From positions 124,001-188,000 of the forward strand of contig JAADHU010000028.1 in NCBI GenBank assembly GCA_013151645.1: a stretch of 64,000 nucleotides of DNA, read 5' to 3'. The notes under the pieces were generated by a model, which saw only the letters and a program-made list of their open reading frames with translations, was not told where the DNA came from and did no database searches. Shown one piece after another: positions 1 through 64,000 of the stretch (its first letter is position 1; each line of letters begins with the position of its first letter). Both the position numbers and the translations under genes were made by a program. Source of the DNA: Gammaproteobacteria bacterium. GTDB lineage: Bacteria > Pseudomonadota > Gammaproteobacteria > Steroidobacterales > Woeseiaceae.

Positions 1-735
1 ATTGGGAGTAAAGCCCACCACAGCAATATTCGGTTGTTCGGTCTGCTCCTCATAGATGAGTCGTCGCTTACCGTTATCGTGCACCCAAATACGGTATTCA
101 TCACTATTGTTGTCAAATTCCTCTTGCACTAGTGGCCGCCCGTCGCCATCGACAAGCCAGTCGATCGTAGCCGCCGTTCCCCGCGTGATGAGATTGACGT
201 TGCTGCCTACCAAAGGGACTCGAAACAGGCCAACGGACAGGTTTCGCGTTGCTGTACCGGTATACGCCGGCATGTATAGCGATTTACCGTCGGCACTACG
301 ACCAACGATCCGGCCCAGACCCGTTTGTGACGGATAAACTTCCTCGGCGCGCGTCAACAACTGACGCAAGTTACCGTTCACGAAGTCGTAGACAAACGCC
401 GCACTGTAGTCCAGAACATCACGCGACCCTCGATCGACTCGCGCTTCCGACGCAACCAGCACAACTCGGTCTTCTTCGACAAAATAAAGAAAACGTGGAT
501 TGACGTTCGATACATCAATGCCGCCAATAATTTCACGATTCCCCAGGTCCTGAACAAGCACCAGGTCGCGACCATCAGCGATACTTCGGTACGCGATCCG
601 GTCACCGCTGGGGGAAATGGCCATTTGAGAGATTGCCGGCAGTTGCCCGTAAGCCTCCAGCATTGGCGCTTCGGCCGCGGGCACGTTCGCGGCTTGACTG
701 ATCAGCAGAAGAATAACGAGTCTGAATATTCGCAT
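1..735 (-). CDS. S9-family (prolyl oligopeptidase-like) peptidase, N-terminal part, cut by window edge
   Basis: Translating the minus strand from the ATG at 733-735 gives 245 codons open to base 1, so only the N-terminal part is present. Residues 1-24 are a signal peptide (MRIFRLVILLLIS..., cleavage probably near AAEA), so the protein is exported. The mature start (LEAYGQLPAISQMAISPSGD) and following repeats such as SADGKSLYM and DNNSDEYRIWVHDNGKRRL are typical of the beta-propeller that precedes the alpha/beta-hydrolase catalytic domain of S9 peptidases. The catalytic Ser/Asp/His lie outside the window. An AGGA sits about 9 nt before the ATG. The family assignment comes from N-terminal pattern only; it could be another propeller-hydrolase. 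It probably degrades peptides in the envelope. Confidence 0.72.
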   Translation of the reverse strand, partial: MRIFRLVILLLISQAANVPAAEAPMLEAYGQLPAISQMAISPSGDRIAYRSIADGRDLVLVQDLGNREIIGGIDVSNVNPRFLYFVEEDRVVLVASEARVDRGSRDVLDYSAAFVYDFVNGNLRQLLTRAEEVYPSQTGLGRIVGRSADGKSLYMPAYTGTATRNLSVGLFRVPLVGSNVNLITRGTAATIDWLVDGDGRPLVQEEFDNNSDEYRIWVHDNGKRRLIYEEQTEQPNIAVVGFTPN

Positions 736-979
736 TCGTGGGATCCTGCAAATCAAGTGCGTACCGGCAAGGACGATCCCCTGCGCTGCGACACCAGTAA
801 GGACGTATTTCGAACGACAGCGGACACGCGCGAACCCGGCATCATCGCTTCAGATTCCGTGGCTGCGCACGGACAAGTGAATGGCGGAGATGATTTCCAC
901 GTCAAGACCCACAGACCACTCGCTGCGAAACTACCTGACCCACCGGGAATAACCGTCGGCGTTCCCGACAGCGGTCATT

Positions 980-1210
980 CTAGGCGGCGGTTCGCTTGAT
1001 GAGGAAACGATAGACCGAATCTTCGGTAGTTGTTTCCATCAGGTCGTTGCCCGTTTGGCGACAAAACGCCTCGAAGTCAGCAACCGAACCGGGGTCCGTG
1101 GAGAGTATCTCCAGCGTGCCACCCGCAGGGACCTCTTTCAGCGCCTTTCTGGCTTTGAGAATGGGTAGTGGGCAATTCAGCCCTTTCGCGTCAAGGGTAA
1201 CGTCAGCCAT
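980..1210 (-). CDS. tusA: TusA-family sulfurtransferase
   Basis: A 76-residue TusA/SirA-like carrier with the CPxP motif: Cys13-Pro-Leu-Pro16 in GLNCPLPILKARKAL, where the Cys holds a persulfide. Length matches the family (about 75-80). In sulfur oxidisers TusA receives sulfane sulfur from rhodanese or DsrE2 and passes it to DsrEFH and then DsrC, which are encoded 7 kb away on the other strand. It is the last gene of a minus-strand set that includes a DsrE2-like protein and siroheme synthase, so a role in sulfur oxidation rather than only tRNA thiolation is the best inference. It is separated from the DsrE2-like gene by a repeat element. Confidence 0.93.
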   Translation of the reverse strand: MADVTLDAKGLNCPLPILKARKALKEVPAGGTLEILSTDPGSVADFEAFCRQTGNDLMETTTEDSVYRFLIKRTAA

Positions 1211-1247
1211 GTTTTGTTGCTCCGGTCAGTTTATTTTGATATCGCGT

Positions 1248-1420
1248 TCTAGCAGCCTGTTGAAAAACACCGTTTTTCGGCGGGCTGCGAACGGTACAGG
1301 GATGTACCGTCATTTTCGATGGCTGCAAGCCATTGAAAAATGTGAGCAATTCGAAAACGACGTTTTTCGAATTGCGGTGTTGAAAATACCATGGATGGTT
1401 TTTTCAACAGACTGCTAGAT
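1248..1420. repeat. MITE-like element with terminal inverted repeats, between tusA and the dsrE2-like gene
   Basis: The left end (1248-1267, starting TCTAGCAGCCTGTTGAAAAA) and the right end (1400-1419, ending CAACAGACTGCTAGA) are inverted copies with one mismatch over 20 bp. The interior holds further hairpins: GGTAC/GTACC near 1293-1308, ATGGCT/AGCCAT near 1319-1333, and a long AT-rich stem around AATTCGAAAA/TTTTCGAATT (1348-1373). There is no coding capacity. The right 42 bp recur at 34485-34526 with one mismatch. The TAG stop of the neighbouring minus-strand gene (1415-1417) lies inside the right terminal repeat. Mobility and family are inferred, not shown. Confidence 0.7.
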
Positions 1421-1966
1421 GAAGAGATTGATATGCGCTTTTGAAGCGGCCTCAACATACGTTGCAGCACCGCCCAGTTCCGGCCCTTCGATCATCTCGT
1501 CCAGCGAATACTCGAACAGGTCCATGGTCATTTGGCACGCAATCATGCGGACTTCAGCTTCAACGGCCGAGTCGCGCAGTTCTTCGATGGTTGCAACGCC
1601 TTTGCCACTCATCATGTTCTTCATCATCTTTGAGCAGGCGGCGTCCACACCGGGAATAGCCGTCATGATATTTGGCAAGCCGATATGCGCGCCGAACATC
1701 GGCATTTTCATCGCCGGATTACCGGCCGTTGTCATTTGCAGATTGAGTTTCTTGAGTAACAGCGGCAATCCGTAAAAGGTAAAAAACATGGTCACCGGCA
1801 AGCCCATCGCGGCAGCGGTGGTCGCCAGAATAAACGGTGGATAGGCCCAATCCAGGCTGCCTTTGGTCACGATAATGCACATTCCCTTGGCTTCGGGAAC
1901 GGCGGCAGGCGCCACACCGGGCGAGTCTTCGATTTGTTCGGTTACGATCTGGGCTTCAGTGGACAT
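1415..1966 (-). CDS. DsrE2-like (DsrE/DsrF/DrsH family) sulfur-transfer protein
   Basis: I chose the ATG at 1966 (MSTEAQIVTEQ, preceded by GAGAGGTG) because 183 residues fit the DsrE2 group; an upstream in-frame start would add 41 unrelated residues. The core starts at KGMCIIVTKGSLDWAYPPFILATT, a DsrE-fold strand-loop-helix with hydrophobic segments typical of membrane-leaning DsrE2 proteins. Conserved cysteines occur in GMCIIV and MIACQMTMDLF; the latter matches the usual persulfide-carrying position. DsrE2 with TusA forms a known sulfur-trafficking module that feeds Dsr or sHdr pathways. The TAG stop is supplied by the repeat element at 1248-1420. A two-copy CTAATATTCAG motif lies upstream. 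Confidence 0.85.
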   Translation of the reverse strand: MSTEAQIVTEQIEDSPGVAPAAVPEAKGMCIIVTKGSLDWAYPPFILATTAAAMGLPVTMFFTFYGLPLLLKKLNLQMTTAGNPAMKMPMFGAHIGLPNIMTAIPGVDAACSKMMKNMMSGKGVATIEELRDSAVEAEVRMIACQMTMDLFEYSLDEMIEGPELGGAATYVEAASKAHINLFI

Positions 1967-2008
1967 GGCCTTGCACCTCTCGAATTCAGGAGTAATACTC
2001 GCTAGCCC

Positions 2009-2035
2009 CTGAATATTAGCATATCTGAATATTAG
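2009..2035 (-). promoter_or_regulatory. Two direct repeats of CTAATATTCAG upstream of the dsrE2-like gene
   Basis: On the minus strand the 11-mer CTAATATTCAG occurs twice, at 2025-2035 and 2009-2019, with an exact 16-bp period, 43-69 nt before the dsrE2-like ATG. The surrounding 60 bp are AT-rich against a GC-rich background. This layout fits a regulator binding site or a promoter with phased half-sites. The identity of any regulator is unknown. Confidence 0.4.
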
Positions 2036-2163
2036 AATTCCCTTCGCCGGAATCGAAGCAATATTCTCATTCAACATAAGCACTTTCAAGCTGGCTGCGG
2101 TACCTCTACCCGTCAGGAAACGGCCATCGATGTGGCTGAAACGGGGTCGAAATCACGTGTTCC

Positions 2164-2793
2164 TTACCAGTGCGCCTGCAGGCGGTCCGCCTCAATTCTG
2201 CTCTCGAACCGATTCAGCGGGCGGTTGCCTTTCGCCACGCACTCGCCGGTTGATACGTCAAAAACCCACTGATGTTTCGGGCAGGTCAGGCACATCCCGT
2301 CCAGCGCCAACCGAGGAATGTTGGTCACCTGGTGCGGGCAACGGCTGTCATAGACCCGGTATTCATCACCGGATCGATAGACGAAGACGCTGCGCCCGTC
2401 ACAGTCTTCAACGTAAGTAATGTCGCCATCCTTGACGTCTGCGACATCAATCAGGTCGTGCCAGCCCGCTTCAATACCGAGCAATTCCGTGCGAAATTCC
2501 GGAATATCCATGTCCAGCAAGATATCCATCGCCCATATCGTTTTGGCAAGACCCAACGTCGGAAATGCCATCAAGATCGCGTCCAGCACCTCGTTGGGCG
2601 TCGCGCCGTCGCGCAGGGCTCGTGGCAAATATTGCCGCAAACCTCGTTCCGTCTGGCTGTCTACCTTGGTAATAATGGATATCAGCGAGCGGGTTTTCGG
2701 ATCCAGATGCTTGCCCGCCTCCTTGACGAACGCGAAATACGACTTCATCGCTTCCGGACGGGCCTTTATCAGGTAATTCAGTGCATCGCTCAT
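2164..2793 (-). CDS. CMD/AhpD-like domain fused to a Rieske [2Fe-2S] domain
   Basis: A 209-residue two-domain protein. Residues 1-100 resemble the carboxymuconolactone decarboxylase/AhpD helical fold (KTRSLISIITKVDSQTERGL, GATPNEVLDAILMAFPTLGL) but lack the CxxC redox pair of true AhpD. Residues 115-209 are a small Rieske ferredoxin-like domain with Cys152-Pro-His154 and Cys171-Pro-Lys-His174, the two Cys/two His cluster ligands. Its start overlaps the cysG stop by 4 bp (ATGA), so the two are translationally coupled. The position between siroheme synthase and DsrE2 suggests an electron-transfer or sensing role in sulfur oxidation. No function is established that I know of. Confidence 0.8.
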   Translation of the reverse strand: MSDALNYLIKARPEAMKSYFAFVKEAGKHLDPKTRSLISIITKVDSQTERGLRQYLPRALRDGATPNEVLDAILMAFPTLGLAKTIWAMDILLDMDIPEFRTELLGIEAGWHDLIDVADVKDGDITYVEDCDGRSVFVYRSGDEYRVYDSRCPHQVTNIPRLALDGMCLTCPKHQWVFDVSTGECVAKGNRPLNRFESRIEADRLQAHW

Positions 2794-4196
2794 TGTTCTT
2801 GCTCCGTGTTCGCAAACCAGGAAAGTGTGTTCCTCAAAGTCACTACGCTACCGACAATGATCAACGCGGGGCTCTGAACGCCAGCCGCAATGGACTTTTC
2901 TTCGAGACAGCCCAGCGTACCGACGATGACGCGCTGGCCCGCGCGCGTGCCGTTTTCGATCACGGCCGCCGGCGTAGCGGGATCGGCACCATTGCTGACG
3001 AATCCCCGGGCGATGGTACCTAACGACGTCAGCCCCATGTACACCACGACCGTCTGCCGGGGCTGAATCAGGCTGTGCCAATTCAGCTTGAGTTCGCCGT
3101 CTTTCTCGTGCCCGGTGACAACGACATAGCCTTGAGCGTGGTCACGATGCGTTAGCGGAATACCCGCATAGGCCGCACAACCATTGGCCGCGGTAATGCC
3201 CGGTATGACCTGAAAAGCGATACCGTGGTCCGCGAGCGTCGCGATTTCTTCGCCACCTCGCCCGAATACAAACGGATCGCCGCCTTTCAGGCGCAAAACA
3301 CGCTTGCCCTCGCGGGCCAGACGAATCAGCATGTTACTAATATCTTGCTGGGGTACGCTGTGGTCCTTCTTCATCTTGCCGACATAAATTCGTTCGGCGT
3401 CCCGTCGCACAAGATTGAGAATGCCGTCACCAATCAAGCGGTCATATAACACCACGTCGGCCTGCTGCATCAGGCGCAACGCACGAAAGGTCAACAAATC
3501 CGGATCGCCGGGCCCGGTCCCCACCAGGTACACCTCGCCGTGCGGCGGCTGATCACCCTCCGTTGCCGCCTCTTTGAGCGACTTGTTCATCAAAGCAGTC
3601 GCCAGTTCCTCCTGACCGGAAAACAGGTGCTCGGCGATGGGACCGTCGATCATCGTTTCCCAAAATCGACGCCGCCTTGTCAAGTCGGGAACGGATGCCT
3701 TCACCCGATCACGATAGCGACCCGCGAATTCGGCGAGGCGACCATAGGAGGCGGGAATACTCGTCTCAAAGCGCGCCTTGAGCATGCGCGTTAACAAAGG
3801 CGTGGTGCCACCGCTACCAATCGCAATCAGCAGAGGCGAGCGATCGACCAGTGCCGGCATGACGAAGTCGCAATATTCCGGCCGGTCGCTGACATTGACC
3901 GGTACATGCGCGGCTGTGGCCAAAGTGTACAGATTTTCATTGCTTGCATCGTCCGATGAAGCGCCAAACGCGATTACACAACCGTCCAGATCCGCGGCTT
4001 CCAGGTCACGCTTGCGGTGGTCGATGGAGTGCTCGTCGATCAGGCGCGCGAAATCATCCTCCAGCGTGGCGGCAACCACAGTAAGGTGACTGCCGGCCCG
4101 CAGCAATAAATCGGCTTTGCGCGCGGCCATCGTGCCACCACCGACGACCAGTGCACGCTTGCCCTGTAGATTCAGAAATATGGGTAAATGATCCAA
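2790..4196 (-). CDS. cysG: Siroheme synthase (trifunctional CysG)
   Basis: Makes sirohaem from uroporphyrinogen III: bis-methylation, NAD-dependent dehydrogenation and ferrochelation. The 468 residues start at TTG with MDHLPIFLNLQGKRALVVGGG, nearly the same as E. coli CysG. Residues 1-150 form the NAD-binding dehydrogenase/ferrochelatase part (VGGGTMAARKADLLLRAG; DRSPLLIAIGSGGTTP around the regulatory Ser). Residues from about 220 are the SAM uroporphyrinogen methyltransferase (VYLVGTGPGDPDLLTFRALR; LKGGDPFVFGRGGEE; PGITAANGCAAYAGIPLTHRD). Sirohaem is the DsrAB cofactor, which explains its place in the divergent half of the dsr locus. It may also serve assimilatory sulfite or nitrite reductases. 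Confidence 0.97.
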   Translation of the reverse strand: MDHLPIFLNLQGKRALVVGGGTMAARKADLLLRAGSHLTVVAATLEDDFARLIDEHSIDHRKRDLEAADLDGCVIAFGASSDDASNENLYTLATAAHVPVNVSDRPEYCDFVMPALVDRSPLLIAIGSGGTTPLLTRMLKARFETSIPASYGRLAEFAGRYRDRVKASVPDLTRRRRFWETMIDGPIAEHLFSGQEELATALMNKSLKEAATEGDQPPHGEVYLVGTGPGDPDLLTFRALRLMQQADVVLYDRLIGDGILNLVRRDAERIYVGKMKKDHSVPQQDISNMLIRLAREGKRVLRLKGGDPFVFGRGGEEIATLADHGIAFQVIPGITAANGCAAYAGIPLTHRDHAQGYVVVTGHEKDGELKLNWHSLIQPRQTVVVYMGLTSLGTIARGFVSNGADPATPAAVIENGTRAGQRVIVGTLGCLEEKSIAAGVQSPALIIVGSVVTLRNTLSWFANTEQEQ

Positions 4197-4235
4197 AATG
4201 CGGGATTCCGTAAATTTAAAACCGTTGAATTACCG

Positions 4236-4448
4236 TTACTTACGAGCGTTACAGGCCCAGCTACTCATCACCGTGCCCCAACGTGTCGCCGTGTCTTCGT
4301 CCACGTCCAGCACGGTGAAACGAGTTCCTTCACGGATGCGAACGCGTAACACACGCAGCCCACTCTCGTGCACCACCTCTTCCAGCGTGACTTTGCGTCC
4401 ATAGGGCGCCGCAATCTCTTCGATCGCCCTGACGGTTTCCTCGCTCAT
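4236..4448 (-). CDS. Small conserved-looking protein of unknown function, 70 aa
   Basis: I chose the ATG at 4448 (MSEETVRAIEEIAAPYGRK) because it overlaps the stop of the preceding small gene by 4 bp (ATGA), the pattern used elsewhere in this operon. The sequence has an N-terminal helix, then strand-like segments with regular charge (VVHESGLRVLRVRIREGTRFTVLDVDEDTATRWG) and ends SSWACNARK. There is no signal peptide or membrane segment and one Cys near the C-terminus. I do not recognise the family. It lies between the TauD-like gene and cysG, so co-transcription with sulfur-oxidation accessory genes is likely. A longer in-frame start at 4484 is possible but less compact. Confidence 0.62.
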   Translation of the reverse strand: MSEETVRAIEEIAAPYGRKVTLEEVVHESGLRVLRVRIREGTRFTVLDVDEDTATRWGTVMSSWACNARK

Positions 4449-4648
4449 CGCTTGCCACCAACGAAAGCGCCTTCCAATTGCCATTGCCAGTCGCGTGGCG
4501 TATCGCGATAGTCCGGTTTTACATCAAAATTCAGGAACAGCATGTTGTCTGACGTGATACCGCGAACCGCATCAAGCAATTCACTGAACGAGTTTATTTC
4601 CGGGTGCTGGATAATAATATCGCTGATATTGACCTCGATTGTGTCCAC
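4445..4648 (-). CDS. Small protein of unknown function, 67 aa
   Basis: The reading frame is open far upstream, but only the part after the TauD-like gene looks like a gene. I chose GTG at 4648 (VDTIEVNISDIIIQHPEINS), with AGG about 9 nt before. The protein is acidic and ends RDWQWQLEGAFVGGKR. It contains a helix-like stretch FSELLDAVRGITSDNMLFLNFDVKP. No cysteines, signal or membrane segments are seen. It is stop-start coupled to the next small gene and sits 34 nt after the dioxygenase stop. I do not recognise the family. The consistent coupling supports a real gene; the start is uncertain. Confidence 0.55.
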   Translation of the reverse strand: MDTIEVNISDIIIQHPEINSFSELLDAVRGITSDNMLFLNFDVKPDYRDTPRDWQWQLEGAFVGGKR

Positions 4649-4682
4649 TTCTCTTAGCCTGCCGTTACGTTTGCTCGAGACA

Positions 4683-5546
4683 TTAGCTTGAGTCAATGCG
4701 TTCGAAATAGCGAGCGCGGTAGAGCAGCCGTTGCTGCAGCGAATCGTCTTCGAATGGCGCGCGATTGTGCAGTACATTGTTGGAGATAATTCCCTGCCCC
4801 GGTGCAAGGCGAAAACGCAGCACCGGGCCCGCCTCGTCCTCGAGCAGGTCGGCCAGACATTCTCTCGCGGCGGTTGTCGTCGCGTCATCGCGCCAACGAA
4901 CGTTTTTCTTGCGAGTGGTATAGCGCATATGCAGCGTTGTGCCGGCATCACTATAGGAGAAAACCGGTCCACGTACCGGCGGACGAATTTCGCCCTGTTC
5001 GCCGATATTAGCCGGAATCTCCATACAGTCGGGGTGTTCGAAAGCCGTGATAAAGGCCGGATTGACGTCGCGCATTCTGATATACGCGATGCGTGGATCG
5101 AGCACAGCGGATTCTCCGCCGCTTACCGAATCCTGCGCACAATGCAGTATGACCGCATGTATCTGCTCCTGGGCGTGATTGTAATAACCATCAGTGTGCC
5201 AGCTGAGGCCCCGGTTCGAGTACGGCACATACTCACCTTTCTGCCCGCCGGTGCTGACCGCCAACTCTGAAACGCCATCGTCGTTCGTGCACAAATGATG
5301 ATCCAGTTGCCGCAGACCGAATATTTCGCCGAATGCACGCACCGCTGCGCGGTCCGCGGTCCGGTCCCGACAGGTGTAAATTGCCATGTTGGCGTGACGA
5401 CAGCTTGCCAGTATCGCCGCCTTGCTACGCGCGCTAACGTCCTTCAGACCGCCGATATCGACCAGCAGCTCGCGCACGGAGCCGGGATAGAGCGCGAGCC
5501 GCTCCGCGCGCCATTCGCGATAGTCATTTTCACCGGAAGTGAACAT
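4683..5546 (-). CDS. TauD/TfdA-family Fe(II)/2-oxoglutarate dioxygenase
   Basis: A 287-residue oxygenase of the TauD/TfdA fold. The metal site is visible: His117-Thr-Asp119 (GLSWHTDGYY) and distal His260 (ISNNVLHNRAPF), followed by the 2-oxoglutarate-binding Arg region (QQRLLYRARYF, Arg274-Arg279). TauD releases sulfite from taurine; others hydroxylate betaines or phosphonates, so the substrate cannot be read from sequence. It is the first gene of the minus-strand operon and is transcribed away from dsrAB across a 198-bp region. That suggests it may supply sulfite or a small organosulfur intermediate to the pathway, but this is inference only. Confidence 0.85.
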   Translation of the reverse strand: MFTSGENDYREWRAERLALYPGSVRELLVDIGGLKDVSARSKAAILASCRHANMAIYTCRDRTADRAAVRAFGEIFGLRQLDHHLCTNDDGVSELAVSTGGQKGEYVPYSNRGLSWHTDGYYNHAQEQIHAVILHCAQDSVSGGESAVLDPRIAYIRMRDVNPAFITAFEHPDCMEIPANIGEQGEIRPPVRGPVFSYSDAGTTLHMRYTTRKKNVRWRDDATTTAARECLADLLEDEAGPVLRFRLAPGQGIISNNVLHNRAPFEDDSLQQRLLYRARYFERIDSS

Positions 5547-5744
5547 TTTTCGGTCTCAAAAGCGGTAAGATGTCCAATCCAGCCTGCGCCGGACGCCCGC
5601 TGGAACTAGAAATCGAAACCGTATATGATAAAATCATAATATACAAAATTATGTACGTCCCCGGGCCGGCAGTTGTTAGTCTGCATCGATTGAAATTTGC
5701 GCTAACAGGCGAAGCATAACAACGTAAATTTGGTGGTGATATTC
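5547..5744. promoter_or_regulatory. Divergent promoter region between the TauD-like gene and dsrA
   Basis: These 198 bp must hold the start signals for both sulfur operons. At 5621-5644 there is an AT-rich imperfect palindrome (arms GTATAT/ATATAC with GAT/ATC inside), followed by AAAATTATG, in otherwise GC-rich sequence. This is the best operator or promoter candidate. GGTGGTGA at 5732-5739 is the likely dsrA ribosome binding site. I cannot assign convincing -35/-10 boxes. Confidence 0.4.
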
Positions 5745-6995
5745 ATGTCCAAGAAAATACACGAAACCCCCATGCTGGATGAACTGGAAGACGGCCCATG
5801 GCCGAGTTTTGTTACCGGCCTCAAGCGTTTGGCCGATGACGGCGACAAGCCCCATGCCAACATGATGAAAGACCTGATGGGCCAGCTCGAGCACTCCTAT
5901 GAAACCCGCACCGGTTACTGGAAGGGCGGCACGGTCAGCGTCTATGGCTACGGCGGTGGTGTCATTCCGCGCTTCTCCGAGGTTGCGGAGGAATACCCGG
6001 AATCGAAAGAATTTCATACGCTGCGCGTGCAACCGCCCGCAGGGTTTCATTATTCGACCGAGCTGTTGCGGAATATGTGCGATATCTGGGAGGAACACGG
6101 TTCGGGCCTGATTGCCCTGCACGGTCAATCCGGAGACATTATGTTCCAGGGCTGCAAAACGGAAAAGGTGCAGCCCGCTTTTGACGAACTGAACAAAATC
6201 GGCCTCGATATGGGTGGCGCGGGACCCGCTTTGCGCACCTCCATGAGCTGCGTCGGTCATGCACGCTGCGAACAATCGTGCTATGACGAAGTACGTGCGC
6301 ACCGCATGATTCTTAACGGCCTGATTGACGAAATGCATCGGCCGGCTTTGCCGTATAAGTTTAAATTCAAGTTTTCCGGCTGTCCCAATGACTGCGTCAA
6401 CTCAATCCATCGCTCGGACTTTGCCGTGATAGGCACCTGGCGCGATGATATGCAGGTCAATCAGGAAGAAGTCAAAAAGCACGTGGCCCGGGTAGGCCGC
6501 AAGCAGATGATCGATACCGTAATCTCCAACTGCCCGACCCGCGCGCTCAGCCTGAACGACGACGATACGCTGGATGTCGATAACAAAAGCTGCGTTCGCT
6601 GCATGCACTGCATCAATGTCATGACCAAGGCGTTGTCACCGGGCGAGGATCGCGGTGTTTCAGTCCTGATGGGCGGCAAACGCTCACTGAAAATCGGCGA
6701 CACGATGGGCACCGTCATCGTACCGTTCATGAAGCTCGAGTCTGATGAGGATTTTGAGGCATTGAATGAGCTGGCCGAAACGGTGGTCGACTTTTTCGCC
6801 GAAAATGCGCTCGAGCACGAGCGCATCGGTGAGACCATCGATCGCATTGGGCTCGCCAATTTCCTCGACGCAATCGAGGTCGATGCCGACCCGAACATGG
6901 TGAACCATCCGCGCACAAGTTCCTACGTCCGCACGGATGACTGGGACGAAGAAGCCAGAAAATGGCATGAACGAAAAGACGCGAAGGCCGGCTAA
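5745..6995 (+). CDS. dsrA: Reverse dissimilatory sulfite reductase alpha subunit
   Basis: Cytoplasmic DsrA oxidises DsrC-bound sulfur to sulfite together with DsrB. I chose ATG 5745 because the protein then begins MSKKIHETPMLDELEDGPWPS, the standard DsrA N-terminus; a TTG at 5730 also opens the frame. The 416 residues hold the sirohaem-[4Fe-4S] cysteines Cys169, Cys175, Cys213 and Cys217 (SCVGHARCEQSC; GCPNDCVNS) and an inserted ferredoxin domain with CVRCMHC (Cys283-Cys289). It starts the dsrABEFHCMKLJOPN operon. The accompanying dsrEFH and dsrL identify the oxidative type, as known for Allochromatium and relatives. Confidence 0.98.
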   Translation: MSKKIHETPMLDELEDGPWPSFVTGLKRLADDGDKPHANMMKDLMGQLEHSYETRTGYWKGGTVSVYGYGGGVIPRFSEVAEEYPESKEFHTLRVQPPAGFHYSTELLRNMCDIWEEHGSGLIALHGQSGDIMFQGCKTEKVQPAFDELNKIGLDMGGAGPALRTSMSCVGHARCEQSCYDEVRAHRMILNGLIDEMHRPALPYKFKFKFSGCPNDCVNSIHRSDFAVIGTWRDDMQVNQEEVKKHVARVGRKQMIDTVISNCPTRALSLNDDDTLDVDNKSCVRCMHCINVMTKALSPGEDRGVSVLMGGKRSLKIGDTMGTVIVPFMKLESDEDFEALNELAETVVDFFAENALEHERIGETIDRIGLANFLDAIEVDADPNMVNHPRTSSYVRTDDWDEEARKWHERKDAKAG

Positions 6996-7044
6996 GTCGA
7001 AACCGCACGTGGAATTAAATCAGAGCCATCGTCAGGAGTAATTC

Positions 7045-8124
7045 ATGAAAAACGCGGAAACACCCCGCAGAGCGGAAGAACACGGCGTTCCGGATCCTTT
7101 TCCGTACATGCACCCGTTGCTCAGGAAAAACTATGGCAATTGGGATTGGCATGATCGTCCCCGGCCCGGCGTACTGCACCATGTCGCCAAAGGTGGTGAC
7201 GAGGTGTGGACCGTTCGCGCTGGAACGCAGCGGCAAATGGACGTGCATACGATACGTGAGCTCTGTGATATCGCCGACAAGTTCGCGGACGGGCATATCC
7301 GCTTCACCACGCGCAGCAATGCGGAGTTCATGTGCAGTTCGGAAGACAAAACAGAACCTCTCATTGAGACGCTGACCGCCGCCGGATTTCCAGTGGGCGG
7401 CACGGGCAACTCGATGTCGATGATCTCCCATACGCAGGGATGGCTGCATTGCGATATACCCGGAACTGATGCGTCAGGCGTCGTCAAATCCCTGATGGAT
7501 GAACTGCACCACGAATTTACCCACGAAGAAATGCCGAACCGCGTGCGCATGACAACCTCATGCTGTCAGATCAATTGTGGCGGCCAGGGCGATATTGCGA
7601 TTAATGTGCAGTACACGAAGCCCCCGAAAATCAATCACGATCTCGTAGCGAATGTTTGCGAGCGCCCGGCGGTTGTCGCCCGCTGCCCGGTGGCCGCCAT
7701 TCGACCCGCGATGGTCAACGGCAAGCCGTCACTCGAAGTCGACGAGAAAAAGTGCATTTGCTGCGGTGCGTGCTACCCGCCCTGCCCGCCAATGCAGATC
7801 AACAGTCCGGAATCGACCAAGTTGGCGATCTGGGTCGGCGGCAAACACTCGAATGCACGCACGAAACCGACATTCCATAAACTGGTTGTCGCCAATCTGC
7901 CGAATAACCCACCGCGGTGGCCCGAAGTCACTGAAGTCGTCAAAACTATTTTGTATGCCTACAAGGACGATGCGCGAGCCTGGGAACGAATGGGAGAATG
8001 GATTGATCGTATCGGCTGGCCACGCTTTTTCGACTTAACGGGACTGGCCTTCACCAAACATCAAATCGAAGACTGGCGTGGCGGGCGTAGTAGTTTGAAC
8101 GCATCGACCCACATTCACTTCTGA
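7045..8124 (+). CDS. dsrB: Reverse dissimilatory sulfite reductase beta subunit
   Basis: A 359-residue partner of DsrA; the alpha2-beta2 enzyme carries the catalytically active sirohaem in this subunit. Visible cluster residues are Cys173, Cys174 and Cys178 in TTSCCQINCGG, and a ferredoxin domain CICCGACYPPCPP (Cys237, 240, 243, 247). CAGGAG lies just before the ATG (7045). It follows dsrA by 49 bp and its TGA overlaps the dsrE ATG, so translation is coupled. dsrAB products also serve as taxonomic markers for sulfur-oxidising bacteria. Confidence 0.98.
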   Translation: MKNAETPRRAEEHGVPDPFPYMHPLLRKNYGNWDWHDRPRPGVLHHVAKGGDEVWTVRAGTQRQMDVHTIRELCDIADKFADGHIRFTTRSNAEFMCSSEDKTEPLIETLTAAGFPVGGTGNSMSMISHTQGWLHCDIPGTDASGVVKSLMDELHHEFTHEEMPNRVRMTTSCCQINCGGQGDIAINVQYTKPPKINHDLVANVCERPAVVARCPVAAIRPAMVNGKPSLEVDEKKCICCGACYPPCPPMQINSPESTKLAIWVGGKHSNARTKPTFHKLVVANLPNNPPRWPEVTEVVKTILYAYKDDARAWERMGEWIDRIGWPRFFDLTGLAFTKHQIEDWRGGRSSLNASTHIHF

Positions 8125-8483
8125 TGAAATTCGGCATCCTGATCAATGAGGGCCCTTTTACCCACCAGGCGTCGGACAGCGCCTATCGGTTCGTCGTGGC
8201 GGCGCTTGCGAAAGGGCATGAAATCTATCGTGTATTTTTTTATAACGACGGCGTCTATAACGCAAACAAACTGTCTGAGCCACAGACGGACGATCGGAAT
8301 CTGGTTGCGCTGTGGTCAGCACTGGCCGAAGAACACAGTCTCGATCTGGTCGTGTGTGTTGCTGCCGCACTGCGCCGGGGAATCAAAGACGAAGTCCTGA
8401 AGGACGGGTTTCGTATTTCCGGGCTGGGCCAATTGGTTGAAGCCGGCATTCAAGCGGACCGAATGGTCGTATTTGGTGATTAG
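8124..8483 (+). CDS. dsrE: DsrE sulfurtransferase subunit
   Basis: The persulfide-carrying subunit of the cytoplasmic DsrE2F2H2 hexamer, which moves sulfur from TusA to DsrC. At 119 residues it is slightly short for the family (about 130). The key cysteine is in SLDLVVCVAAALRRGI at Cys78, the same number as the catalytic residue of Allochromatium DsrE. It begins MKFGILINEGPFTHQASDSAYRF, typical of the family. Its presence with DsrF and DsrH marks the oxidative direction of the Dsr pathway. Confidence 0.96.
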   Translation: MKFGILINEGPFTHQASDSAYRFVVAALAKGHEIYRVFFYNDGVYNANKLSEPQTDDRNLVALWSALAEEHSLDLVVCVAAALRRGIKDEVLKDGFRISGLGQLVEAGIQADRMVVFGD

Positions 8484-8496
8484 GGAATAGTGTGAA

Positions 8497-8886
8497 ATGG
8501 AAGATTTTGACGACGACGGGCCGGAGATTATCAAACGTTTCATGTACGTGAATCGGCGAGCACCTTACGGCACAATATACGCGCTCGAGTGCCTCGAGGT
8601 TGTCCTGGTTGCCGCCGCATTCGATCAGGATGTCAGCGTGGTCTTTGTCGATGACGGCGTCTGCCAGCTGAAAAAAAACCAGGACACAACGGAAATAGGC
8701 ATGAAGAATTTCTCCCGGACATACGGCGCACTCGATGACTACGATGTTGAGAAAATTTATGTCGAGAAAGAATCGCTGGAAGCGCGTGGCCTGACAGTCG
8801 ATGACCTCGTCATTCCGGTTGAGGTCGTGGCGGCGGCACAATTGCAGGTCATCATGGCGCAGCAAGATGTGGTGATCAGTTCATGA
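8497..8886 (+). CDS. dsrF: DsrF subunit of DsrEFH
   Basis: 129 residues of the DsrE-fold family (FMYVNRRAPYGTIYALECLEVVLVAAAFDQDVSVVFVDDGV). DsrF has a structural rather than catalytic role in DsrEFH of known organisms. It carries two Cys (ECLEVV and GVCQLKK) not in the DsrE-type active position. It is 13 bp after dsrE and overlaps dsrH by 4 bp (ATGA). Confidence 0.95.
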   Translation: MEDFDDDGPEIIKRFMYVNRRAPYGTIYALECLEVVLVAAAFDQDVSVVFVDDGVCQLKKNQDTTEIGMKNFSRTYGALDDYDVEKIYVEKESLEARGLTVDDLVIPVEVVAAAQLQVIMAQQDVVISS

Positions 8887-9194
8887 GTAGCATGCTGCAC
8901 ATTGTCAACAAGTCTCCATTCGACAGAAACGCGCTGGATAGCTGCCTGCGACTGGCCGGGAGCGGCAGTGCAATCCTGTTAATCGAGGATGGCGTATACG
9001 CGGCAGTGGCGAAAGCGGCCCAAGCTGATAAAATTACCGGCCGGATGGGCGATTGCTCCTTTTACGCGCTGGGTCCGGACATCGCCGCTCGAGGATTGAG
9101 TGACATATCTTTGATTGATGGCATACAGGTCGTTGATTATGAAGGGTTCGTGGATTTGGTGGCCGAACATGGCGCGACGCAATCCTGGTTATAG
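8883..9194 (+). CDS. dsrH: DsrH subunit of DsrEFH
   Basis: 103 residues, TusB/DsrH type. The N-terminus MLHIVNKSPFDRNALDSCLRLA carries a Cys at residue 21 (18 if started at the second Met), matching the conserved DsrH cysteine. GDCSFYALGPDIAARGL and the C-terminal Trp (QSWL) are also family traits. The ATG overlaps the dsrF stop. With DsrE and DsrF it forms the relay hexamer that interacts with DsrC. Confidence 0.95.
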   Translation: MSSMLHIVNKSPFDRNALDSCLRLAGSGSAILLIEDGVYAAVAKAAQADKITGRMGDCSFYALGPDIAARGLSDISLIDGIQVVDYEGFVDLVAEHGATQSWL

Positions 9195-9251
9195 ACCGGG
9201 GTGCCTGTCCGTATTTTGAAATTGATTTTGAATGAGATGAGAGGGTGAGTC

Positions 9252-9584
9252 ATGGCTTACGAAATTAACGGCACGACGGTTGAGGCCGATGAGGAAGGAT
9301 ATATCACTGATATCAGCCTGTGGAACCCGGAACTGGCGGTGTTGATTGCCGAGGGCGAGAACATCGAGATGGACGATGATTCCTGGGAAGTGGTCAATTT
9401 TCTACGAAACTATTACGAGGAATATCAAATCGCACCGGCGGTGCGTGTCTTAACCAAAGCGATCAAAAAATCGTTAGGACCTGAGAAAGGCAACAGCAAA
9501 TACCTGTACGAGTTGTTCCCTTACGGTCCGGCGAAACAGGCCTGCAAGATTGCGGGCTTGCCGAAACCGACGGGCTGCGTTTAA
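9252..9584 (+). CDS. dsrC: DsrC sulfur carrier/substrate protein
   Basis: 110 residues with the flexible C-terminal arm CKIAGLPKPTGCV: the penultimate Cys109 and Cys98, spaced by 11, are the two redox cysteines that carry the sulfur as a trisulfide or persulfide to DsrAB. Other family marks are SLWNPELAVLIAE and FLRNYYEEYQIAPAVRVLTKAI. The gene has its own strong ribosome binding site (GAGAGGGTGAG) after a 57-bp gap and is followed by a REP-like hairpin, which could raise its level relative to downstream dsrM. Confidence 0.98.
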   Translation: MAYEINGTTVEADEEGYITDISLWNPELAVLIAEGENIEMDDDSWEVVNFLRNYYEEYQIAPAVRVLTKAIKKSLGPEKGNSKYLYELFPYGPAKQACKIAGLPKPTGCV

Positions 9585-9629
9585 CGCTTCGGTTGGGTGG
9601 TTTTGATGCGTGCACAGCTTAAGGCTTGA

Positions 9630-9698
9630 GGTCGCGCCTCAGGAGGCGCTCCTACAGGTGTGCCAATAGAATTATTGTAGGAGCGCTGAGGCGCGACC
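9630..9698. repeat. REP-like inverted repeat between dsrC and dsrM
   Basis: The left arm 9630-9656 (GGTCGCGCCTC...CTCCTACA) pairs with the right arm 9676-9698 (TGTAGGAGCGC...GCGCGACC) to form a long stem with a 19-nt AT-rich loop. The same left-arm sequence, with two changes, recurs at 19135-19161 at the end of this operon. The pattern matches the widespread gammaproteobacterial TGTAGGAGCG/GCGCGACC intergenic repeats. It probably stabilises the upstream dsrABEFHC mRNA or attenuates transcription; this is inference. Confidence 0.85.
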
Positions 9699-9780
9699 CA
9701 GGATTGGGTTGGAGGCCTCATCAAGAATCGCTGTGAGTGGGCGCAAGACGGATGATTTCAGATAACAAAAGGCAAAGGGC

Positions 9781-10542
9781 TTGGTACTGAGCACGATCTA
9801 TGCAGTACTGTTTTATTTCGCGGCGGCTGTTTTTGCGTTCGGCCTCGCGTACAGAATCTGGCTCTATGCGCGAACGCCCGCGCCGCTGAAAATTCCGACA
9901 ACGCCGGCGCCCACGACACGTCGCGGTGTCGTCGTCCGCATGGCGAAAGAAGTCGTATTTTTTGAGAGTCTCTTCAAAGCGAACAAATGGACCTGGCTTT
10001 TCGGTTGGGTCTTCCATGCCGCATTACTATTAGTCGTACTACGACATCTGCGCTATTTCACCGAGCCTGTCTGGATATGGGTTACCTGGGCTCAGCCTTT
10101 CGGTCTGTACGCCGGCTTTGCCATGGTTGCCGGCCTGAGCGGGTTGTGGCTTAGACGTTTCGTAGTCGAGCGTGTCCGTTATATTTCCTCGCCATCCGAT
10201 CACTTGATGTTGTTGCTGTTAGTGGGCATCGGCACCAGTGGCTTGATGATGAAATACGTCGCTCACACCGACATTGTCGGTCTCAAGACCTTTATTCTGG
10301 GATTGATGTACTTCCACTGGCAACCTCTTCCCGCCGACCCGGTGCTGTTGATTCATCTCGGACTGGTTTTGCTTCTGGCCATCGTATTTCCGTTCTCGAA
10401 ACTCCTGCATGCGCCCGGTGTATTCTTCAGCCCCGGTCGCAACCAGGTCGATAATCCCCGCGAAAAACGCTACATCGCATCATGGCCAACGCCCGTTAAT
10501 GCCGGACGACCGGACGGCGGGGAGCATTCCGGCGATGGCTGA
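9781..10542 (+). CDS. dsrM: DsrM membrane cytochrome b subunit
   Basis: A 253-residue NarI-like integral membrane protein of the DsrMKJOP complex that exchanges electrons with the quinone pool. It starts at TTG 9781 (the only start that fits; AAAAGG lies 8 nt upstream and a stop is at 9763). Hydrophobic segments occur at about residues 1-25, 75-95, 105-125, 140-165 and 190-215, with His residues (WVFHAALLLVVLRHLRYF; LLIHLGLVLL) suited to bind haem b. The end overlaps dsrK by 8 bp. No ATG was found. Confidence 0.94.
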   Translation: MVLSTIYAVLFYFAAAVFAFGLAYRIWLYARTPAPLKIPTTPAPTTRRGVVVRMAKEVVFFESLFKANKWTWLFGWVFHAALLLVVLRHLRYFTEPVWIWVTWAQPFGLYAGFAMVAGLSGLWLRRFVVERVRYISSPSDHLMLLLLVGIGTSGLMMKYVAHTDIVGLKTFILGLMYFHWQPLPADPVLLIHLGLVLLLAIVFPFSKLLHAPGVFFSPGRNQVDNPREKRYIASWPTPVNAGRPDGGEHSGDG

Positions 10543-12097
10543 TTTCGAAATCCCGTCGATCTCGGTTCCGATTGAGATCCCGACCCTGAATCGTGACGCG
10601 ATGAAACATTCGTCACCGTTTATCGCTGCGCCCAAGCATCAGGAAGCGCTCGGTTTTCCGGGTGAACTGGTGGACGATTGGCAATCCAAAGCCATCGATA
10701 AATTCGGCGAATTGCTCAGCAAGTCTCGCGCGCTGCAGGTGTACATGGACAGCTGTGTCAAATGCGGTGCCTGTACGGACAAATGTCACTATTTCCTCGG
10801 CACCGGCGATCCAAAGAATATGCCGGTTGCGCGCCAGGACCTGATGCGCAAAGTGTATCGTCGCAACTTTACCCTGGCGGGCAAACTTGTACCGTGGCTG
10901 GTCGGCGCCGAAGATCTCACTGAAGAAGTGCTGGATGACTGGTACACGTATTTTCACCAGTGTTCCCAATGCCGGCGATGTTCGGTCTACTGTCCCTACG
11001 GAATCGATACGGCCGAAATATCCATGGCGGCGCGCGAGATCATGGACCACATCGGCAAGGGCCAGAAGTACTGCAACGAAATCCTCGGCAAAGTGCACGT
11101 GATTGGCAATAACCTAGGACTCCCGGAAAAGGCACTGGCGCACACGCTGGAGGATCTCGAAGAAGATATCGAGGATGAAACGGGCGTCACCGTGAAATTG
11201 CCGCTGAATCAGAAAGGCGTCGATATCCTGCTGGTCACTCCGAGTGCCGATTTTTTCGCGGAGCCTCATGTTGACGGCTTGATTGGGTACGCCAAAGTAT
11301 TTCATCAGGCGGGCGTCAGCTGGACCATCAGTTCGTACGCATCGGAAGCGGCCAATTTCGCGATGTTTATCGGCTCGGTTGAGCAGATGACACTCGTTGC
11401 GGAACGAATTCGCAAAGCCGCCCAGGACCTCGGCGTCAAACGAATCGTTTTTGGCGAATGCGGGCATGCGTGGCGAGTCGCCTACAGTTTCATGAATACC
11501 CTGGTCGGTCCTTTCGACTTTCTCGACCCGGATTATCCGGTACCACAACATATTTGTGAGTTCACTTATGACCTGATCGAGGCCGGTGCATTGACACTGG
11601 ACAAGTCTGCCAACGATCACATGACGCTGACGTTCCATGACTCTTGCAACGTGGCGCGCGGTTCTCGCATGGGCAACAAACCCGGCGGACAGTTCGAAAT
11701 TCCACGCGCGATCATCAAAGCCTGCTGTAACAATTTCGTCGATATGGCCGCCGATACCATCAAAGAGGGCACATTTTGTTGTGGCGGCGGTGGCGGATTG
11801 CTCACCGACGACCTGATCGAGATCAGGACCAAGGGCGCGTCACCGCGTATGCGGGCATTAAAAGAAGTGGTGGAGGAACAAGGCGTCACTCATATGGCGG
11901 CCATATGCGCCATCTGCAAGTCCCAATTTTCCAAAGTCATGCCGAGTTACGGATTCAGCATGGACCAGATCGTCAGCGTACATCAGCTGGTATCGAATGC
12001 CATTGTCCTCGATGGCCAGGTCGTTGACGATGCCGAAAATGACGTTGTGACAACGGCAAAAAATACAGACTCGAACGGTGACATTGCCACCGCCTGA
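10535..12097 (+). CDS. dsrK: DsrK, HdrD-like iron-sulfur catalytic subunit
   Basis: A 520-residue cytoplasmic subunit of DsrMKJOP, proposed to act on the DsrC trisulfide. I chose ATG 10535 (MADFEIPSISVPIEIP, preceded by GGGGAG). Two ferredoxin motifs are visible: CVKCGACTDKC (Cys74-84) and CSQCRRCSVYCPYG, followed by CCG-domain cysteines (HDSCNVARGSRMG; CCGGGGGLL; AAICAICKSQF) that build the noncubane [4Fe-4S] site of heterodisulfide reductases. It overlaps dsrM and precedes dsrL by 38 bp. Confidence 0.97.
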   Translation: MADFEIPSISVPIEIPTLNRDAMKHSSPFIAAPKHQEALGFPGELVDDWQSKAIDKFGELLSKSRALQVYMDSCVKCGACTDKCHYFLGTGDPKNMPVARQDLMRKVYRRNFTLAGKLVPWLVGAEDLTEEVLDDWYTYFHQCSQCRRCSVYCPYGIDTAEISMAAREIMDHIGKGQKYCNEILGKVHVIGNNLGLPEKALAHTLEDLEEDIEDETGVTVKLPLNQKGVDILLVTPSADFFAEPHVDGLIGYAKVFHQAGVSWTISSYASEAANFAMFIGSVEQMTLVAERIRKAAQDLGVKRIVFGECGHAWRVAYSFMNTLVGPFDFLDPDYPVPQHICEFTYDLIEAGALTLDKSANDHMTLTFHDSCNVARGSRMGNKPGGQFEIPRAIIKACCNNFVDMAADTIKEGTFCCGGGGGLLTDDLIEIRTKGASPRMRALKEVVEEQGVTHMAAICAICKSQFSKVMPSYGFSMDQIVSVHQLVSNAIVLDGQVVDDAENDVVTTAKNTDSNGDIATA

Positions 12098-12135
12098 GTG
12101 ACCGACGATAAATCGCAAGTGCAAGAAGAGAAACG

Positions 12136-14064
12136 ATGACTGAAAAACGACTCACCAAGCGCCGCTTCAAAGACGGTGACGATGCACATCGGCCCTGGCA
12201 GGAAGAAATTTTTACGGCTGATGCCTCTCACAAATGTCCGACCTATGTGAATCGCACGCCACCTTGCCAGGGCAGCTGCCCCTCCGGCGAGGACATTCGT
12301 GGCTGGTTGAATATCGCACGGGGTATTGAGAAAGCGCCTGGCGATATGGCCTGGCAGGAATACGCCTTCAATCGGGTCACTGATGCCAATCCGTTCCCCG
12401 CCATCATGGGCAGGGTCTGTCCCGCTCCCTGTGAAGATGGCTGCAATCGCAACGAGGTCGAGGATCATGTCGGTATTAACGCGGTTGAACAATTCATCGG
12501 TGACTATGCGCTGGAACACAAGCTGAAACTCAAAAAAGTCGCGCAAGACTCCGGTAAAAAGGTTGCTATCGTTGGCAGCGGTGTTGCCGGGCTTGCCTGC
12601 GCTTATCACCTGCGCCGCATGGGGCATGCCTGCACCGTTATCGAGGCACACGAAGAACTCGGCGGCATGATGCGTTATGGCATTCCGGGATACCGGGTTC
12701 CGAATGAGGTGCTTGACGGAGAGATCCAGCGCATCCTCGACCTCGGTGTCGACGTGCGGACAAACACCAAAGTCGGCGTCGATATTTCGCTTGAGGAACT
12801 GCAAGAAGAATTCGATGCCGTTTTCATCGGACTGGGAGCCCAGACCGGCGCCGCATTGCCGGTACCTGGCGGCGATGCAGCAAACTGCATCAGCGGTGTT
12901 GCGTTTCTGCAGGCATTTAACGATGGGCGACTGAAACATACCTCCGCACGCGTATTGGTCGTCGGCGGTGGCGATACGTCAATGGACGTTGCGGCGGTGG
13001 CCCGTCGCCTTGGCCACATCACGCAAGAGCGCGAACACGACAGACCAGAGGACATTATCCTCGGACACGTGGCACACGATGCGGCCACCGTTGCTCACCG
13101 CCAGGGAGCGGACGTCACACTCGTTTCGTGGGAATCGCTCGAAAGAATGCCGGCCACAAAAATGGAAGTACACCATGTCACCCAGGAAGGCGTTAAAATC
13201 ATGGGTTCCGTGCTACCGGTAAAAGTCATCACCGATGACGAAGGTCGCGCCACGGCGCTGCGACTGACCGAGGTTGACTGGGCTTCGGGCAAGTCTGTTG
13301 TCAAAGAGGGCACGGAATTCGACATAGAGTGCGATCTTATCGTCGCTGCGATTGGCCAGCGAGGCGACCTCGCCGGTTTTGAAAGCCTCGACAACGGTCG
13401 CGGCCTCATTGATGCCGACGGATTTTATCGCGTCAAGGACCACCCGGATTTGTTTGTCGGTGGCGATATCGTCAAACCCCATTTGTTGACGACGGCGATC
13501 GGCCAGGCATCGATCGCAGCGGAAGGCATCGACTCGTTCCTGGCGGGTCACGATTTGTCAAAACGACCCAAGGTCGACGTGCACCGTTACAGTTTGCTGG
13601 AAAAATTGCGGGAAACTCATCATGAACCGGGGCCTTACGATCACTCGCAAACGCGCGGAACGGATCATGCCGATTTTGCCGTTCATAACTACGAGGACCG
13701 TTCGGCCGTCGAAATTGTGCCGGCCGATGAGCTGTTCCTGGGTCACTTCAAGTATGAGCCACGGCATGTTCGCAAAGAAAATGATATTACGTCGGAATCT
13801 GTTTTGGGCTCGTTCGGCGAGCGAATACAAGGCCTGTTGGAAGAACAGGCCATAGCGGAAGCCGATCGCTGCATGAGCTGCGGCATGTGCTTCGAATGCG
13901 ATAACTGCGTTATCTATTGTCCGCAGATCGCCATTTTCCGGGTCAAGAAAACAGACTCTACGATGGGACGCTATGTAGATACCGACTATACAAGGTGCAT
14001 CGGCTGCCACATTTGCGAGGATGTCTGTCCGTCCGGATATATTCGCATGGGGCTCGGAGAGTAG
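12136..14064 (+). CDS. dsrL: DsrL, NAD(P)H:acceptor oxidoreductase of the Dsr pathway
   Basis: 642 residues, related to the small subunit of glutamate synthase. In order: N-terminal Fe-S region (HKCPTYVNRTPPCQGSCPSGEDI; CPAPCEDGCNR), FAD domain (VAIVGSGVAGLACAYHLRRMG), NAD(P) domain (VLVVGGGDTSMDVAAVARRLG) and a C-terminal two-cluster ferredoxin (CMSCGMCFECDNCVIYC; CIGCHICEDVCPSGYI). DsrL is essential for stored-sulfur oxidation in Allochromatium, accepting electrons from DsrAB and reducing NAD(P)+. Its presence supports the oxidative direction. It sits between dsrK and dsrJ, the usual place in gammaproteobacteria. Confidence 0.97.
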   Translation: MTEKRLTKRRFKDGDDAHRPWQEEIFTADASHKCPTYVNRTPPCQGSCPSGEDIRGWLNIARGIEKAPGDMAWQEYAFNRVTDANPFPAIMGRVCPAPCEDGCNRNEVEDHVGINAVEQFIGDYALEHKLKLKKVAQDSGKKVAIVGSGVAGLACAYHLRRMGHACTVIEAHEELGGMMRYGIPGYRVPNEVLDGEIQRILDLGVDVRTNTKVGVDISLEELQEEFDAVFIGLGAQTGAALPVPGGDAANCISGVAFLQAFNDGRLKHTSARVLVVGGGDTSMDVAAVARRLGHITQEREHDRPEDIILGHVAHDAATVAHRQGADVTLVSWESLERMPATKMEVHHVTQEGVKIMGSVLPVKVITDDEGRATALRLTEVDWASGKSVVKEGTEFDIECDLIVAAIGQRGDLAGFESLDNGRGLIDADGFYRVKDHPDLFVGGDIVKPHLLTTAIGQASIAAEGIDSFLAGHDLSKRPKVDVHRYSLLEKLRETHHEPGPYDHSQTRGTDHADFAVHNYEDRSAVEIVPADELFLGHFKYEPRHVRKENDITSESVLGSFGERIQGLLEEQAIAEADRCMSCGMCFECDNCVIYCPQIAIFRVKKTDSTMGRYVDTDYTRCIGCHICEDVCPSGYIRMGLGE

Positions 14065-14067
14065 AGC

Positions 14068-14520
14068 ATGCGTTTGAACCGCAGCGCCATGATCACAATC
14101 GCTGTCGCACTGGCATTGTTCGCCAGTCTCGCGGTTGTGGTGACCGCGGCTGAGAAAAACGATCGTACGATGAGTGAGGTGCCGGTACCGGCCATCCCGC
14201 AGGGGCAGGGGGAGCGCTGTGTCGAGGACACCGATTTCATGCGCCGCAACCACATGACACTTCTCATGCACCAACGCGATGACACGATGTTGCAGGGAAT
14301 ACGCACTAAACAATACAGTCTCAAGGAATGCGTTAACTGCCATGCCGTCCAGGGAAAGGACGAAAGCGCGGTTAGCGTGTCAGATCCGAAACATTTTTGT
14401 CGCGCCTGCCATGACTATGCCGCCGTCAAAATAGATTGTTTTGAATGCCATTCATCGCGACCCGAGATTGATGCCGCCAGCCCGCACGATGGCCTGATCG
14501 CGGAGATGCTGAAAGAATGA
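14068..14520 (+). CDS. dsrJ: DsrJ periplasmic trihaem cytochrome c
   Basis: 150 residues with an uncleaved or signal-anchor helix (residues 7-28) and three CxxCH haem motifs: CVNCH (88-92), CRACH (111-115) and CFECH (124-128). Cys51 in GERCVEDTDFMRRNHM corresponds to the unusual axial Cys ligand described for Allochromatium DsrJ. It is the periplasmic redox subunit of DsrMKJOP. The stop overlaps the dsrO start by 4 bp. Confidence 0.96.
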   Translation: MRLNRSAMITIAVALALFASLAVVVTAAEKNDRTMSEVPVPAIPQGQGERCVEDTDFMRRNHMTLLMHQRDDTMLQGIRTKQYSLKECVNCHAVQGKDESAVSVSDPKHFCRACHDYAAVKIDCFECHSSRPEIDAASPHDGLIAEMLKE

Positions 14521-15296
14521 ATCGAAAAGCTGACAAACCGGCCACTGCGATGCCGTTTGATCCGGGCCGGCGGAGCTTCCTGGCCGGTACCGCCGCCACC
14601 GCCGGCGTGGCATTGGCACCGGGAATATTCCTCTATAGCGTCGGCGCATCCAGGTCGGCCGAGGCACGCGCACTCGACGAAGCGGCCTCCAGCGAGGTGC
14701 GTTGGGGAATGTTAATCGATGTCAATCGCTGCGACAGCGGTTGCAACGACTGTGTCAGCGCGTGCGTGACGGAAAACGGCCTGCAGGGACATGGCCGACC
14801 GGCAACCGATCCTCAGTGGATTCGAAAAATCGACCTGCGTGACCCGAACACCGGACGCGAACAATCGCTGCCGGTTATGTGCCAGCACTGCGACGAGCCT
14901 CCCTGCGTCGATGTCTGCCCGACCGGTGCATCGTTCAAGCGCGCCGACGGCATTGTCCTGGTCAACAAGCACACCTGTATCGGTTGCCGCTATTGCATCA
15001 GCGCCTGTCCCTATAAAGCACGATCGTTTGTACATGAAACGCTGGAGGATCAAAAGTCGTACGCGCCGAGAGGCAAAGGCACAGTCGAGAGTTGCACCTT
15101 GTGCGTACATCGTATCGACGACGACCGGCAACCCGCTTGCGTGGAAGCATGCAGCGATACCGGCGGCGGGGCAATGTTATTCGGTGACCTGAACAATCCC
15201 GACAGCGAAATCGCGCGCCGCGTCGCACAATACGCATCGCAGCAAATCCGCGCAGATCTGGGACTCAATCCCGCCGTTCGCTACCGGAATCTGTGA
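14517..15296 (+). CDS. dsrO: DsrO periplasmic iron-sulfur protein
   Basis: 259 residues. A Tat signal (GRRSFLAGTAATAGVALAPG, Arg18-Arg19) exports the folded protein. Four ferredoxin-type cysteine groups follow: CDSGCNDCVSAC, CQHCDEPPCVDVCPTGA, CIGCRYCISACPYKA and CTLCVHRI...CVEAC. It links DsrJ to the membrane subunit DsrP. ATGA coupling at both ends (dsrJ upstream, GTGA with dsrP downstream) indicates stoichiometric synthesis. Confidence 0.97.
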   Translation: MNRKADKPATAMPFDPGRRSFLAGTAATAGVALAPGIFLYSVGASRSAEARALDEAASSEVRWGMLIDVNRCDSGCNDCVSACVTENGLQGHGRPATDPQWIRKIDLRDPNTGREQSLPVMCQHCDEPPCVDVCPTGASFKRADGIVLVNKHTCIGCRYCISACPYKARSFVHETLEDQKSYAPRGKGTVESCTLCVHRIDDDRQPACVEACSDTGGGAMLFGDLNNPDSEIARRVAQYASQQIRADLGLNPAVRYRNL

Positions 15297-16537
15297 GCAG
15301 CATCGTGAAACGGACTATCTACAGCGAGATCGACGGAAAAAGCGGACGTTTTTACCTGCTGGCCGCGGTGCTCGCGGCCCTCACGCTGTCCGGTTTCGTG
15401 GCGGCCCTTTACATGGAACATTACGGTCACTACATCACCGGCATGAATAACCAGATCGTCTGGGGCCTGCCGCACGTTTTCGCCATATTCCTGATCGTCG
15501 CCGCCTCCGGTGCGCTGAACGTGGCATCGATTGGTACGGTATTCGGTAAGAGAATTTACAAACCACTGGGACGATTCTCGGGCCTGCTGGCGCTGGCGCT
15601 GTTGCTCGGTGGCCTCACAGTGCTGGTGCTCGATCTGGGCCGGCCGGATCGCCTGATCGTCGCGATGACCACCTACAACTTCACGTCGATTTTTGCGTGG
15701 AATATTTATCTTTATGTGGGCTTCATCGGCGTTGTGGCCGTGTATCTCTGGATGCAAATGGAACGTCGTATGAACCGCTATGCCAGGGCCGCCGGTATGC
15801 TGGCGTTCCTCTGGCGTCTCGTGCTGACGACCGGCACCGGTTCTATTTTCGGCTTCCTTGTCGCTCGTGAAGCGTATGACTCGGCGATCATGGCGCCGCT
15901 TTTTATCGCAATGTCCTTTTCCTTCGGCCTCGCAATTTATGTCCTCGTGCTGCTGGCCGCCTGCCACGGTAGTGGCCGCGAAATCGGCGATGCCGTACTG
16001 CGCCGACTGGGCCGGCTACTGGGAGTTTTTGTCGCCGTCGTGCTCTATTTTACGGCCGTCCAGCATCTGACCAACCTTTACGCGGCCGAACACCTGGGCG
16101 TGGAGCGTTTCATTCTGCTGGATGGGGGCATCTTTACTGTCTTGTTCTGGGGCGTACAGGTTACCGTCGGTGGCCTGTTGCCACTCCTGCTCCTGTTCCG
16201 ATCACCGCCCGTGAACTCAGTGGTTTCAGCGCGTGGCCTGGTGATTGCCTGTCTGGCCATCGTTGCCGGTGGTTTCGCCCAGGTCTACGTCATCGTGATC
16301 GGCGGCCAGGCATGGCCACTCAACCTGTTCCCCGACAGGGAGGTATCCTCCAGTTTCTACGATGGCGTGATATCGAACTATTCGCCCAGCCTGCCGGAAC
16401 TCGGCCTCGGACTCGGCGGTGTTGCACTAACCGGCCTGATCGTTTTATTCGGCATCCGGATACTTCGCTTCCTGCCGACGACACTGGCCGATTCCGCCAT
16501 CGATCCGAATTTCGTTTCTTCAGCAGACAAGTCGTAA
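15293..16537 (+). CDS. dsrP: DsrP, NrfD-like membrane subunit
   Basis: 414 residues, polytopic, about ten transmembrane segments of the NrfD/PsrC family that interact with the quinone pool. It starts with GTG inside the dsrO stop. Recognisable parts are LYMEHYGHYITGMNNQIVWGLPHVFAIF and LALLLGGLTVLVLDLGRPDRLIVAM, typical of DsrP. It completes DsrMKJOP. The C-terminal tail is short and soluble. Confidence 0.96.
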   Translation: MSSIVKRTIYSEIDGKSGRFYLLAAVLAALTLSGFVAALYMEHYGHYITGMNNQIVWGLPHVFAIFLIVAASGALNVASIGTVFGKRIYKPLGRFSGLLALALLLGGLTVLVLDLGRPDRLIVAMTTYNFTSIFAWNIYLYVGFIGVVAVYLWMQMERRMNRYARAAGMLAFLWRLVLTTGTGSIFGFLVAREAYDSAIMAPLFIAMSFSFGLAIYVLVLLAACHGSGREIGDAVLRRLGRLLGVFVAVVLYFTAVQHLTNLYAAEHLGVERFILLDGGIFTVLFWGVQVTVGGLLPLLLLFRSPPVNSVVSARGLVIACLAIVAGGFAQVYVIVIGGQAWPLNLFPDREVSSSFYDGVISNYSPSLPELGLGLGGVALTGLIVLFGIRILRFLPTTLADSAIDPNFVSSADKS

Positions 16538-16564
16538 AGGGCGCGTTATTCAGCGCAAGCGGTC

Positions 16565-17968
16565 TTGGCTCACATATTCATAGCAGGTGCACACAAATCC
16601 TCCGGCAAGACGTCCGTTTCCGTCGGCCTTACGGCCGCACTGACGGGACGAGGAATGGCGCTTCAACCGTTCAAGAAAGGACCGGACTATATCGACCCTT
16701 TGTGGCTCGGGCGTGCCGCCGGCAATGCCTGCTACAACCTCGACTTCTTTACCCAGTCTCACGACGAGATTGCGGCTACTTTTGCCGGCCATGCGACCAC
16801 GGCCGGCATCAGCCTGATTGAGGGCAATAAAGGCCTCTTCGATGGTGTCGATGTGGCAGGTTCCGACAGCAATGCGGCACTGGCGAAAATGCTGGCTGCA
16901 CCGGTTGTCCTTGTGATCGACTCCTCCGGCATGACGCGTGGCATTGCACCGTTGATCCGTGGCTACCTGGGGTTCGATCCGGACGTCAACATCGCCGGTG
17001 TGATTCTTAACAAGACAGGCGGGACGCGCCATGAAGGAAAGCTCAGGGCCGCTCTGGAGCGTTATACGGACATCGACGTACTCGGTGCCATCGGACGCGA
17101 TTCCTCACTTGAAATTCCGGAACGTCATCTGGGCCTCGTCCCGGCCAATGAGACAAACGCGACCGATACGATTATCGCGAAACTTGCGAAGGCGGTAACT
17201 TCCCAGGTTGAGCTTGATCGTATTGTCGAAATTGCGAACGCCGCTCCGGCAACAGCGACCGCACCAGTCCGCGATTCACTACCGGCCGCTGACGTCCGGA
17301 TCGGCATCGCCCGCGATGCCGCTTTTGGCTTTTATTACCCCGATGACCTCGATGCATTTGCACTCGCTGGCGCCGAACTTGTTCCTTTCGATACACTCAG
17401 CGACGCTCATTTACCCGCAGTGGATGGTTTGTTTATTGGCGGAGGCTTTCCGGAAACTCACCTGGTGAAGCTTGCCGAAAATCGCACGCTGCTCGCAAAT
17501 ATCCGCCAGGTGCTATCGGCCGGCATGCCTGCCTATGCGGAGTGTGGAGGATTAATGTATCTCGCGCGTAGCATCCAATGGCACAATGGGGAATACGCGA
17601 TGGCAGGCGTCGTCCCCGGCGATGTCATTGTAGATGATCGACCGCAAGGAAGAGGATACGTGCTTTTGGAACGTTCGGGCAGTGACCCGTGGCCCGTCGC
17701 CACGACAAAGGAGCGTGCTCGAAATCAGCGCATTCCTGCGCACGAATTCCACTACGCCCGCCTGGAAAATTTGCCGGACAATCGCGAATTTGCGTATCGC
17801 GTCCAGCGTGGCCACGGCATCGACGGTCGTCATGACGGCCTGCTTGTTGAAAATCTCTTGGCCGGCTTCGCCCACCATCGCAATACGGCGGCTAACCCCT
17901 GGGTTGAACGTTTCGTCGCATTCGTTCGCACAAAATCGCAGCACACATCTTCAGGAGAATCCACATGA
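16565..17968 (+). CDS. dsrN: DsrN, glutamine-dependent sirohaem amidase (CbiA family)
   Basis: 467 residues homologous to cobyrinate a,c-diamide synthase. In the Dsr context it amidates sirohaem to the sirohaem-amide found in DsrAB. The P-loop lies at the N-terminus (IAGAHKSSGKTSVSVGL), the synthetase part continues with FKKGPDYIDP, and the GATase domain has Cys in MPAYAECGGLMYLAR and a C-terminal His (IPAHEFHYARLEN). The start is TTG at 16565 with a weak ribosome binding site. It overlaps the next gene by 4 bp. dsrR and dsrS, which follow in Allochromatium, are absent here. Confidence 0.93.
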   Translation: MAHIFIAGAHKSSGKTSVSVGLTAALTGRGMALQPFKKGPDYIDPLWLGRAAGNACYNLDFFTQSHDEIAATFAGHATTAGISLIEGNKGLFDGVDVAGSDSNAALAKMLAAPVVLVIDSSGMTRGIAPLIRGYLGFDPDVNIAGVILNKTGGTRHEGKLRAALERYTDIDVLGAIGRDSSLEIPERHLGLVPANETNATDTIIAKLAKAVTSQVELDRIVEIANAAPATATAPVRDSLPAADVRIGIARDAAFGFYYPDDLDAFALAGAELVPFDTLSDAHLPAVDGLFIGGGFPETHLVKLAENRTLLANIRQVLSAGMPAYAECGGLMYLARSIQWHNGEYAMAGVVPGDVIVDDRPQGRGYVLLERSGSDPWPVATTKERARNQRIPAHEFHYARLENLPDNREFAYRVQRGHGIDGRHDGLLVENLLAGFAHHRNTAANPWVERFVAFVRTKSQHTSSGEST

Positions 17969-19113
17969 TGGAATGGGAACCGGTTTACAGAGTCGCACTG
18001 CTGGGTTTATTGGTCGGCATTCTGTTTGGTGCCGTCACGAACAAGACGAACTTCTGCACCATGGGGGCCATTAGTGACTGGGTTAACACCGGCAGCAAGG
18101 ATCGCCTTCGGGCCTGGCTGCTGGCAATTGGTATTGCCATCGTAGTGACGCAAACAATGGACGCGAGGGGTGTAATCGACATTCGTGAGGCAGCGCAGCT
18201 GACGGCAAATTTCGGCTGGCTCGGTCACATTCTGGGCGGTATTCTGTTTGGCATCGGTATGACACTTTCGTCGGGCTGCGGGCAACGCATACTGGTCCGC
18301 GTAGGCGGTGGCAACCTTAAGTCTTTGGTCGTCCTGATGTTCGTGGGCCTGACAGCCTACATGACCATGCGCGGCATTCTGTCGCTGGTTCGTGTCAACG
18401 CGATCGAAGTGACCAACATCAATCTGGCCGAATCCGGCCTGTCGAATCAGGGCATGGGCACTCTGCTCGGAGCGGCATTCGGCGTGGAGAATCTCGCCCT
18501 CCTGAATCGAATGATCGCCGCCGTTCTCGGTGGCGGTTTGATTGTTTACGCGTTTGCGGCGAAAACCTTCAGAGGAAGCTTCAACAACATCCTCGCGGGC
18601 ATCATCACCGGCCTGATCATTCCGGCCGGCTGGTATATCACCGGTGTGGTCGGTTTTGACGATTTCGACCCTGTGCGTCTTCAGTCTTACACTATCATTG
18701 CGCCAACGGCGGAAAGTTTCATGTACCTGATGACGTATACAGGGTCAACGATCAGTTTCGGTGTCGCCGCCATTTTCGGCATCATTGGCGGCTCGTTCCT
18801 CTACGTTATTCTGACCGGTCGATTTCGACTGGAAACCTTCACCGATCGTAGCGATATGATTCGCCACATGCAGGGTGGAATTCTGATGGGTTTCGGTGGC
18901 GTAGTAGCACTGGGTTGTACCGTTGGCCAGGGACTGACGGGTATGTCAACGCTGGCGCTGGGATCCCTGTTAACGTTAATCAGTATTGTTTTCGGCTGCG
19001 CCCTCGCGATGAAAATCGAATACTACCGACTGGACGAGATTTCGTTCCTGCGGGCTCTGCGACAATCGCTGGTGGATATGCGACTCTTTCCTGGTACGCG
19101 TCAAACGGATTGA
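17965..19113 (+). CDS. YeeE/YedE (TsuA-like) sulfur-compound permease
   Basis: 382 residues, polytopic. Three conserved cysteines mark the YeeE/YedE thiosulfate-transporter family: Cys31 (NKTNFCTMGAISDW), Cys105 (SSGCGQRILVRVGGGN) and Cys318 (VALGCTVGQGLTG). These line the sulfur-handling path of TsuA. The gene is coupled to dsrN (ATGA), so it belongs to the dsr operon and probably imports thiosulfate or another reduced sulfur species into the cytoplasm. Such permeases are common in dsr loci that lack dsrR/dsrS. The substrate is not proven. A REP-like hairpin follows. Confidence 0.92.
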   Translation: MMEWEPVYRVALLGLLVGILFGAVTNKTNFCTMGAISDWVNTGSKDRLRAWLLAIGIAIVVTQTMDARGVIDIREAAQLTANFGWLGHILGGILFGIGMTLSSGCGQRILVRVGGGNLKSLVVLMFVGLTAYMTMRGILSLVRVNAIEVTNINLAESGLSNQGMGTLLGAAFGVENLALLNRMIAAVLGGGLIVYAFAAKTFRGSFNNILAGIITGLIIPAGWYITGVVGFDDFDPVRLQSYTIIAPTAESFMYLMTYTGSTISFGVAAIFGIIGGSFLYVILTGRFRLETFTDRSDMIRHMQGGILMGFGGVVALGCTVGQGLTGMSTLALGSLLTLISIVFGCALAMKIEYYRLDEISFLRALRQSLVDMRLFPGTRQTD

Positions 19114-19134
19114 GGCGCACAAGCGTCAGCTCGG

Positions 19135-19207
19135 GGTCGCGCCTCGGGAGACGCTCCTACAGAAGCGCCCATCGAAAAGTTACTGGAGCATCTCCCTTGG
19201 CGCGACT
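19135..19207. repeat. REP-like inverted repeat at the end of the dsr operon
   Basis: GGTCGCGCCTCGGGAGACGC... (19135-19161) repeats the left arm of the element at 9630. The right arm (about 19183-19207, ...GGAGCATCTCCCTTGGCGCGACT) is more diverged. It lies between the YeeE-like gene and a convergent aldolase gene and probably acts as a transcript end or mRNA stabiliser. Confidence 0.75.
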
Positions 19208-19234
19208 GGGAGCATGACGCCACGCCAGAACCTG

Positions 19235-19912
19235 TTAAGCGCGACGACCCCTCGCGTTCAGCCGCCGCTGACGTTCTTCACCCAAACGAATTTGCTGCTG
19301 CAGCACCCGATCGAGTTCTTCATCGTCAATAAGAGACGGTGTCCCGGACTGCACTGCGATCAAGTAAACCCGGCACAACCATTCAAGCGTGATGGTCCTC
19401 GCCAGCGCTTGATCAACGTTTTCCCCGACGGTCAGCGAACCGTGATTTTGCATCAGTGTGGCCGTCCGGCCGCGCATGGTATCGGTGACCGATTTCGCCA
19501 GCTCAGCTGAGCCGAAGGTCTGGTACGGCGCGACCGGCACGGGGCCACCGAGATCGACGACCTGGTAATGAATGGCCGGCAATTCCTTCACCAAGGTCGA
19601 TACCGCCGTCGCGTACACCGAATGGGTATGCACAATCGCCTTAACCGACGGATTGGCGGCATACACGGATACGTGTAACGGCGTTTCCGAAGAGGGCAAG
19701 AGATCTCCACTGAGCGGGTTTCCCTGCATATCCACCACCGGAATATCCCGTGCTTCAAGACTCTCGTACGGCAGGCCACTTGGGGTAATCGCGATCCTGT
19801 CGTCGACACGAATACTGACATTGCCCGAGGTATTGACGACCAGCCCGGTCTGCAACATGGCGAGTGCGGTCTTGGCCACTTGCAGACGTTCCTGTTCCAG
19901 CATCATAGTCAT
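19235..19912 (-). CDS. Class II aldolase/adducin-family aldolase
   Basis: 225 residues from the ATG at 19912, which overlaps the stop of the phosphorylase gene (ATGA). The zinc-type class II aldolase pattern is clear: TSGNVSIRVDDRIAITPSGLPYE, SSETPLHVSVYAANPSVKAIVHTHSVYATA (Glu base and His-x-His zinc ligands) and MQNHGSLTVG. Relatives cleave fuculose-1-P, methylthioribulose-1-P or deoxyribulose-1-P. Because the neighbours are a nucleoside phosphorylase and an MtnA-like isomerase, the best inference is a DHAP-shunt aldolase giving DHAP plus an aldehyde in 5'-deoxyadenosine/methylthioadenosine salvage. Confidence 0.88.
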   Translation of the reverse strand: MTMMLEQERLQVAKTALAMLQTGLVVNTSGNVSIRVDDRIAITPSGLPYESLEARDIPVVDMQGNPLSGDLLPSSETPLHVSVYAANPSVKAIVHTHSVYATAVSTLVKELPAIHYQVVDLGGPVPVAPYQTFGSAELAKSVTDTMRGRTATLMQNHGSLTVGENVDQALARTITLEWLCRVYLIAVQSGTPSLIDDEELDRVLQQQIRLGEERQRRLNARGRRA

Positions 19913-20694
19913 GTCTTCGCCAGGCTCACGAGCGCATCCAGAGAGGCGTGAATGGCGCACTTGATGCCGCGATTGCGCGCTTCAGTATCCGGGACCACGT
20001 TACCACCGGCAACGTTACTCACATAGCCGTCAATACTGAAAATGCAACCGGCTTTGATGCCATGAATCGCCGCAATGGTAAGAACGGTGGCCGCTTCCAT
20101 TTCAAATGCCAGTACACCGGCGTAGATCGATATCTCGATATCCCTTTCCAGCGCGGGGCTGCGAAACGAATCCGACGTATGCACCACGCCGGTATGAACG
20201 TCTGCGGTTTTGTCCGCGGTCGCAGCAAGAATCGCGTTGGTCACTTCGAGGTTTGCAACCGCCGGGTACATCGTCGGCACGAATTTCTGTGTCAGTCCCT
20301 CATCCCTCACGGCCGCCGTGCCAATCACGTTGTCACCCGGCTTGACCGCCTTGACGCAGGAACCCGCGGTTCCTACGCGTATAACGACGTTACAGCCCAT
20401 CTTGCCAAGATCCTGAATCACCATGGCCGCACCCGGGCTGCCGACACCGGTCGAAATTACGGAAACCGGCACGCCCTGATAGCTCCCGGTATAGGAATGA
20501 AATTCCCGCTGAACCATCACCAGTTTCGCATCCGTCAGCCACTCATTGGCGATACGCCGCGCCCGCGCCGGGTCACCGGGTACGAGAACGTTCGGAGCAA
20601 TTTCATCGGGCAGGCATCTGATCGCGCGAAATGCGGCACGCGCAGGATCATTGGGGTCAGGCAACGCGGATCGATCCGGCCATACTGCTGTCAT
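19909..20694 (-). CDS. Nucleoside phosphorylase (PNP/UDP family)
   Basis: 261 residues of the PNP_UDP_1 family. Visible: phosphate-site VLVPGDPARARRIANEWL, the glycine-rich STGVGSPGAAMVIQDLGKMGCNVVIRVGTAGS, and the substrate-binding end VLAFEMEAATVLTIAAIHGIKAGCIFSIDG. E. coli homologues are uridine phosphorylase and DeoD. Operon order with an isomerase and an aldolase suggests it acts on 5'-deoxyadenosine or MTA to give the 1-phosphate sugar. Specificity cannot be decided from sequence alone; uridine or inosine are alternatives. Confidence 0.88.
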   Translation of the reverse strand: MTAVWPDRSALPDPNDPARAAFRAIRCLPDEIAPNVLVPGDPARARRIANEWLTDAKLVMVQREFHSYTGSYQGVPVSVISTGVGSPGAAMVIQDLGKMGCNVVIRVGTAGSCVKAVKPGDNVIGTAAVRDEGLTQKFVPTMYPAVANLEVTNAILAATADKTADVHTGVVHTSDSFRSPALERDIEISIYAGVLAFEMEAATVLTIAAIHGIKAGCIFSIDGYVSNVAGGNVVPDTEARNRGIKCAIHASLDALVSLAKT

Positions 20695-20723
20695 AGTTAA
20701 TTACCTTCAGGCTTTTTCAGTAT

Positions 20724-21809
20724 TCATAATATCGCATCCGCTACAAAAGAATTTGCATCGAAATAGGTATTTATTCTTGACGGCTCGAAAACGCCACGAT
20801 CAGTCACGATTGCCGTCACCAGGTCCGCAGGCGTAATATCGAAGGCCGGATACAGTCCCTGCACACCCGGCGGTGCCGTACGCTCTTTACCGCAATACAA
20901 CAGCGCATCGCCAGGGCGTAACTCAACTTCTATATCGTTCTCATCCGCGCTCTCCCGATCCGGCCCGCTTTGACGCAATGTGAAATAGGGTACGTCATTG
21001 GCGCTGGCGGCCAAAGCATATTGGTAAGTGCCGATTTTATTGCACACCGTGCCGTCCATGCAGACCCGGTCGGCGGCCGTCACGAAGGCACCAATATCAC
21101 CACGACGCATCAGGAACCCGCCCATACCGTCGGTGATAACCGTTGCATCGAAACCCGCCTGCTGCGCGCACAGCGACGTCAGGCGAGCGCCTTGCATGTA
21201 CGGCCGCGTCTCACTGCAAATAATGTTCAGGCGTTTGCCCGCACGCGATGCCTCCATCAACATATAGACATACGAGCGATCCGGAAAACAGTGGGTAAGG
21301 ACACTGCTGCCGTCTTCGAGCAGAGCGGCAGCGCGCTGACCCGTTTTCCATCCCTGTCGCGCCAGCGTCGCTGCAGCCTCATCCACCGTTGAGATGATCG
21401 CTTCTGCCGGGCGGCGACCCGACTGAATGGCGGCCCCGGCCCGCTGCACACAAGCTTCAATCATGCGTTTTAGTGCGAGTCCGGTCGGACGGGTTTTGAG
21501 TAATCGGTCCGCCGCTGAACGAATGCTCTTAAGATTACCCGGCCCGTTCATGGCGGCCAGTGCCAATCCGTAGCCCGCGGCAATGGACAACGAAAATGCC
21601 CCTTGTATCACCATATCCTCGATAGCAACCGCAACTTCTTCGGCGCTCCTGCATTCGAGGTATTGCTCCACGAGCGGCAACGCACGTCGATCGAGAATAC
21701 GAACCCGATCATCTTGCCATTCCGCCATACCGGCACGTCTAACCAATAGCGGCAAATCCGCTTCGACGAATTCACCTTCAAGGCCGAGCCTGCCGCCAAC
21801 GGACACCAT
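20724..21809 (-). CDS. MtnA-like sugar-1-phosphate isomerase
   Basis: 361 residues of the eIF2B-alpha/MtnA fold. Motifs: IQGAFSLSIAAGYGLALAAM, LTHCFPDRSYVYM, CSETRPYMQGARLTSLCAQQ, DGMGGFLMRRGDIGAFVTAADRVCMDGTVCNKIGTYQYALAA with the catalytic Cys and Asp areas of methylthioribose-1-P isomerase. ITDGM replaces the usual D(S/N)(M/A). It lies 29 nt before the phosphorylase gene in the same operon. Converts 5-deoxyribose-1-P or methylthioribose-1-P to the ribulose form by family knowledge; the exact substrate is inferred. Confidence 0.88.
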   Translation of the reverse strand: MVSVGGRLGLEGEFVEADLPLLVRRAGMAEWQDDRVRILDRRALPLVEQYLECRSAEEVAVAIEDMVIQGAFSLSIAAGYGLALAAMNGPGNLKSIRSAADRLLKTRPTGLALKRMIEACVQRAGAAIQSGRRPAEAIISTVDEAAATLARQGWKTGQRAAALLEDGSSVLTHCFPDRSYVYMLMEASRAGKRLNIICSETRPYMQGARLTSLCAQQAGFDATVITDGMGGFLMRRGDIGAFVTAADRVCMDGTVCNKIGTYQYALAASANDVPYFTLRQSGPDRESADENDIEVELRPGDALLYCGKERTAPPGVQGLYPAFDITPADLVTAIVTDRGVFEPSRINTYFDANSFVADAIL

Positions 21810-21824
21810 CAGCTTACAGACACC

Positions 21825-23132
21825 TCAGGCGCCCGCGACTTGCAGCAGTTTTTGGTCGAATACCGAAGCCGGCCGGTTTCGATATTGCAGGATCGAGCGT
21901 GCTTTATCGTAGTGTTCCGAACGCATACACGCTTCGAGGTAGGTGTCTTCAACGATGCGGCGTTGCGGATTGCTGCCGCCTAGCAACACACTATCCGGCA
22001 ACACGGGTTCCAGCAAGGCGACCACCTCCTCGTAGGCCTGATTTCTGAAGGCACCGAACGCCCGCGCGAATGTTTCCAGACTGGCGGCAACCCGGCTCCC
22101 CCGTTTCTCTGCTATGGCCTGCAACCTGGCCACCAGTTCCTCATGCGGTGCCGCATCGGTTTGAAGCGCCGTTGCCATTGCCCGGTGGATATCCGCAAAA
22201 TAAAAACCGTAATTCATATAACGCCGCTCTGCATACGCCAGCAATTCCCGGTTGGTTTCCTCTGCAGCCGTTTTACCCGCCAGCAGGCATCGCCACAAGA
22301 AAGCCGCATTGTCGCTCAGTGTGGTCAATGGCATGGGGTCACTGACCACCGGATCCAGATCACGATCGTAAACGTCGAATATTTCATCGATATCAATGCC
22401 GCTCTCGAGATTGAGGAATGCCAGGTGCCATATCATGTGGTGGCGCATATCGGACTGGCTTCCATAGACCGGCAGCCAGCCATTAATAAAGTCCTTGCCT
22501 TCATCAAGCCCGCCGACTTCGAAATGCAAATGCGCGAGACTGTGGGCACAATTGCCGTTTTCACTAATCGACCATGCCCGCTCACAATCGATACGTGCCG
22601 GTGCAAAGTCCCCGGTTTCGGCCGCGAAAAACCCGCTGGTCGTCAGGTGCCACCAGTCGTCTGCCGGATAGGCCGTCCTTGTCTGCGTTAACAATGCGAT
22701 ATTTTGAGCCGCCCAGTCATGCTCTCCGGAAAACGCCAACAAGCCAAAGGGTCCCAACAGGTGCGACAGGACAAAAACGTCCCGGGGATATTCATCCACA
22801 TGCTGCCGCGCCAATTTGATTGCCTGTGGATCGGCCCGGCAAGCCCTCGCCACGACATCGATCGCGGCTCGCTCTCTTGCCGATACCTCATTTGTGAGAG
22901 CAACAGCCTTTCGCATGTGGCGGGCCGACTCTGCCCTGAATCCATGAATCAGCAGTTGCCGTGCCAGTGCCACGTGCGCCAGTGCAAAATCATCGTCTAG
23001 CGTGACCGCTTCGGTGAGTTCCACGATGCCTGGTGAATCAAAACGCAATGCGCATTCAATTCCAGCCAGGTACGCCTGCATTGCGGCGCTGCCGGAGCAG
23101 GTTACCTCCAGATCGTAAAGGTCCTTGTGCAA
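21825..23132 (-). CDS. Tetratricopeptide protein, TTC38-like
   Basis: 435 residues without signal peptide. Helical repeats run through the length (VELTEAVTLDDDFALAHVALARQLLIHGFRAESARHMRKAV; DWWHLTTSGFFAAETGDFAPARIDCERAW; CAHSLAHLHFEVGGLDEGKDF; RHHMIWHLAFLNLESG). The order of these repeats, and the His-rich AHSLAHLHFE/RHHMIWH segments, resemble the TTC38 family. Molecular role unknown. It ends 15 nt before the MtnA-like gene and is the first gene of this four-gene operon. Confidence 0.75.
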   Translation of the reverse strand: MHKDLYDLEVTCSGSAAMQAYLAGIECALRFDSPGIVELTEAVTLDDDFALAHVALARQLLIHGFRAESARHMRKAVALTNEVSARERAAIDVVARACRADPQAIKLARQHVDEYPRDVFVLSHLLGPFGLLAFSGEHDWAAQNIALLTQTRTAYPADDWWHLTTSGFFAAETGDFAPARIDCERAWSISENGNCAHSLAHLHFEVGGLDEGKDFINGWLPVYGSQSDMRHHMIWHLAFLNLESGIDIDEIFDVYDRDLDPVVSDPMPLTTLSDNAAFLWRCLLAGKTAAEETNRELLAYAERRYMNYGFYFADIHRAMATALQTDAAPHEELVARLQAIAEKRGSRVAASLETFARAFGAFRNQAYEEVVALLEPVLPDSVLLGGSNPQRRIVEDTYLEACMRSEHYDKARSILQYRNRPASVFDQKLLQVAGA

Positions 23133-23495
23133 GTTGTTGCTTCGCTTTTGTCAGTGCGCTTGGCGTTTGCAGATGATTCAACGCTAGACACGTTTCGCGC
23201 GGGAGTCAATGAGTGAGCGCCCTCGACTCACGCTTATTCATAGCAAGCGGTCAGATCATCGCGGTCTTTGCGGCCGTTGCCGGCTTTTAACGGCAACGAT
23301 GACGGGGTATTGGGCTCCGTAGAAGCGGGACAGCATGTTGTTTATACTGACGCACGGAATGGCGATGGTGAAATATCGACAATCGATAGAATTCATCGCT
23401 GGTTTCGGCAACGGGAGAATGCCGATCAGCACACAAGAGGGTGGGACATTGGCAGCGGCGGAATTGCGGCCTGTCTCGGCCGACTGTGGACGACC

Positions 23496-24674
23496 TTGAG
23501 CAACCAGCAACGTATCACGCTCGTCAGCTTCCTGGCCTATTTCGTTATGTCCGGCATGCTGGCGCCCATTGGCATCATCTCCGGGCCCATGGCCGAATAT
23601 TTTGGCCTGCCCATCACCGAAATTACCGCTCATTTCAGCTGGCTCACGTTTGGCATTCTTGCCGGGTCCGTCATCGCTTTGTTGGTGTTCGACTGGGTCC
23701 CTCTCAGAAAACTCATGAGCGGTTTGTATGGCCTGATTCTGTTGTGCCTGGTTTCATTTTACCTGCATGATGACGTTGCTCTGATCTGGCCGGCACTCGG
23801 ACTCGTGGGAATCTGTTGTGGCATCGGCCTGGCCGGCGCCGCATTAACCATTTCCAGAATCTACACAACGGATCGACGCGCTTCGATGCTGGTGATCACC
23901 GACAGTTCGTTTAGTGTTGCCGGAATTGTTTGCTCGTGGGTTGCCGTGCTCTTGATTGCCCGGGGCGTGCACTGGTCAGGCGCCTACCAGTTTGTCGCAC
24001 TGATTGCCGGTATCGTTTTGCTGTTAGCGGCATTCTCAACATTTCCAAACACAACGGCAGACACTAAAAAAGCCAGCACCCGGGAGCCGTGGCCGGTTTC
24101 TGTATGGCTGTGTGTCGCCGCGCTCTTTCTTTATACGCTGGGCCAGTATTCCATGCTCTGGTGGTTGCCGAACTATGCCGAAACTCAGTTGGGAGCACCG
24201 CGCGATCAAGCGGGACAACTGGTCAGCCAGTTCTGGACCGGTATGTTCGTCGCGCAGATATTTGTTGCTTGGTGGGTGTTAAAAGTGGGTGTTCGTCGCC
24301 TTGTGCTGGTCGCCGCGATTGGATCGAGTGTGTCGTCGGTTCCGCTGTGGATCTACGGCGACATCGATGGGCTGATCCTATTGACCACTATATGGGGCTT
24401 CGCGAATATGGGCTTGCTAAAGATCGTTCTCTCTTTCGCGACGCAAATGCTTCGCGTACCGACCGCCCGCCTGATATCAACGTTGCTACTCGGTGGCAGC
24501 ATCGGGACCGCTGTTAGCCCGTGGGTTACGAGCAAGATCGTTGCCGCGACAGACAATCATTTCGTGCTGCAATTCAGCACCGGTTGCTACATCCTGCTGA
24601 CGATCCTCCTGATAGCGGCTATTCGAATCAACAACGGGAAAGTGGCTCGTGAGTTTTCCCCGCAACAAGGTTAG
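23496..24674 (+). CDS. MFS transporter, TsgA-like
   Basis: About 392 residues and 12 transmembrane segments. The frame is open from 23268, but the first 76 residues are not MFS-like; I take the TTG at 23496 (LSNQQRITLVSFLAYFVMSGMLAPIGIISGPMAEYF). Similarity to E. coli TsgA is visible in TDSSFSVAGIVCSWVAVLLIARGVHW and LGQYSMLWWLPNYAETQLGA...QLVSQFWTGMFVA. The substrate of TsgA is unsettled. It is followed after 6 nt by an oxygenase gene, so the pair probably forms an operon for uptake and modification of one compound. The start is uncertain. Confidence 0.78.
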   Translation: MSNQQRITLVSFLAYFVMSGMLAPIGIISGPMAEYFGLPITEITAHFSWLTFGILAGSVIALLVFDWVPLRKLMSGLYGLILLCLVSFYLHDDVALIWPALGLVGICCGIGLAGAALTISRIYTTDRRASMLVITDSSFSVAGIVCSWVAVLLIARGVHWSGAYQFVALIAGIVLLLAAFSTFPNTTADTKKASTREPWPVSVWLCVAALFLYTLGQYSMLWWLPNYAETQLGAPRDQAGQLVSQFWTGMFVAQIFVAWWVLKVGVRRLVLVAAIGSSVSSVPLWIYGDIDGLILLTTIWGFANMGLLKIVLSFATQMLRVPTARLISTLLLGGSIGTAVSPWVTSKIVAATDNHFVLQFSTGCYILLTILLIAAIRINNGKVAREFSPQQG

Positions 24675-24680
24675 CCTCCA

Positions 24681-25526
24681 TTGAATATACGAACCATTGA
24701 CTACGAAAGTAACAATGCTGGGCCGCAATTCGTTCGCTCGTTGCACGAAAGCGGTTTCGCCGTTCTCACGAATCACCCGATTCCGGCTACATTACTCGAT
24801 GCTATTTACGCGGGCTGGTATCAATTCTTCAACAGCGAGGACAAACATCAGTACCTTTACGACCCCCGGGACGAAGACACCAACCAGCCGGGTTTCCACC
24901 CTCAATACCTGTCGGAAACGGCCATCGGTCACTCCACAAAAGACATCAAGGAATTTTTTCACCTGGTTCCCGATGGCCGAATACCAACCGCTCTGCGCGT
25001 CGATATTCTTGCCTACCGTGAACGGGTGATGCGAATCGGCGCAGGTCTTTTTGAGTGGTTGCAACGCGAAATGCCCCGGGAGATTAGCGCCGGTTTGTCG
25101 CAGCCGTTACCCGCGGCGCTGTCGTCAACGATGAGCTTGTTGCGAATCCTGCACTACCCTCCCCTCACCGGCCGAGAAGAACCGCTCGCCGAACGGGCCG
25201 CTCCTCATGAAGACATCAACTTCCTGACCATCCTGCCCGTCGCGGACCAACCCGGACTGCAGGTAAAAGGCTTCGATGGCGAGTGGATCGACGTCGCCAG
25301 TCAACAGGGTGACCTGATTGTGAATGCCGGGGATATGTTACGGGAAGCGACCGATGGTTATTTCCCCTCGACAACCCATCGCGTCGTCAATCCGCCGGAT
25401 GCAACCGGCAACGTCTCGCGGCTGTCGATTCCCTTTTTCCTGGCGCCGCGGCTGGATTTTGTGCTCTCGGCCCGTTACACCGCCGGCCGCTATCTTCGCG
25501 AGCGCTTGCAGTTAATCGGCTGCTAA
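24681..25526 (+). CDS. Isopenicillin-N-synthase-like Fe(II)/2-oxoglutarate oxygenase
   Basis: 281 residues. The non-haem iron triad is His176-Glu-Asp178 (APHEDINFLTILPV) and His233 (STTHRVVNPP); Arg247-x-Ser249 (SRLSIPFF) binds 2-oxoglutarate. The N-terminal DIOX_N region is also present (FVRSLHESGFAVLTNHPIP). It starts at TTG 24681. Substrate unknown: plant-hormone-like, amino-acid and nucleoside oxygenases share this fold. It overlaps the convergent nucleoside hydrolase gene by 15 bp at the stops. Confidence 0.87.
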   Translation: MNIRTIDYESNNAGPQFVRSLHESGFAVLTNHPIPATLLDAIYAGWYQFFNSEDKHQYLYDPRDEDTNQPGFHPQYLSETAIGHSTKDIKEFFHLVPDGRIPTALRVDILAYRERVMRIGAGLFEWLQREMPREISAGLSQPLPAALSSTMSLLRILHYPPLTGREEPLAERAAPHEDINFLTILPVADQPGLQVKGFDGEWIDVASQQGDLIVNAGDMLREATDGYFPSTTHRVVNPPDATGNVSRLSIPFFLAPRLDFVLSARYTAGRYLRERLQLIGC

Positions 25527-26465
25527 TCTCAGAGTCGACGCAAACAAGTCACGCACGGCCACCGGATCCACCGCCGTGCAAATTTTACAGGCCTTGAGCT
25601 CATTGCCGGCGCTATCAATCCGCGCGGCATCCAGAATCGTCTGACCTCTGTTGTCGCCTTCCGTCACCACACGAACCGGTCCTTCCCGGGTGACGTAGGA
25701 CTCCGGATTCAGAAGGTAGGAAACGGCACTTGCATCGTGTATCGGACACTCGTATTTTCCGTGCACGCGTTCGTGAAAATCCAGGTAACAACGGCTTATG
25801 CGATGAATGAACGTGCCCGCCTCGCCCGCTCGATCCCGAAGATCGTCAAAGAATTCCTGATCCGCGACCGTCTCGTGAGTAACGTCCAGACCGACGATGG
25901 TGAGCGGCATACCACTGTTAAAAACGATGTCAGCCGCCCATGCATCCCCGGCGATATTGGCCTCGGCAACCGCCGTCACGTTGCCCGTATGCCCGTTAAA
26001 GCCGAAGGCGCCACCCATCACAACCACTTCGTGCAACAGTTCGGGTAACTCAGGACATAGCGCCAATGCCTGCGCCAGATTCGTCATCCGCCCCACCGCA
26101 ACGATGGACAACTCCCCCGGGTGTTGCCGCGCCAGCGCGACCATGGCTTGCGCGCCGGACAATGCCTCCTCTGTTCCGCGGGGTGAAACAATTTCGATGT
26201 CACCGAGTCCGTTGTTACCGTGCACGAAATCAGGATAGTCGTGCAGGAACTCCTGTCGCATCGGCTGGGCGGCACCCCGATATACCGCGGCGCCGATATC
26301 GAATTTTTCCTTGATGTACAGCGCGTTGCGAGTCGTATTTTCGATACTCGCATTGCCGAACCCGCTGATGATCGCACGCAGATCGACATCCGGTGCATAG
26401 TGCAGAAACAGCAACGCCATGGCGTCGTCGATACCAATGTCCGTATCGAAAATTACTTTTTTCAC
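25512..26465 (-). CDS. Nucleoside hydrolase (IUNH family)
   Basis: 317 residues from GTG 26465 (VKKVIFDTDIGIDDAMALLFL), with CAGGT upstream. The calcium site DTDxGxDDAMA is at the N-terminus and further marks are GNNGLGD and VVMGGAFGFNGHTGNVTAVAEANIAGDAWAADIVF, typical of inosine-uridine-preferring hydrolases that split ribonucleosides to base and ribose. A longer frame upstream lacks family similarity. Together with the phosphorylase operon nearby it points to nucleoside scavenging. Confidence 0.92.
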   Translation of the reverse strand: MKKVIFDTDIGIDDAMALLFLHYAPDVDLRAIISGFGNASIENTTRNALYIKEKFDIGAAVYRGAAQPMRQEFLHDYPDFVHGNNGLGDIEIVSPRGTEEALSGAQAMVALARQHPGELSIVAVGRMTNLAQALALCPELPELLHEVVVMGGAFGFNGHTGNVTAVAEANIAGDAWAADIVFNSGMPLTIVGLDVTHETVADQEFFDDLRDRAGEAGTFIHRISRCYLDFHERVHGKYECPIHDASAVSYLLNPESYVTREGPVRVVTEGDNRGQTILDAARIDSAGNELKACKICTAVDPVAVRDLFASTLRLAAD

Positions 26466-26567
26466 GAATGACCTGCGTAGTGACTTTTCGGATGGGCTAA
26501 CACGATACAATAGCGCAGCTGAAACGGCAGAACACAATAATCCACAGAATACCTGGGAGGCAACTGA

Positions 26568-28028
26568 ATGATCCGGCACTTGATCAACGGCGAATGGGTC
26601 GAAAGCGAAGAGACGTTTGAAAACTTCAATCCGGCGACAGGAGAGGTACTGGATGTGGTTTCTGCCGCCTCCGAGGCGCAGGTACACGATGCCGTAAGAG
26701 CCGCGAAAGATGCTTTTCCCGCATGGGCCAATATGCCCGTCAAGAAACGCGCAAAGTTAGTCGAAAAACTGGGCGATGCCATTGCCGCCAGCGTGGATGA
26801 AATCTCCGCAATGGAAAGTCGCGATACCGGTCTGACGATCTCCGTCACCCGAAAGCAGCTCATCCCTCGCGCCGCCGATAACTTTTACTATTTTGCCGAA
26901 ATGTCGCAGCGCATAAATGGCGACACCTATCCGGTCGATGACCAGATGCTGAATTACACGCTTTACCAACCGGTGGGCGTCTGTGGACTCATCTCTCCGT
27001 GGAACGTGCCGTTCATGACCGGCACCTGGAAAGTGGCGCCGGCCATCGCGCTCGGCAACACCGCTGTACTCAAGATGTCAGAGTTGTCGCCGCTTACCGC
27101 GAACCGGCTGGGCGAAATCGCAGTGGACGTCGGCATTCCGCCAGGCGTTCTCAACGTCATTCAGGGTTGGGGCCACACGGCGGGAGATGCGCTCGTCAAG
27201 CATCCCGACGTACGAGTGATCTCTTTTACCGGCGGCACGAAGACCGGTGAGACCATCACTCGCAATGCAGGACTCAAAAGGCTGTCGATGGAACTGGGCG
27301 GCAAGTCACCCGTACTCGTGTTTGAGGACGCGGATCTGGACCGCGCTCTGGATTCATCGCTGTTTACTATTTTCTCGATTAACGGCGAGCGTTGCACCGC
27401 CGGATCACGAATTTTCGTGCAGGAATCAATCTACGACAAGTTCGTCGAAGATTTTGCGGCGCGGGCGGCCAACATCCGGGTCGGCGATCCGATGGACGAA
27501 AAGACTGAAGTGGGCGCGCTCATCAGCAAAGATCACTTTGCCAAGGTATCCGGGTATGTTGATATTGCGAGGGACGAAGGCGCTCGCGTCCTGGCTGGCG
27601 GAAGCCGGCCCGACGATCTCGCCGACCACCTGGTCAACGGCCATTTTCTGAGTCCCACGGTACTGGCCGATGTGGACAACAAGATGCGCTGTGCCCAGGA
27701 AGAAATATTTGGTCCCGTCGCTTGCCTGATACCGTTCAAAGACGAAGCGCACGCACTGAGCATGGCGAATGACAACATGTACGGACTGACGGCGTATTTA
27801 TGGACCAGCGACAATAGCCGCGTCCATCGTTTGTCGCGGCAACTCGATGCCGGCATGGTGTTCGTCAACAGTCAGAATGTGCGGGACCTGCGTCAGCCGT
27901 TCGGTGGTACAAAGATGTCCGGTGTCGGCCGAGAGGGCGGAAAATTCAGCCTGGAAACCTTCGCAGAAGTAAAAAACATCTGTATATCGATGGGAACGCA
28001 TCACATCCCTAAATGGGGCTGTCCGTAG
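26568..28028 (+). CDS. NAD(P)-dependent aldehyde dehydrogenase
   Basis: 486 residues of the ALDH superfamily. Catalytic residues: Asn145 (ISPWNVPFMTGTWK), Glu242 (LSMELGGKSPVLVFEDADLD) and Cys276 (NGERCTAGSRIFVQESIYDKF). LEELGG and the NTAVLKMSELSP segment resemble the hydroxymuconate-semialdehyde/betaine-aldehyde dehydrogenase groups. The promoter is shared with the divergent nucleoside hydrolase over about 100 bp. It might oxidise aldehydes from the amine or deoxy-sugar pathways nearby; the substrate is undetermined. Confidence 0.92.
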   Translation: MIRHLINGEWVESEETFENFNPATGEVLDVVSAASEAQVHDAVRAAKDAFPAWANMPVKKRAKLVEKLGDAIAASVDEISAMESRDTGLTISVTRKQLIPRAADNFYYFAEMSQRINGDTYPVDDQMLNYTLYQPVGVCGLISPWNVPFMTGTWKVAPAIALGNTAVLKMSELSPLTANRLGEIAVDVGIPPGVLNVIQGWGHTAGDALVKHPDVRVISFTGGTKTGETITRNAGLKRLSMELGGKSPVLVFEDADLDRALDSSLFTIFSINGERCTAGSRIFVQESIYDKFVEDFAARAANIRVGDPMDEKTEVGALISKDHFAKVSGYVDIARDEGARVLAGGSRPDDLADHLVNGHFLSPTVLADVDNKMRCAQEEIFGPVACLIPFKDEAHALSMANDNMYGLTAYLWTSDNSRVHRLSRQLDAGMVFVNSQNVRDLRQPFGGTKMSGVGREGGKFSLETFAEVKNICISMGTHHIPKWGCP

Positions 28029-28090
28029 TCATGCCAGGTGCAATGACGGTGCCAACTTTTCCAGCCCTGTCGGAGCCGTGCTAATCTGAC

Positions 28091-28831
28091 ATGGAATATG
28101 AGTTTCTACTGCTCAGTCTCGCGGTCTTTGGCGCTGCCACGCTGCAAGCGGCCACAGGCATCGGATTCGGTGTCATTGCCGGCCCCGTCCTGCTGGTCGT
28201 CCTGAATGACAACGCAGCGATCCAGGTCAGTATTTTTCTCAACCTTCTTATCGCCCTGTTGCTGGCGCCATCGTTGCGACAAAGCGCGGACCGCCGTCTG
28301 CTCTCACGACTTTTGAAAGGCGCGGCCATTGGCTCTCCGCTGGGATTACTGATTTACCTGTCGATGGATATCGGCATGCTCAAGGCGTTCGCCGGCATCG
28401 TCGTCATTTTCACCCTCATCTTCGTCGTTCGCGGCCGGCGCGCCGTTTTGCCCACGGCCGAGCCCGCTACCGGAAAATTCGCGCAGCTCTCCATTGGCGC
28501 GATTGCAGGCGTAATGGGCGGTAGCCTGGCCATGCCGGGTCCTGTTCCGGCCGCATGGATGTCGGCCACCGGCTATCGCAAAGAAACCATACGCGCCACG
28601 ATATTGCTCATGTTTGTATTCGCCTACGCTATCGCCCTGGTTCTCCAGTACAGTCTCGCCGGCATTGACGGAAACACACTATGGCTCTGCATCGTATACG
28701 CACCTGCAACGATTGCCGGAGTACTGTCAGGCCGAGTATTGAGCTCACGAATTTCAGAACAAACGTTCCGTTGGTTGTTGATGATCGTTCTCGGCACGAC
28801 CGGCCTGATTCTTTTCGCCACCATCGGGTGA
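28091..28831 (+). CDS. TauE/SafE-family exporter
   Basis: 246 residues with about 7-8 transmembrane segments. N-terminal half: FGAATLQAATGIGFGVIAGPVLLVVL; C-terminal half: GVMGGSLAMPGPVPAAWMSATGYRKETIRAT, the typical two-fold repeat of TauE/SafE/CuyZ transporters, often sulfite or sulfonate exporters. It is followed after 7 nt by a D-cysteine desulfhydrase/L-cysteate sulfo-lyase homologue. In Ruegeria-type bacteria cuyA (cysteate sulfo-lyase) and cuyZ (TauE/SafE sulfite exporter) are neighbours, so a CuyZ role is plausible. Confidence 0.88.
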   Translation: MEYEFLLLSLAVFGAATLQAATGIGFGVIAGPVLLVVLNDNAAIQVSIFLNLLIALLLAPSLRQSADRRLLSRLLKGAAIGSPLGLLIYLSMDIGMLKAFAGIVVIFTLIFVVRGRRAVLPTAEPATGKFAQLSIGAIAGVMGGSLAMPGPVPAAWMSATGYRKETIRATILLMFVFAYAIALVLQYSLAGIDGNTLWLCIVYAPATIAGVLSGRVLSSRISEQTFRWLLMIVLGTTGLILFATIG

Positions 28832-28838
28832 TCACCAC

Positions 28839-29906
28839 ATGACGACTTCAACCGGTACGACCTTTCCCGCCGCATTGGGCCGCCTGGACTCGATTCCACG
28901 GACAAGACTCTTTGCCGGTAAGATGCCTGTAGAGTCGATGCCCATACTGACCGAACATTGTGCCGGCGCGCGCTTGTTTGTAAAACGAGACGACTGTACC
29001 GGCCTGGCTTTCGGCGGCAACAAGACGCGCCAGCTGGAATTTTATCTGGGCGAAGCATGCGCGCAGCGCGCCGACACCATTTTGATCACCGGCGCGGTGC
29101 AATCGAATTTCGTCCGCATGGCGGCCGCAGGTGCACGCCGGCTCGGCATGGAATGTCATATTCAGCAGGAAGAGCGCGTTGCGACAGAGAGCCCGCACTA
29201 CCGGCAGTCCGGCAATGTTCTTGTTAGCAAACTACTGGGTGCTACCCTGCATTCCTACCCCGACGGCGAAGATGAAACCGGGGCCGATCGCCAGCTCACA
29301 CAAATTTCTGCACAGTTGCGCGCTGCAGGGAAAATACCCTACATCATCCCGCTCGCGCCGGGCCATCCTCCGTTGGGGGCGCTCGGCTATGTCGTGGCGG
29401 CCCATGAGTTACTGGGCCAGTTTGACGAAATGCGACTCAATGTCGGCGAGATCATTGTCGGCTCCGGTTCGGGTGCGACTCACGCGGGATTATTATTTGG
29501 TTTCCGTGCACTGGGCTCCGCCATTGCCGTAACCGGCGTTTGCGTACGACGGGACGCGGAACTCCAGCGCGCGCGCATCAGCGCGACATGCGAAGGAATC
29601 GCTGCACTGTTGGAGATCGAGTCCCGGGTATCAAATGACGACATCTTCCTGGTCGACGAATTTCTCGCACCGGGATACGGCGTACCGAATCCGGCGACAC
29701 TCGATGCAATCGTTCTCGGCGCTCAAACCGAAGGGCTCATGCTGGACCCGGTCTATACCGGCAAGGCGTTCGCCGCCATGATCGCCCGTGCCGGGTCCGC
29801 GAGTAAAAACACGGCCATGATGTTCGTTCATACCGGCGGATCGCCCGCGCTCTTCGCCTACCAGGACGTTCTTCAGCAAAGGCTGGAAGGCCTTAATGCC
29901 CACTGA
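28839..29906 (+). CDS. PLP enzyme: D-cysteine desulfhydrase / L-cysteate sulfo-lyase (CuyA) homologue
   Basis: 355 residues of the ACC-deaminase/D-cysteine desulfhydrase family. Lys62 in LAFGGNKTRQLEFYLGEA should bind PLP; the phosphate-cup GSGSGATHAGLLFGF and the C-terminal MMFVHTGGSPALFAY are also present. The reaction is beta-elimination that releases H2S from D-cysteine or sulfite from L-cysteate. The coupled TauE/SafE gene favours the CuyA reading, and the cell has machinery for sulfite. The two are not separable by eye. Overlaps the ABC transporter gene by 11 bp. Confidence 0.85.
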   Translation: MTTSTGTTFPAALGRLDSIPRTRLFAGKMPVESMPILTEHCAGARLFVKRDDCTGLAFGGNKTRQLEFYLGEACAQRADTILITGAVQSNFVRMAAAGARRLGMECHIQQEERVATESPHYRQSGNVLVSKLLGATLHSYPDGEDETGADRQLTQISAQLRAAGKIPYIIPLAPGHPPLGALGYVVAAHELLGQFDEMRLNVGEIIVGSGSGATHAGLLFGFRALGSAIAVTGVCVRRDAELQRARISATCEGIAALLEIESRVSNDDIFLVDEFLAPGYGVPNPATLDAIVLGAQTEGLMLDPVYTGKAFAAMIARAGSASKNTAMMFVHTGGSPALFAYQDVLQQRLEGLNAH

Positions 29907-31719
29907 CAAGACCGCAACTGCCGGCTTCCTGAAACGCGCCCACGGTGTGTTCGGTTACAGCCGCCGAGCTTTGGATCTCGTTTGGACCACCAGCCGAAAG
30001 CTAACGCTTGCTCTCGCACTTTTAACACTGGTCGCGGGCGTACTGCCGGCCGTGGTCGCCTATATCGGCCAACTGATCGTCGACGGCGTCGTTACCGCAA
30101 TGAACTCCCCGGGACATGAAGTTCGCACCGTGTTATGGCTGGTCTTGATGGAAGCGGTCGTCGTCATTCTGATCGCGGCCAGTCAACGCGGACTCTCCGC
30201 AAGCCAGTCCCTGCTGCGTGCGCTGCTCGGCCAGCGAGTGAATGTCATGATCCTGGAAAAGGCGTTGACACTGCAACTGGAAGACTTTGAAGACTCCGAG
30301 TTTTACGACAAGCTGACGCAAGCCAGGCGGGAAGCATCACGGCGGCCGCTGAGTCTGGTTAACCGGACGTTCGCTCTCGTACAAAACGGCATTTCGCTGG
30401 TCAGCTATGCCGTGCTGCTGTTTGCATTCTCGCCCTGGGCCGTGGTCATACTGATTGGTGCCGGCTTGCCGTCGTTTTTCGCGGAGGCAAAATTCTCGGG
30501 AGATGCTTTTCGACTTTTCCGTTGGCGATCCCCTGAAACGCGCATGCAAATGTACCTGGAAACCGTCATCGCCCGTGAGGACAGCATCAAGGAGGTAAAA
30601 CTCTTTCAGCTCGGCCCCCGACTTTTGCAGCGTTACCGCGATATTTTCGAAAAACTCTTTGTTGAAGACCGGCGTCTTACGCTGCGACGGGACGGTTGGG
30701 GTTTCGTATTGGGCCTCATATCCACGGCCGCGTTCTACGGTGCCTATGCCTGGATCGTCATAACAACAATAAACGGCCAGATTACGCTGGGTGCGATGAC
30801 CATGTACCTCGTGCTTTTCCGACAAGGACAATCGGCGGTTGCCGCGAGCTTGTCTGCCGTCAGCGGGATGTATGAAGACAATTTGTATCTCTCAAACCTG
30901 TACGACTATCTTGGGCAGTCCGTGTCGATGCGCAACGGTGCGAAGAATAAAGGCCCTGATCCTAAACGCGGGGTTGAATTCGAACACGTTTCTTTTCGTT
31001 ATCCCGGTACCACGAGTGACGCGTTGCACGACGTCAGCCTGACAATCCGCCCCGGTGAAAGCCTTGCGCTTGTCGGTGAAAATGGCTCGGGAAAGACCAC
31101 GCTGATCAAACTGCTCACTCGACTTTACGAACCCACCGGTGGCCGTATCTTGCTCGACGGCCTTGACCTGCAGGAGTGGGATATCGACATTCTTCGCCAA
31201 CGCATTGGCGTTATATTTCAGGACTTCGGCCGCTATCAATTTTCTGCGGGCGAGAATATCGGCACGGGAGACGAGCGTTACTTTAACGATGCCGACCGCT
31301 GGGCTGCGGCAGCGAAAACCGGCATGGCCGCATCGTTTATTGAAGAAATGCCGCAGGGCTATCAAACGCAGCTCGGCCGGTGGTTCAAAGACGGGCGCGA
31401 ATTATCGGGGGGGCAATGGCAAAAAATTGCGCTGTCGCGTGCATTCATGCGCAGCGACGCCGACATACTGGTACTCGACGAGCCTACCGCCGCAATGGAT
31501 GCAGAGTCCGAAGCCGCAATATTCGATCATTTCAGAGAGGAGAGCCATAACAAGATGACAATTCTGATTTCGCACCGCTTCTCCACGGTTCGAGCGGCAC
31601 GGCAAATCATTGTCATACAAGGCGGTGAGATTCTGGAACGAGGCAATCATGAAAGTCTGCTCGCACAAGACGGCCAGTACGCGCACCTGTTTAATCTGCA
31701 GGCACGCGGCTATCAATAG
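29896..31719 (+). CDS. ABC exporter, fused permease-ATPase
   Basis: 607 residues. The N-terminal transmembrane domain covers about residues 25-315 and the nucleotide-binding domain about 350-600. Walker A LVGENGSGKTTLIKLL, signature ELSGGQWQKIALSRAF, Walker B ILVLDEPTAAMD and the H-loop ILISHRFSTV are complete. A half-transporter that should dimerise. It resembles lipid/multidrug or peptide exporters; no substrate is evident. Start overlap with the PLP gene suggests one transcript. Confidence 0.93.
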   Translation: MPTDKTATAGFLKRAHGVFGYSRRALDLVWTTSRKLTLALALLTLVAGVLPAVVAYIGQLIVDGVVTAMNSPGHEVRTVLWLVLMEAVVVILIAASQRGLSASQSLLRALLGQRVNVMILEKALTLQLEDFEDSEFYDKLTQARREASRRPLSLVNRTFALVQNGISLVSYAVLLFAFSPWAVVILIGAGLPSFFAEAKFSGDAFRLFRWRSPETRMQMYLETVIAREDSIKEVKLFQLGPRLLQRYRDIFEKLFVEDRRLTLRRDGWGFVLGLISTAAFYGAYAWIVITTINGQITLGAMTMYLVLFRQGQSAVAASLSAVSGMYEDNLYLSNLYDYLGQSVSMRNGAKNKGPDPKRGVEFEHVSFRYPGTTSDALHDVSLTIRPGESLALVGENGSGKTTLIKLLTRLYEPTGGRILLDGLDLQEWDIDILRQRIGVIFQDFGRYQFSAGENIGTGDERYFNDADRWAAAAKTGMAASFIEEMPQGYQTQLGRWFKDGRELSGGQWQKIALSRAFMRSDADILVLDEPTAAMDAESEAAIFDHFREESHNKMTILISHRFSTVRAARQIIVIQGGEILERGNHESLLAQDGQYAHLFNLQARGYQ

Positions 31720-31729
31720 ACCGATCGAA

Positions 31730-32437
31730 TCAGGCTAAGTCGCTTACAAAGGTTCCACGTGACGACTTGAATCTCAATGTCACGAACTGAACGCCGATCT
31801 TCCAGTTGGGTCGCAGGAATTTTCCGGCATCGCGACAATTGACAACGTGCGCAATGGCACTGAACCGGGAACATTCTATCTTGAGAATGCTGCCCACCGG
31901 CAACTCCGTTACCGTTTCAAACATTATCCCACGCGGCGAGATATCCGACGTGAAGCCGGTACCTGGCCGTGTTTGTGGCCATCGAACGTAAAACAACAAC
32001 TTGCTGCGTTTATCGATACGCCGGGTTTTTCGCAAGCCGGTTACGTCGACATGCTCCCGCCCTGCCAGGCTCAATGGGCTTTCGCAAGTCACACAGACAG
32101 CGTCGGCCGGTATGCCTTTTTTGTGGGGATGGGTGCTTGAACAAAACGGACAGGTTGTGCCAACCTGTGGCAAAGGCGCCGCCGTACGGGTTTGCTCGCG
32201 CGCGGCTACCGCGGCCTCATATTGGCTGCGAAGCTCCCGGTCATAGGCCTCGCGTTTCCCGGCATCGGTCAAGACCGCGTAGGCTCGGTTGATTAACGCG
32301 GCCTCGTCAGCGTCACCACCGCGATCCGGGTGTGCATTGAGCTGCTGCATCAAGGTTCGATAGCTCGATTTGATGATTTCCTGCGGCGCATCGGCACGCA
32401 CGAACAGAACCTGGTAATAGGTGCGACGACGTTTCAT
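31730..32437 (-). CDS. DnaJ-domain / zinc-ribbon / PilZ-like fusion protein
   Basis: 235 residues in three parts. Residues 5-70 are a J-domain (YYQVLFVRADAPQEIIKSSYRTLMQQLNAHPDRGGD...YAVLTDAGKREAYDREL) with an intact His-Pro-Asp motif for DnaK binding. Residues 95-125 hold CPFC...CVTC, a zinc-ribbon-like pair. Residues 135-235 look PilZ-like (KTRRIDKRSKLLFYVRW; GFTSDISPRGIMFET), with the RxxxR-like and D/NxSxxG-like c-di-GMP binding marks. The combination suggests c-di-GMP-responsive chaperone recruitment. Convergent with the ABC gene, 10 bp apart. Confidence 0.78.
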   Translation of the reverse strand: MKRRRTYYQVLFVRADAPQEIIKSSYRTLMQQLNAHPDRGGDADEAALINRAYAVLTDAGKREAYDRELRSQYEAAVAAREQTRTAAPLPQVGTTCPFCSSTHPHKKGIPADAVCVTCESPLSLAGREHVDVTGLRKTRRIDKRSKLLFYVRWPQTRPGTGFTSDISPRGIMFETVTELPVGSILKIECSRFSAIAHVVNCRDAGKFLRPNWKIGVQFVTLRFKSSRGTFVSDLA

Positions 32438-32580
32438 TTATTCAGGAACCACGATGGTGCCCCGTAATGCAGACCATTTGAAACGTTATCGGCAATTCGT
32501 GGTGTTTTCTGAAGTACACCATCGAACTTAACGGCAATACGCTGTGTGGACCACACCATTGGGTCGCGGTCGGCTCTTTT

Positions 32581-33285
32581 TCATGCGTTAACAAGGAAAT
32601 TAACAATCCAGCGCATCATCAATTCATCATTCACTTCCTCGGCCAGTGATGCTTTCCCCTGACGAATCCTCGTGGCCGGTATCAGGTTCGCGCGCTTGTC
32701 CATCAACGCGTCGGAATAGGCCTTGCTGAACTCCGGGTGCCCCTGCACGCTCATCATATGGTCCTCATGCTGAAACATGTAGTGAGGACAAAAATCACTG
32801 CTGGCTAACACTTCAATTCCCGCTGGCAATCTCGATACCTGGTCATGATGACTCACGATAAGGTTTAGTGTTTTCTGCGCAGGACTCATCCAGTCTTTCT
32901 GAACGTCGATTCGGTTGATGGAAACTCCGACGGCCCAACCACGATCCGATTCCGACACGGCGCCTCCGAGGGCCTTTGCCAGCATTTGATGGCCGAAACA
33001 AATGCCGACAAACTTTATCTTCTCCCGATCAACAGCGGCAACAAATTCCTCAAGCGTATCGATCCACGGGAAATCGTCGTTGACACCGTAGCGACTTCCC
33101 GTGGTGATGTAGCCATCGCAGTCGTGCACGGAATGCGGAAATTCACCGCCAACGACGCGATACGTCGTGAACTGAAGGTCCGCTGCAATCTCGCCCAGCA
33201 TCGCCTCGAACATCGCCGGGTAATTGCCGAACGCCGGCTGCAGGTCCGCTGCAACATCGTCACACTGAAGAATGCCGATTCTCAC
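32581..33285 (-). CDS. Class I glutamine amidotransferase-like hydrolase
   Basis: 234 residues of the stand-alone GATase1 group. Nucleophile Cys96 (VGICFGHQMLAKALGG) and the His/Glu pair (MMSVQGHPEFSKAY) are present. There is no synthetase domain. It overlaps the Fe-alcohol dehydrogenase gene by 4 bp and ends the operon that contains a glutamine-synthetase-like ligase and an amine permease. By analogy with PuuD and related gamma-glutamyl hydrolases, it may remove glutamate from a gamma-glutamylated product; an inference. Confidence 0.85.
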   Translation of the reverse strand: MRIGILQCDDVAADLQPAFGNYPAMFEAMLGEIAADLQFTTYRVVGGEFPHSVHDCDGYITTGSRYGVNDDFPWIDTLEEFVAAVDREKIKFVGICFGHQMLAKALGGAVSESDRGWAVGVSINRIDVQKDWMSPAQKTLNLIVSHHDQVSRLPAGIEVLASSDFCPHYMFQHEDHMMSVQGHPEFSKAYSDALMDKRANLIPATRIRQGKASLAEEVNDELMMRWIVNFLVNA

Positions 33286-34445
33286 AACTCGCCTCGAACG
33301 GCCTGGATGAACAACTGCCGGTACTCCCCGGCGCTAAAGGGAATCGGATTTCCGCCGGCGGAAGGATCTTCCGCCGCCAGCGTGCCGACCGTGTGCGCAT
33401 CGCTATCATCGATGGCGATCGTTGCGAGACTGTGCGGTATGGCGATCTGCTCGCGTAATTCCAGGACCCAACGGAGAAAACCGTCGAATCCCGGATCCTC
33501 GAGATCCAGATAGCGGGCGAGCCGTTCAACACGGACTTCGATCGCGCTGCGATTCGCCTTCAGTACATAAGGCATCAGGATGGCATTGAGCAGACCGTGG
33601 TGTGCGTTATAGAGCGCCCCCAGCGGATGAGCTAACGCATGCATGCCCCCCAGCCCCTTCTGGAAGGCTGTGGCACCCATACAGGCCGCCACCAGCATCT
33701 GCGCCCTGGCCTCGATGTCATTCCCGTTCGCCACCGCTCGTGGCAAATAGTGTTGCACCAGCCGAATACCCTCCATGGCGATACCTTCCGCCATCGGATG
33801 GTAAAAAGGCGAACACAGTGCTTCCAGGCTATGCGAGAGCGCGTCCATGCCAGTTGCCGCGGTGAGGTGCGATGGCAGGCCCACCGTCAGTTGCGGATCG
33901 AGAATAACGACTCCCGGTAACATCTTCGGGTGGAAAATGATTTTCTTCAGGCGCTTGTCTTCGTCGACGATCACGGCCGCCCGACCGACTTCCGAACCCG
34001 TACCCGCGGTCGTCGGCACGGCCACGATCGGCGCGACACCCGCTGCATTGACGCGCGTCCAATTGTCGTCGGCATCCTCAAAATCCCACATCGGCCGGTC
34101 TTGTCCCACCATCAGCGCCACGGCTTTTGCCGCATCAAGCGCCGACCCACCGCCGAAAGCAATCACACCATCGTGATCACCGGCTCTGAACGCAGCGATT
34201 CCTTTTGCGACGTCGCTGCCAGCAGGGTTGTTCTGAATATCGGCGAAGAGCCCGCATTCCAGGCCTGTTTCGCGGCAGTTTGCCAGCGCGTTTTCGACCA
34301 TGGGTAAGCCGGCCAGGCCAGGGTCGGTAATCAACAGGGGTGACCGCATACCCTGTTGCTGGCACGCCTCGGCCAGCTCCCGAATCCGTCCGCTGCCAAC
34401 ACGAATATGGGTCGGGTAATTCCAGTCGACGTTAATTTCATGCAT
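33282..34445 (-). CDS. Iron-containing alcohol dehydrogenase
   Basis: 387 residues of the group III Fe-ADH family. NAD-binding GVIAFGGGSALDAAKAVALM and TTAGTGSEVGRAAVI; metal-binding Asp/His in HLTAATGMDALSHSLEAL and GMHALAHPLGALYNAHHGLLNAILMPYV. Oxidises an alcohol to an aldehyde or the reverse. It lies downstream of the GS-like ligase gene in the same orientation, separated by 75 bp holding a repeat. In the proposed pathway it would oxidise gamma-glutamyl-ethanolamide. Confidence 0.93.
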   Translation of the reverse strand: MHEINVDWNYPTHIRVGSGRIRELAEACQQQGMRSPLLITDPGLAGLPMVENALANCRETGLECGLFADIQNNPAGSDVAKGIAAFRAGDHDGVIAFGGGSALDAAKAVALMVGQDRPMWDFEDADDNWTRVNAAGVAPIVAVPTTAGTGSEVGRAAVIVDEDKRLKKIIFHPKMLPGVVILDPQLTVGLPSHLTAATGMDALSHSLEALCSPFYHPMAEGIAMEGIRLVQHYLPRAVANGNDIEARAQMLVAACMGATAFQKGLGGMHALAHPLGALYNAHHGLLNAILMPYVLKANRSAIEVRVERLARYLDLEDPGFDGFLRWVLELREQIAIPHSLATIAIDDSDAHTVGTLAAEDPSAGGNPIPFSAGEYRQLFIQAVRGEL

Positions 34446-34484
34446 GTCCGATATCTCGCGCTGAACCGCTAATCCTGGCCGCCC

Positions 34485-34526
34485 GTTGAAAATACCATGG
34501 ATGGTTGTTTCAACAGACTGCTAGAT
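34485..34526. repeat. Second, shortened copy of the MITE-like repeat
   Basis: 42 bp (GTTGAAAATACCATGGATGG...CAACAGACTGCTAGAT) match 1379-1420 with one difference. Only the right end of the longer element is present; GTTGAAA and TTTCAAC form a small stem. As in the first copy, the TAG stop of the adjoining minus-strand gene (34521-34523) is part of the repeat. Confidence 0.85.
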
Positions 34527-35897
34527 AATCTCAAAGTAACGCTCGAGTTCCCAGTCGGTGACGCGCTGACGAAACGCGCGATCTTCCCACTCGCGGCTGG
34601 CCGCATAATGTTCCACAAACTCATCGCCGCACAGCTCACGCGCCGCATCCGATCCGCGCAGTGCTGAAGCCGCGTCGCTCAGCGTCCGTGGTAGCGCCAG
34701 CTGCGGCGGGTGCTGTTGGTCATACGCATTGCCGGTCACCCTCTCCGTCGGCTCCAGTTTGTGCTCGATGCCGTACAAGCCCGCTCCCAGTGAAGCAGCC
34801 AGCGCAATATAGGGGTTCGCATCGGCGGATCCCAACCGATACTCGATCCTTTGCGATTTTTCACTGCCGGGAATGACGCGCAACGCCGTCGTTCTGTTCT
34901 CGCAGCCCCAGGTGGCATCGGTCGGCGCCCAGAAGCCGGGCACCAGTCGCGAGTAAGCATTGACTGTTTGTGCCAGCATCGCCAGCATCTCCGGCATCAG
35001 CTTTTGCTGGCCGGCCAGGAAGTGACGTTGCAGGTCACTCATGTTCATTGGCTGATCCGGATCGTAGAAAGCCGAGCGGGCATCCTCCTTGTGGCGCAAT
35101 GAAAGATGAATATGTCCCGACTGACCGGGGTAGTCGTTGGACCATTTGGCCATGAACGTTGCCATCATCTCGTTGCGCTGCGCCCAGATCTTGGTGAACG
35201 TCCTGAACAACGCCGCTTTGTCCGCCGCCTCGCGCGCATCACAAACGCTCAATGCCGCCTCAAGCACGCCCGGACCTGTTTCGGTGTGCAGACTTTCAAT
35301 CGGAAAGTCCATCTGTTCGCAAAGTTCCAGCAGATCGTGGTACAGCTCGGAATGCACGCCATTGCGCAACATTGAGTAACCGAAGAAGCCGGGTGTGATC
35401 GGCTCCAGGTTGCGATAGTGCTTTGCCCGAATCGAGTGCGGCGTTTCATTAAACAGGAAAAACTCGTACTCGAATGCAGCATAAGCATCAAAGCCCAGGG
35501 CGCTTGCCCGGTCCAGTACTCTGGTCAATAGATTGCGCGGACATATCCGCGCCGCATCACCGTCAAACTCGCACAAGAATAACAACATGCCGTCTTCGAA
35601 CGGAATCTCACGGCAGCTGGCCGGCAACACCCTCACCGGCGCATCCGGAAAGCCGGTGTGCCAGCCGGTGTATTTGACGTCTACATTTTCATACAGCTGA
35701 TCGTGCGAATCCCAACCCAGGACCACGTCGCAAAACGAAAATCCATTGTTGATCGCCGAAATGAATTTTTCCGTGTTCATGTACTTCCCGCGCATGATGC
35801 CGTCATTGTCGAACAGGCCGACTTTCACGTGGGTGAGCTTGCGTGCCTTGACGATGTTGACGGCATCAGCGACAGTTTTGACGTCTCTTGGGTTCAT
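34521..35897 (-). CDS. Glutamine-synthetase-family ligase (gamma-glutamyl-amine synthetase type)
   Basis: 458 residues from ATG 35897 (MNPRDVKTVADAVNIVKARK). GS catalytic features: ESLHTETGPGVLEAALSVCDA (metal Glu region), FMAKWSNDYPGQSGHIHLSLRH and ENRTTALRVIPGSEKSQRIEYRLGSADANPYIALAASLGAG (NRxxxxR/RxExR type). The length, lacking typical GlnA regulatory end, groups it with PuuA/GlnA4/FluG-like ligases rather than house-keeping GlnA. Next to an ethanolamine-type permease it most likely gamma-glutamylates ethanolamine or a similar amine. Its stop codon lies in the repeat. Confidence 0.87.
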   Translation of the reverse strand: MNPRDVKTVADAVNIVKARKLTHVKVGLFDNDGIMRGKYMNTEKFISAINNGFSFCDVVLGWDSHDQLYENVDVKYTGWHTGFPDAPVRVLPASCREIPFEDGMLLFLCEFDGDAARICPRNLLTRVLDRASALGFDAYAAFEYEFFLFNETPHSIRAKHYRNLEPITPGFFGYSMLRNGVHSELYHDLLELCEQMDFPIESLHTETGPGVLEAALSVCDAREAADKAALFRTFTKIWAQRNEMMATFMAKWSNDYPGQSGHIHLSLRHKEDARSAFYDPDQPMNMSDLQRHFLAGQQKLMPEMLAMLAQTVNAYSRLVPGFWAPTDATWGCENRTTALRVIPGSEKSQRIEYRLGSADANPYIALAASLGAGLYGIEHKLEPTERVTGNAYDQQHPPQLALPRTLSDAASALRGSDAARELCGDEFVEHYAASREWEDRAFRQRVTDWELERYFEII

Positions 35898-35926
35898 AAC
35901 ATTTTGCCCCTGGTTGGGTCGGCCCT

Positions 35927-37405
35927 CTATTTCAATTCTGCTTCCGCGCTGGCAATCGCTGCAAACTCTTCCTCTGGTGCCCCGGCGACCAGGTGGTGGC
36001 GACTGTAGAATACGAAGTACGCGACCATTACGGCATAAAATACCGCCGACCACATGGCCGCTTCCTGACTAACGACAAACGTGCTTGCCAGAGCACCTAA
36101 TGCCAGCAGCATGGCAATACCGCTGGTCAGCACACCGCCCGGTGTTCGGTACGGACGCTCCATCTCCGGTTCCTTCTTGCGCAAGATAATGTGCGACAGC
36201 ATCATCATGGCGTAGGAAATCGTAGCACCGAACACGGCGATGGTGATCATCAAGTCACCTTCACCGGTGAGAGACAGTAGAAAACCGAGGAGACCGGGTA
36301 CGACCAAGGCCATGGCAGGTACTTTGTGTTTACCGGTGACTGACAACCATTTTGGCAGATAGCCGGCACGCGACAATGCAAACACCTGGCGGGAATACGC
36401 AAAAATAATCGAGAAAAAACTGGCGATGAGACCCGCCAGACCAACAACGTTTACAAACGTGACAATGACCGCGCTCTGTCCGTAGACGTGTTGCAATGCA
36501 CCTACCAGCGGTGCACCGTGATTCTTCATCAACTCGGCACTGGAACCGCCCGGCGCGAGAACCAGTATCAGCCCGCCGAAGACCAGCAGAATCATCATCG
36601 CTGTGATGATTCCGCGCGGCATATCCCGCGCTGGATTCTTGGTTTCCTCCGCCGCCAATGGCACACCCTCAATGGCGAGAAAAAACCACATGGCAAAGGG
36701 AATCGCAGCCCATATTCCGACATAGCCTTCAGGCAGGAATGCGCTCGCACCGGTAGCCGATCGATTCACGGCAATGTCCGTCAGATTGGCGAAGTCGAAG
36801 TACGGAATCATGCCCAGAACGAACACCAGTAACGCCGTCGCGGCAACAGCCGTAATTGCCAGCATGATTTTCAATGCTTCGCCGACACCCACGAGATGAA
36901 TGCCGATAAATACGATGTAAAATGCCGCGTAGACCAACGGCCCATCGAGCCCGATCAATTCACCCACATACGCACCGATAAAAATGGCGATCGCCACGGG
37001 CGCGATGGCGTACTCAAGTAGAATGGCCGTGCCGGTCAAAAAACCGCCCAGCGGGCCCATCGCCCGGCGCGCGAAGCCGTAGCCACCGCCGGCCGTCGGA
37101 ATAGCCGATGAGAGTTCAGCCACACCCAACACCATGAAGGTATACATGATCGCCATCAAGACAGTGGCGATCAACAGACCACCAAAACCACCCTGCTCCA
37201 GGCCGAAATTCCAGCCCGCGAAATCTCCGGAAATCACGTAGGAAACACCCAGGCCCGCCAGCAAAACCCAGCCGGCGGCGCCCTTGTTTAGCTGACGCTT
37301 TTCAAGATAGTCGTCCGCCACCGACTCGTAGTCCACAGCACCCACATGCACGATCTCCGCTCGCGTCCCGGCACCTTGTTCTCCGTCAGGCTCCCCGTCA
37401 ATCAT
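35927..37405 (-). CDS. Amino acid/amine permease, ethanolamine permease type
   Basis: 492 residues, about 12 transmembrane segments of the APC superfamily. The start at 37405 (MIDGEPDGEQGAG) has GGGAGAG before it; the upstream extension is not family-like. LLAGLGVSYVISGDFAGWNFGLEQGGFGGL, ELSSAIPTAGGGYGFARRAMGPLGGFLTG and FAMWFFLAIEGVPLAAEETKNPARDMPRGI match ethanolamine permeases (Eat). It starts the operon continuing with the GS-like ligase, Fe-ADH and amidotransferase. Confidence 0.88.
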   Translation of the reverse strand: MIDGEPDGEQGAGTRAEIVHVGAVDYESVADDYLEKRQLNKGAAGWVLLAGLGVSYVISGDFAGWNFGLEQGGFGGLLIATVLMAIMYTFMVLGVAELSSAIPTAGGGYGFARRAMGPLGGFLTGTAILLEYAIAPVAIAIFIGAYVGELIGLDGPLVYAAFYIVFIGIHLVGVGEALKIMLAITAVAATALLVFVLGMIPYFDFANLTDIAVNRSATGASAFLPEGYVGIWAAIPFAMWFFLAIEGVPLAAEETKNPARDMPRGIITAMMILLVFGGLILVLAPGGSSAELMKNHGAPLVGALQHVYGQSAVIVTFVNVVGLAGLIASFFSIIFAYSRQVFALSRAGYLPKWLSVTGKHKVPAMALVVPGLLGFLLSLTGEGDLMITIAVFGATISYAMMMLSHIILRKKEPEMERPYRTPGGVLTSGIAMLLALGALASTFVVSQEAAMWSAVFYAVMVAYFVFYSRHHLVAGAPEEEFAAIASAEAELK

Positions 37406-37654
37406 CGAGCATCTCTCCCGGTTTTCGCTGTCGCAAGCAGCGGATACTAGGCGAAATTCCCGCCCTCCGCACCTCCCGCGAATGCTGCAATTTTCAAAAT
37501 GAGCACGGTCGCTGGAGCGCCCGTGCCGGGCGCACTGTATTGCCATACGAGCCGGTCACTAGCGCGTGCAAGGAATGCGGGCGAGAAAAAGTGACACCGG
37601 CGTTGGGTGACCACGTAGAATAAGTTGAGTATCGAACTCGAAGCAGGACTGAAC

Positions 37655-38647
37655 GTGAGCCAATTCTCCGACAACCCGAATTTACGAAACTGCTGGCATG
37701 CTGTCGCCAGTGATATAGAAGTAACCGATGGCGTGATAAGCCGCCGCTTGCTCGGCACAGATTTAGTGCTGTACAAAGATTCATCCGGCCAGGTTATTGC
37801 GGCCCCCGACCGGTGTCCACATCGCGAGGCGCCCCTGTCCGCCGGTTCGGTCGTCGATGGCAAGCTGGTGTGCTGTTATCACGGCTGGAGTTTTGGTGAA
37901 GAGGGAAAGTGTGTCTCTATTCCTTCGGCAGATCCGGACTTCCCGATCCCGAAGAACAGCCATCTGCCCTGCTATCTGACTCAGGTTCGCTACGGACTCG
38001 TGTGGGTTTGCCTCGGCAAGCCCGTGGCTGATATACCCGAGATTGTCCAGGACTCCGATACCGCGTTTCGCCGTATCAACAATCCTGTGGCTGTCTGGAA
38101 AGTCTCGGCGACACGAATGACGGATAACTTCCTGGACATTGCCCATTTCCCGTGGGTGCACACCGGCACCTTCGGCAACAGCCAGAGAACGCTGGTACAA
38201 AAAATCGATTTGCATGACCTGCCCGACGGTTTTCACGGTTATGAATACGCTGTGGTCGCCGAGAACCCCCCTTCCGCGGAATTGTCCTCCGGACAGTCGG
38301 GCGCCGAGGTGAACAGGATGATGACGACGGGTTTTTGTTTACCCTTCGCGGTTCGAAGCACGATCAAATGGGAAACCGGGCTCGAGCACATACTGTTGTT
38401 AGTCACCACCCCGATCGACGATGTCACGGCCTACTTCACGTTCGTCGTCTGGCGAAACGACGATTTCAGTGTCTCTTCCGAAGATACGGTACATTTTGAC
38501 CGCATGATCGGTGCCGAAGACAAAGTCATGCTGGAGCAAATCCCGGGCGTATTGCCCTTCGAGCACGGGGCGCTCGCCAACACCCAGGCCGACAAACCAT
38601 CGACCGCATGGCGGCTGAAGTTTGTTCAGTTTCTCGACGGAAACTAG
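37655..38647 (+). CDS. Rieske non-haem iron oxygenase (VanA-like)
   Basis: 330 residues. I chose GTG 37655 because GCAGGA lies 6 nt before it; TTG at 37625 is an alternative. Rieske ligands Cys54-Pro-His56 and Cys73-x2-His76 (DRCPHREAPL; CCYHGWSF). The catalytic iron ligands appear in TRMTDNFLDIAHFPWVHTG (Asp-x2-Asp and two His). The C-terminal part resembles aromatic-ring hydroxylating/O-demethylating oxygenases. No reductase gene is adjacent. Substrate unknown; a methoxy-aromatic would fit the 4,5-cleavage genes 14 kb away. Confidence 0.88.
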   Translation: MSQFSDNPNLRNCWHAVASDIEVTDGVISRRLLGTDLVLYKDSSGQVIAAPDRCPHREAPLSAGSVVDGKLVCCYHGWSFGEEGKCVSIPSADPDFPIPKNSHLPCYLTQVRYGLVWVCLGKPVADIPEIVQDSDTAFRRINNPVAVWKVSATRMTDNFLDIAHFPWVHTGTFGNSQRTLVQKIDLHDLPDGFHGYEYAVVAENPPSAELSSGQSGAEVNRMMTTGFCLPFAVRSTIKWETGLEHILLLVTTPIDDVTAYFTFVVWRNDDFSVSSEDTVHFDRMIGAEDKVMLEQIPGVLPFEHGALANTQADKPSTAWRLKFVQFLDGN

Positions 38648-38759
38648 CCGGCCCGCATCGATTCATTGAAGCGGTCAATTCGAGACCTGTGCCCTTGTTT
38701 CCGCTCGACCAGAATACATACTGTGCGGTCGGCAGAATGGATCAAGCCAGGGAGAGATC

Positions 38760-39227
38760 ATGAAGAGTTGGGGTATTTACCTGTTAGTCGCGCTGGGATT
38801 CGTCGCCTACAATGCGATCACGGAAGCCGATCGCGATAGCTCCGGCGCCATTGTCGGCGAAGGCAGTGTCGACGCGTTCCAGGTACAGGTAGGCGATTGT
38901 TTTAACGATTCCAGCTCTTTCGACGAAATCAGCAGCCTCCCGGGTGTTCCCTGTTCAGACCCGCACGACAACGAAGCGTTCGCGGTGTTCGATGTCTCCG
39001 TTGCCGCCTACCCTGGCGAGGATGCTATGGGGGAACTCGCGAACACCTCTTGCATAGAACGATTTGAAGCATTTGTGGGCAAGGACTATGAGTCATCGGC
39101 GCTGGACGTATTTACGATGTATCCATCGACGGATAGCTGGATTCAGGACGACCGCGAAGTCGTGTGCGCTGTCTACGACATGAACGCCGCCAAACTGGTT
39201 GGCAGCGCAAAGGGTCGGAGCTTGTAG
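38760..39227 (+). CDS. Septum-formation-family (PF13845-like) membrane-anchored protein
   Basis: 155 residues. An N-terminal hydrophobic segment (SWGIYLLVALGFVAYNAI) anchors or exports it. The rest has FQVQVGDCFND...VPCSDPHDNEAFAVFDV and a later Cys pair (NTSCIERF; VVCAVYD), the pattern of the septum-formation/DUF4190-associated domain with conserved Cys and PH(D/x)xE. AGGGAGAG sits 6 nt before the ATG. Function unknown in proteobacteria. Acts outside the cytoplasmic membrane by prediction. Confidence 0.7.
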   Translation: MKSWGIYLLVALGFVAYNAITEADRDSSGAIVGEGSVDAFQVQVGDCFNDSSSFDEISSLPGVPCSDPHDNEAFAVFDVSVAAYPGEDAMGELANTSCIERFEAFVGKDYESSALDVFTMYPSTDSWIQDDREVVCAVYDMNAAKLVGSAKGRSL

Positions 39228-39390
39228 ACTTGATGGTGCGATTGGCCACAACTGTGGCACCGCCGGAAAGTCGATCACCGTCGTAACCGGTCTCGTGGGC
39301 GCTCGTTCCCGCGCCGATACGCCAATCAACACCGCTCGCTCTCAGTCATTTTAGTAAAACTGAAAATACGCCTTGCGCTGCTTGCATCAA

Positions 39391-39418
39391 TGTATTAACG
39401 TGTTAGTACATTAATACA
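39391..39418. promoter_or_regulatory. trp-operator-like palindrome upstream of the TrpR-family gene and his operon
   Basis: TGTATTAACGTGTTAGTACA (39391-39410) is an imperfect palindrome whose reverse strand begins TGTACTA and ends TAATACA, the outer arms of the E. coli trp operator. A third half-site, TTAATACA (39411-39418), follows at once. It lies 22-49 nt before the ATG of a TrpR-superfamily gene and thus is a good autoregulatory and his-operon operator candidate. Confidence 0.65.
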
Positions 39419-39439
39419 TTACCACACGCAGCAGACACC

Positions 39440-39778
39440 ATGAAACCCAACCGAACGGATACCGCCAGCCAGCAAAAGCGCAATGAAGACGCGCTATTCG
39501 AAGCCATTGATCGTCTTAGTGATGCGCGTGAATGCCGTAATTTTTTCAAAGACTTATGCACGCCGGCAGAGCTACAGGCACTGGTAGACCGATGGCAGGT
39601 AGTGGGCCTCCTGCAGAAAAACCTGCCCTATCGCCGCATCCACGATATGACCGGCGTCAGCGTTACCACAATCGGCCGGGTAGCGCGCTTCCTGAGCGAC
39701 GGATTTGGCGGCTATGCCGCCGCCATTGAAAGCGCCGACGCTCAACACCCTGCCACCAAGAAAAACACGTCTCACTGA
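39440..39778 (+). CDS. TrpR-superfamily (YerC/YecD) regulator, probable HisR
   Basis: 112 residues of the Trp-repressor fold: DRLSDARECRNFFKDLCTPAELQALVDRWQVVGLLQKNLPYRRIHDMTGVSVTTIGRVARFLSDGFGGY, the usual helix-turn-helix of the YerC family. It immediately precedes hisG (10 nt) and has a trp-operator-like palindrome in front. By comparative knowledge TrpR-like HisR proteins repress histidine biosynthesis; the effector is inferred to be histidine. Confidence 0.88.
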   Translation: MKPNRTDTASQQKRNEDALFEAIDRLSDARECRNFFKDLCTPAELQALVDRWQVVGLLQKNLPYRRIHDMTGVSVTTIGRVARFLSDGFGGYAAAIESADAQHPATKKNTSH

Positions 39779-39788
39779 GGGTCACCCC

Positions 39789-40691
39789 ATGAAAACTTCC
39801 GAGCAGCGCATCAAAATTGCGCTGCAGAAATCTGGCCGTCTGACGGATCACTCACTCGATCTGTTGGCTCGCTGTGGTCTGATGTTCACGCGCAGTAAAG
39901 ACAAGCTGTTTTGCTACGGCGAGAATATGCCGGTCGACCTGCTACTGGTACGCGACGATGACATACCGGGTCTGGTCAGTGATGATGTATGCGATCTCGG
40001 CATCGCCGGCCTGAATGTTGTACAGGAAAAGCGCCTTGAAATGCGACAGCAGGGCAAGACCGCCCGCTTCGAGCAGATCTATGCGCTTGATTTCGGACAC
40101 TGCAGGCTGGCCATTGCGGCACCTGAAGGTGCTGACTATGCGGGACCGGAAAGTCTGCACGATAGCCGCATCGCCACCAGTTACGTCGCGACCCTGAGAG
40201 ACTTTCTGCAGGTACACGATATCCAGGCCGAAATCGTCTATTTATCGGGCGCGGTAGAAATCGCGCCCCAACTGGGCCGGGCCGACTACATCTGCGACCT
40301 CGTTTCCAGCGGCGCCACACTGCTGGCCAATCAATTGTGCGAAGTCCAGACGGTCATGGAAAGCGAAGCGGTCATCATTCAAACAAGCCAGACGCTGTCC
40401 GCCGCGAAACAGGCGTGGGTCAACCGCATACTGCAGAGACTGGACGGCGTACTGCAGGTCCGGGAAAGCAAGTACGTCATGCTGCATGCGCCACGATCCG
40501 CACTCGATCGAATTGTCGCACTCCTGCCGGGCGCCGAGTCGCCGACCGTCATTCCGCTTGAAGGCAGCGACGACAAAGTGGCGGTGCACGCCGTATGCCG
40601 CGAGAACGTCTTTTGGGAAACGCTGGAAAACCTGCAGGGTGCCGGAGCCAGTTCGCTCCTCGTATTGCCCGTCGAGAAAATGCTGGCCTAG
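39789..40691 (+). CDS. hisG: ATP phosphoribosyltransferase, long form
   Basis: First step of histidine synthesis: ATP + PRPP to phosphoribosyl-ATP. 300 residues from ATG 39789 (MKTSEQRIKIALQKSGRL); a longer upstream frame overlaps the regulator and is not family-like. HisG marks: RGDDIPGLVSDDVCDLGIAGLNVVQEK, the PRPP-binding YICDLVSSGATLLANQL region, and a C-terminal ACT-like regulatory domain (about 225-300), so it is the self-sufficient HisG_L that needs no HisZ and is feedback-inhibited by histidine in relatives. Confidence 0.97.
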   Translation: MKTSEQRIKIALQKSGRLTDHSLDLLARCGLMFTRSKDKLFCYGENMPVDLLLVRDDDIPGLVSDDVCDLGIAGLNVVQEKRLEMRQQGKTARFEQIYALDFGHCRLAIAAPEGADYAGPESLHDSRIATSYVATLRDFLQVHDIQAEIVYLSGAVEIAPQLGRADYICDLVSSGATLLANQLCEVQTVMESEAVIIQTSQTLSAAKQAWVNRILQRLDGVLQVRESKYVMLHAPRSALDRIVALLPGAESPTVIPLEGSDDKVAVHAVCRENVFWETLENLQGAGASSLLVLPVEKMLA

Positions 40692-40695
40692 TACA

Positions 40696-42015
40696 ATGCT
40701 GATTAACATCACCATCTGGTCCGAACTGTCGTCCGGCGAGAAGGACGCTCTTCTTCAGCGTCCTGCCAATCTCGACAATCGAAATATCAGTGCGCGCACC
40801 GCACAGATCGTTGACACCGTCCGCCAGCGCGGCGATGCGGCATTGTTTGATTTTTCAAGACAGTTTGAAGGCCGGGAGCTTGACGCACTGAAAGTATCCA
40901 GGCGCGAATTCGCCGCCGCCGAATCTGCCTTGTCCCGTGCCGCAAAAGAGGCCATTGACACAGCGATAAGCAATGTCAGGCGCTTCCACGAATCTCAGTT
41001 GCCGACCGAAACCGACATTCAGGTTATCCCCGGCGTGCGCTGTCAACGCCTTCGACAAGCGATCGATTCGGTCGGTCTCTATGTGCCGGCGGGCACCGCA
41101 CCACTCCCGTCCGCTGCAATTATGCTGACCGTTCCAGCCGCCATTGCCGGTTGTCCGGAGCGGGTCATGTGTACACCGGCGAACCAGGATAACAAAGTCA
41201 ACGCGGCGACATTGGTCGCCGCGCAACGCAGTGGCGTTACCGACGTATTCAAAATTGGCGGTGCCCAGGCAATTGCAGCGATGGCCTACGGCACGGCGAC
41301 CGTACCTGAAGTAGCCAGAATATTCGGTCCCGGCAATGCCTGGGTAACCGCCGCGAAGAGCATTGTCGCCAGCGATCCGGCGGGCGCCTCGATTGATATG
41401 CCAGCGGGTCCATCCGAGGTGTTGATAATCGCGGACGACACGGCCAATCCCGTCTTCATTGCGGCTGATCTTTTGTCCCAGGCGGAACACGGAGAAGACT
41501 CCCAGGTCGTGCTGATCACCGACAGTCGTGAAGTCGCCGAAAAAACCATTCTCCAGATCGACCAACAAATCGCAGCGTTAGCACGCCGGAACATTGCCCG
41601 CTCGGCGTTATGCCACGGCCGAGTCATTTTGACGAAGGATATCCCCACGGCAGTGGCTATCAATAACGACTACGCACCTGAGCACCTGATACTGCAAACC
41701 AGGCGACCCCGGGACGTTCTCGCTCAGGTTCGCAATGCGGGATCGGTATTTCTTGGCCGCTGGACACCGGAATCCGTTGGGGACTATTGCAGCGGCACCA
41801 ATCACGTATTGCCAACTTATGGCAACGCTAAAAGTTACAGTGGACTTGGTGTAGAGCAATTCATGCGCTGGATGAGCGTGCAGGAACTGACCAGAGAAGG
41901 ACTACGCTCACTGGCGCCAACCACGATCGAACTTGCCGGGCTGGAAGGACTTGATGCGCATGCACAGGCGGTCCGCTTGCGGTTTAACGATTCCGGCGAA
42001 CGAGGTGCAACATAA
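40696..42015 (+). CDS. hisD: Histidinol dehydrogenase
   Basis: 439 residues from ATG 40696. Last two oxidations of histidinol to histidine with NAD. Marks: VGLYVPAGTAPLPSAAIMLTVPAAIAGC, GGAQAIAAMAYGTATVPEVARIFGPGNAWVTAAKSIV, MPAGPSEVLIIADDTANPVFIAADLLSQAEHGEDSQ (zinc/catalytic Glu-His region) and APEHLIL. A longer frame upstream lies in hisG and is not used. Stop and hisC start share one base (TAATG). Confidence 0.97.
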   Translation: MLINITIWSELSSGEKDALLQRPANLDNRNISARTAQIVDTVRQRGDAALFDFSRQFEGRELDALKVSRREFAAAESALSRAAKEAIDTAISNVRRFHESQLPTETDIQVIPGVRCQRLRQAIDSVGLYVPAGTAPLPSAAIMLTVPAAIAGCPERVMCTPANQDNKVNAATLVAAQRSGVTDVFKIGGAQAIAAMAYGTATVPEVARIFGPGNAWVTAAKSIVASDPAGASIDMPAGPSEVLIIADDTANPVFIAADLLSQAEHGEDSQVVLITDSREVAEKTILQIDQQIAALARRNIARSALCHGRVILTKDIPTAVAINNDYAPEHLILQTRRPRDVLAQVRNAGSVFLGRWTPESVGDYCSGTNHVLPTYGNAKSYSGLGVEQFMRWMSVQELTREGLRSLAPTTIELAGLEGLDAHAQAVRLRFNDSGERGAT

Positions 42016-43073
42016 TGAGCATCGCGGCGCTTGCCCGAGCGGAAATTCGCAATCTTCGTGCCTATCAAAGTGCGGCGGCCTGTGATCACGGCCTCAAACT
42101 CAATGCGAACGAGTCCCCTGTTGCCACTGGCACACAAAACAGGAAAGGACTCAATCGCTACCCGGATCGCCGACCAGCCCGACTAACGCGGACCATGGCG
42201 GCTCACTACGGCGTCGCGCCGGAAAACGTTCTGGTCACACGGGGCAGCAGCGAAGGCATCGATCTCCTGATCCGTACGTTTTGCACGGCCGGGCAAGATA
42301 ACGTGTTGCTCACGCCGCCCGTTTTTGATCTGTACCAGGTCTATGCGGCTGTACAGGGCGTGAGCACCGTCTATGTGCCACTCATGGCTGAAGACAATTT
42401 CGCTGTCGACACGTGCGCGCTGCTGCGCGCTTGCGATGATTTCAGCAAACTGATTTTTCTTTGTTCACCCAATAATCCACTCGGTACGGTAGTGCCGAAG
42501 AACGAAATCCTGCGAATCCTGGGCGAGCGTGCGAGCCAGTCTGTCGTCATTCTCGATGAAGCCTACATCGAATACTCCGACACGGATTCCCTCGCGTCGC
42601 TTGTCCTCGAATACGATAACCTCGTGGTGCTGCGCACCTTGTCCAAGGGCCTGGCACTGGCCGGCGCCCGCTGCGGTGCCGTCATTGCGTCAGCGGGGCT
42701 CATAAGACTTCTCGATAGCGTGCTGGCGCCCTACGCACTCTCCTCTCCGGCGATCGCGAGCGCCGAAGTCGCACTTTCCGGGACACAACTTGCCCTTTCG
42801 AAGGCCGCCATCGACCAGACCATTGATGCGCGTGAACACCTCTTCCGGGAGCTGGCTACCTGTAAGGCGGTAGAGCACATTTGGCCAAGCCAGGCGAATT
42901 TCCTGTGCGTACGTTTTACCTCTCTCGATGCGGTAAGCCGTCGCCTTGCAGCAGCTGGAATAGCCATTCGCACCTACGCCGATGACTCCCCGATGAAAAA
43001 CTGCGCGAGAATCACTGTGTCGCTGGCGCACGATAACGAACGGCTTGTCGAGGCCATCAGGAGCGTCGCCTGA
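42015..43073 (+). CDS. hisC: Histidinol-phosphate aminotransferase
   Basis: 352 residues, class I/II aminotransferase. LNANESPVA at the N-terminus, LCSPNNPLGTVV, VVILDEAYIEYS and LRTLSKGLALAGARCG with Lys211 binding PLP. Transfers the amino group from glutamate to imidazole acetol phosphate. Overlaps hisD by one base and is followed directly by hisB. Confidence 0.97.
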   Translation: MSIAALARAEIRNLRAYQSAAACDHGLKLNANESPVATGTQNRKGLNRYPDRRPARLTRTMAAHYGVAPENVLVTRGSSEGIDLLIRTFCTAGQDNVLLTPPVFDLYQVYAAVQGVSTVYVPLMAEDNFAVDTCALLRACDDFSKLIFLCSPNNPLGTVVPKNEILRILGERASQSVVILDEAYIEYSDTDSLASLVLEYDNLVVLRTLSKGLALAGARCGAVIASAGLIRLLDSVLAPYALSSPAIASAEVALSGTQLALSKAAIDQTIDAREHLFRELATCKAVEHIWPSQANFLCVRFTSLDAVSRRLAAAGIAIRTYADDSPMKNCARITVSLAHDNERLVEAIRSVA

Positions 43074-43074
43074 A

Positions 43075-44145
43075 ATGAAGAAGATTCTGTTCATCGATCG
43101 CGATGGTACGCTCATCGAGGAACCTGCCGATCAGCAGGTCGATGCGTTGCACAAGATTCGCCTGCTACCCGACGTGATCAATGCCTTGCAAACATTGCAG
43201 ACACTCGGCTATGGGCTGGTCATGGTCAGTAATCAGGATGGACTGGGTACCCCGTCGTTTCCGCAAGCGAACTTCGATATATGTCAGGAGCATGTGCTTG
43301 CGTTGTTTAGCTCGCAGGGAATTCACTTCGATGAGGTCTTTATCTGCCCGCACATGCCGGACGATGATTGCGACTGCCGCAAACCGAAAGCCGGCCTGCT
43401 GACGCGTTACCTCGCCAACACCCACCTCGATACCGCGGCCAGTGCCGTCATTGGCGATCGCGAAACGGACCTGTTGCTTGCCGAGCGACTCGGTGTACGC
43501 GGACTGCTGATCGGGAACGGCGATTCCGCGCTCACGTGGCGCGACATTTGCGTTGCGCTGACGCCCTCGGCCCGCACAGGCTGCGCCGAAAGGAACACGC
43601 GGGAAACGGCGATCCGGGTAAAAGTAAATCTGGACTCGAGCGCGCCGGTAGAAATCGATACAGGCATCGCTTTTTACGACCACATGCTCGAACAGATCGC
43701 GAAACACGCCGGCTTCAGCATCGACGTGCGCTGTGACGGGGATCTGCGCGTCGACGAACACCACACTATTGAAGACACCGCCCTCACCATCGGCAAAGCA
43801 TTGCGAACGGCGCTGGGCGAAAAACGGGGCATTGCCCGTTTCGGCTTCCAGCTTCCCATGGATGAAAGCGAAGCACGCGTTTCTCTCGACCTTTCCGGCC
43901 GACCTTATCTGCTATTCGACGGATCGTTTCCACGTGACCGTGTAGGCGAGATGCCGACCGAACTCGTACCGCACTTCTTTCGATCTTTCGCCGATGCATT
44001 GCACGCCACGCTGCATATCTCCGTAACAGGCAGCAATACACACCACATGGTTGAAGCGTGCTTCAAAGCACTCGGGCGTGCGTTGCGCCAGGCTATCCGG
44101 ATCGAGAGCAACGATCTCCCGTCGACGAAAGGTACGTTGAGCTGA
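43075..44145 (+). CDS. hisB: Bifunctional histidinol-phosphatase / imidazoleglycerol-phosphate dehydratase
   Basis: 356 residues. The N-terminal HAD phosphatase (residues 1-165) has Asp8 and Asp10 (LFIDRDGTLIEE) and a zinc loop CPHMPDDDCDCRKPKAG. The C-terminal dehydratase (about 168-356) has the duplicated His/Glu metal motifs DEHHTIEDTALTIGKAL and NTHHMVEACFKALGRALR. The fused form is characteristic of gammaproteobacteria. Start at ATG 43075, 1 nt after the hisC stop. Confidence 0.97.
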   Translation: MKKILFIDRDGTLIEEPADQQVDALHKIRLLPDVINALQTLQTLGYGLVMVSNQDGLGTPSFPQANFDICQEHVLALFSSQGIHFDEVFICPHMPDDDCDCRKPKAGLLTRYLANTHLDTAASAVIGDRETDLLLAERLGVRGLLIGNGDSALTWRDICVALTPSARTGCAERNTRETAIRVKVNLDSSAPVEIDTGIAFYDHMLEQIAKHAGFSIDVRCDGDLRVDEHHTIEDTALTIGKALRTALGEKRGIARFGFQLPMDESEARVSLDLSGRPYLLFDGSFPRDRVGEMPTELVPHFFRSFADALHATLHISVTGSNTHHMVEACFKALGRALRQAIRIESNDLPSTKGTLS

Positions 44146-44146
44146 C

Positions 44147-44752
44147 ATGCCGGATACCCGTGTAGCAATCGTTGACTGCGGTGGCGCCAATCTCGCGTCA
44201 TTGAGCAATGCCCTCGATCGGCTGGGTGCTGTCAGTGTATTAACGCATGACGCCGCCATCATCAGGAATGCGCAGCACGTCATTCTGCCGGGTGTCGGTG
44301 CGGCCGCCGATGCGATGCAGAAGCTCGCCAGCCATCGGTTAATTGAAGTTATCGCGAACCTTAGTCAACCGGTTCTTGGTATTTGTCTGGGTATGCAGTT
44401 GTTAGCCGAAGCATCTGCGGAAGATCAGTCGACGTGTCTCGGCATCGTCCCGGCGGTCGCCCAAAGATTGCCGGCGAGTCTGGACATGCCCGTGCCCAAT
44501 ATGGGCTGGTGCAAGGTACATCAGCACCAGAACCATGAGCTTTTTGCGGAAATTGATGACGGCAGCTATTTCTATTTTGTACACAGCTTTGTGCTGGCGG
44601 AAGGTGGCTATACCCTGGCAACGGCCGACCATGCGGCGCCGTTTACGGCGGTGCTCGCCCGGAACAATTTTTTCGCAACGCAGTTTCACCCGGAGCGATC
44701 CGCGGCGGCAGGCGCCAGACTGCTCCGTAATTTTCTGAGGATCCGGCGGTGA
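44147..44752 (+). CDS. hisH: Imidazole glycerol phosphate synthase, glutamine amidotransferase subunit
   Basis: 201 residues, class I GATase. Cys80 (LGICLGMQLLAEAS) and the C-terminal His/Glu (FFATQFHPERSAAAG) give the triad; VAIVDCGGANLASL and HVILPGVGAAADAM are typical HisH. It supplies ammonia to HisF. Its stop overlaps the GTG of hisA by 4 bp. Confidence 0.96.
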   Translation: MPDTRVAIVDCGGANLASLSNALDRLGAVSVLTHDAAIIRNAQHVILPGVGAAADAMQKLASHRLIEVIANLSQPVLGICLGMQLLAEASAEDQSTCLGIVPAVAQRLPASLDMPVPNMGWCKVHQHQNHELFAEIDDGSYFYFVHSFVLAEGGYTLATADHAAPFTAVLARNNFFATQFHPERSAAAGARLLRNFLRIRR

Positions 44753-45489
44753 AGGTAATTCCGGCCATCGACCTGCGCGACGGACAGTGCGTCCGGTTAT
44801 TTCAGGGCGACTTTGGTCGACAAACAGGCTATACGCACGAGCCAGTCGAACTCGCGCATCAATACGAGACGATGGGGTTTGATACCTTGCACATTGTCGA
44901 CCTCGATGGTGCCCGAACCGGGCAACCGAAAAATCAGGAAATCGTCTGCGATATTGTCGAAACGACCGGTCTGACCGTCCAGCTCGGCGGCGGACTACGC
45001 TCGGATTCACAGGTCGATCGCTGGTTGAGTGCCGGGCTCGCACGAGTCGTCATCGGCAGTCTCGCGATTACCGAACCGGGCCGGGTGGCTGGCTGGCTGG
45101 CCGATTTCGGAGCCGAGAGAATCGTGCTCGCGCTGGATGTAAACGTAGATACAAGCGGCGTGCCCCGGATTGCGACCCACGGCTGGCAGCGAGGCGGGGC
45201 AATGGCATTGTGGCAATGTATCGAGGATTACCTGGCGATCGGTCTTAAGCACGTGCTTTGCACGGATATCAGTCGCGATGGCGCCATGACGGGACCGAAT
45301 CTTGACTTGTACCGGGAGCTGATCCGTCGCTACCCGGAGATTGGCTTGCAGGCATCGGGCGGTGTTCGCAGCATCAATGACCTCATGGTACTCCGGCAGA
45401 CCGGCGCTCGGGGTGCAATCACCGGTCGCGCACTGCTCGATGGAAAGATAACAACCGAGGAGGTCGCGACATTCCTGCGCGCCGCATAA
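44749..45489 (+). CDS. hisA: ProFAR isomerase (phosphoribosylformimino-AICAR-ribotide isomerase)
   Basis: 246 residues, TIM barrel. Catalytic Asp8 ([18 protein letters not shown]) and the second Asp in [26 protein letters not shown] and [12 protein letters not shown] bind phosphate. It starts with GTG 44749. Its 3' end encodes, in another frame, the ribosome binding site and first codons of hisF; the two genes overlap by 19 bp. Confidence 0.96.
45457..45473 (+). promoter_or_regulatory. Strong ribosome binding site in front of an ATT start codon for hisF
   Basis: GAGGAGGT at 45457-45464 is followed by a 6-nt spacer (CGCGAC) and then ATT at 45471-45473. Spacing is optimal. No ATG, GTG or TTG occurs in the hisF frame between the upstream stop (45378-45380) and GTG 45531. 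This decides the hisF start. Confidence 0.75.
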
Positions 45490-46238
45490 TCCCCTGTCTC
45501 GACGTTCGCGATGGCCAGGTCGTCAAAGGCGTGCAGTTTCGCGATCATCGCGTGGTCGGCGACATACTCGAACTCGCCGAGAACTATTGTCAGGCCGGTG
45601 CCGACGAATTGGTGTTCTATGATATTTCAGCGAGCCCCGATGATCGCACGGTCGACAGAAGCTGGGTCAGTCGTGTCGCGGCGCTGATTGATATTCCTTT
45701 TTGTGTTGCCGGCGGTATTCGCACTGTCGAAGCGGCCGAGGACATCCTGCGCAGAGGCGCGGACAAAATTTCGATCAATTCGCCCGCATTGGAAAATCCA
45801 CCCTTGATTTCAGAACTCGCAAAACGATTTGGATCGCAGTGCGTCGTCTTGGGCGTCGACAGCCGTCGCATCGATGAGACCTGGAAAGTGTACCAATATA
45901 CCGGTGATATACAGCGTATTGCAGCAACTGACCGCCTGACGAAGGAATGGATAGTGGAAGCTCAGCAACGTGGCGCGGGAGAAATTGTACTCAACTGCAT
46001 GAACTCTGACGGAGTACGTAACGGTTATGACATTGAGCAGCTCGCCGGTATTCGGACAAACTGCACAGTGCCGTTGGTTGCATCCGGCGGCGCCGGCTGT
46101 AAGCAGGACTTTGCCGAAGTATTCGAGCGAACCGGTGTCTCTGCTGCGCTTGCCGCCAGCGTATTTCACAGTGGAGACATCACTATTCCTGATTTAAAAT
46201 ATTTCCTGAGACGCTCGGGAATCGAGGTGCGTCTGTGA
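45471..46238 (+). CDS. hisF: Imidazole glycerol phosphate synthase, cyclase subunit, with apparent ATT start
   Basis: Reading from ATT 45471 gives 255 residues beginning (I/M)[22 protein letters not shown], which aligns without gaps to normal HisF N-termini ([12 protein letters not shown]). It carries the catalytic Asp in PCLDV. The next conventional start, GTG 45531, would remove 20 residues including that Asp and the first barrel strand, so it cannot give an active enzyme. Other marks: [45 protein letters not shown] and [11 protein letters not shown]. Either translation really starts at AUU or the base is a sequencing error for ATG. Confidence 0.93.
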
Positions 46239-46846
46239 GCTCACTTCCGGAACAGGTGAACTGGGAAAAGGGTGACGGTCTCGTACCGGCCATTGTGCAA
46301 GACGCAATCAGTGGGCGTGTTCTGATGCTTGGCTATATGAACGTCGCAGCGTTACAGAGAACCCTGACGAGTGAGTACGTCACGTTTTTTAGCCGATCCC
46401 GGCGGTGCCTGTGGACCAAGGGCGAGACATCCGGCAACAAGCTGCACCTTGTTGGCATCGAAATTGACTGTGACGGCGATACGCTGCTGGTCAATGCAAC
46501 GCCACACGGACCCACTTGTCACCTTGGCACATCGAGTTGTTTCGACAAAGCAGAAGAAAAGCCAGGCTTCGGTTTTATCGGTCAGCTTGAGGCGACGATT
46601 GCCGACCGACTGAAAACACCGCGTGATGACAGCTACACGACGCGACTTGTCAACGCGGGTATACAGCGTATCGCACAAAAGATCGGTGAAGAAGGCGTCG
46701 AAGTTGCACTGGCCGCGGTCGCCGGCAATCGCGAGGAAATAGTCAGCGAGGTCGCAGACCTGCTTTACCATGTGCTGGTGCTGCTACGTCATCAAGACCT
46801 CGGCATCGTCGACGTTGCCCGGCAACTGGATCGGCGACGCCGCTAG
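46235..46846 (+). CDS. hisI: Phosphoribosyl-AMP cyclohydrolase / phosphoribosyl-ATP pyrophosphatase
   Basis: 203 residues from GTG 46235, overlapping hisF by 4 bp. HisI domain (residues 1-105): [36 protein letters not shown] and the metal site [26 protein letters not shown]. HisE domain (about 110-203): [37 protein letters not shown]-like acidic helices ([15 protein letters not shown]). It catalyses steps two and three of the pathway and closes the operon. Confidence 0.97.
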
Positions 46847-46946
46847 AGACTGGCCGTACAACCAGCCGTGATCGTCGGCGCAGATACTCCTGCGGAACTG
46901 TGACCGCGGGCGCAGCCCGACCTGGTCCGCGCGTCGACGCCTGATC

Positions 46947-47489
46947 TCAGACCGGCAGCAACATTCGGCTACCATCGATAGCGGTAAATCTCCGATCGCA
47001 ACCCTGCTCGCTGCTGGTTGCGGACGCAAGAGTGACATCACGTACGTATGCAGACGACCCCTGTGGAGCCTGGCCTTCAGAATCAGTTTGAATCTCGATG
47101 TGAAGCCCGTTATTGCAGAATAACAAAGAGCGCTCGCTTGTTCGGCCGGACCAGCCAATAAACTTGCGCTGTTCGACAAGCGGTACTTTACGGCCGTTTT
47201 CCAGCACGCCGAAACACCTTGCATAGCGCGTTGGAATCTCCACCGTGTAACGCGTAACGTCGGCGTGACTGGCTCCGTCCAGCGGAAGCAGACGATCCAG
47301 GAAACTGATCGCACACTTCTTGACGGACACTCGCCGCACCGAATCGTACCTGACGATGTCTTCGAGACCACCCCAGAAGCTGGAAGAGTCACCATCTTGT
47401 GCCGGCATCATTTCCATTTCGAAGGAGTTGAAAAAAGCGGGTTCAATACTCAAATTTCCGATCGGCTCAGCGCTGTTCAATGTAGACAT
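46947..47489 (-). CDS. Malate-synthase-G-like protein lacking the catalytic barrel
   Basis: 180 residues from ATG 47489 (MSTLNSAEPIGNLSIEPAFF), with GGAG 7 nt upstream, 37 nt after aceA. FFNSFEMEMMPAQDGDSSSFWGGLEDIV resembles the malate synthase G N-terminus (...FWAGLDKIV). The rest, from FLDRLLPLDGASHADVTRYTVE to EQRKFIGWSG, LLFCNNGLHIEIQ and RDVTLASA...IDGSRMLL, follows the MSG beta domain (residues about 140-290 there) nearly without gaps. The helical linker and the whole TIM barrel with catalytic residues are missing, and the CED metal motif is changed. It cannot be an active malate synthase; remnant or repurposed domain. Similarity judged by eye. Confidence 0.72.
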   Translation of the reverse strand: MSTLNSAEPIGNLSIEPAFFNSFEMEMMPAQDGDSSSFWGGLEDIVRYDSVRRVSVKKCAISFLDRLLPLDGASHADVTRYTVEIPTRYARCFGVLENGRKVPLVEQRKFIGWSGRTSERSLLFCNNGLHIEIQTDSEGQAPQGSSAYVRDVTLASATSSEQGCDRRFTAIDGSRMLLPV

Positions 47490-47526
47490 CGTTATGCTCC
47501 GTTGCTGGTTCTTCTCTCGTTGGCGC

Positions 47527-48807
47527 TCACGCGACGAATTGCTCTTCTTCGGTACTTCCATCCATGGCCGTCGTCGAAGAGGCACCGGACATGATGGTGT
47601 TCTGGACCGCATCAAAATAGCCGGCGCCGACGAACGATTGATGCTTCGCCGCGCGGAATCCATGCTGTTCGTCCGCGAACTCCTGCTCCTGCAGTTTCGA
47701 ATAGGCGTACATGCCTTCTTCCCGGTAAGCGCGACTTAGCCGAAACATGCTCGAGTTCAGTGCATGCCAGCCTGCCAGCGTGATGAACTGAAACTTGTAG
47801 CCCATCTCGCCGAGATCCTCGCGGAAACTCTTCATCGTCTTGTCGTCCAGGTTGGACTTCCAGTTGAATGACGGTGAGCAGTTGTAGGCCAATAACTGAT
47901 CCGGGAATTCCGCATGAATGGCATCGGCAAATCGCTGTGCCTGCGCAAGGTCCGGCTTTGACGTTTCGCACCAGAGCAAGTCGGCATAAGGCGCGTAGGC
48001 AAGACCGCGTGCAATCGCCTGCTCAAGGCCCGCGTTCGTTCGGTAAAACCCTTCCGCCGTTCGCTCGCCGGTAATGAATGGCCGGTCACGTTCGTCGGCG
48101 TCGGAGGTAATCAGGTTCGCGGCATCGGCGTCGGTACGAGCAACCAGGACAGTGGGCACGTCAAGTACGTCTGCCGCAAGACGTGCGGCGGTCAGCTTGG
48201 CGATCGCTTCCTGGGTCGGGACCAGTACCTTGCCGCCCATATGGCCGCATTTTTTTGCCGACGACAATTGATCCTCGAAATGCACCCCGGCCGCACCGGC
48301 GCGAATCATGCTCTTCATCAACTCGAACGCATTGAGGGTGCCGCCGAAACCTGCTTCGGCGTCCGCGACAATGGGCGGCAACCAATCGGTGTCGTAGTCA
48401 CCGTTGAGCGCGTGAATTTCATCCGTCCGCATCAAGGCGTTGTTGATTCGCTCGACCATTTTTGGCACCGAATCGACCGGATACAGGCTTTGGTCGGGAT
48501 ACATTTCTCCGGCGCTGTTGCCGTCGCCCGCCACCTGCCAGCCGGAGCAATAGATCGCCTTGAGTCCGGCCTCCACTTCCTGGATAGCCTGGTTACCGGT
48601 GAGTGCACCAAGACCGCACAACGGTTTCTCCTGTTGCACCCGACGCCACAATTTCTCGGCGCCAAGACGCGCCAGTGTGTGTTCTACAATCACGGAACCG
48701 CGCAATTTCACCACCTCTTCGGCGGTGTATTCACGCCGTGTCCCTTTCCAGCGCGGACTCTTAGCCCAGTCCGATGTTAGCTTGGCAATCTGTTGCTTAC
48801 GCGTCAT
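47527..48807 (-). CDS. aceA: Isocitrate lyase
   Basis: 426 residues. Splits isocitrate into glyoxylate and succinate in the glyoxylate shunt. The catalytic KKCGH motif is at 185-189 ([19 protein letters not shown]); [40 protein letters not shown] and [11 protein letters not shown] are family hallmarks. It allows growth on acetate and fatty acids. A divergent short-chain-fatty-acid-type regulator lies 133 bp upstream, and a malate-synthase-like fragment follows. Confidence 0.98.
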
Positions 48808-48940
48808 GACTAACTCCTGTGTGTCGTGACAGTCCGAGCGAAATAAGTGAAAGCCTCGTCGTCAGTCGGTATAGTACGGCTAGTCTCTGGGAATTTTCAC
48901 AATAAAAACTTCACACTGTTAATTTTACAACGGAGCAAAA
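48808..48940. promoter_or_regulatory. Divergent promoter region aceA / regulator
   Basis: 133 bp between aceA (minus) and the regulator (plus). TTCACA occurs twice as a direct repeat at 48896-48901 and 48910-48915 (14-bp period), followed by an AT-rich TTAATTTTACAA. These are candidate half-sites for the adjacent regulator. Each gene has a purine-rich ribosome binding site (AGGAG for aceA; GGAG for the regulator). Confidence 0.4.
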
Positions 48941-50500
48941 ATGGCCGGGCAGCATGGACTCTTACGTAAAACACACTTTCTGGGCACGAAAATCCGCTCG
49001 CTACGCAAGCGTAACCACTTGACGCTTGAGGATTTATCGGTTCGCTGCGTACAAATCGACGCTGAGGCCGGTCCATCCGTCTCTTACCTGTCGATGATAG
49101 AAAATGGCAAACGCGTACCCTCAATACGCCTTGTGCAGATAATTGCTGACATTTTTCAACGCGAAGTCAGCTGGTTCTACGACGAAACACTGGATTCTGT
49201 CGCCATCGATCCGGCCCCGAAAACCTCCGCCGTCACGGGTATGCCGCTGGAACCGGGATTTCTTTTTTCAGACAGCGTCCTGGAACTGGCCATTCCGGAG
49301 CTGCTCGCCCAAACGGGCACGACGGGACGGCAATTCGCCCATCTTTTAATTCGCGCGCATCAGGAATCCAACCAGAACCGCTTCCCGGACCTTGAGCGAG
49401 CAGCGGAATCCATTGGAAAAAAGCGTTTCCCGTTGAGCCTCCAGGATTTATTCGACATTGCCAAATCACTCGGCCTTAAGGTTCGCTGGTTTGAGAAAGA
49501 AACCTTCAGGGATCATGGCGACACTGACCGGCCGCTCGATACACTCGTGCGCTCGTTTTTCGATGCACCCGACGTCATCTATCTCAATCGCGCCCTCGAA
49601 GCGGCACCCGCCCGTCTGAAATACGATCTGGCCAATCATGTTGCCCACAAGATCCTGCACGATGGCGATGGCGCTCGAGCACCACAGGTTTCGGGCGGAC
49701 GAGTATCCGGCAGGAGACATGATGCCGAGTCCCCCAACATGGATGCCAAAGACGTTCTGTTTGCCTGGCGTGACTTCGAATGCAGTTATTTCGCCGCCGC
49801 CTTGCTGGGTCCAAAGACGGTCTTCCGGCAGTTCCTTGCCCGACACTCTTATTCAATCGACATCGGTCACAAGCTCGATTTGACGACGACGCTTGTTATG
49901 CGACGTATGTCCAGCGTATCGCCCTATCCGCACTGGCACTACTTCGATGCCTACCCACCCGGAAACCTTCGAGCTGTTTATCGAGGCAACGGTATCCCCC
50001 TGCCCTGGGGAAATATGACGACGATCTCGGATCCATGTCAGCACTGGGCCGTTTTCCGAATGCTCAATACACGCTCGACGAAACCCTCGGCGCAGATTTC
50101 GATCCTTGGTGCCGGTGAAAACAAACGACTGTATTGCTGCGAATCGATTCGGAGCAAAGATGCGGCAGGCAATCCGCACGTTCTTTGTGCGGGCGTTGAT
50201 CTGGCTCCCGCTCTGGAAGCGCAGAACTTCGATGCCCGAAAAACGATCGAACTGATTGAGAAGAGCTGCAATAACGGCGGCGGGTCCGCACCCATTCCTG
50301 TCGAGGCTCGCCGTCAGCTCGAGAGCATTGGCAAGATACTGAATATCGGCTGGATCGCTGCTGGTGCCGAAAAGGACGCAACCATTATTTGCCCACGTAG
50401 TTCGAGCTGTCCGCGCACAAAACCTTGCCTGGGAAAAACCATGCGCAGGCTCGGCTCGGAAATAGACAATATTCGCAGGTCCGTACTGGAGAACGGTTAA
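48941..50500 (+). CDS. XRE-family regulator of the RamB/ScfR short-chain fatty acid type
   Basis: 519 residues. N-terminal XRE helix-turn-helix (about residues 12-75: LGTKIRSLRKRNHLTLEDLSVRC...SVSYLSMIENGKRVPSIRLVQIIADIF). A middle IrrE/ImmA-like region (KYDLANHVAHKILHDG) lacks HExxH. The large C-terminal DUF2083/DUF3612-like part has Cys clusters (CPRSSSCPRTKPCLG). In actinobacteria RamB and in vibrios/shewanellae similar proteins sit next to aceA and control the glyoxylate cycle; the divergent arrangement here supports that role. Ligand not determined. Confidence 0.85.
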   Translation: MAGQHGLLRKTHFLGTKIRSLRKRNHLTLEDLSVRCVQIDAEAGPSVSYLSMIENGKRVPSIRLVQIIADIFQREVSWFYDETLDSVAIDPAPKTSAVTGMPLEPGFLFSDSVLELAIPELLAQTGTTGRQFAHLLIRAHQESNQNRFPDLERAAESIGKKRFPLSLQDLFDIAKSLGLKVRWFEKETFRDHGDTDRPLDTLVRSFFDAPDVIYLNRALEAAPARLKYDLANHVAHKILHDGDGARAPQVSGGRVSGRRHDAESPNMDAKDVLFAWRDFECSYFAAALLGPKTVFRQFLARHSYSIDIGHKLDLTTTLVMRRMSSVSPYPHWHYFDAYPPGNLRAVYRGNGIPLPWGNMTTISDPCQHWAVFRMLNTRSTKPSAQISILGAGENKRLYCCESIRSKDAAGNPHVLCAGVDLAPALEAQNFDARKTIELIEKSCNNGGGSAPIPVEARRQLESIGKILNIGWIAAGAEKDATIICPRSSSCPRTKPCLGKTMRRLGSEIDNIRRSVLENG

Positions 50501-50507
50501 CGGCCGA

Positions 50508-51239
50508 CTAACTCGCGCTGACCGCCTCAGCCATTTCACCCATGGAGAAGAACAGGAAATCGACCGCCGGTCGCTCGCTCACTTTCGCCGTCGCGCCCCA
50601 GTTCCCGGACTCCGACAAACGCTGCCGATCAATCCACGCATTGGCGAGCCCGAATTCCTTCGCCGGTACGTGATCGTGAAAGAGACTTTGAGCCGTGTGT
50701 AGAATATCCGCACGTTCCAAGCCAAGGTCTTGTTGCAAATGTTCGAACAAGTATTCGAAATTCGCCGCGGACGGTTTATAGGAACCGATATCCTCCGCGG
50801 TATAAACCGCATCGAACTCGACGCCCAGTTTGCGATTTGATGCCGCAAATCCTTCACGACTGACATTCGACAGGATGACGAGTTTGTAGTGAGTCTGCAG
50901 GAATCGCAAGGCGTCGGCCGTGTCCGGGAATGAGGGCCACTGCGATATCGAATGGGCAAAATCTGCATCGAGCTGATTGCTGGTCTGCAGGCCAAACTCT
51001 GCCGCGAGCAGGCAATGCACCTGGCTCAGCACATCGGTATACAAGCTGTTCGGTGTTTCGGTTTCGAGCCGATTTTCGAAAACCGAATACGCATCCAGAG
51101 CCTTCGCGCGCGTGATGTCAGCGCGCCCGTTCGCCATAACCAGGGGTTGTAACGCGTCCCAGATTCCGGTCTCCCAGTCAATGAGCGTCCCGTAGCAATC
51201 GAAAGTCAGGACTTTGTAATCTTTCAGTCCCTTGTCCAT
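50508..51239 (-). CDS. HAD hydrolase, haloacid dehalogenase type II
   Basis: 243 residues. Nucleophile Asp14 in VLTFDCYGTLIDWETGI, ILSNVSREGF (motif II) and AEDIGSYKPSAANFEYL (motif III Lys). This resembles L-2-haloacid dehalogenases and related phosphatases; the WETG sequence is common in type II. It is 37 nt downstream of ligC in the same direction, so may be co-transcribed with the aromatic genes. Convergent with the aceA regulator, 7 bp apart. Substrate unknown. Confidence 0.85.
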   Translation of the reverse strand: MDKGLKDYKVLTFDCYGTLIDWETGIWDALQPLVMANGRADITRAKALDAYSVFENRLETETPNSLYTDVLSQVHCLLAAEFGLQTSNQLDADFAHSISQWPSFPDTADALRFLQTHYKLVILSNVSREGFAASNRKLGVEFDAVYTAEDIGSYKPSAANFEYLFEHLQQDLGLERADILHTAQSLFHDHVPAKEFGLANAWIDRQRLSESGNWGATAKVSERPAVDFLFFSMGEMAEAVSAS

Positions 51240-51276
51240 TCATGCTCCTCGGTGGAATCTCCAGGCTGACACGATC

Positions 51277-52215
51277 TCAAAACTGCTGCTCGACTTCGTG
51301 CAGCACGCGGTAGCAGTCCAGCACCTGCGCTACCGACGATCTGGGTTCACGACCTTCCTCGATTGCCGCGAAAAACTCCCGGTCCTGCAATTCAATACCG
51401 TTCATCGAAACGTCAATCGATGAAACATCTATTGGTTCTTCGTTGCCGTCGAGCAAGTCGTCATAGCGCGCAATGTAGGTGCCGTTGTCACAAATATAAC
51501 GGAAATACGTACCCAGCGGACCATCGTTGTTGAAGGACAGTGAGAGCGTCAACAGTGTTCCGCTGTCCGTCTTCATCTGGATGGACATATCCATCGCGAT
51601 ACCCAGCTGCGGATGATGCGGCCCTTGCAGCCCGTTCACGGCGACGACCTTTTCGCCGGTCTGGTATTGGAACAGATCAACAGTATGCGCCGCATGATGC
51701 CACAACAGGTGATCGGTCCATGATCGCGCACCACCGGCCGCATTGATGTTCTTGCGACGAAAAAAATAGGTCTGCACGTCCATCTGCTGAATCCTGATTT
51801 CGCCCCGCTGAATGCGTCGGCGTACCCATTGATGAGGAGGATTAAAGCGCCGCGTGTGCCCGACCATGCAAACCAGTCCCGTCGCCTGTTGCACACGATC
51901 GACTTCCTGCGCGTCCTGGTAGGAATCCGCCAGCGGAATTTCAACCTGCACGTGTTTCCCGGCGTTCATACACTCAATGGCCTGCCCTGCATGCATCTGG
52001 GTCGGCGTGCAAAGGATGACGGCCTCGACACCCGGCAACGCCAGTGCGGCCGACAGCTCCGTGAAGGAATGTTCAATCCCGTATTTCTCAGCGGCCGCCT
52101 GCGTCGGTTCCGGCCTCCTTCCCACCAAGCCAACCACCTCAACGCCGTCGATGTTCTCGATACCATCAAGGTGCTTGATACCGAACGCACCCACACCGGC
52201 GAGTATGACTTTCAT
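51277..52215 (-). CDS. ligC: 4-carboxy-2-hydroxymuconate-6-semialdehyde dehydrogenase
   Basis: 312 residues of the Gfo/Idh/MocA fold (NAD-binding ILAGVGAFGIKHLDGI). It matches LigC of Sphingobium SYK-6 closely in VILCTPTQMHAGQAIECMNAGKHVQVEIPLADS, GLVCMVGHTRRFNP, QQMDVQTYFFRRKN and SWTDHLLWHHAAHTVDLFQYQ. It oxidises the protocatechuate 4,5-cleavage product to 2-pyrone-4,6-dicarboxylate. Overlaps ligI by 4 bp. Confidence 0.95.
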   Translation of the reverse strand: MKVILAGVGAFGIKHLDGIENIDGVEVVGLVGRRPEPTQAAAEKYGIEHSFTELSAALALPGVEAVILCTPTQMHAGQAIECMNAGKHVQVEIPLADSYQDAQEVDRVQQATGLVCMVGHTRRFNPPHQWVRRRIQRGEIRIQQMDVQTYFFRRKNINAAGGARSWTDHLLWHHAAHTVDLFQYQTGEKVVAVNGLQGPHHPQLGIAMDMSIQMKTDSGTLLTLSLSFNNDGPLGTYFRYICDNGTYIARYDDLLDGNEEPIDVSSIDVSMNGIELQDREFFAAIEEGREPRSSVAQVLDCYRVLHEVEQQF

Positions 52216-53126
52216 TGCTGTCCCTCATTGTTCATTGTGGCGGCCCCGCTTTCCTCCGGCCAATAGAGCCTGAGTGGATTATCGACAAGCAGTTTTCGTT
52301 GCAATTCGGAAGTTTCCGCAATCTTCGGAATAAAATCGACGAGCTGACCATCGTCTGGCATGTGCGACTTCAAATTCGGGTGTGGCCAGTCAGTACCCCA
52401 AAGGACCCGATCTGGAAAGGCTTCGACGATGCGCTTCGCAAACGGAATAACATCGTCATATCCGGGAGGACCGCTCTGTGATAGCCGGTCCGGGCAAGTC
52501 ACTTTGCACCAGATATTTTCGTTTTCCCGCATCAACCGCACAAACAAATCGAACTCCCGCCCCCCCACGCTGCCTGTCACGTCCGGTCGCCCGACATGAT
52601 CCACTACTACAATGGTCGGCAGCGACGCGAAAAACTCGTACAAGTCCGGCAGGTCCGCAGCTTCGAAATAGATAACGATATGCCAGCCAAGTCGTTGAAT
52701 TTTCCTAACAATCTCTAGCAGCGCATCCCGAGGAAGGCCGTCAACCAGTCGTTTGACAAAATTGAATCGAACGGCTCGCACGCCGGCGGCATGCAGCGCA
52801 TCAAGTTCTGCGGCACTAACATCACGGTCCAAAAATGCCACGCCACGCGCTCGACCTCCCGCATCTTCGAGCGCATCGACCAACGCCGCGTTGTCAGTCC
52901 CGTGACACGATGCCTGCACGATGACATTACGCTCAATCCCGAGAAAATCGCGCAGCTCCCACAATGTTTCCTTCGGCGCATCGCAAGGCGTGTATTTTCG
53001 CTGCGCCGAAAACGGAAATCGATTCCCGGGACCGAATACGTGGCAGTGCGCATCGACCGACCCGGCCGGCAGGATAAAAGCGGGCTTCGAAGGATTCGGA
53101 TGGAAAACCCGCCAATCCTCATCCAT
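52212..53126 (-). CDS. ligI: 2-pyrone-4,6-dicarboxylate hydrolase
   Basis: 304 residues from ATG 53126; a TTG at 53150 would add eight residues. Amidohydrolase fold with metal His27/His29 (SVDAHCHVFGPGNRFPFS) and LWGTDWPHPN near the C-terminus. ERNVIVQASCHGTDNAALVDAL and VRFNFVKRLVDGLP match SYK-6 LigI. Opens the pyrone ring to 4-oxalomesaconate. Follows ligJ by 20 nt. Confidence 0.95.
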   Translation of the reverse strand: MDEDWRVFHPNPSKPAFILPAGSVDAHCHVFGPGNRFPFSAQRKYTPCDAPKETLWELRDFLGIERNVIVQASCHGTDNAALVDALEDAGGRARGVAFLDRDVSAAELDALHAAGVRAVRFNFVKRLVDGLPRDALLEIVRKIQRLGWHIVIYFEAADLPDLYEFFASLPTIVVVDHVGRPDVTGSVGGREFDLFVRLMRENENIWCKVTCPDRLSQSGPPGYDDVIPFAKRIVEAFPDRVLWGTDWPHPNLKSHMPDDGQLVDFIPKIAETSELQRKLLVDNPLRLYWPEESGAATMNNEGQQ

Positions 53127-53146
53127 TTCAAATGCCGCTCGCGCTT

Positions 53147-54175
53147 TCAAGTCGATCGTCCTTTTTCTGCCAGCATTTTGTCCAAACGCGGGTAAACGCG
53201 GCGGGCGTTCATTTCGAATACCTTGTGTTTGTCCGAGTCACTGATAGCCAGTGCATCAATGTAACGCCGGGTGTCGTCAAAATAGTGGCCGGTTTCCGGG
53301 TCGATACCGCGTACGGCGCCGACCATTTCCGATCCAAACAGGATGTTGTCGATATCGATCACCTCAAACAACAGATCGATGCCGGGTTGATGATAGACAC
53401 AGGTATCGAAGTAGACGTTTTTCATAACATGAGTGGCGAGCAGCGGACGCTTCAGCATATCAGCAAGTCCACGATAGCGTCCCCAGTGATACGGTACAGC
53501 ACCACCACCATGCGGGATGATGAACCTAAGATCAGGAAAATCCGTAAACAAATCACCCTGGATGAACTGCATGAAGGCTGTGGTATCCGCGTTCATATAA
53601 TGCGCGCCGGTCGCGTGAAAATTCACGTTGCACGAACTCGATACATGCACCATTGCCGGCACATCGAGCTCCACCATTTTCTCGTATAGCGGATACCAGT
53701 CCTTGTGAATCAGCGGCTTCGACGTCCAGTGACCACCGGACGGATCCGGATTGAGGTTACAGCCCACAAAGCCGAGTTCGTTGACGCAACGTTCCAGTTC
53801 AGCGATGGAGTGCGAGATCGCTACATCCGGCGATTGCGGCAACTGGCATACACCCACAAAATTGTCCGGATACAATTCGGTGACTCGCGCGATGAGGTTA
53901 TTGCAGTGCTCAGACCACACCTGAGAAACCTTTTTATCGCCCAGATGATGCGCCATGGCAGAAGCGCGTGGAGAAAAAATCGTTAGATCCGCGCCGCGTT
54001 CTCGCTGCAGTTTTAGCTGATTGTTCTCAATGCTCTCTCTTAGCTCATCGTCGCTGATCCGAACCGCCCGTGGAGCAGGCAATGACGGATCATTGAAATG
54101 GGCGAGCTGCTGCTGCCGAAAGGTCTGGTGTGCTTCCGGCGCGGTGGTGTAGTGGCCATGGCAATCTATGATCAT
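53147..54175 (-). CDS. ligJ: 4-oxalomesaconate hydratase
   Basis: 342 residues of the amidohydrolase superfamily. His6 and His8 in MIIDCHGHYTTAP bind zinc; LTIFSPRASAMAHHLGD, FVGCNLNPDPSGGHWT, PHGGGAVPYHWGRYRGLAD and ILFGSEMVGAVRGIDPETG are characteristic of LigJ. It hydrates 4-oxalomesaconate to 4-carboxy-4-hydroxy-2-oxoadipate. Part of the minus-strand lig operon, between ligU and ligI. Confidence 0.94.
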   Translation of the reverse strand: MIIDCHGHYTTAPEAHQTFRQQQLAHFNDPSLPAPRAVRISDDELRESIENNQLKLQRERGADLTIFSPRASAMAHHLGDKKVSQVWSEHCNNLIARVTELYPDNFVGVCQLPQSPDVAISHSIAELERCVNELGFVGCNLNPDPSGGHWTSKPLIHKDWYPLYEKMVELDVPAMVHVSSSCNVNFHATGAHYMNADTTAFMQFIQGDLFTDFPDLRFIIPHGGGAVPYHWGRYRGLADMLKRPLLATHVMKNVYFDTCVYHQPGIDLLFEVIDIDNILFGSEMVGAVRGIDPETGHYFDDTRRYIDALAISDSDKHKVFEMNARRVYPRLDKMLAEKGRST

Positions 54176-54239
54176 TGTTTTATCCGCCTTTCGCGCGTTG
54201 TGGGTTTTGCGGGTCTGTGTTGACGAAATGAAAATCGGT

Positions 54240-55334
54240 CTACCGGTCAGCCGATAAAATCGATGCAGGTACGAATACCGAACCCTGCATCAGTTTACGC
54301 GCCGTACGAAGCAAGGCGGAACGTCGAACATCGAGCTTATCTCCGTCCACGAACACGTCCATATCCACGACAAACGAGCCTGACGGGTGCTCAATTTCCA
54401 GGCGCTGCGAAGCGGACATTGCCGACAGCTTCGACATCTCAGCGGCCACCGAGCCAGGCGCCCTGCAGGCGGCCGCGACACTCGTGGCACCCAGGACACC
54501 AATCGCCTCGTGCACCCTGTGAGGAATAAACATCCGGGTCGAAATCGTACCGCCGTGCATTGCCGCGGCGACCAGCGCCATTTTGGGCACGGTTTTCTCA
54601 CCGACGTCACCCAGATTCATCATCGGACCCACTTGCCGGCGGAGGGACTCTATTTTTTCCTTCAGGCTGACATCCGCTTCAAGCTCGGCGGGACTCTCAT
54701 AGCCTGTTTTGCCAAACTCGGCCGCCTGCATGATGACGACGGGCATGCCGTTATCGACGCAGGTCAGTCGAACACCCTCAATCACATCCACAACATTACC
54801 GGTCGGCAACAACGCTCCGCAGTTCGACCCGGCCACGCCCTGAAAGTCCAGCATGATGGGCGCTGCGGTACCCGGCACGCCATCGATGCGAGCATCGCCT
54901 GCGTACACGACCTGTCGATGGGGTGTCTGCACCCGTGCAACGGCGGTACCGGCGGAATTCAACATGCGGATACGAACCTCCGTCTCCCCGTCATTTGCCG
55001 GCAGCATGTCACTTTCGATGGCGAACGGCCCAACGCCCGCAAGAATGTTGCCGCAATTCTGTCCGTCGCTGACCGTCGCTCGATCCACCGAAACTTGTAA
55101 AAAGAGGTAATCCACGTCGACGTCATCGACAACCGAGGGACAAACAATGGCTACTTTGCTCGTCAACGGGTGCGCACCGCCCACGCCGTCAATCTGCCGG
55201 GCATCCGGCGACCCCATCGCCGCAAGCAATATGCGATCTCTCTGTTTTCGATCGGCCGGCAAATCTCTGCCGTCAAAATACAGCCCCCGGGAGGTGCCAC
55301 CGCGCATCAGGACGGTCCGAATGGCTGTCTGCAT
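54240..55334 (-). CDS. ligU: 4-oxalomesaconate tautomerase (PrpF family, GalD/LigU)
   Basis: 364 residues of the PrpF/DUF453 family. MRGGTSRGLYFDGRDLP at the N-terminus, GVGGAHPLTSKVAIV, VSDGQNCGNILAGVGPFAIES (catalytic Cys) and PKMALVAAAMHGGTISTRMFIPH are shared with GalD and LigU. Converts keto/enol or double-bond isomers of oxalomesaconate. It follows ligK by 2 nt and precedes ligJ by 64 nt. Confidence 0.92.
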   Translation of the reverse strand: MQTAIRTVLMRGGTSRGLYFDGRDLPADRKQRDRILLAAMGSPDARQIDGVGGAHPLTSKVAIVCPSVVDDVDVDYLFLQVSVDRATVSDGQNCGNILAGVGPFAIESDMLPANDGETEVRIRMLNSAGTAVARVQTPHRQVVYAGDARIDGVPGTAAPIMLDFQGVAGSNCGALLPTGNVVDVIEGVRLTCVDNGMPVVIMQAAEFGKTGYESPAELEADVSLKEKIESLRRQVGPMMNLGDVGEKTVPKMALVAAAMHGGTISTRMFIPHRVHEAIGVLGATSVAAACRAPGSVAAEMSKLSAMSASQRLEIEHPSGSFVVDMDVFVDGDKLDVRRSALLRTARKLMQGSVFVPASILSADR

Positions 55335-55336
55335 CG

Positions 55337-56026
55337 TCAGGCGTCGTCGTCCGAATCCACGTAACGAAGCCCTTTCTCGGCGAGACGCTGACGCATGTTA
55401 TAAACATCGAGCCCCAATTCACCGCGCGCAAATTGTTGCCGTTTCTCTTCCTCGTTCGCCGCCCGCGCTTTTGCTTTATCCAGCACCGCGTCAACCTCCT
55501 CCCGCTTGACGACAACAACGCCATCGTCATCGGCGACAATGAGATCCCCCGGATTAATGCAGGCCCCGGCGCAAACAATCGGCGTATTCACATTCGCCAG
55601 CGTCTCCTTCACCGTACCCTGCGCGCAAACAGCACTGGACCAGACCGGAAACTTCATTTCAGTCAACGTAGCGATATCACGAACGCCGGCATCGATCACC
55701 AGGCCCTGCACGCCCCTCGCCTGCAAAGAAGTTGCCAGCAAATCACCGAAAAAGCCGTCAGTGCACGGACTGGTCGGTGTGACAACCAATACATCCCCCG
55801 GCTGACACTGCTCGACCGCAACATGAATCATCCAGTTATCGCCGGGCGCAACCTCGCAGGTAACGGCACTTCCCGACGCCAGTATCGGTCGATAAACAGG
55901 ACGCAAGGCGGCCCCCAGCAAACCTTTTCGGCCTTGTGCTTCATGGACGGTGGCCACACCGAATGCACCGAGCTCCCGGGCAATTGATGGTGCGACTCTA
56001 CGGACACTGGTGACTACGATGGGCAC
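55337..56026 (-). CDS. ligK: 4-carboxy-4-hydroxy-2-oxoadipate aldolase (RraA-like)
   Basis: 229 residues of the class II pyruvate aldolase/RraA family. GVATVHEAQGRKGLL, AVTCEVAPGDNWMIHVAVEQCQPGDVLVV, FFGDLLATSLQARGVQGLVIDAGVRDIATL (Arg/Asp of the active site) and NPGDLIVADDDGVVVV match CHA/HMG aldolases (LigK, ProA). Products are pyruvate and oxaloacetate. First gene of the lig operon, divergent from a LysR gene. Confidence 0.95.
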   Translation of the reverse strand: MPIVVTSVRRVAPSIARELGAFGVATVHEAQGRKGLLGAALRPVYRPILASGSAVTCEVAPGDNWMIHVAVEQCQPGDVLVVTPTSPCTDGFFGDLLATSLQARGVQGLVIDAGVRDIATLTEMKFPVWSSAVCAQGTVKETLANVNTPIVCAGACINPGDLIVADDDGVVVVKREEVDAVLDKAKARAANEEEKRQQFARGELGLDVYNMRQRLAEKGLRYVDSDDDA

Positions 56027-56143
56027 GGCGTTTTCTCTATAGATAATTTATCGACAATATTCAGAACAGCATAAAGGGGTTCATTATTGCACTTAATATT
56101 CGATTTTTTCGACACAATCGTATTCAATGTCATAAGTTTTGCC

Positions 56144-56149
56144 TATAAT
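56144..56149 (+). promoter_or_regulatory. Probable -10 box for the LysR gene
   Basis: A perfect TATAAT sits 28 nt before the GTG start, in the AT-rich 150-bp region between ligK and the LysR gene. Only a weak -35 (TATTCA at 56121) is seen. A GATAATTTATC palindrome at about 56040-56050 is a candidate LysR box near the ligK side. Confidence 0.45.
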
Positions 56150-56176
56150 GTATAAACACCTGCGCCGGGAATCGAC

Positions 56177-57370
56177 GTGCTGAACATCAATCTGCGGCAT
56201 CTGTTTTCGCTGACGGCTATCGCCGAGACCGGCCGCATCAGCGCCGCCGCAGAACGCGCGCATTTATCGCAATCCGCGTTGACTCAGGCACTGCGAAAAA
56301 TTGAAATAACGGCAGGTGCGGCGCTCTTCGATCGCGCCGGCGGCGGCGTCACACCAACCGATGCCGGCCGTCTGCTCATCAATCGATCGACGCGAGCATC
56401 GGCGTTGTTGGCCAGGGCTGAACGCGAAATACGCCAGCGGGAAATGACCGGCGCGGTTCACGGAGGCTCACATCGGCCGATCACTGCAAGCCAGCTGAGG
56501 GCACTCATTGCGGTCGTCAAAACGGGAGGCTATAGCCTCGCGGCACGCGAACTGGATCTCGCGCAACCGACCGTGTATCGCGCCGCCAAAGACCTTGAAG
56601 CACGCATCGGTGTGGCGCTCTTTCGGCGATCCGCCAAAGGCGTTGACACTCGCAAACCCGGGCGCTTGCTCGCTCGTTATGCTGAACTCGCTTTTGCCGA
56701 AATTCGACAGGGTTTTGAGGAAGTCAGCGAGCTTCTCGGCAATATGATGAGTCGCGTCGCCGTTGGCTGCCTGCCCCTGGCGAGAGCCGAATTATTGCCC
56801 AAGGCGATTAACCAGCTACTGAATATCTACCCCGATGCCAGGGTCAGTATTCTTGACGGCCCTTACGGAGAACAACTGCACGCGCTGCGCTGCGGCCAGA
56901 TAGACTGGATCATCGGCGCGCTGCGATGCCCCCCGCCGACCACCGATATCGTGCAACGACACCTGTTCGAAGAACCGCTGTCCATCGTCGTTCGATCCGG
57001 GCATCCGTTGCTGGACAAGCCCGCACCCGATGCCGCGACGTTGGCAAACCTCGAGTGGATTGCGCCCGCGAAACACACGCCGACGCGCGATCTGTTCCAG
57101 TCTTTTTTTACCCGTGACGGCGTCGCGACACCGCGACGAATCATTGAGTGCAACTCGCTTGCCGCAACGCGTGGCCTGCTGCACAACAGCGACCGCGCCG
57201 CGTTATTGTCGCCCGTGCAGATACGCGGCGATCTTGTAACGAACACGCTGGCTGTATTGGGTCAGCCTTTGCCAGGTACCAGTCGACCGATAGGCATTAC
57301 GGTTCGCGCTGACTGGGAACCGACCTCCGTCCAGTTCAAATTCAGCAAGATTCTTGCAGCGTCGGCCTGA
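56177..57370 (+). CDS. LysR-type regulator with two tandem HTH domains
   Basis: 397 residues from GTG 56177. Two complete LysR helix-turn-helix domains follow each other: residues 4-63 (LRHLFSLTAIAETGRISAAAERAHLSQSALTQALRKIE) and 103-163 (ITASQLRALIAVVKTGGYSLAARELDLAQPTVYRAAKDLE...). The effector-binding periplasmic-binding-like domain covers about 190-397. A normal LTTR has about 300 residues and one HTH. Divergent orientation to ligK makes it the likely regulator of the 4,5-cleavage pathway. Both HTHs look intact. Confidence 0.93.
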   Translation: MLNINLRHLFSLTAIAETGRISAAAERAHLSQSALTQALRKIEITAGAALFDRAGGGVTPTDAGRLLINRSTRASALLARAEREIRQREMTGAVHGGSHRPITASQLRALIAVVKTGGYSLAARELDLAQPTVYRAAKDLEARIGVALFRRSAKGVDTRKPGRLLARYAELAFAEIRQGFEEVSELLGNMMSRVAVGCLPLARAELLPKAINQLLNIYPDARVSILDGPYGEQLHALRCGQIDWIIGALRCPPPTTDIVQRHLFEEPLSIVVRSGHPLLDKPAPDAATLANLEWIAPAKHTPTRDLFQSFFTRDGVATPRRIIECNSLAATRGLLHNSDRAALLSPVQIRGDLVTNTLAVLGQPLPGTSRPIGITVRADWEPTSVQFKFSKILAASA

Positions 57371-57374
57371 AAAT

Positions 57375-57403
57375 ATCCGCTAACCTAAAGACGGGTAGCG
57401 GAT
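57375..57403. terminator. Stem-loop between convergent LysR and doxX genes
   Basis: ATCCGCTAACC (57375-57385) pairs with GGGTAGCGGAT (57393-57403), an 11-bp stem with one mismatch and a 7-nt loop. Only a short T run follows (CATTTCC). It lies between two convergent genes and could end both transcripts. Confidence 0.55.
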
Positions 57404-57423
57404 CATTTCCAGCCGAGTCAGGC

Positions 57424-57813
57424 TTAAGCAGTCTTTTTGGCACCCTCAACGCTGAGTTCACCGGGACCCGCGACAACGAGAATGAGCAGGCCACCAATCA
57501 TCGAAATTTCTTTCCAGAAGGTATTCCATTGTCCTTCCACCCAATAGGGATGGAATATAAATGCGGTACTAATGGTGAAAATGATGAGCAATACCGCCGC
57601 AATGCGCGTTTGGTAGCCGATGATTATCGCGAAGCCGCCAAAAAGTTTGAGTGCGAATGCCGCCCATACGAGCGCTCCCGGCACGCCTTTCGCGGCCGCG
57701 TATCCAATCGGCACGCTACCTTTGAGCAACGCAAACCCGCCGATGAAAAAAATCATTACAAGCAATATCCGGCCGACGGCCATCGTGTATTTGTTATCAA
57801 GAAAATCCAGCAT
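57424..57813 (-). CDS. DoxX-family membrane protein
   Basis: 129 residues and four transmembrane helices (about 10-30, 45-65, 70-90, 105-125). FLDNKYTMAVGRILLVMIFFIGGFALLKG and FALKLFGGFAIIIGYQTRIAAVLLIIFTISTAFIFHPYW are typical of DoxX/DUF417-like proteins; no catalytic residues are known for most members. DoxX of Acidianus is a thiosulfate:quinone oxidoreductase subunit, but this short bacterial type is mostly uncharacterised, so no sulfur role is claimed. Confidence 0.85.
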   Translation of the reverse strand: MLDFLDNKYTMAVGRILLVMIFFIGGFALLKGSVPIGYAAAKGVPGALVWAAFALKLFGGFAIIIGYQTRIAAVLLIIFTISTAFIFHPYWVEGQWNTFWKEISMIGGLLILVVAGPGELSVEGAKKTA

Positions 57814-58207
57814 GTTGTCTCCCCCGTTTTTTTACGGATAGATACAGGAATTAATTTCCCCGTTCTCCGTTAGTGCGCCTTTATGGCGCGATCCTCTATT
57901 TCTCTCACATATGCGCACGCTTGCCAAGTCCGAACCAGCCGCTGGCGAGACAGCCATCGCTGGCGCTACTGTCAGCAACGAACGGGGTAAGAAGATTCCG
58001 GTGTAACAGTTTCATTTGTAAGGACAATTAGCCAGGATTGCATGGCATGCCGTATACTTTGAGCCACGGGTTGCTACTCCGGATGAACATACCTTCTTAA
58101 TCGCGATTTGCGGTCACAGAGCAACCCAGGCAGACGCCAGCATGGCGTCACTTCTGATTCCGACAACGACAGGAACCCGCCAGGTTAGCGGGACTTCCGG
58201 GGTACTG
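57814..58207. other. 394-bp intergenic region upstream of gltB
   Basis: No gene-like frame is seen. It should contain the doxX promoter (minus) and the gltB promoter (plus). A small GCGCC/GGCGC hairpin lies near 57875-57890 and a TATACT near 58052-58057 is a possible gltB -10. If gltB starts at 58142 rather than 58208, the last 66 bp are coding. Confidence 0.5.

Positions 58208-64000
<5,793 letters not shown>

Follow-up and report, generated by a model that had tools for sequence, protein, structure and literature searches.

A malate synthase G alpha/beta domain encoded without its catalytic barrel in an isocitrate lyase operon of Woeseiaceae

What can a gene do that keeps part of malate synthase G (MSG, GlcB) and stands, without the catalytic barrel, in an isocitrate lyase operon? 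The question is raised by a stretch of 64,000 nucleotides (the window) from a gammaproteobacterial genome of the family Woeseiaceae, in which a short open reading frame follows the isocitrate lyase gene aceA (Table 1). The frame runs from 47489 to 46947, starts with ATG and is uninterrupted by stops, and its ATG lies 37 bp behind the aceA stop. An earlier sequence-only reading had described an intact frame with its own ribosome-binding site in an isocitrate lyase operon, and this description is correct, the strand being minus. At the end opposite aceA lie the his genes (hisC to hisIE, plus strand), which are transcribed towards the gene. A promoter scan returned 2 promoter-like sites where 1.1 were expected, and a terminator scan 2 terminator-like sites where 2.8 were expected.

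Table 1. Coordinates of the gene, its segments and its neighbours in the window
Feature	Position	Strand	Basis
Stand-alone MSG alpha/beta-domain gene (mini-MSG), 180 aa	46947..47489	minus	PF20658 and NCBIfam MSG matches
GGAG ribosome-binding site, 7 nt 5' of the mini-MSG ATG	47497..47500	minus	sequence
Residues 1-46, remnant of the MSG N-terminal clasp	47352..47489	minus	matches MSG N-termini; low model confidence, weakly constrained
Residues 47-155, first segment of the discontinuous MSG alpha/beta (insertion) domain	47025..47351	minus	PF20658; VIA alignment
Residues 166-180, second segment of the MSG alpha/beta domain (RRFTAIDGSRMLLPV)	46950..46994	minus	alignments with MSG and short forms; fold comparison
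aceA, encoding isocitrate lyase (426 aa), next gene upstream of mini-MSG	47527..48807	minus	NF011645, 749.9 bits against a cut-off of 562
Divergent regulator, HTH_3 and DUF3612, 519 aa	48941..50500	plus	PF12268 1.4e-76, PF01381 2.4e-9

The product, called mini-MSG here, contains PF20658 (MSG_insertion) as its sole Pfam domain, at residues 48-124 and with 42.8 bits against a cut-off of 24.8. NCBIfam MSG models match residues 41-173 (E 4e-17) and 47-173 (E 1e-19), which bears out the proposed alignment to malate synthase G. The model of the full-length enzyme, TIGR01345, gave 61.8 bits, below its cut-off of 989.15. No match to the TIM barrel family PF01274 was found in the frame up to E 1 in the Pfam search, and the claim that the catalytic barrel is missing therefore stands. 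Automatic annotation would probably label the frame an enzyme fragment, as malate synthase models match it best. In the window's own genome (3.96 Mb, 98% complete), it is the single locus that matches the protein or an MSG model.

Comparison with complete enzymes indicates which parts were kept. Residues 1-46 match the N-terminus of 31 of 40 MSGs (E 0.01 or better). In alignments to the MSGs of relatives, about 100 MSG residues are absent between residues 46 and 47, and residues 166-180 correspond to a strand found in MSG only after a further 50 residues or so, the intervening barrel piece being missing. The earlier statement that the MSG N-terminus is joined to the beta domain was thus right about the join, but it overlooked the second half of the domain. 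An AlphaFold2 model of mini-MSG, built from 24 short forms, had mean pLDDT values by block of 53-63 (residues 1-60), 80-97 (residues 61-130) and 65-87 (residues 131-180). Foldseek matched this model to 1p7t with E 2e-8. VIA-align placed residues 46-180 on residues 141-333 of 4ex4_B (Z 14.5), with the end of the protein at MSG 330-333. A Z of 8 or more was reached by 60 of 994 aligned chains, and malate synthases made up 50 of 50 entries among the matches listed. As the predicted structure matches solved MSGs, the remainder of the protein is, according to the model, the discontinuous alpha/beta domain with its two halves brought together where the barrel piece was lost, and the predicted fold also agrees with the kinship to MSG. 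Mini-MSG therefore resembles MSG (TIGR01345, PF20658 plus PF01274) in both alpha/beta halves and the first 46 clasp residues, and it differs in having neither a TIM barrel match nor the C-terminal domain.

The window genome contained no full MSG in the MSG model search. A complete-looking malate synthase A (MSA) with a full barrel match is encoded by a 551-codon frame on a different contig (C38), and this type A enzyme is the sole malate synthase found in the genome. The ORF beside it presumably encodes an isocitrate dehydrogenase, judging from its sequence. These data bear on the view that mini-MSG is an auxiliary subunit of malate synthase and not of isocitrate lyase, supplying in trans what the domain does in cis in MSG. 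Many carriers of a short form do hold a full-size MSG too, sometimes in the same operon (L034, L104, L115, L120, L121 and L124-L128; contig-cut in L123). In the window genome, however, such a subunit would have to serve a type A enzyme, and malate synthase A has no insertion domain according to the accessible parts of PMC3112382, which makes this role highly improbable.

Similar genes are widespread in the family. The mini-MSG protein was matched in 30 of 60 relatives (its own genome counted), often through full-size MSGs. A search profile made from seven short forms (A1) matched 85 of 107 Woeseiaceae genomes, and the profile search of contigs found 79 loci, with 31 short and 55 long frames. 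Stand-alone short ORFs numbered 45, in 43 of the 107 genomes. One of them, a 61-codon fragment at a contig edge, was left out, and the 44 that were analysed are all stop-free. Seventeen residues are invariant in seven short forms and thirteen in 24. All 24 short forms scanned match PF20658 (E 0.01 or better), and none of them matches the barrel family PF01274 at E 0.01. A clasp remnant was found in none of the other 43 short forms, only the window copy having one. A malate synthase barrel is present in 45 of 45 high-quality Woeseiaceae genomes and in 40 of the 43 genomes with a short form; the exceptions, G112, G114 and G124, are 73-89% complete, and in G124 an MSG start lies at a contig end. 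A degenerate short form, with a weak match and two stops, was seen in G010 (C4:64632-64928, inside L038), where another, unlinked copy is intact.

The sequence-only reading had proposed a search for barrel-less forms next to aceA in relatives, and such forms do exist: in 20 of the 44 loci, aceA stands next to the short form on the same strand, with gaps of up to about 590 bp. A DUF3612 regulator is present at 21 of the 44 loci and mostly accompanies the linkage to aceA. The gene orders are regulator<->aceA-short, as in the window, regulator<->short-aceA-MSG and regulator<->aceA-short-MSG. A second-type isocitrate lyase of 532 aa lies near the short form in L033, and L037 and L113 have the regulator without an intact aceA. 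For 21 of the 44 short forms, no aceA, second-type lyase or regulator was found within the stretch fetched; 10 of these precede an aldehyde dehydrogenase gene, 7 adjoin a cyclophilin and/or AMP-binding (acyl-CoA-synthetase-like) gene, 3 precede an EF-G-like gene, and L117 stands alone. Full-length operons of the order regulator<->aceA-MSG occur at L042, L053, L054, L055 and L059, and in G003, G005 and G008 the order is regulator<->aceA, no MSG domain being found there. Among 15 queried genomes without a short form, aceA was not found at E 1e-50 in 10, including the only congener, G001 (82% complete). The earlier idea of a regulatory or scaffold subunit would fit these neighbourhoods.

Reduced MSGs are not confined to Woeseiaceae. 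A scan of 369 sampled genomes of the class detected a short frame in G385, which led to a second gammaproteobacterial family (f160; 48 genomes, one family of the order of G385). The reduced MSG frames of this family number 28. Ten are mid-size (373-476 codons); the other 18 are short, and a stop interrupts three of these. Frames of 505-679 codons, possibly contig-cut, were left out of the 28. Neighbourhoods were fetched for 21 of the 28, the three stop-bearing frames not among them. The DUF3612 regulator was present at 19 of these 21 loci, a second-type isocitrate lyase at 16, and at least one of the two at all 21. The f160 short forms are without the second half of the alpha/beta domain. Among the f160 pairs listed with unsaturated synonymous sites, dN/dS (w) was 0.09-0.29. 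The f160 forms appear to have been reduced independently, in a similar gene neighbourhood. The mid-size loci are L226-L234 and L236, and 8 of the 9 fetched sit between the DUF3612 regulator and the second-type isocitrate lyase. PF20658 is found in 10 of 10 mid-size proteins and the barrel family in 1 of 10 (E 4e-10); the nine without a recognisable barrel are apparent pseudoenzymes.

The recurrence of the regulator in both families, next to two types of isocitrate lyase, could mean that the domain is its partner, and that it senses a metabolite (glyoxylate or acetyl-CoA) or binds the regulator and thereby tunes the operon. This is quite unlikely, since the regulator also stands next to aceA in G003, G005 and G008, where no MSG domain was found, and the 21 unlinked short forms are found away from it. 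Moreover, a divergent regulator and its own operon are expected to be neighbours anyway.

The origin of the short forms was examined in a tree of 100 columns that combined 40 MSGs with the 44 short forms. In this tree, a full-length operonic MSG is the sister of the window copy (99/80); the end branch of the copy measures 0.47, that of its full-length neighbour 0.13. The remaining short forms make up two clades, which are placed with the same MSG lineage as the window copy, and three changes are needed. A single origin of all Woeseiaceae short forms is not favoured by this tree, but one clade of them was not rejected (AU p 0.398). Other stages of reduction were observed in two genomes. In G027, which has an MSA, the operonic MSG (L056, 92-1364, minus strand) is internally deleted to a 387-codon frame plus a 35-residue C-terminal remnant; about 318 residues have been lost, and the gene is an intermediate stage. 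In G029, a miniature isocitrate lyase with a 93-codon open frame (L037, 8860-9141, minus strand) consists of the N-terminus, one inner strand and the C-terminal STEEEQFVA fused in frame; next to it are the divergent regulator and a short MSG form that has itself diverged. As this lyase has shrunk in frame, in-frame shrinkage can also mean decay.

Selection was considered for the family and for the window copy separately. The 30 closest pairs of short forms had dN/dS values of 0.05-0.21 (Nei-Gojobori). Operonic pairs with 50% identity or more, where computable, gave 0.09-0.30, three listed pairs being saturated, and operonic pairs below 50% identity are too divergent for the method. When operonic pairs with dS under 1.5 were taken, w was under 0.5 in 14 of 31, the rest being distant pairs. 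The closest pairs of short forms thus show purifying selection. The nearest relatives of the window copy are full MSGs of a different genus, and its synonymous sites are saturated. A codon model with six sequences gave w 0.18 for the whole gene on the window branch, with w=1 not rejected (p 0.11); about 0.04 for the domain part, with w=1 rejected (p 0.023); and 0.59 for the clasp remnant, with w=1 not rejected (p 0.53). The domain part is 60% identical to the nearest MSG, and the differences at the three codon positions are 0.28/0.25/0.64. Constraint on the domain is likely from these values, which for the window copy taken alone are suggestive. In neutral simulations, a frame of the length of mini-MSG stayed open in about 2% over the whole branch and in 24-48% when release was recent (0.1-0.05 substitutions per site).

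The same data allow a reading in which the operonic MSG, no longer needed once MSA was available, has been losing residues in frame and has little or no function left. The long end branch of the window copy, the near-neutral N-terminal part, the whole-gene test that did not reject w=1, the shrinkage in G027 and G029, and the stops in one G010 copy and three f160 copies are all in line with such slow decay. It is nevertheless rather unlikely, given that the domain part has kept its identity to MSG and its low w, that both fold halves and the Shine-Dalgarno sequence are retained, and that a frame rarely survives a whole neutral branch, though it survives a recent release far more often. The sequence-only reading had held that the gene is not a simple decaying pseudogene and had offered a very recent deletion product as one explanation. 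For the family, the first claim is sustained by the homologues and by selection, while for the window copy the evidence is suggestive. The second is rejected as a general explanation by the spread of the family and by purifying selection. Because selection is only suggestive for the window copy and its clasp remnant is unique among the 44, this copy may be a lineage-specific, relatively late reduction.

Since barrel-less genes occur in many relatives and are apparently kept by selection, the side domain of MSG probably performs a function of its own, within the glyoxylate pathway or close to it. The preferred explanation, to which we give a probability of roughly 0.5, is that mini-MSG is a folded protein without catalytic activity that assists or regulates the glyoxylate shunt, and that it derives from a redundant MSG that was stripped of its barrel. 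The ancestral operon, as seen in relatives and presumed for the window lineage, would have been regulator<->aceA-MSG. A second malate synthase, here MSA, would have made the operonic MSG redundant, and the barrel and the C-terminal domain would then have been lost, both alpha/beta halves being kept. The domain alone would have been kept by selection, as shown for close pairs of the family and suggested for the window copy, which implies that it does something for which no barrel is needed. From its place in the isocitrate lyase operon, mini-MSG may serve the isocitrate/glyoxylate branch as a regulatory or accessory subunit, and would most likely bind isocitrate lyase or another branch-point partner. 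It may also fill the place that control by AceK has in other members of the family.

AceK (PF06315) was found in 13 of 107 Woeseiaceae genomes, in 0 of the 43 with a short form against 13 of the 64 without (Fisher p 0.0014). In the largest genus of the family, the counts are 0 of 42 against 7 of 31. In G003 and G005, AceK follows aceA, beside which no MSG domain stands, and thus it occupies the same place as the short form in the window. AceK is a different protein from mini-MSG, and functional equivalence of the two is hypothetical. The test tree for AceK contained 62 MSGs (57 of the 73 largest-genus genomes and 5 others) and represented 38 of 43 genomes with a short form and 8 of 13 with AceK, MSG being absent or not fetched in the rest. 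On this tree, about 4 AceK changes and 2 independent pairs (the starred branches) were found, and the sign test was not significant. As there are about 4 changes and only 2 independent pairs, the events are too few to show replacement. In f160, AceK is present in none of 14 genomes that carry the short form and in 2 of 10 with mid-size forms; these two, G494 and G499, have AceK together with a reduced MSG of 474-476 codons. Replacement of AceK was thus not accepted, as the strong raw exclusion is not significant after phylogenetic pairing and G494 and G499 contradict it for the mid-size forms. The exclusion between AceK and the short form in Woeseiaceae is a lead, not a result. A wider proposal is that the MSG alpha/beta domain has been freed more than once (in Woeseiaceae, perhaps twice, and in the second family) as a separable branch-point regulator that works with isocitrate lyase and replaces AceK control of IDH/ICL flux. 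This proposal is speculative and has a low probability.

If it is true that a natural barrel-free version is kept by selection, the domain is useful alone, and mini-MSG would offer a small protein with which the function of the MSG insertion domain may be found. It would also be a case of an enzyme gene cut down to a non-catalytic domain within an operon of central metabolism. In the comparison of malate synthases in PMC3112382, the insertion domain is the feature that distinguishes MSG; in the accessible parts, it is present only in MSG among the isoforms compared. The accessible parts of PMC3112382 and PMC3832036 give no function for it. A search of titles and abstract beginnings in the open-access literature found no description of a stand-alone MSG domain among the matches listed.

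A short model centred on the same MSG alpha/beta domain exists as the subfamily NF006511/PRK08951 'malate synthase' (190 positions). Membership of mini-MSG in this subfamily was rejected, with 53.1 bits against a cut-off of 173. The model is weakly matched by 24 of 24 scanned short forms, and the reduced MSGs of f160 reach 155.9 bits. The cut-off was passed by no protein of the 60 relatives, the 369 sampled genomes of the class or the 48 f160 genomes.

In the his genes beside mini-MSG, the hisF frame (window 45459-45533) extends upstream of the first listed ATG, GTG or TTG at 45531. The residues encoded in this extension are taken by us to belong to HisF, the likely cause being a sequence error or a rare start codon.
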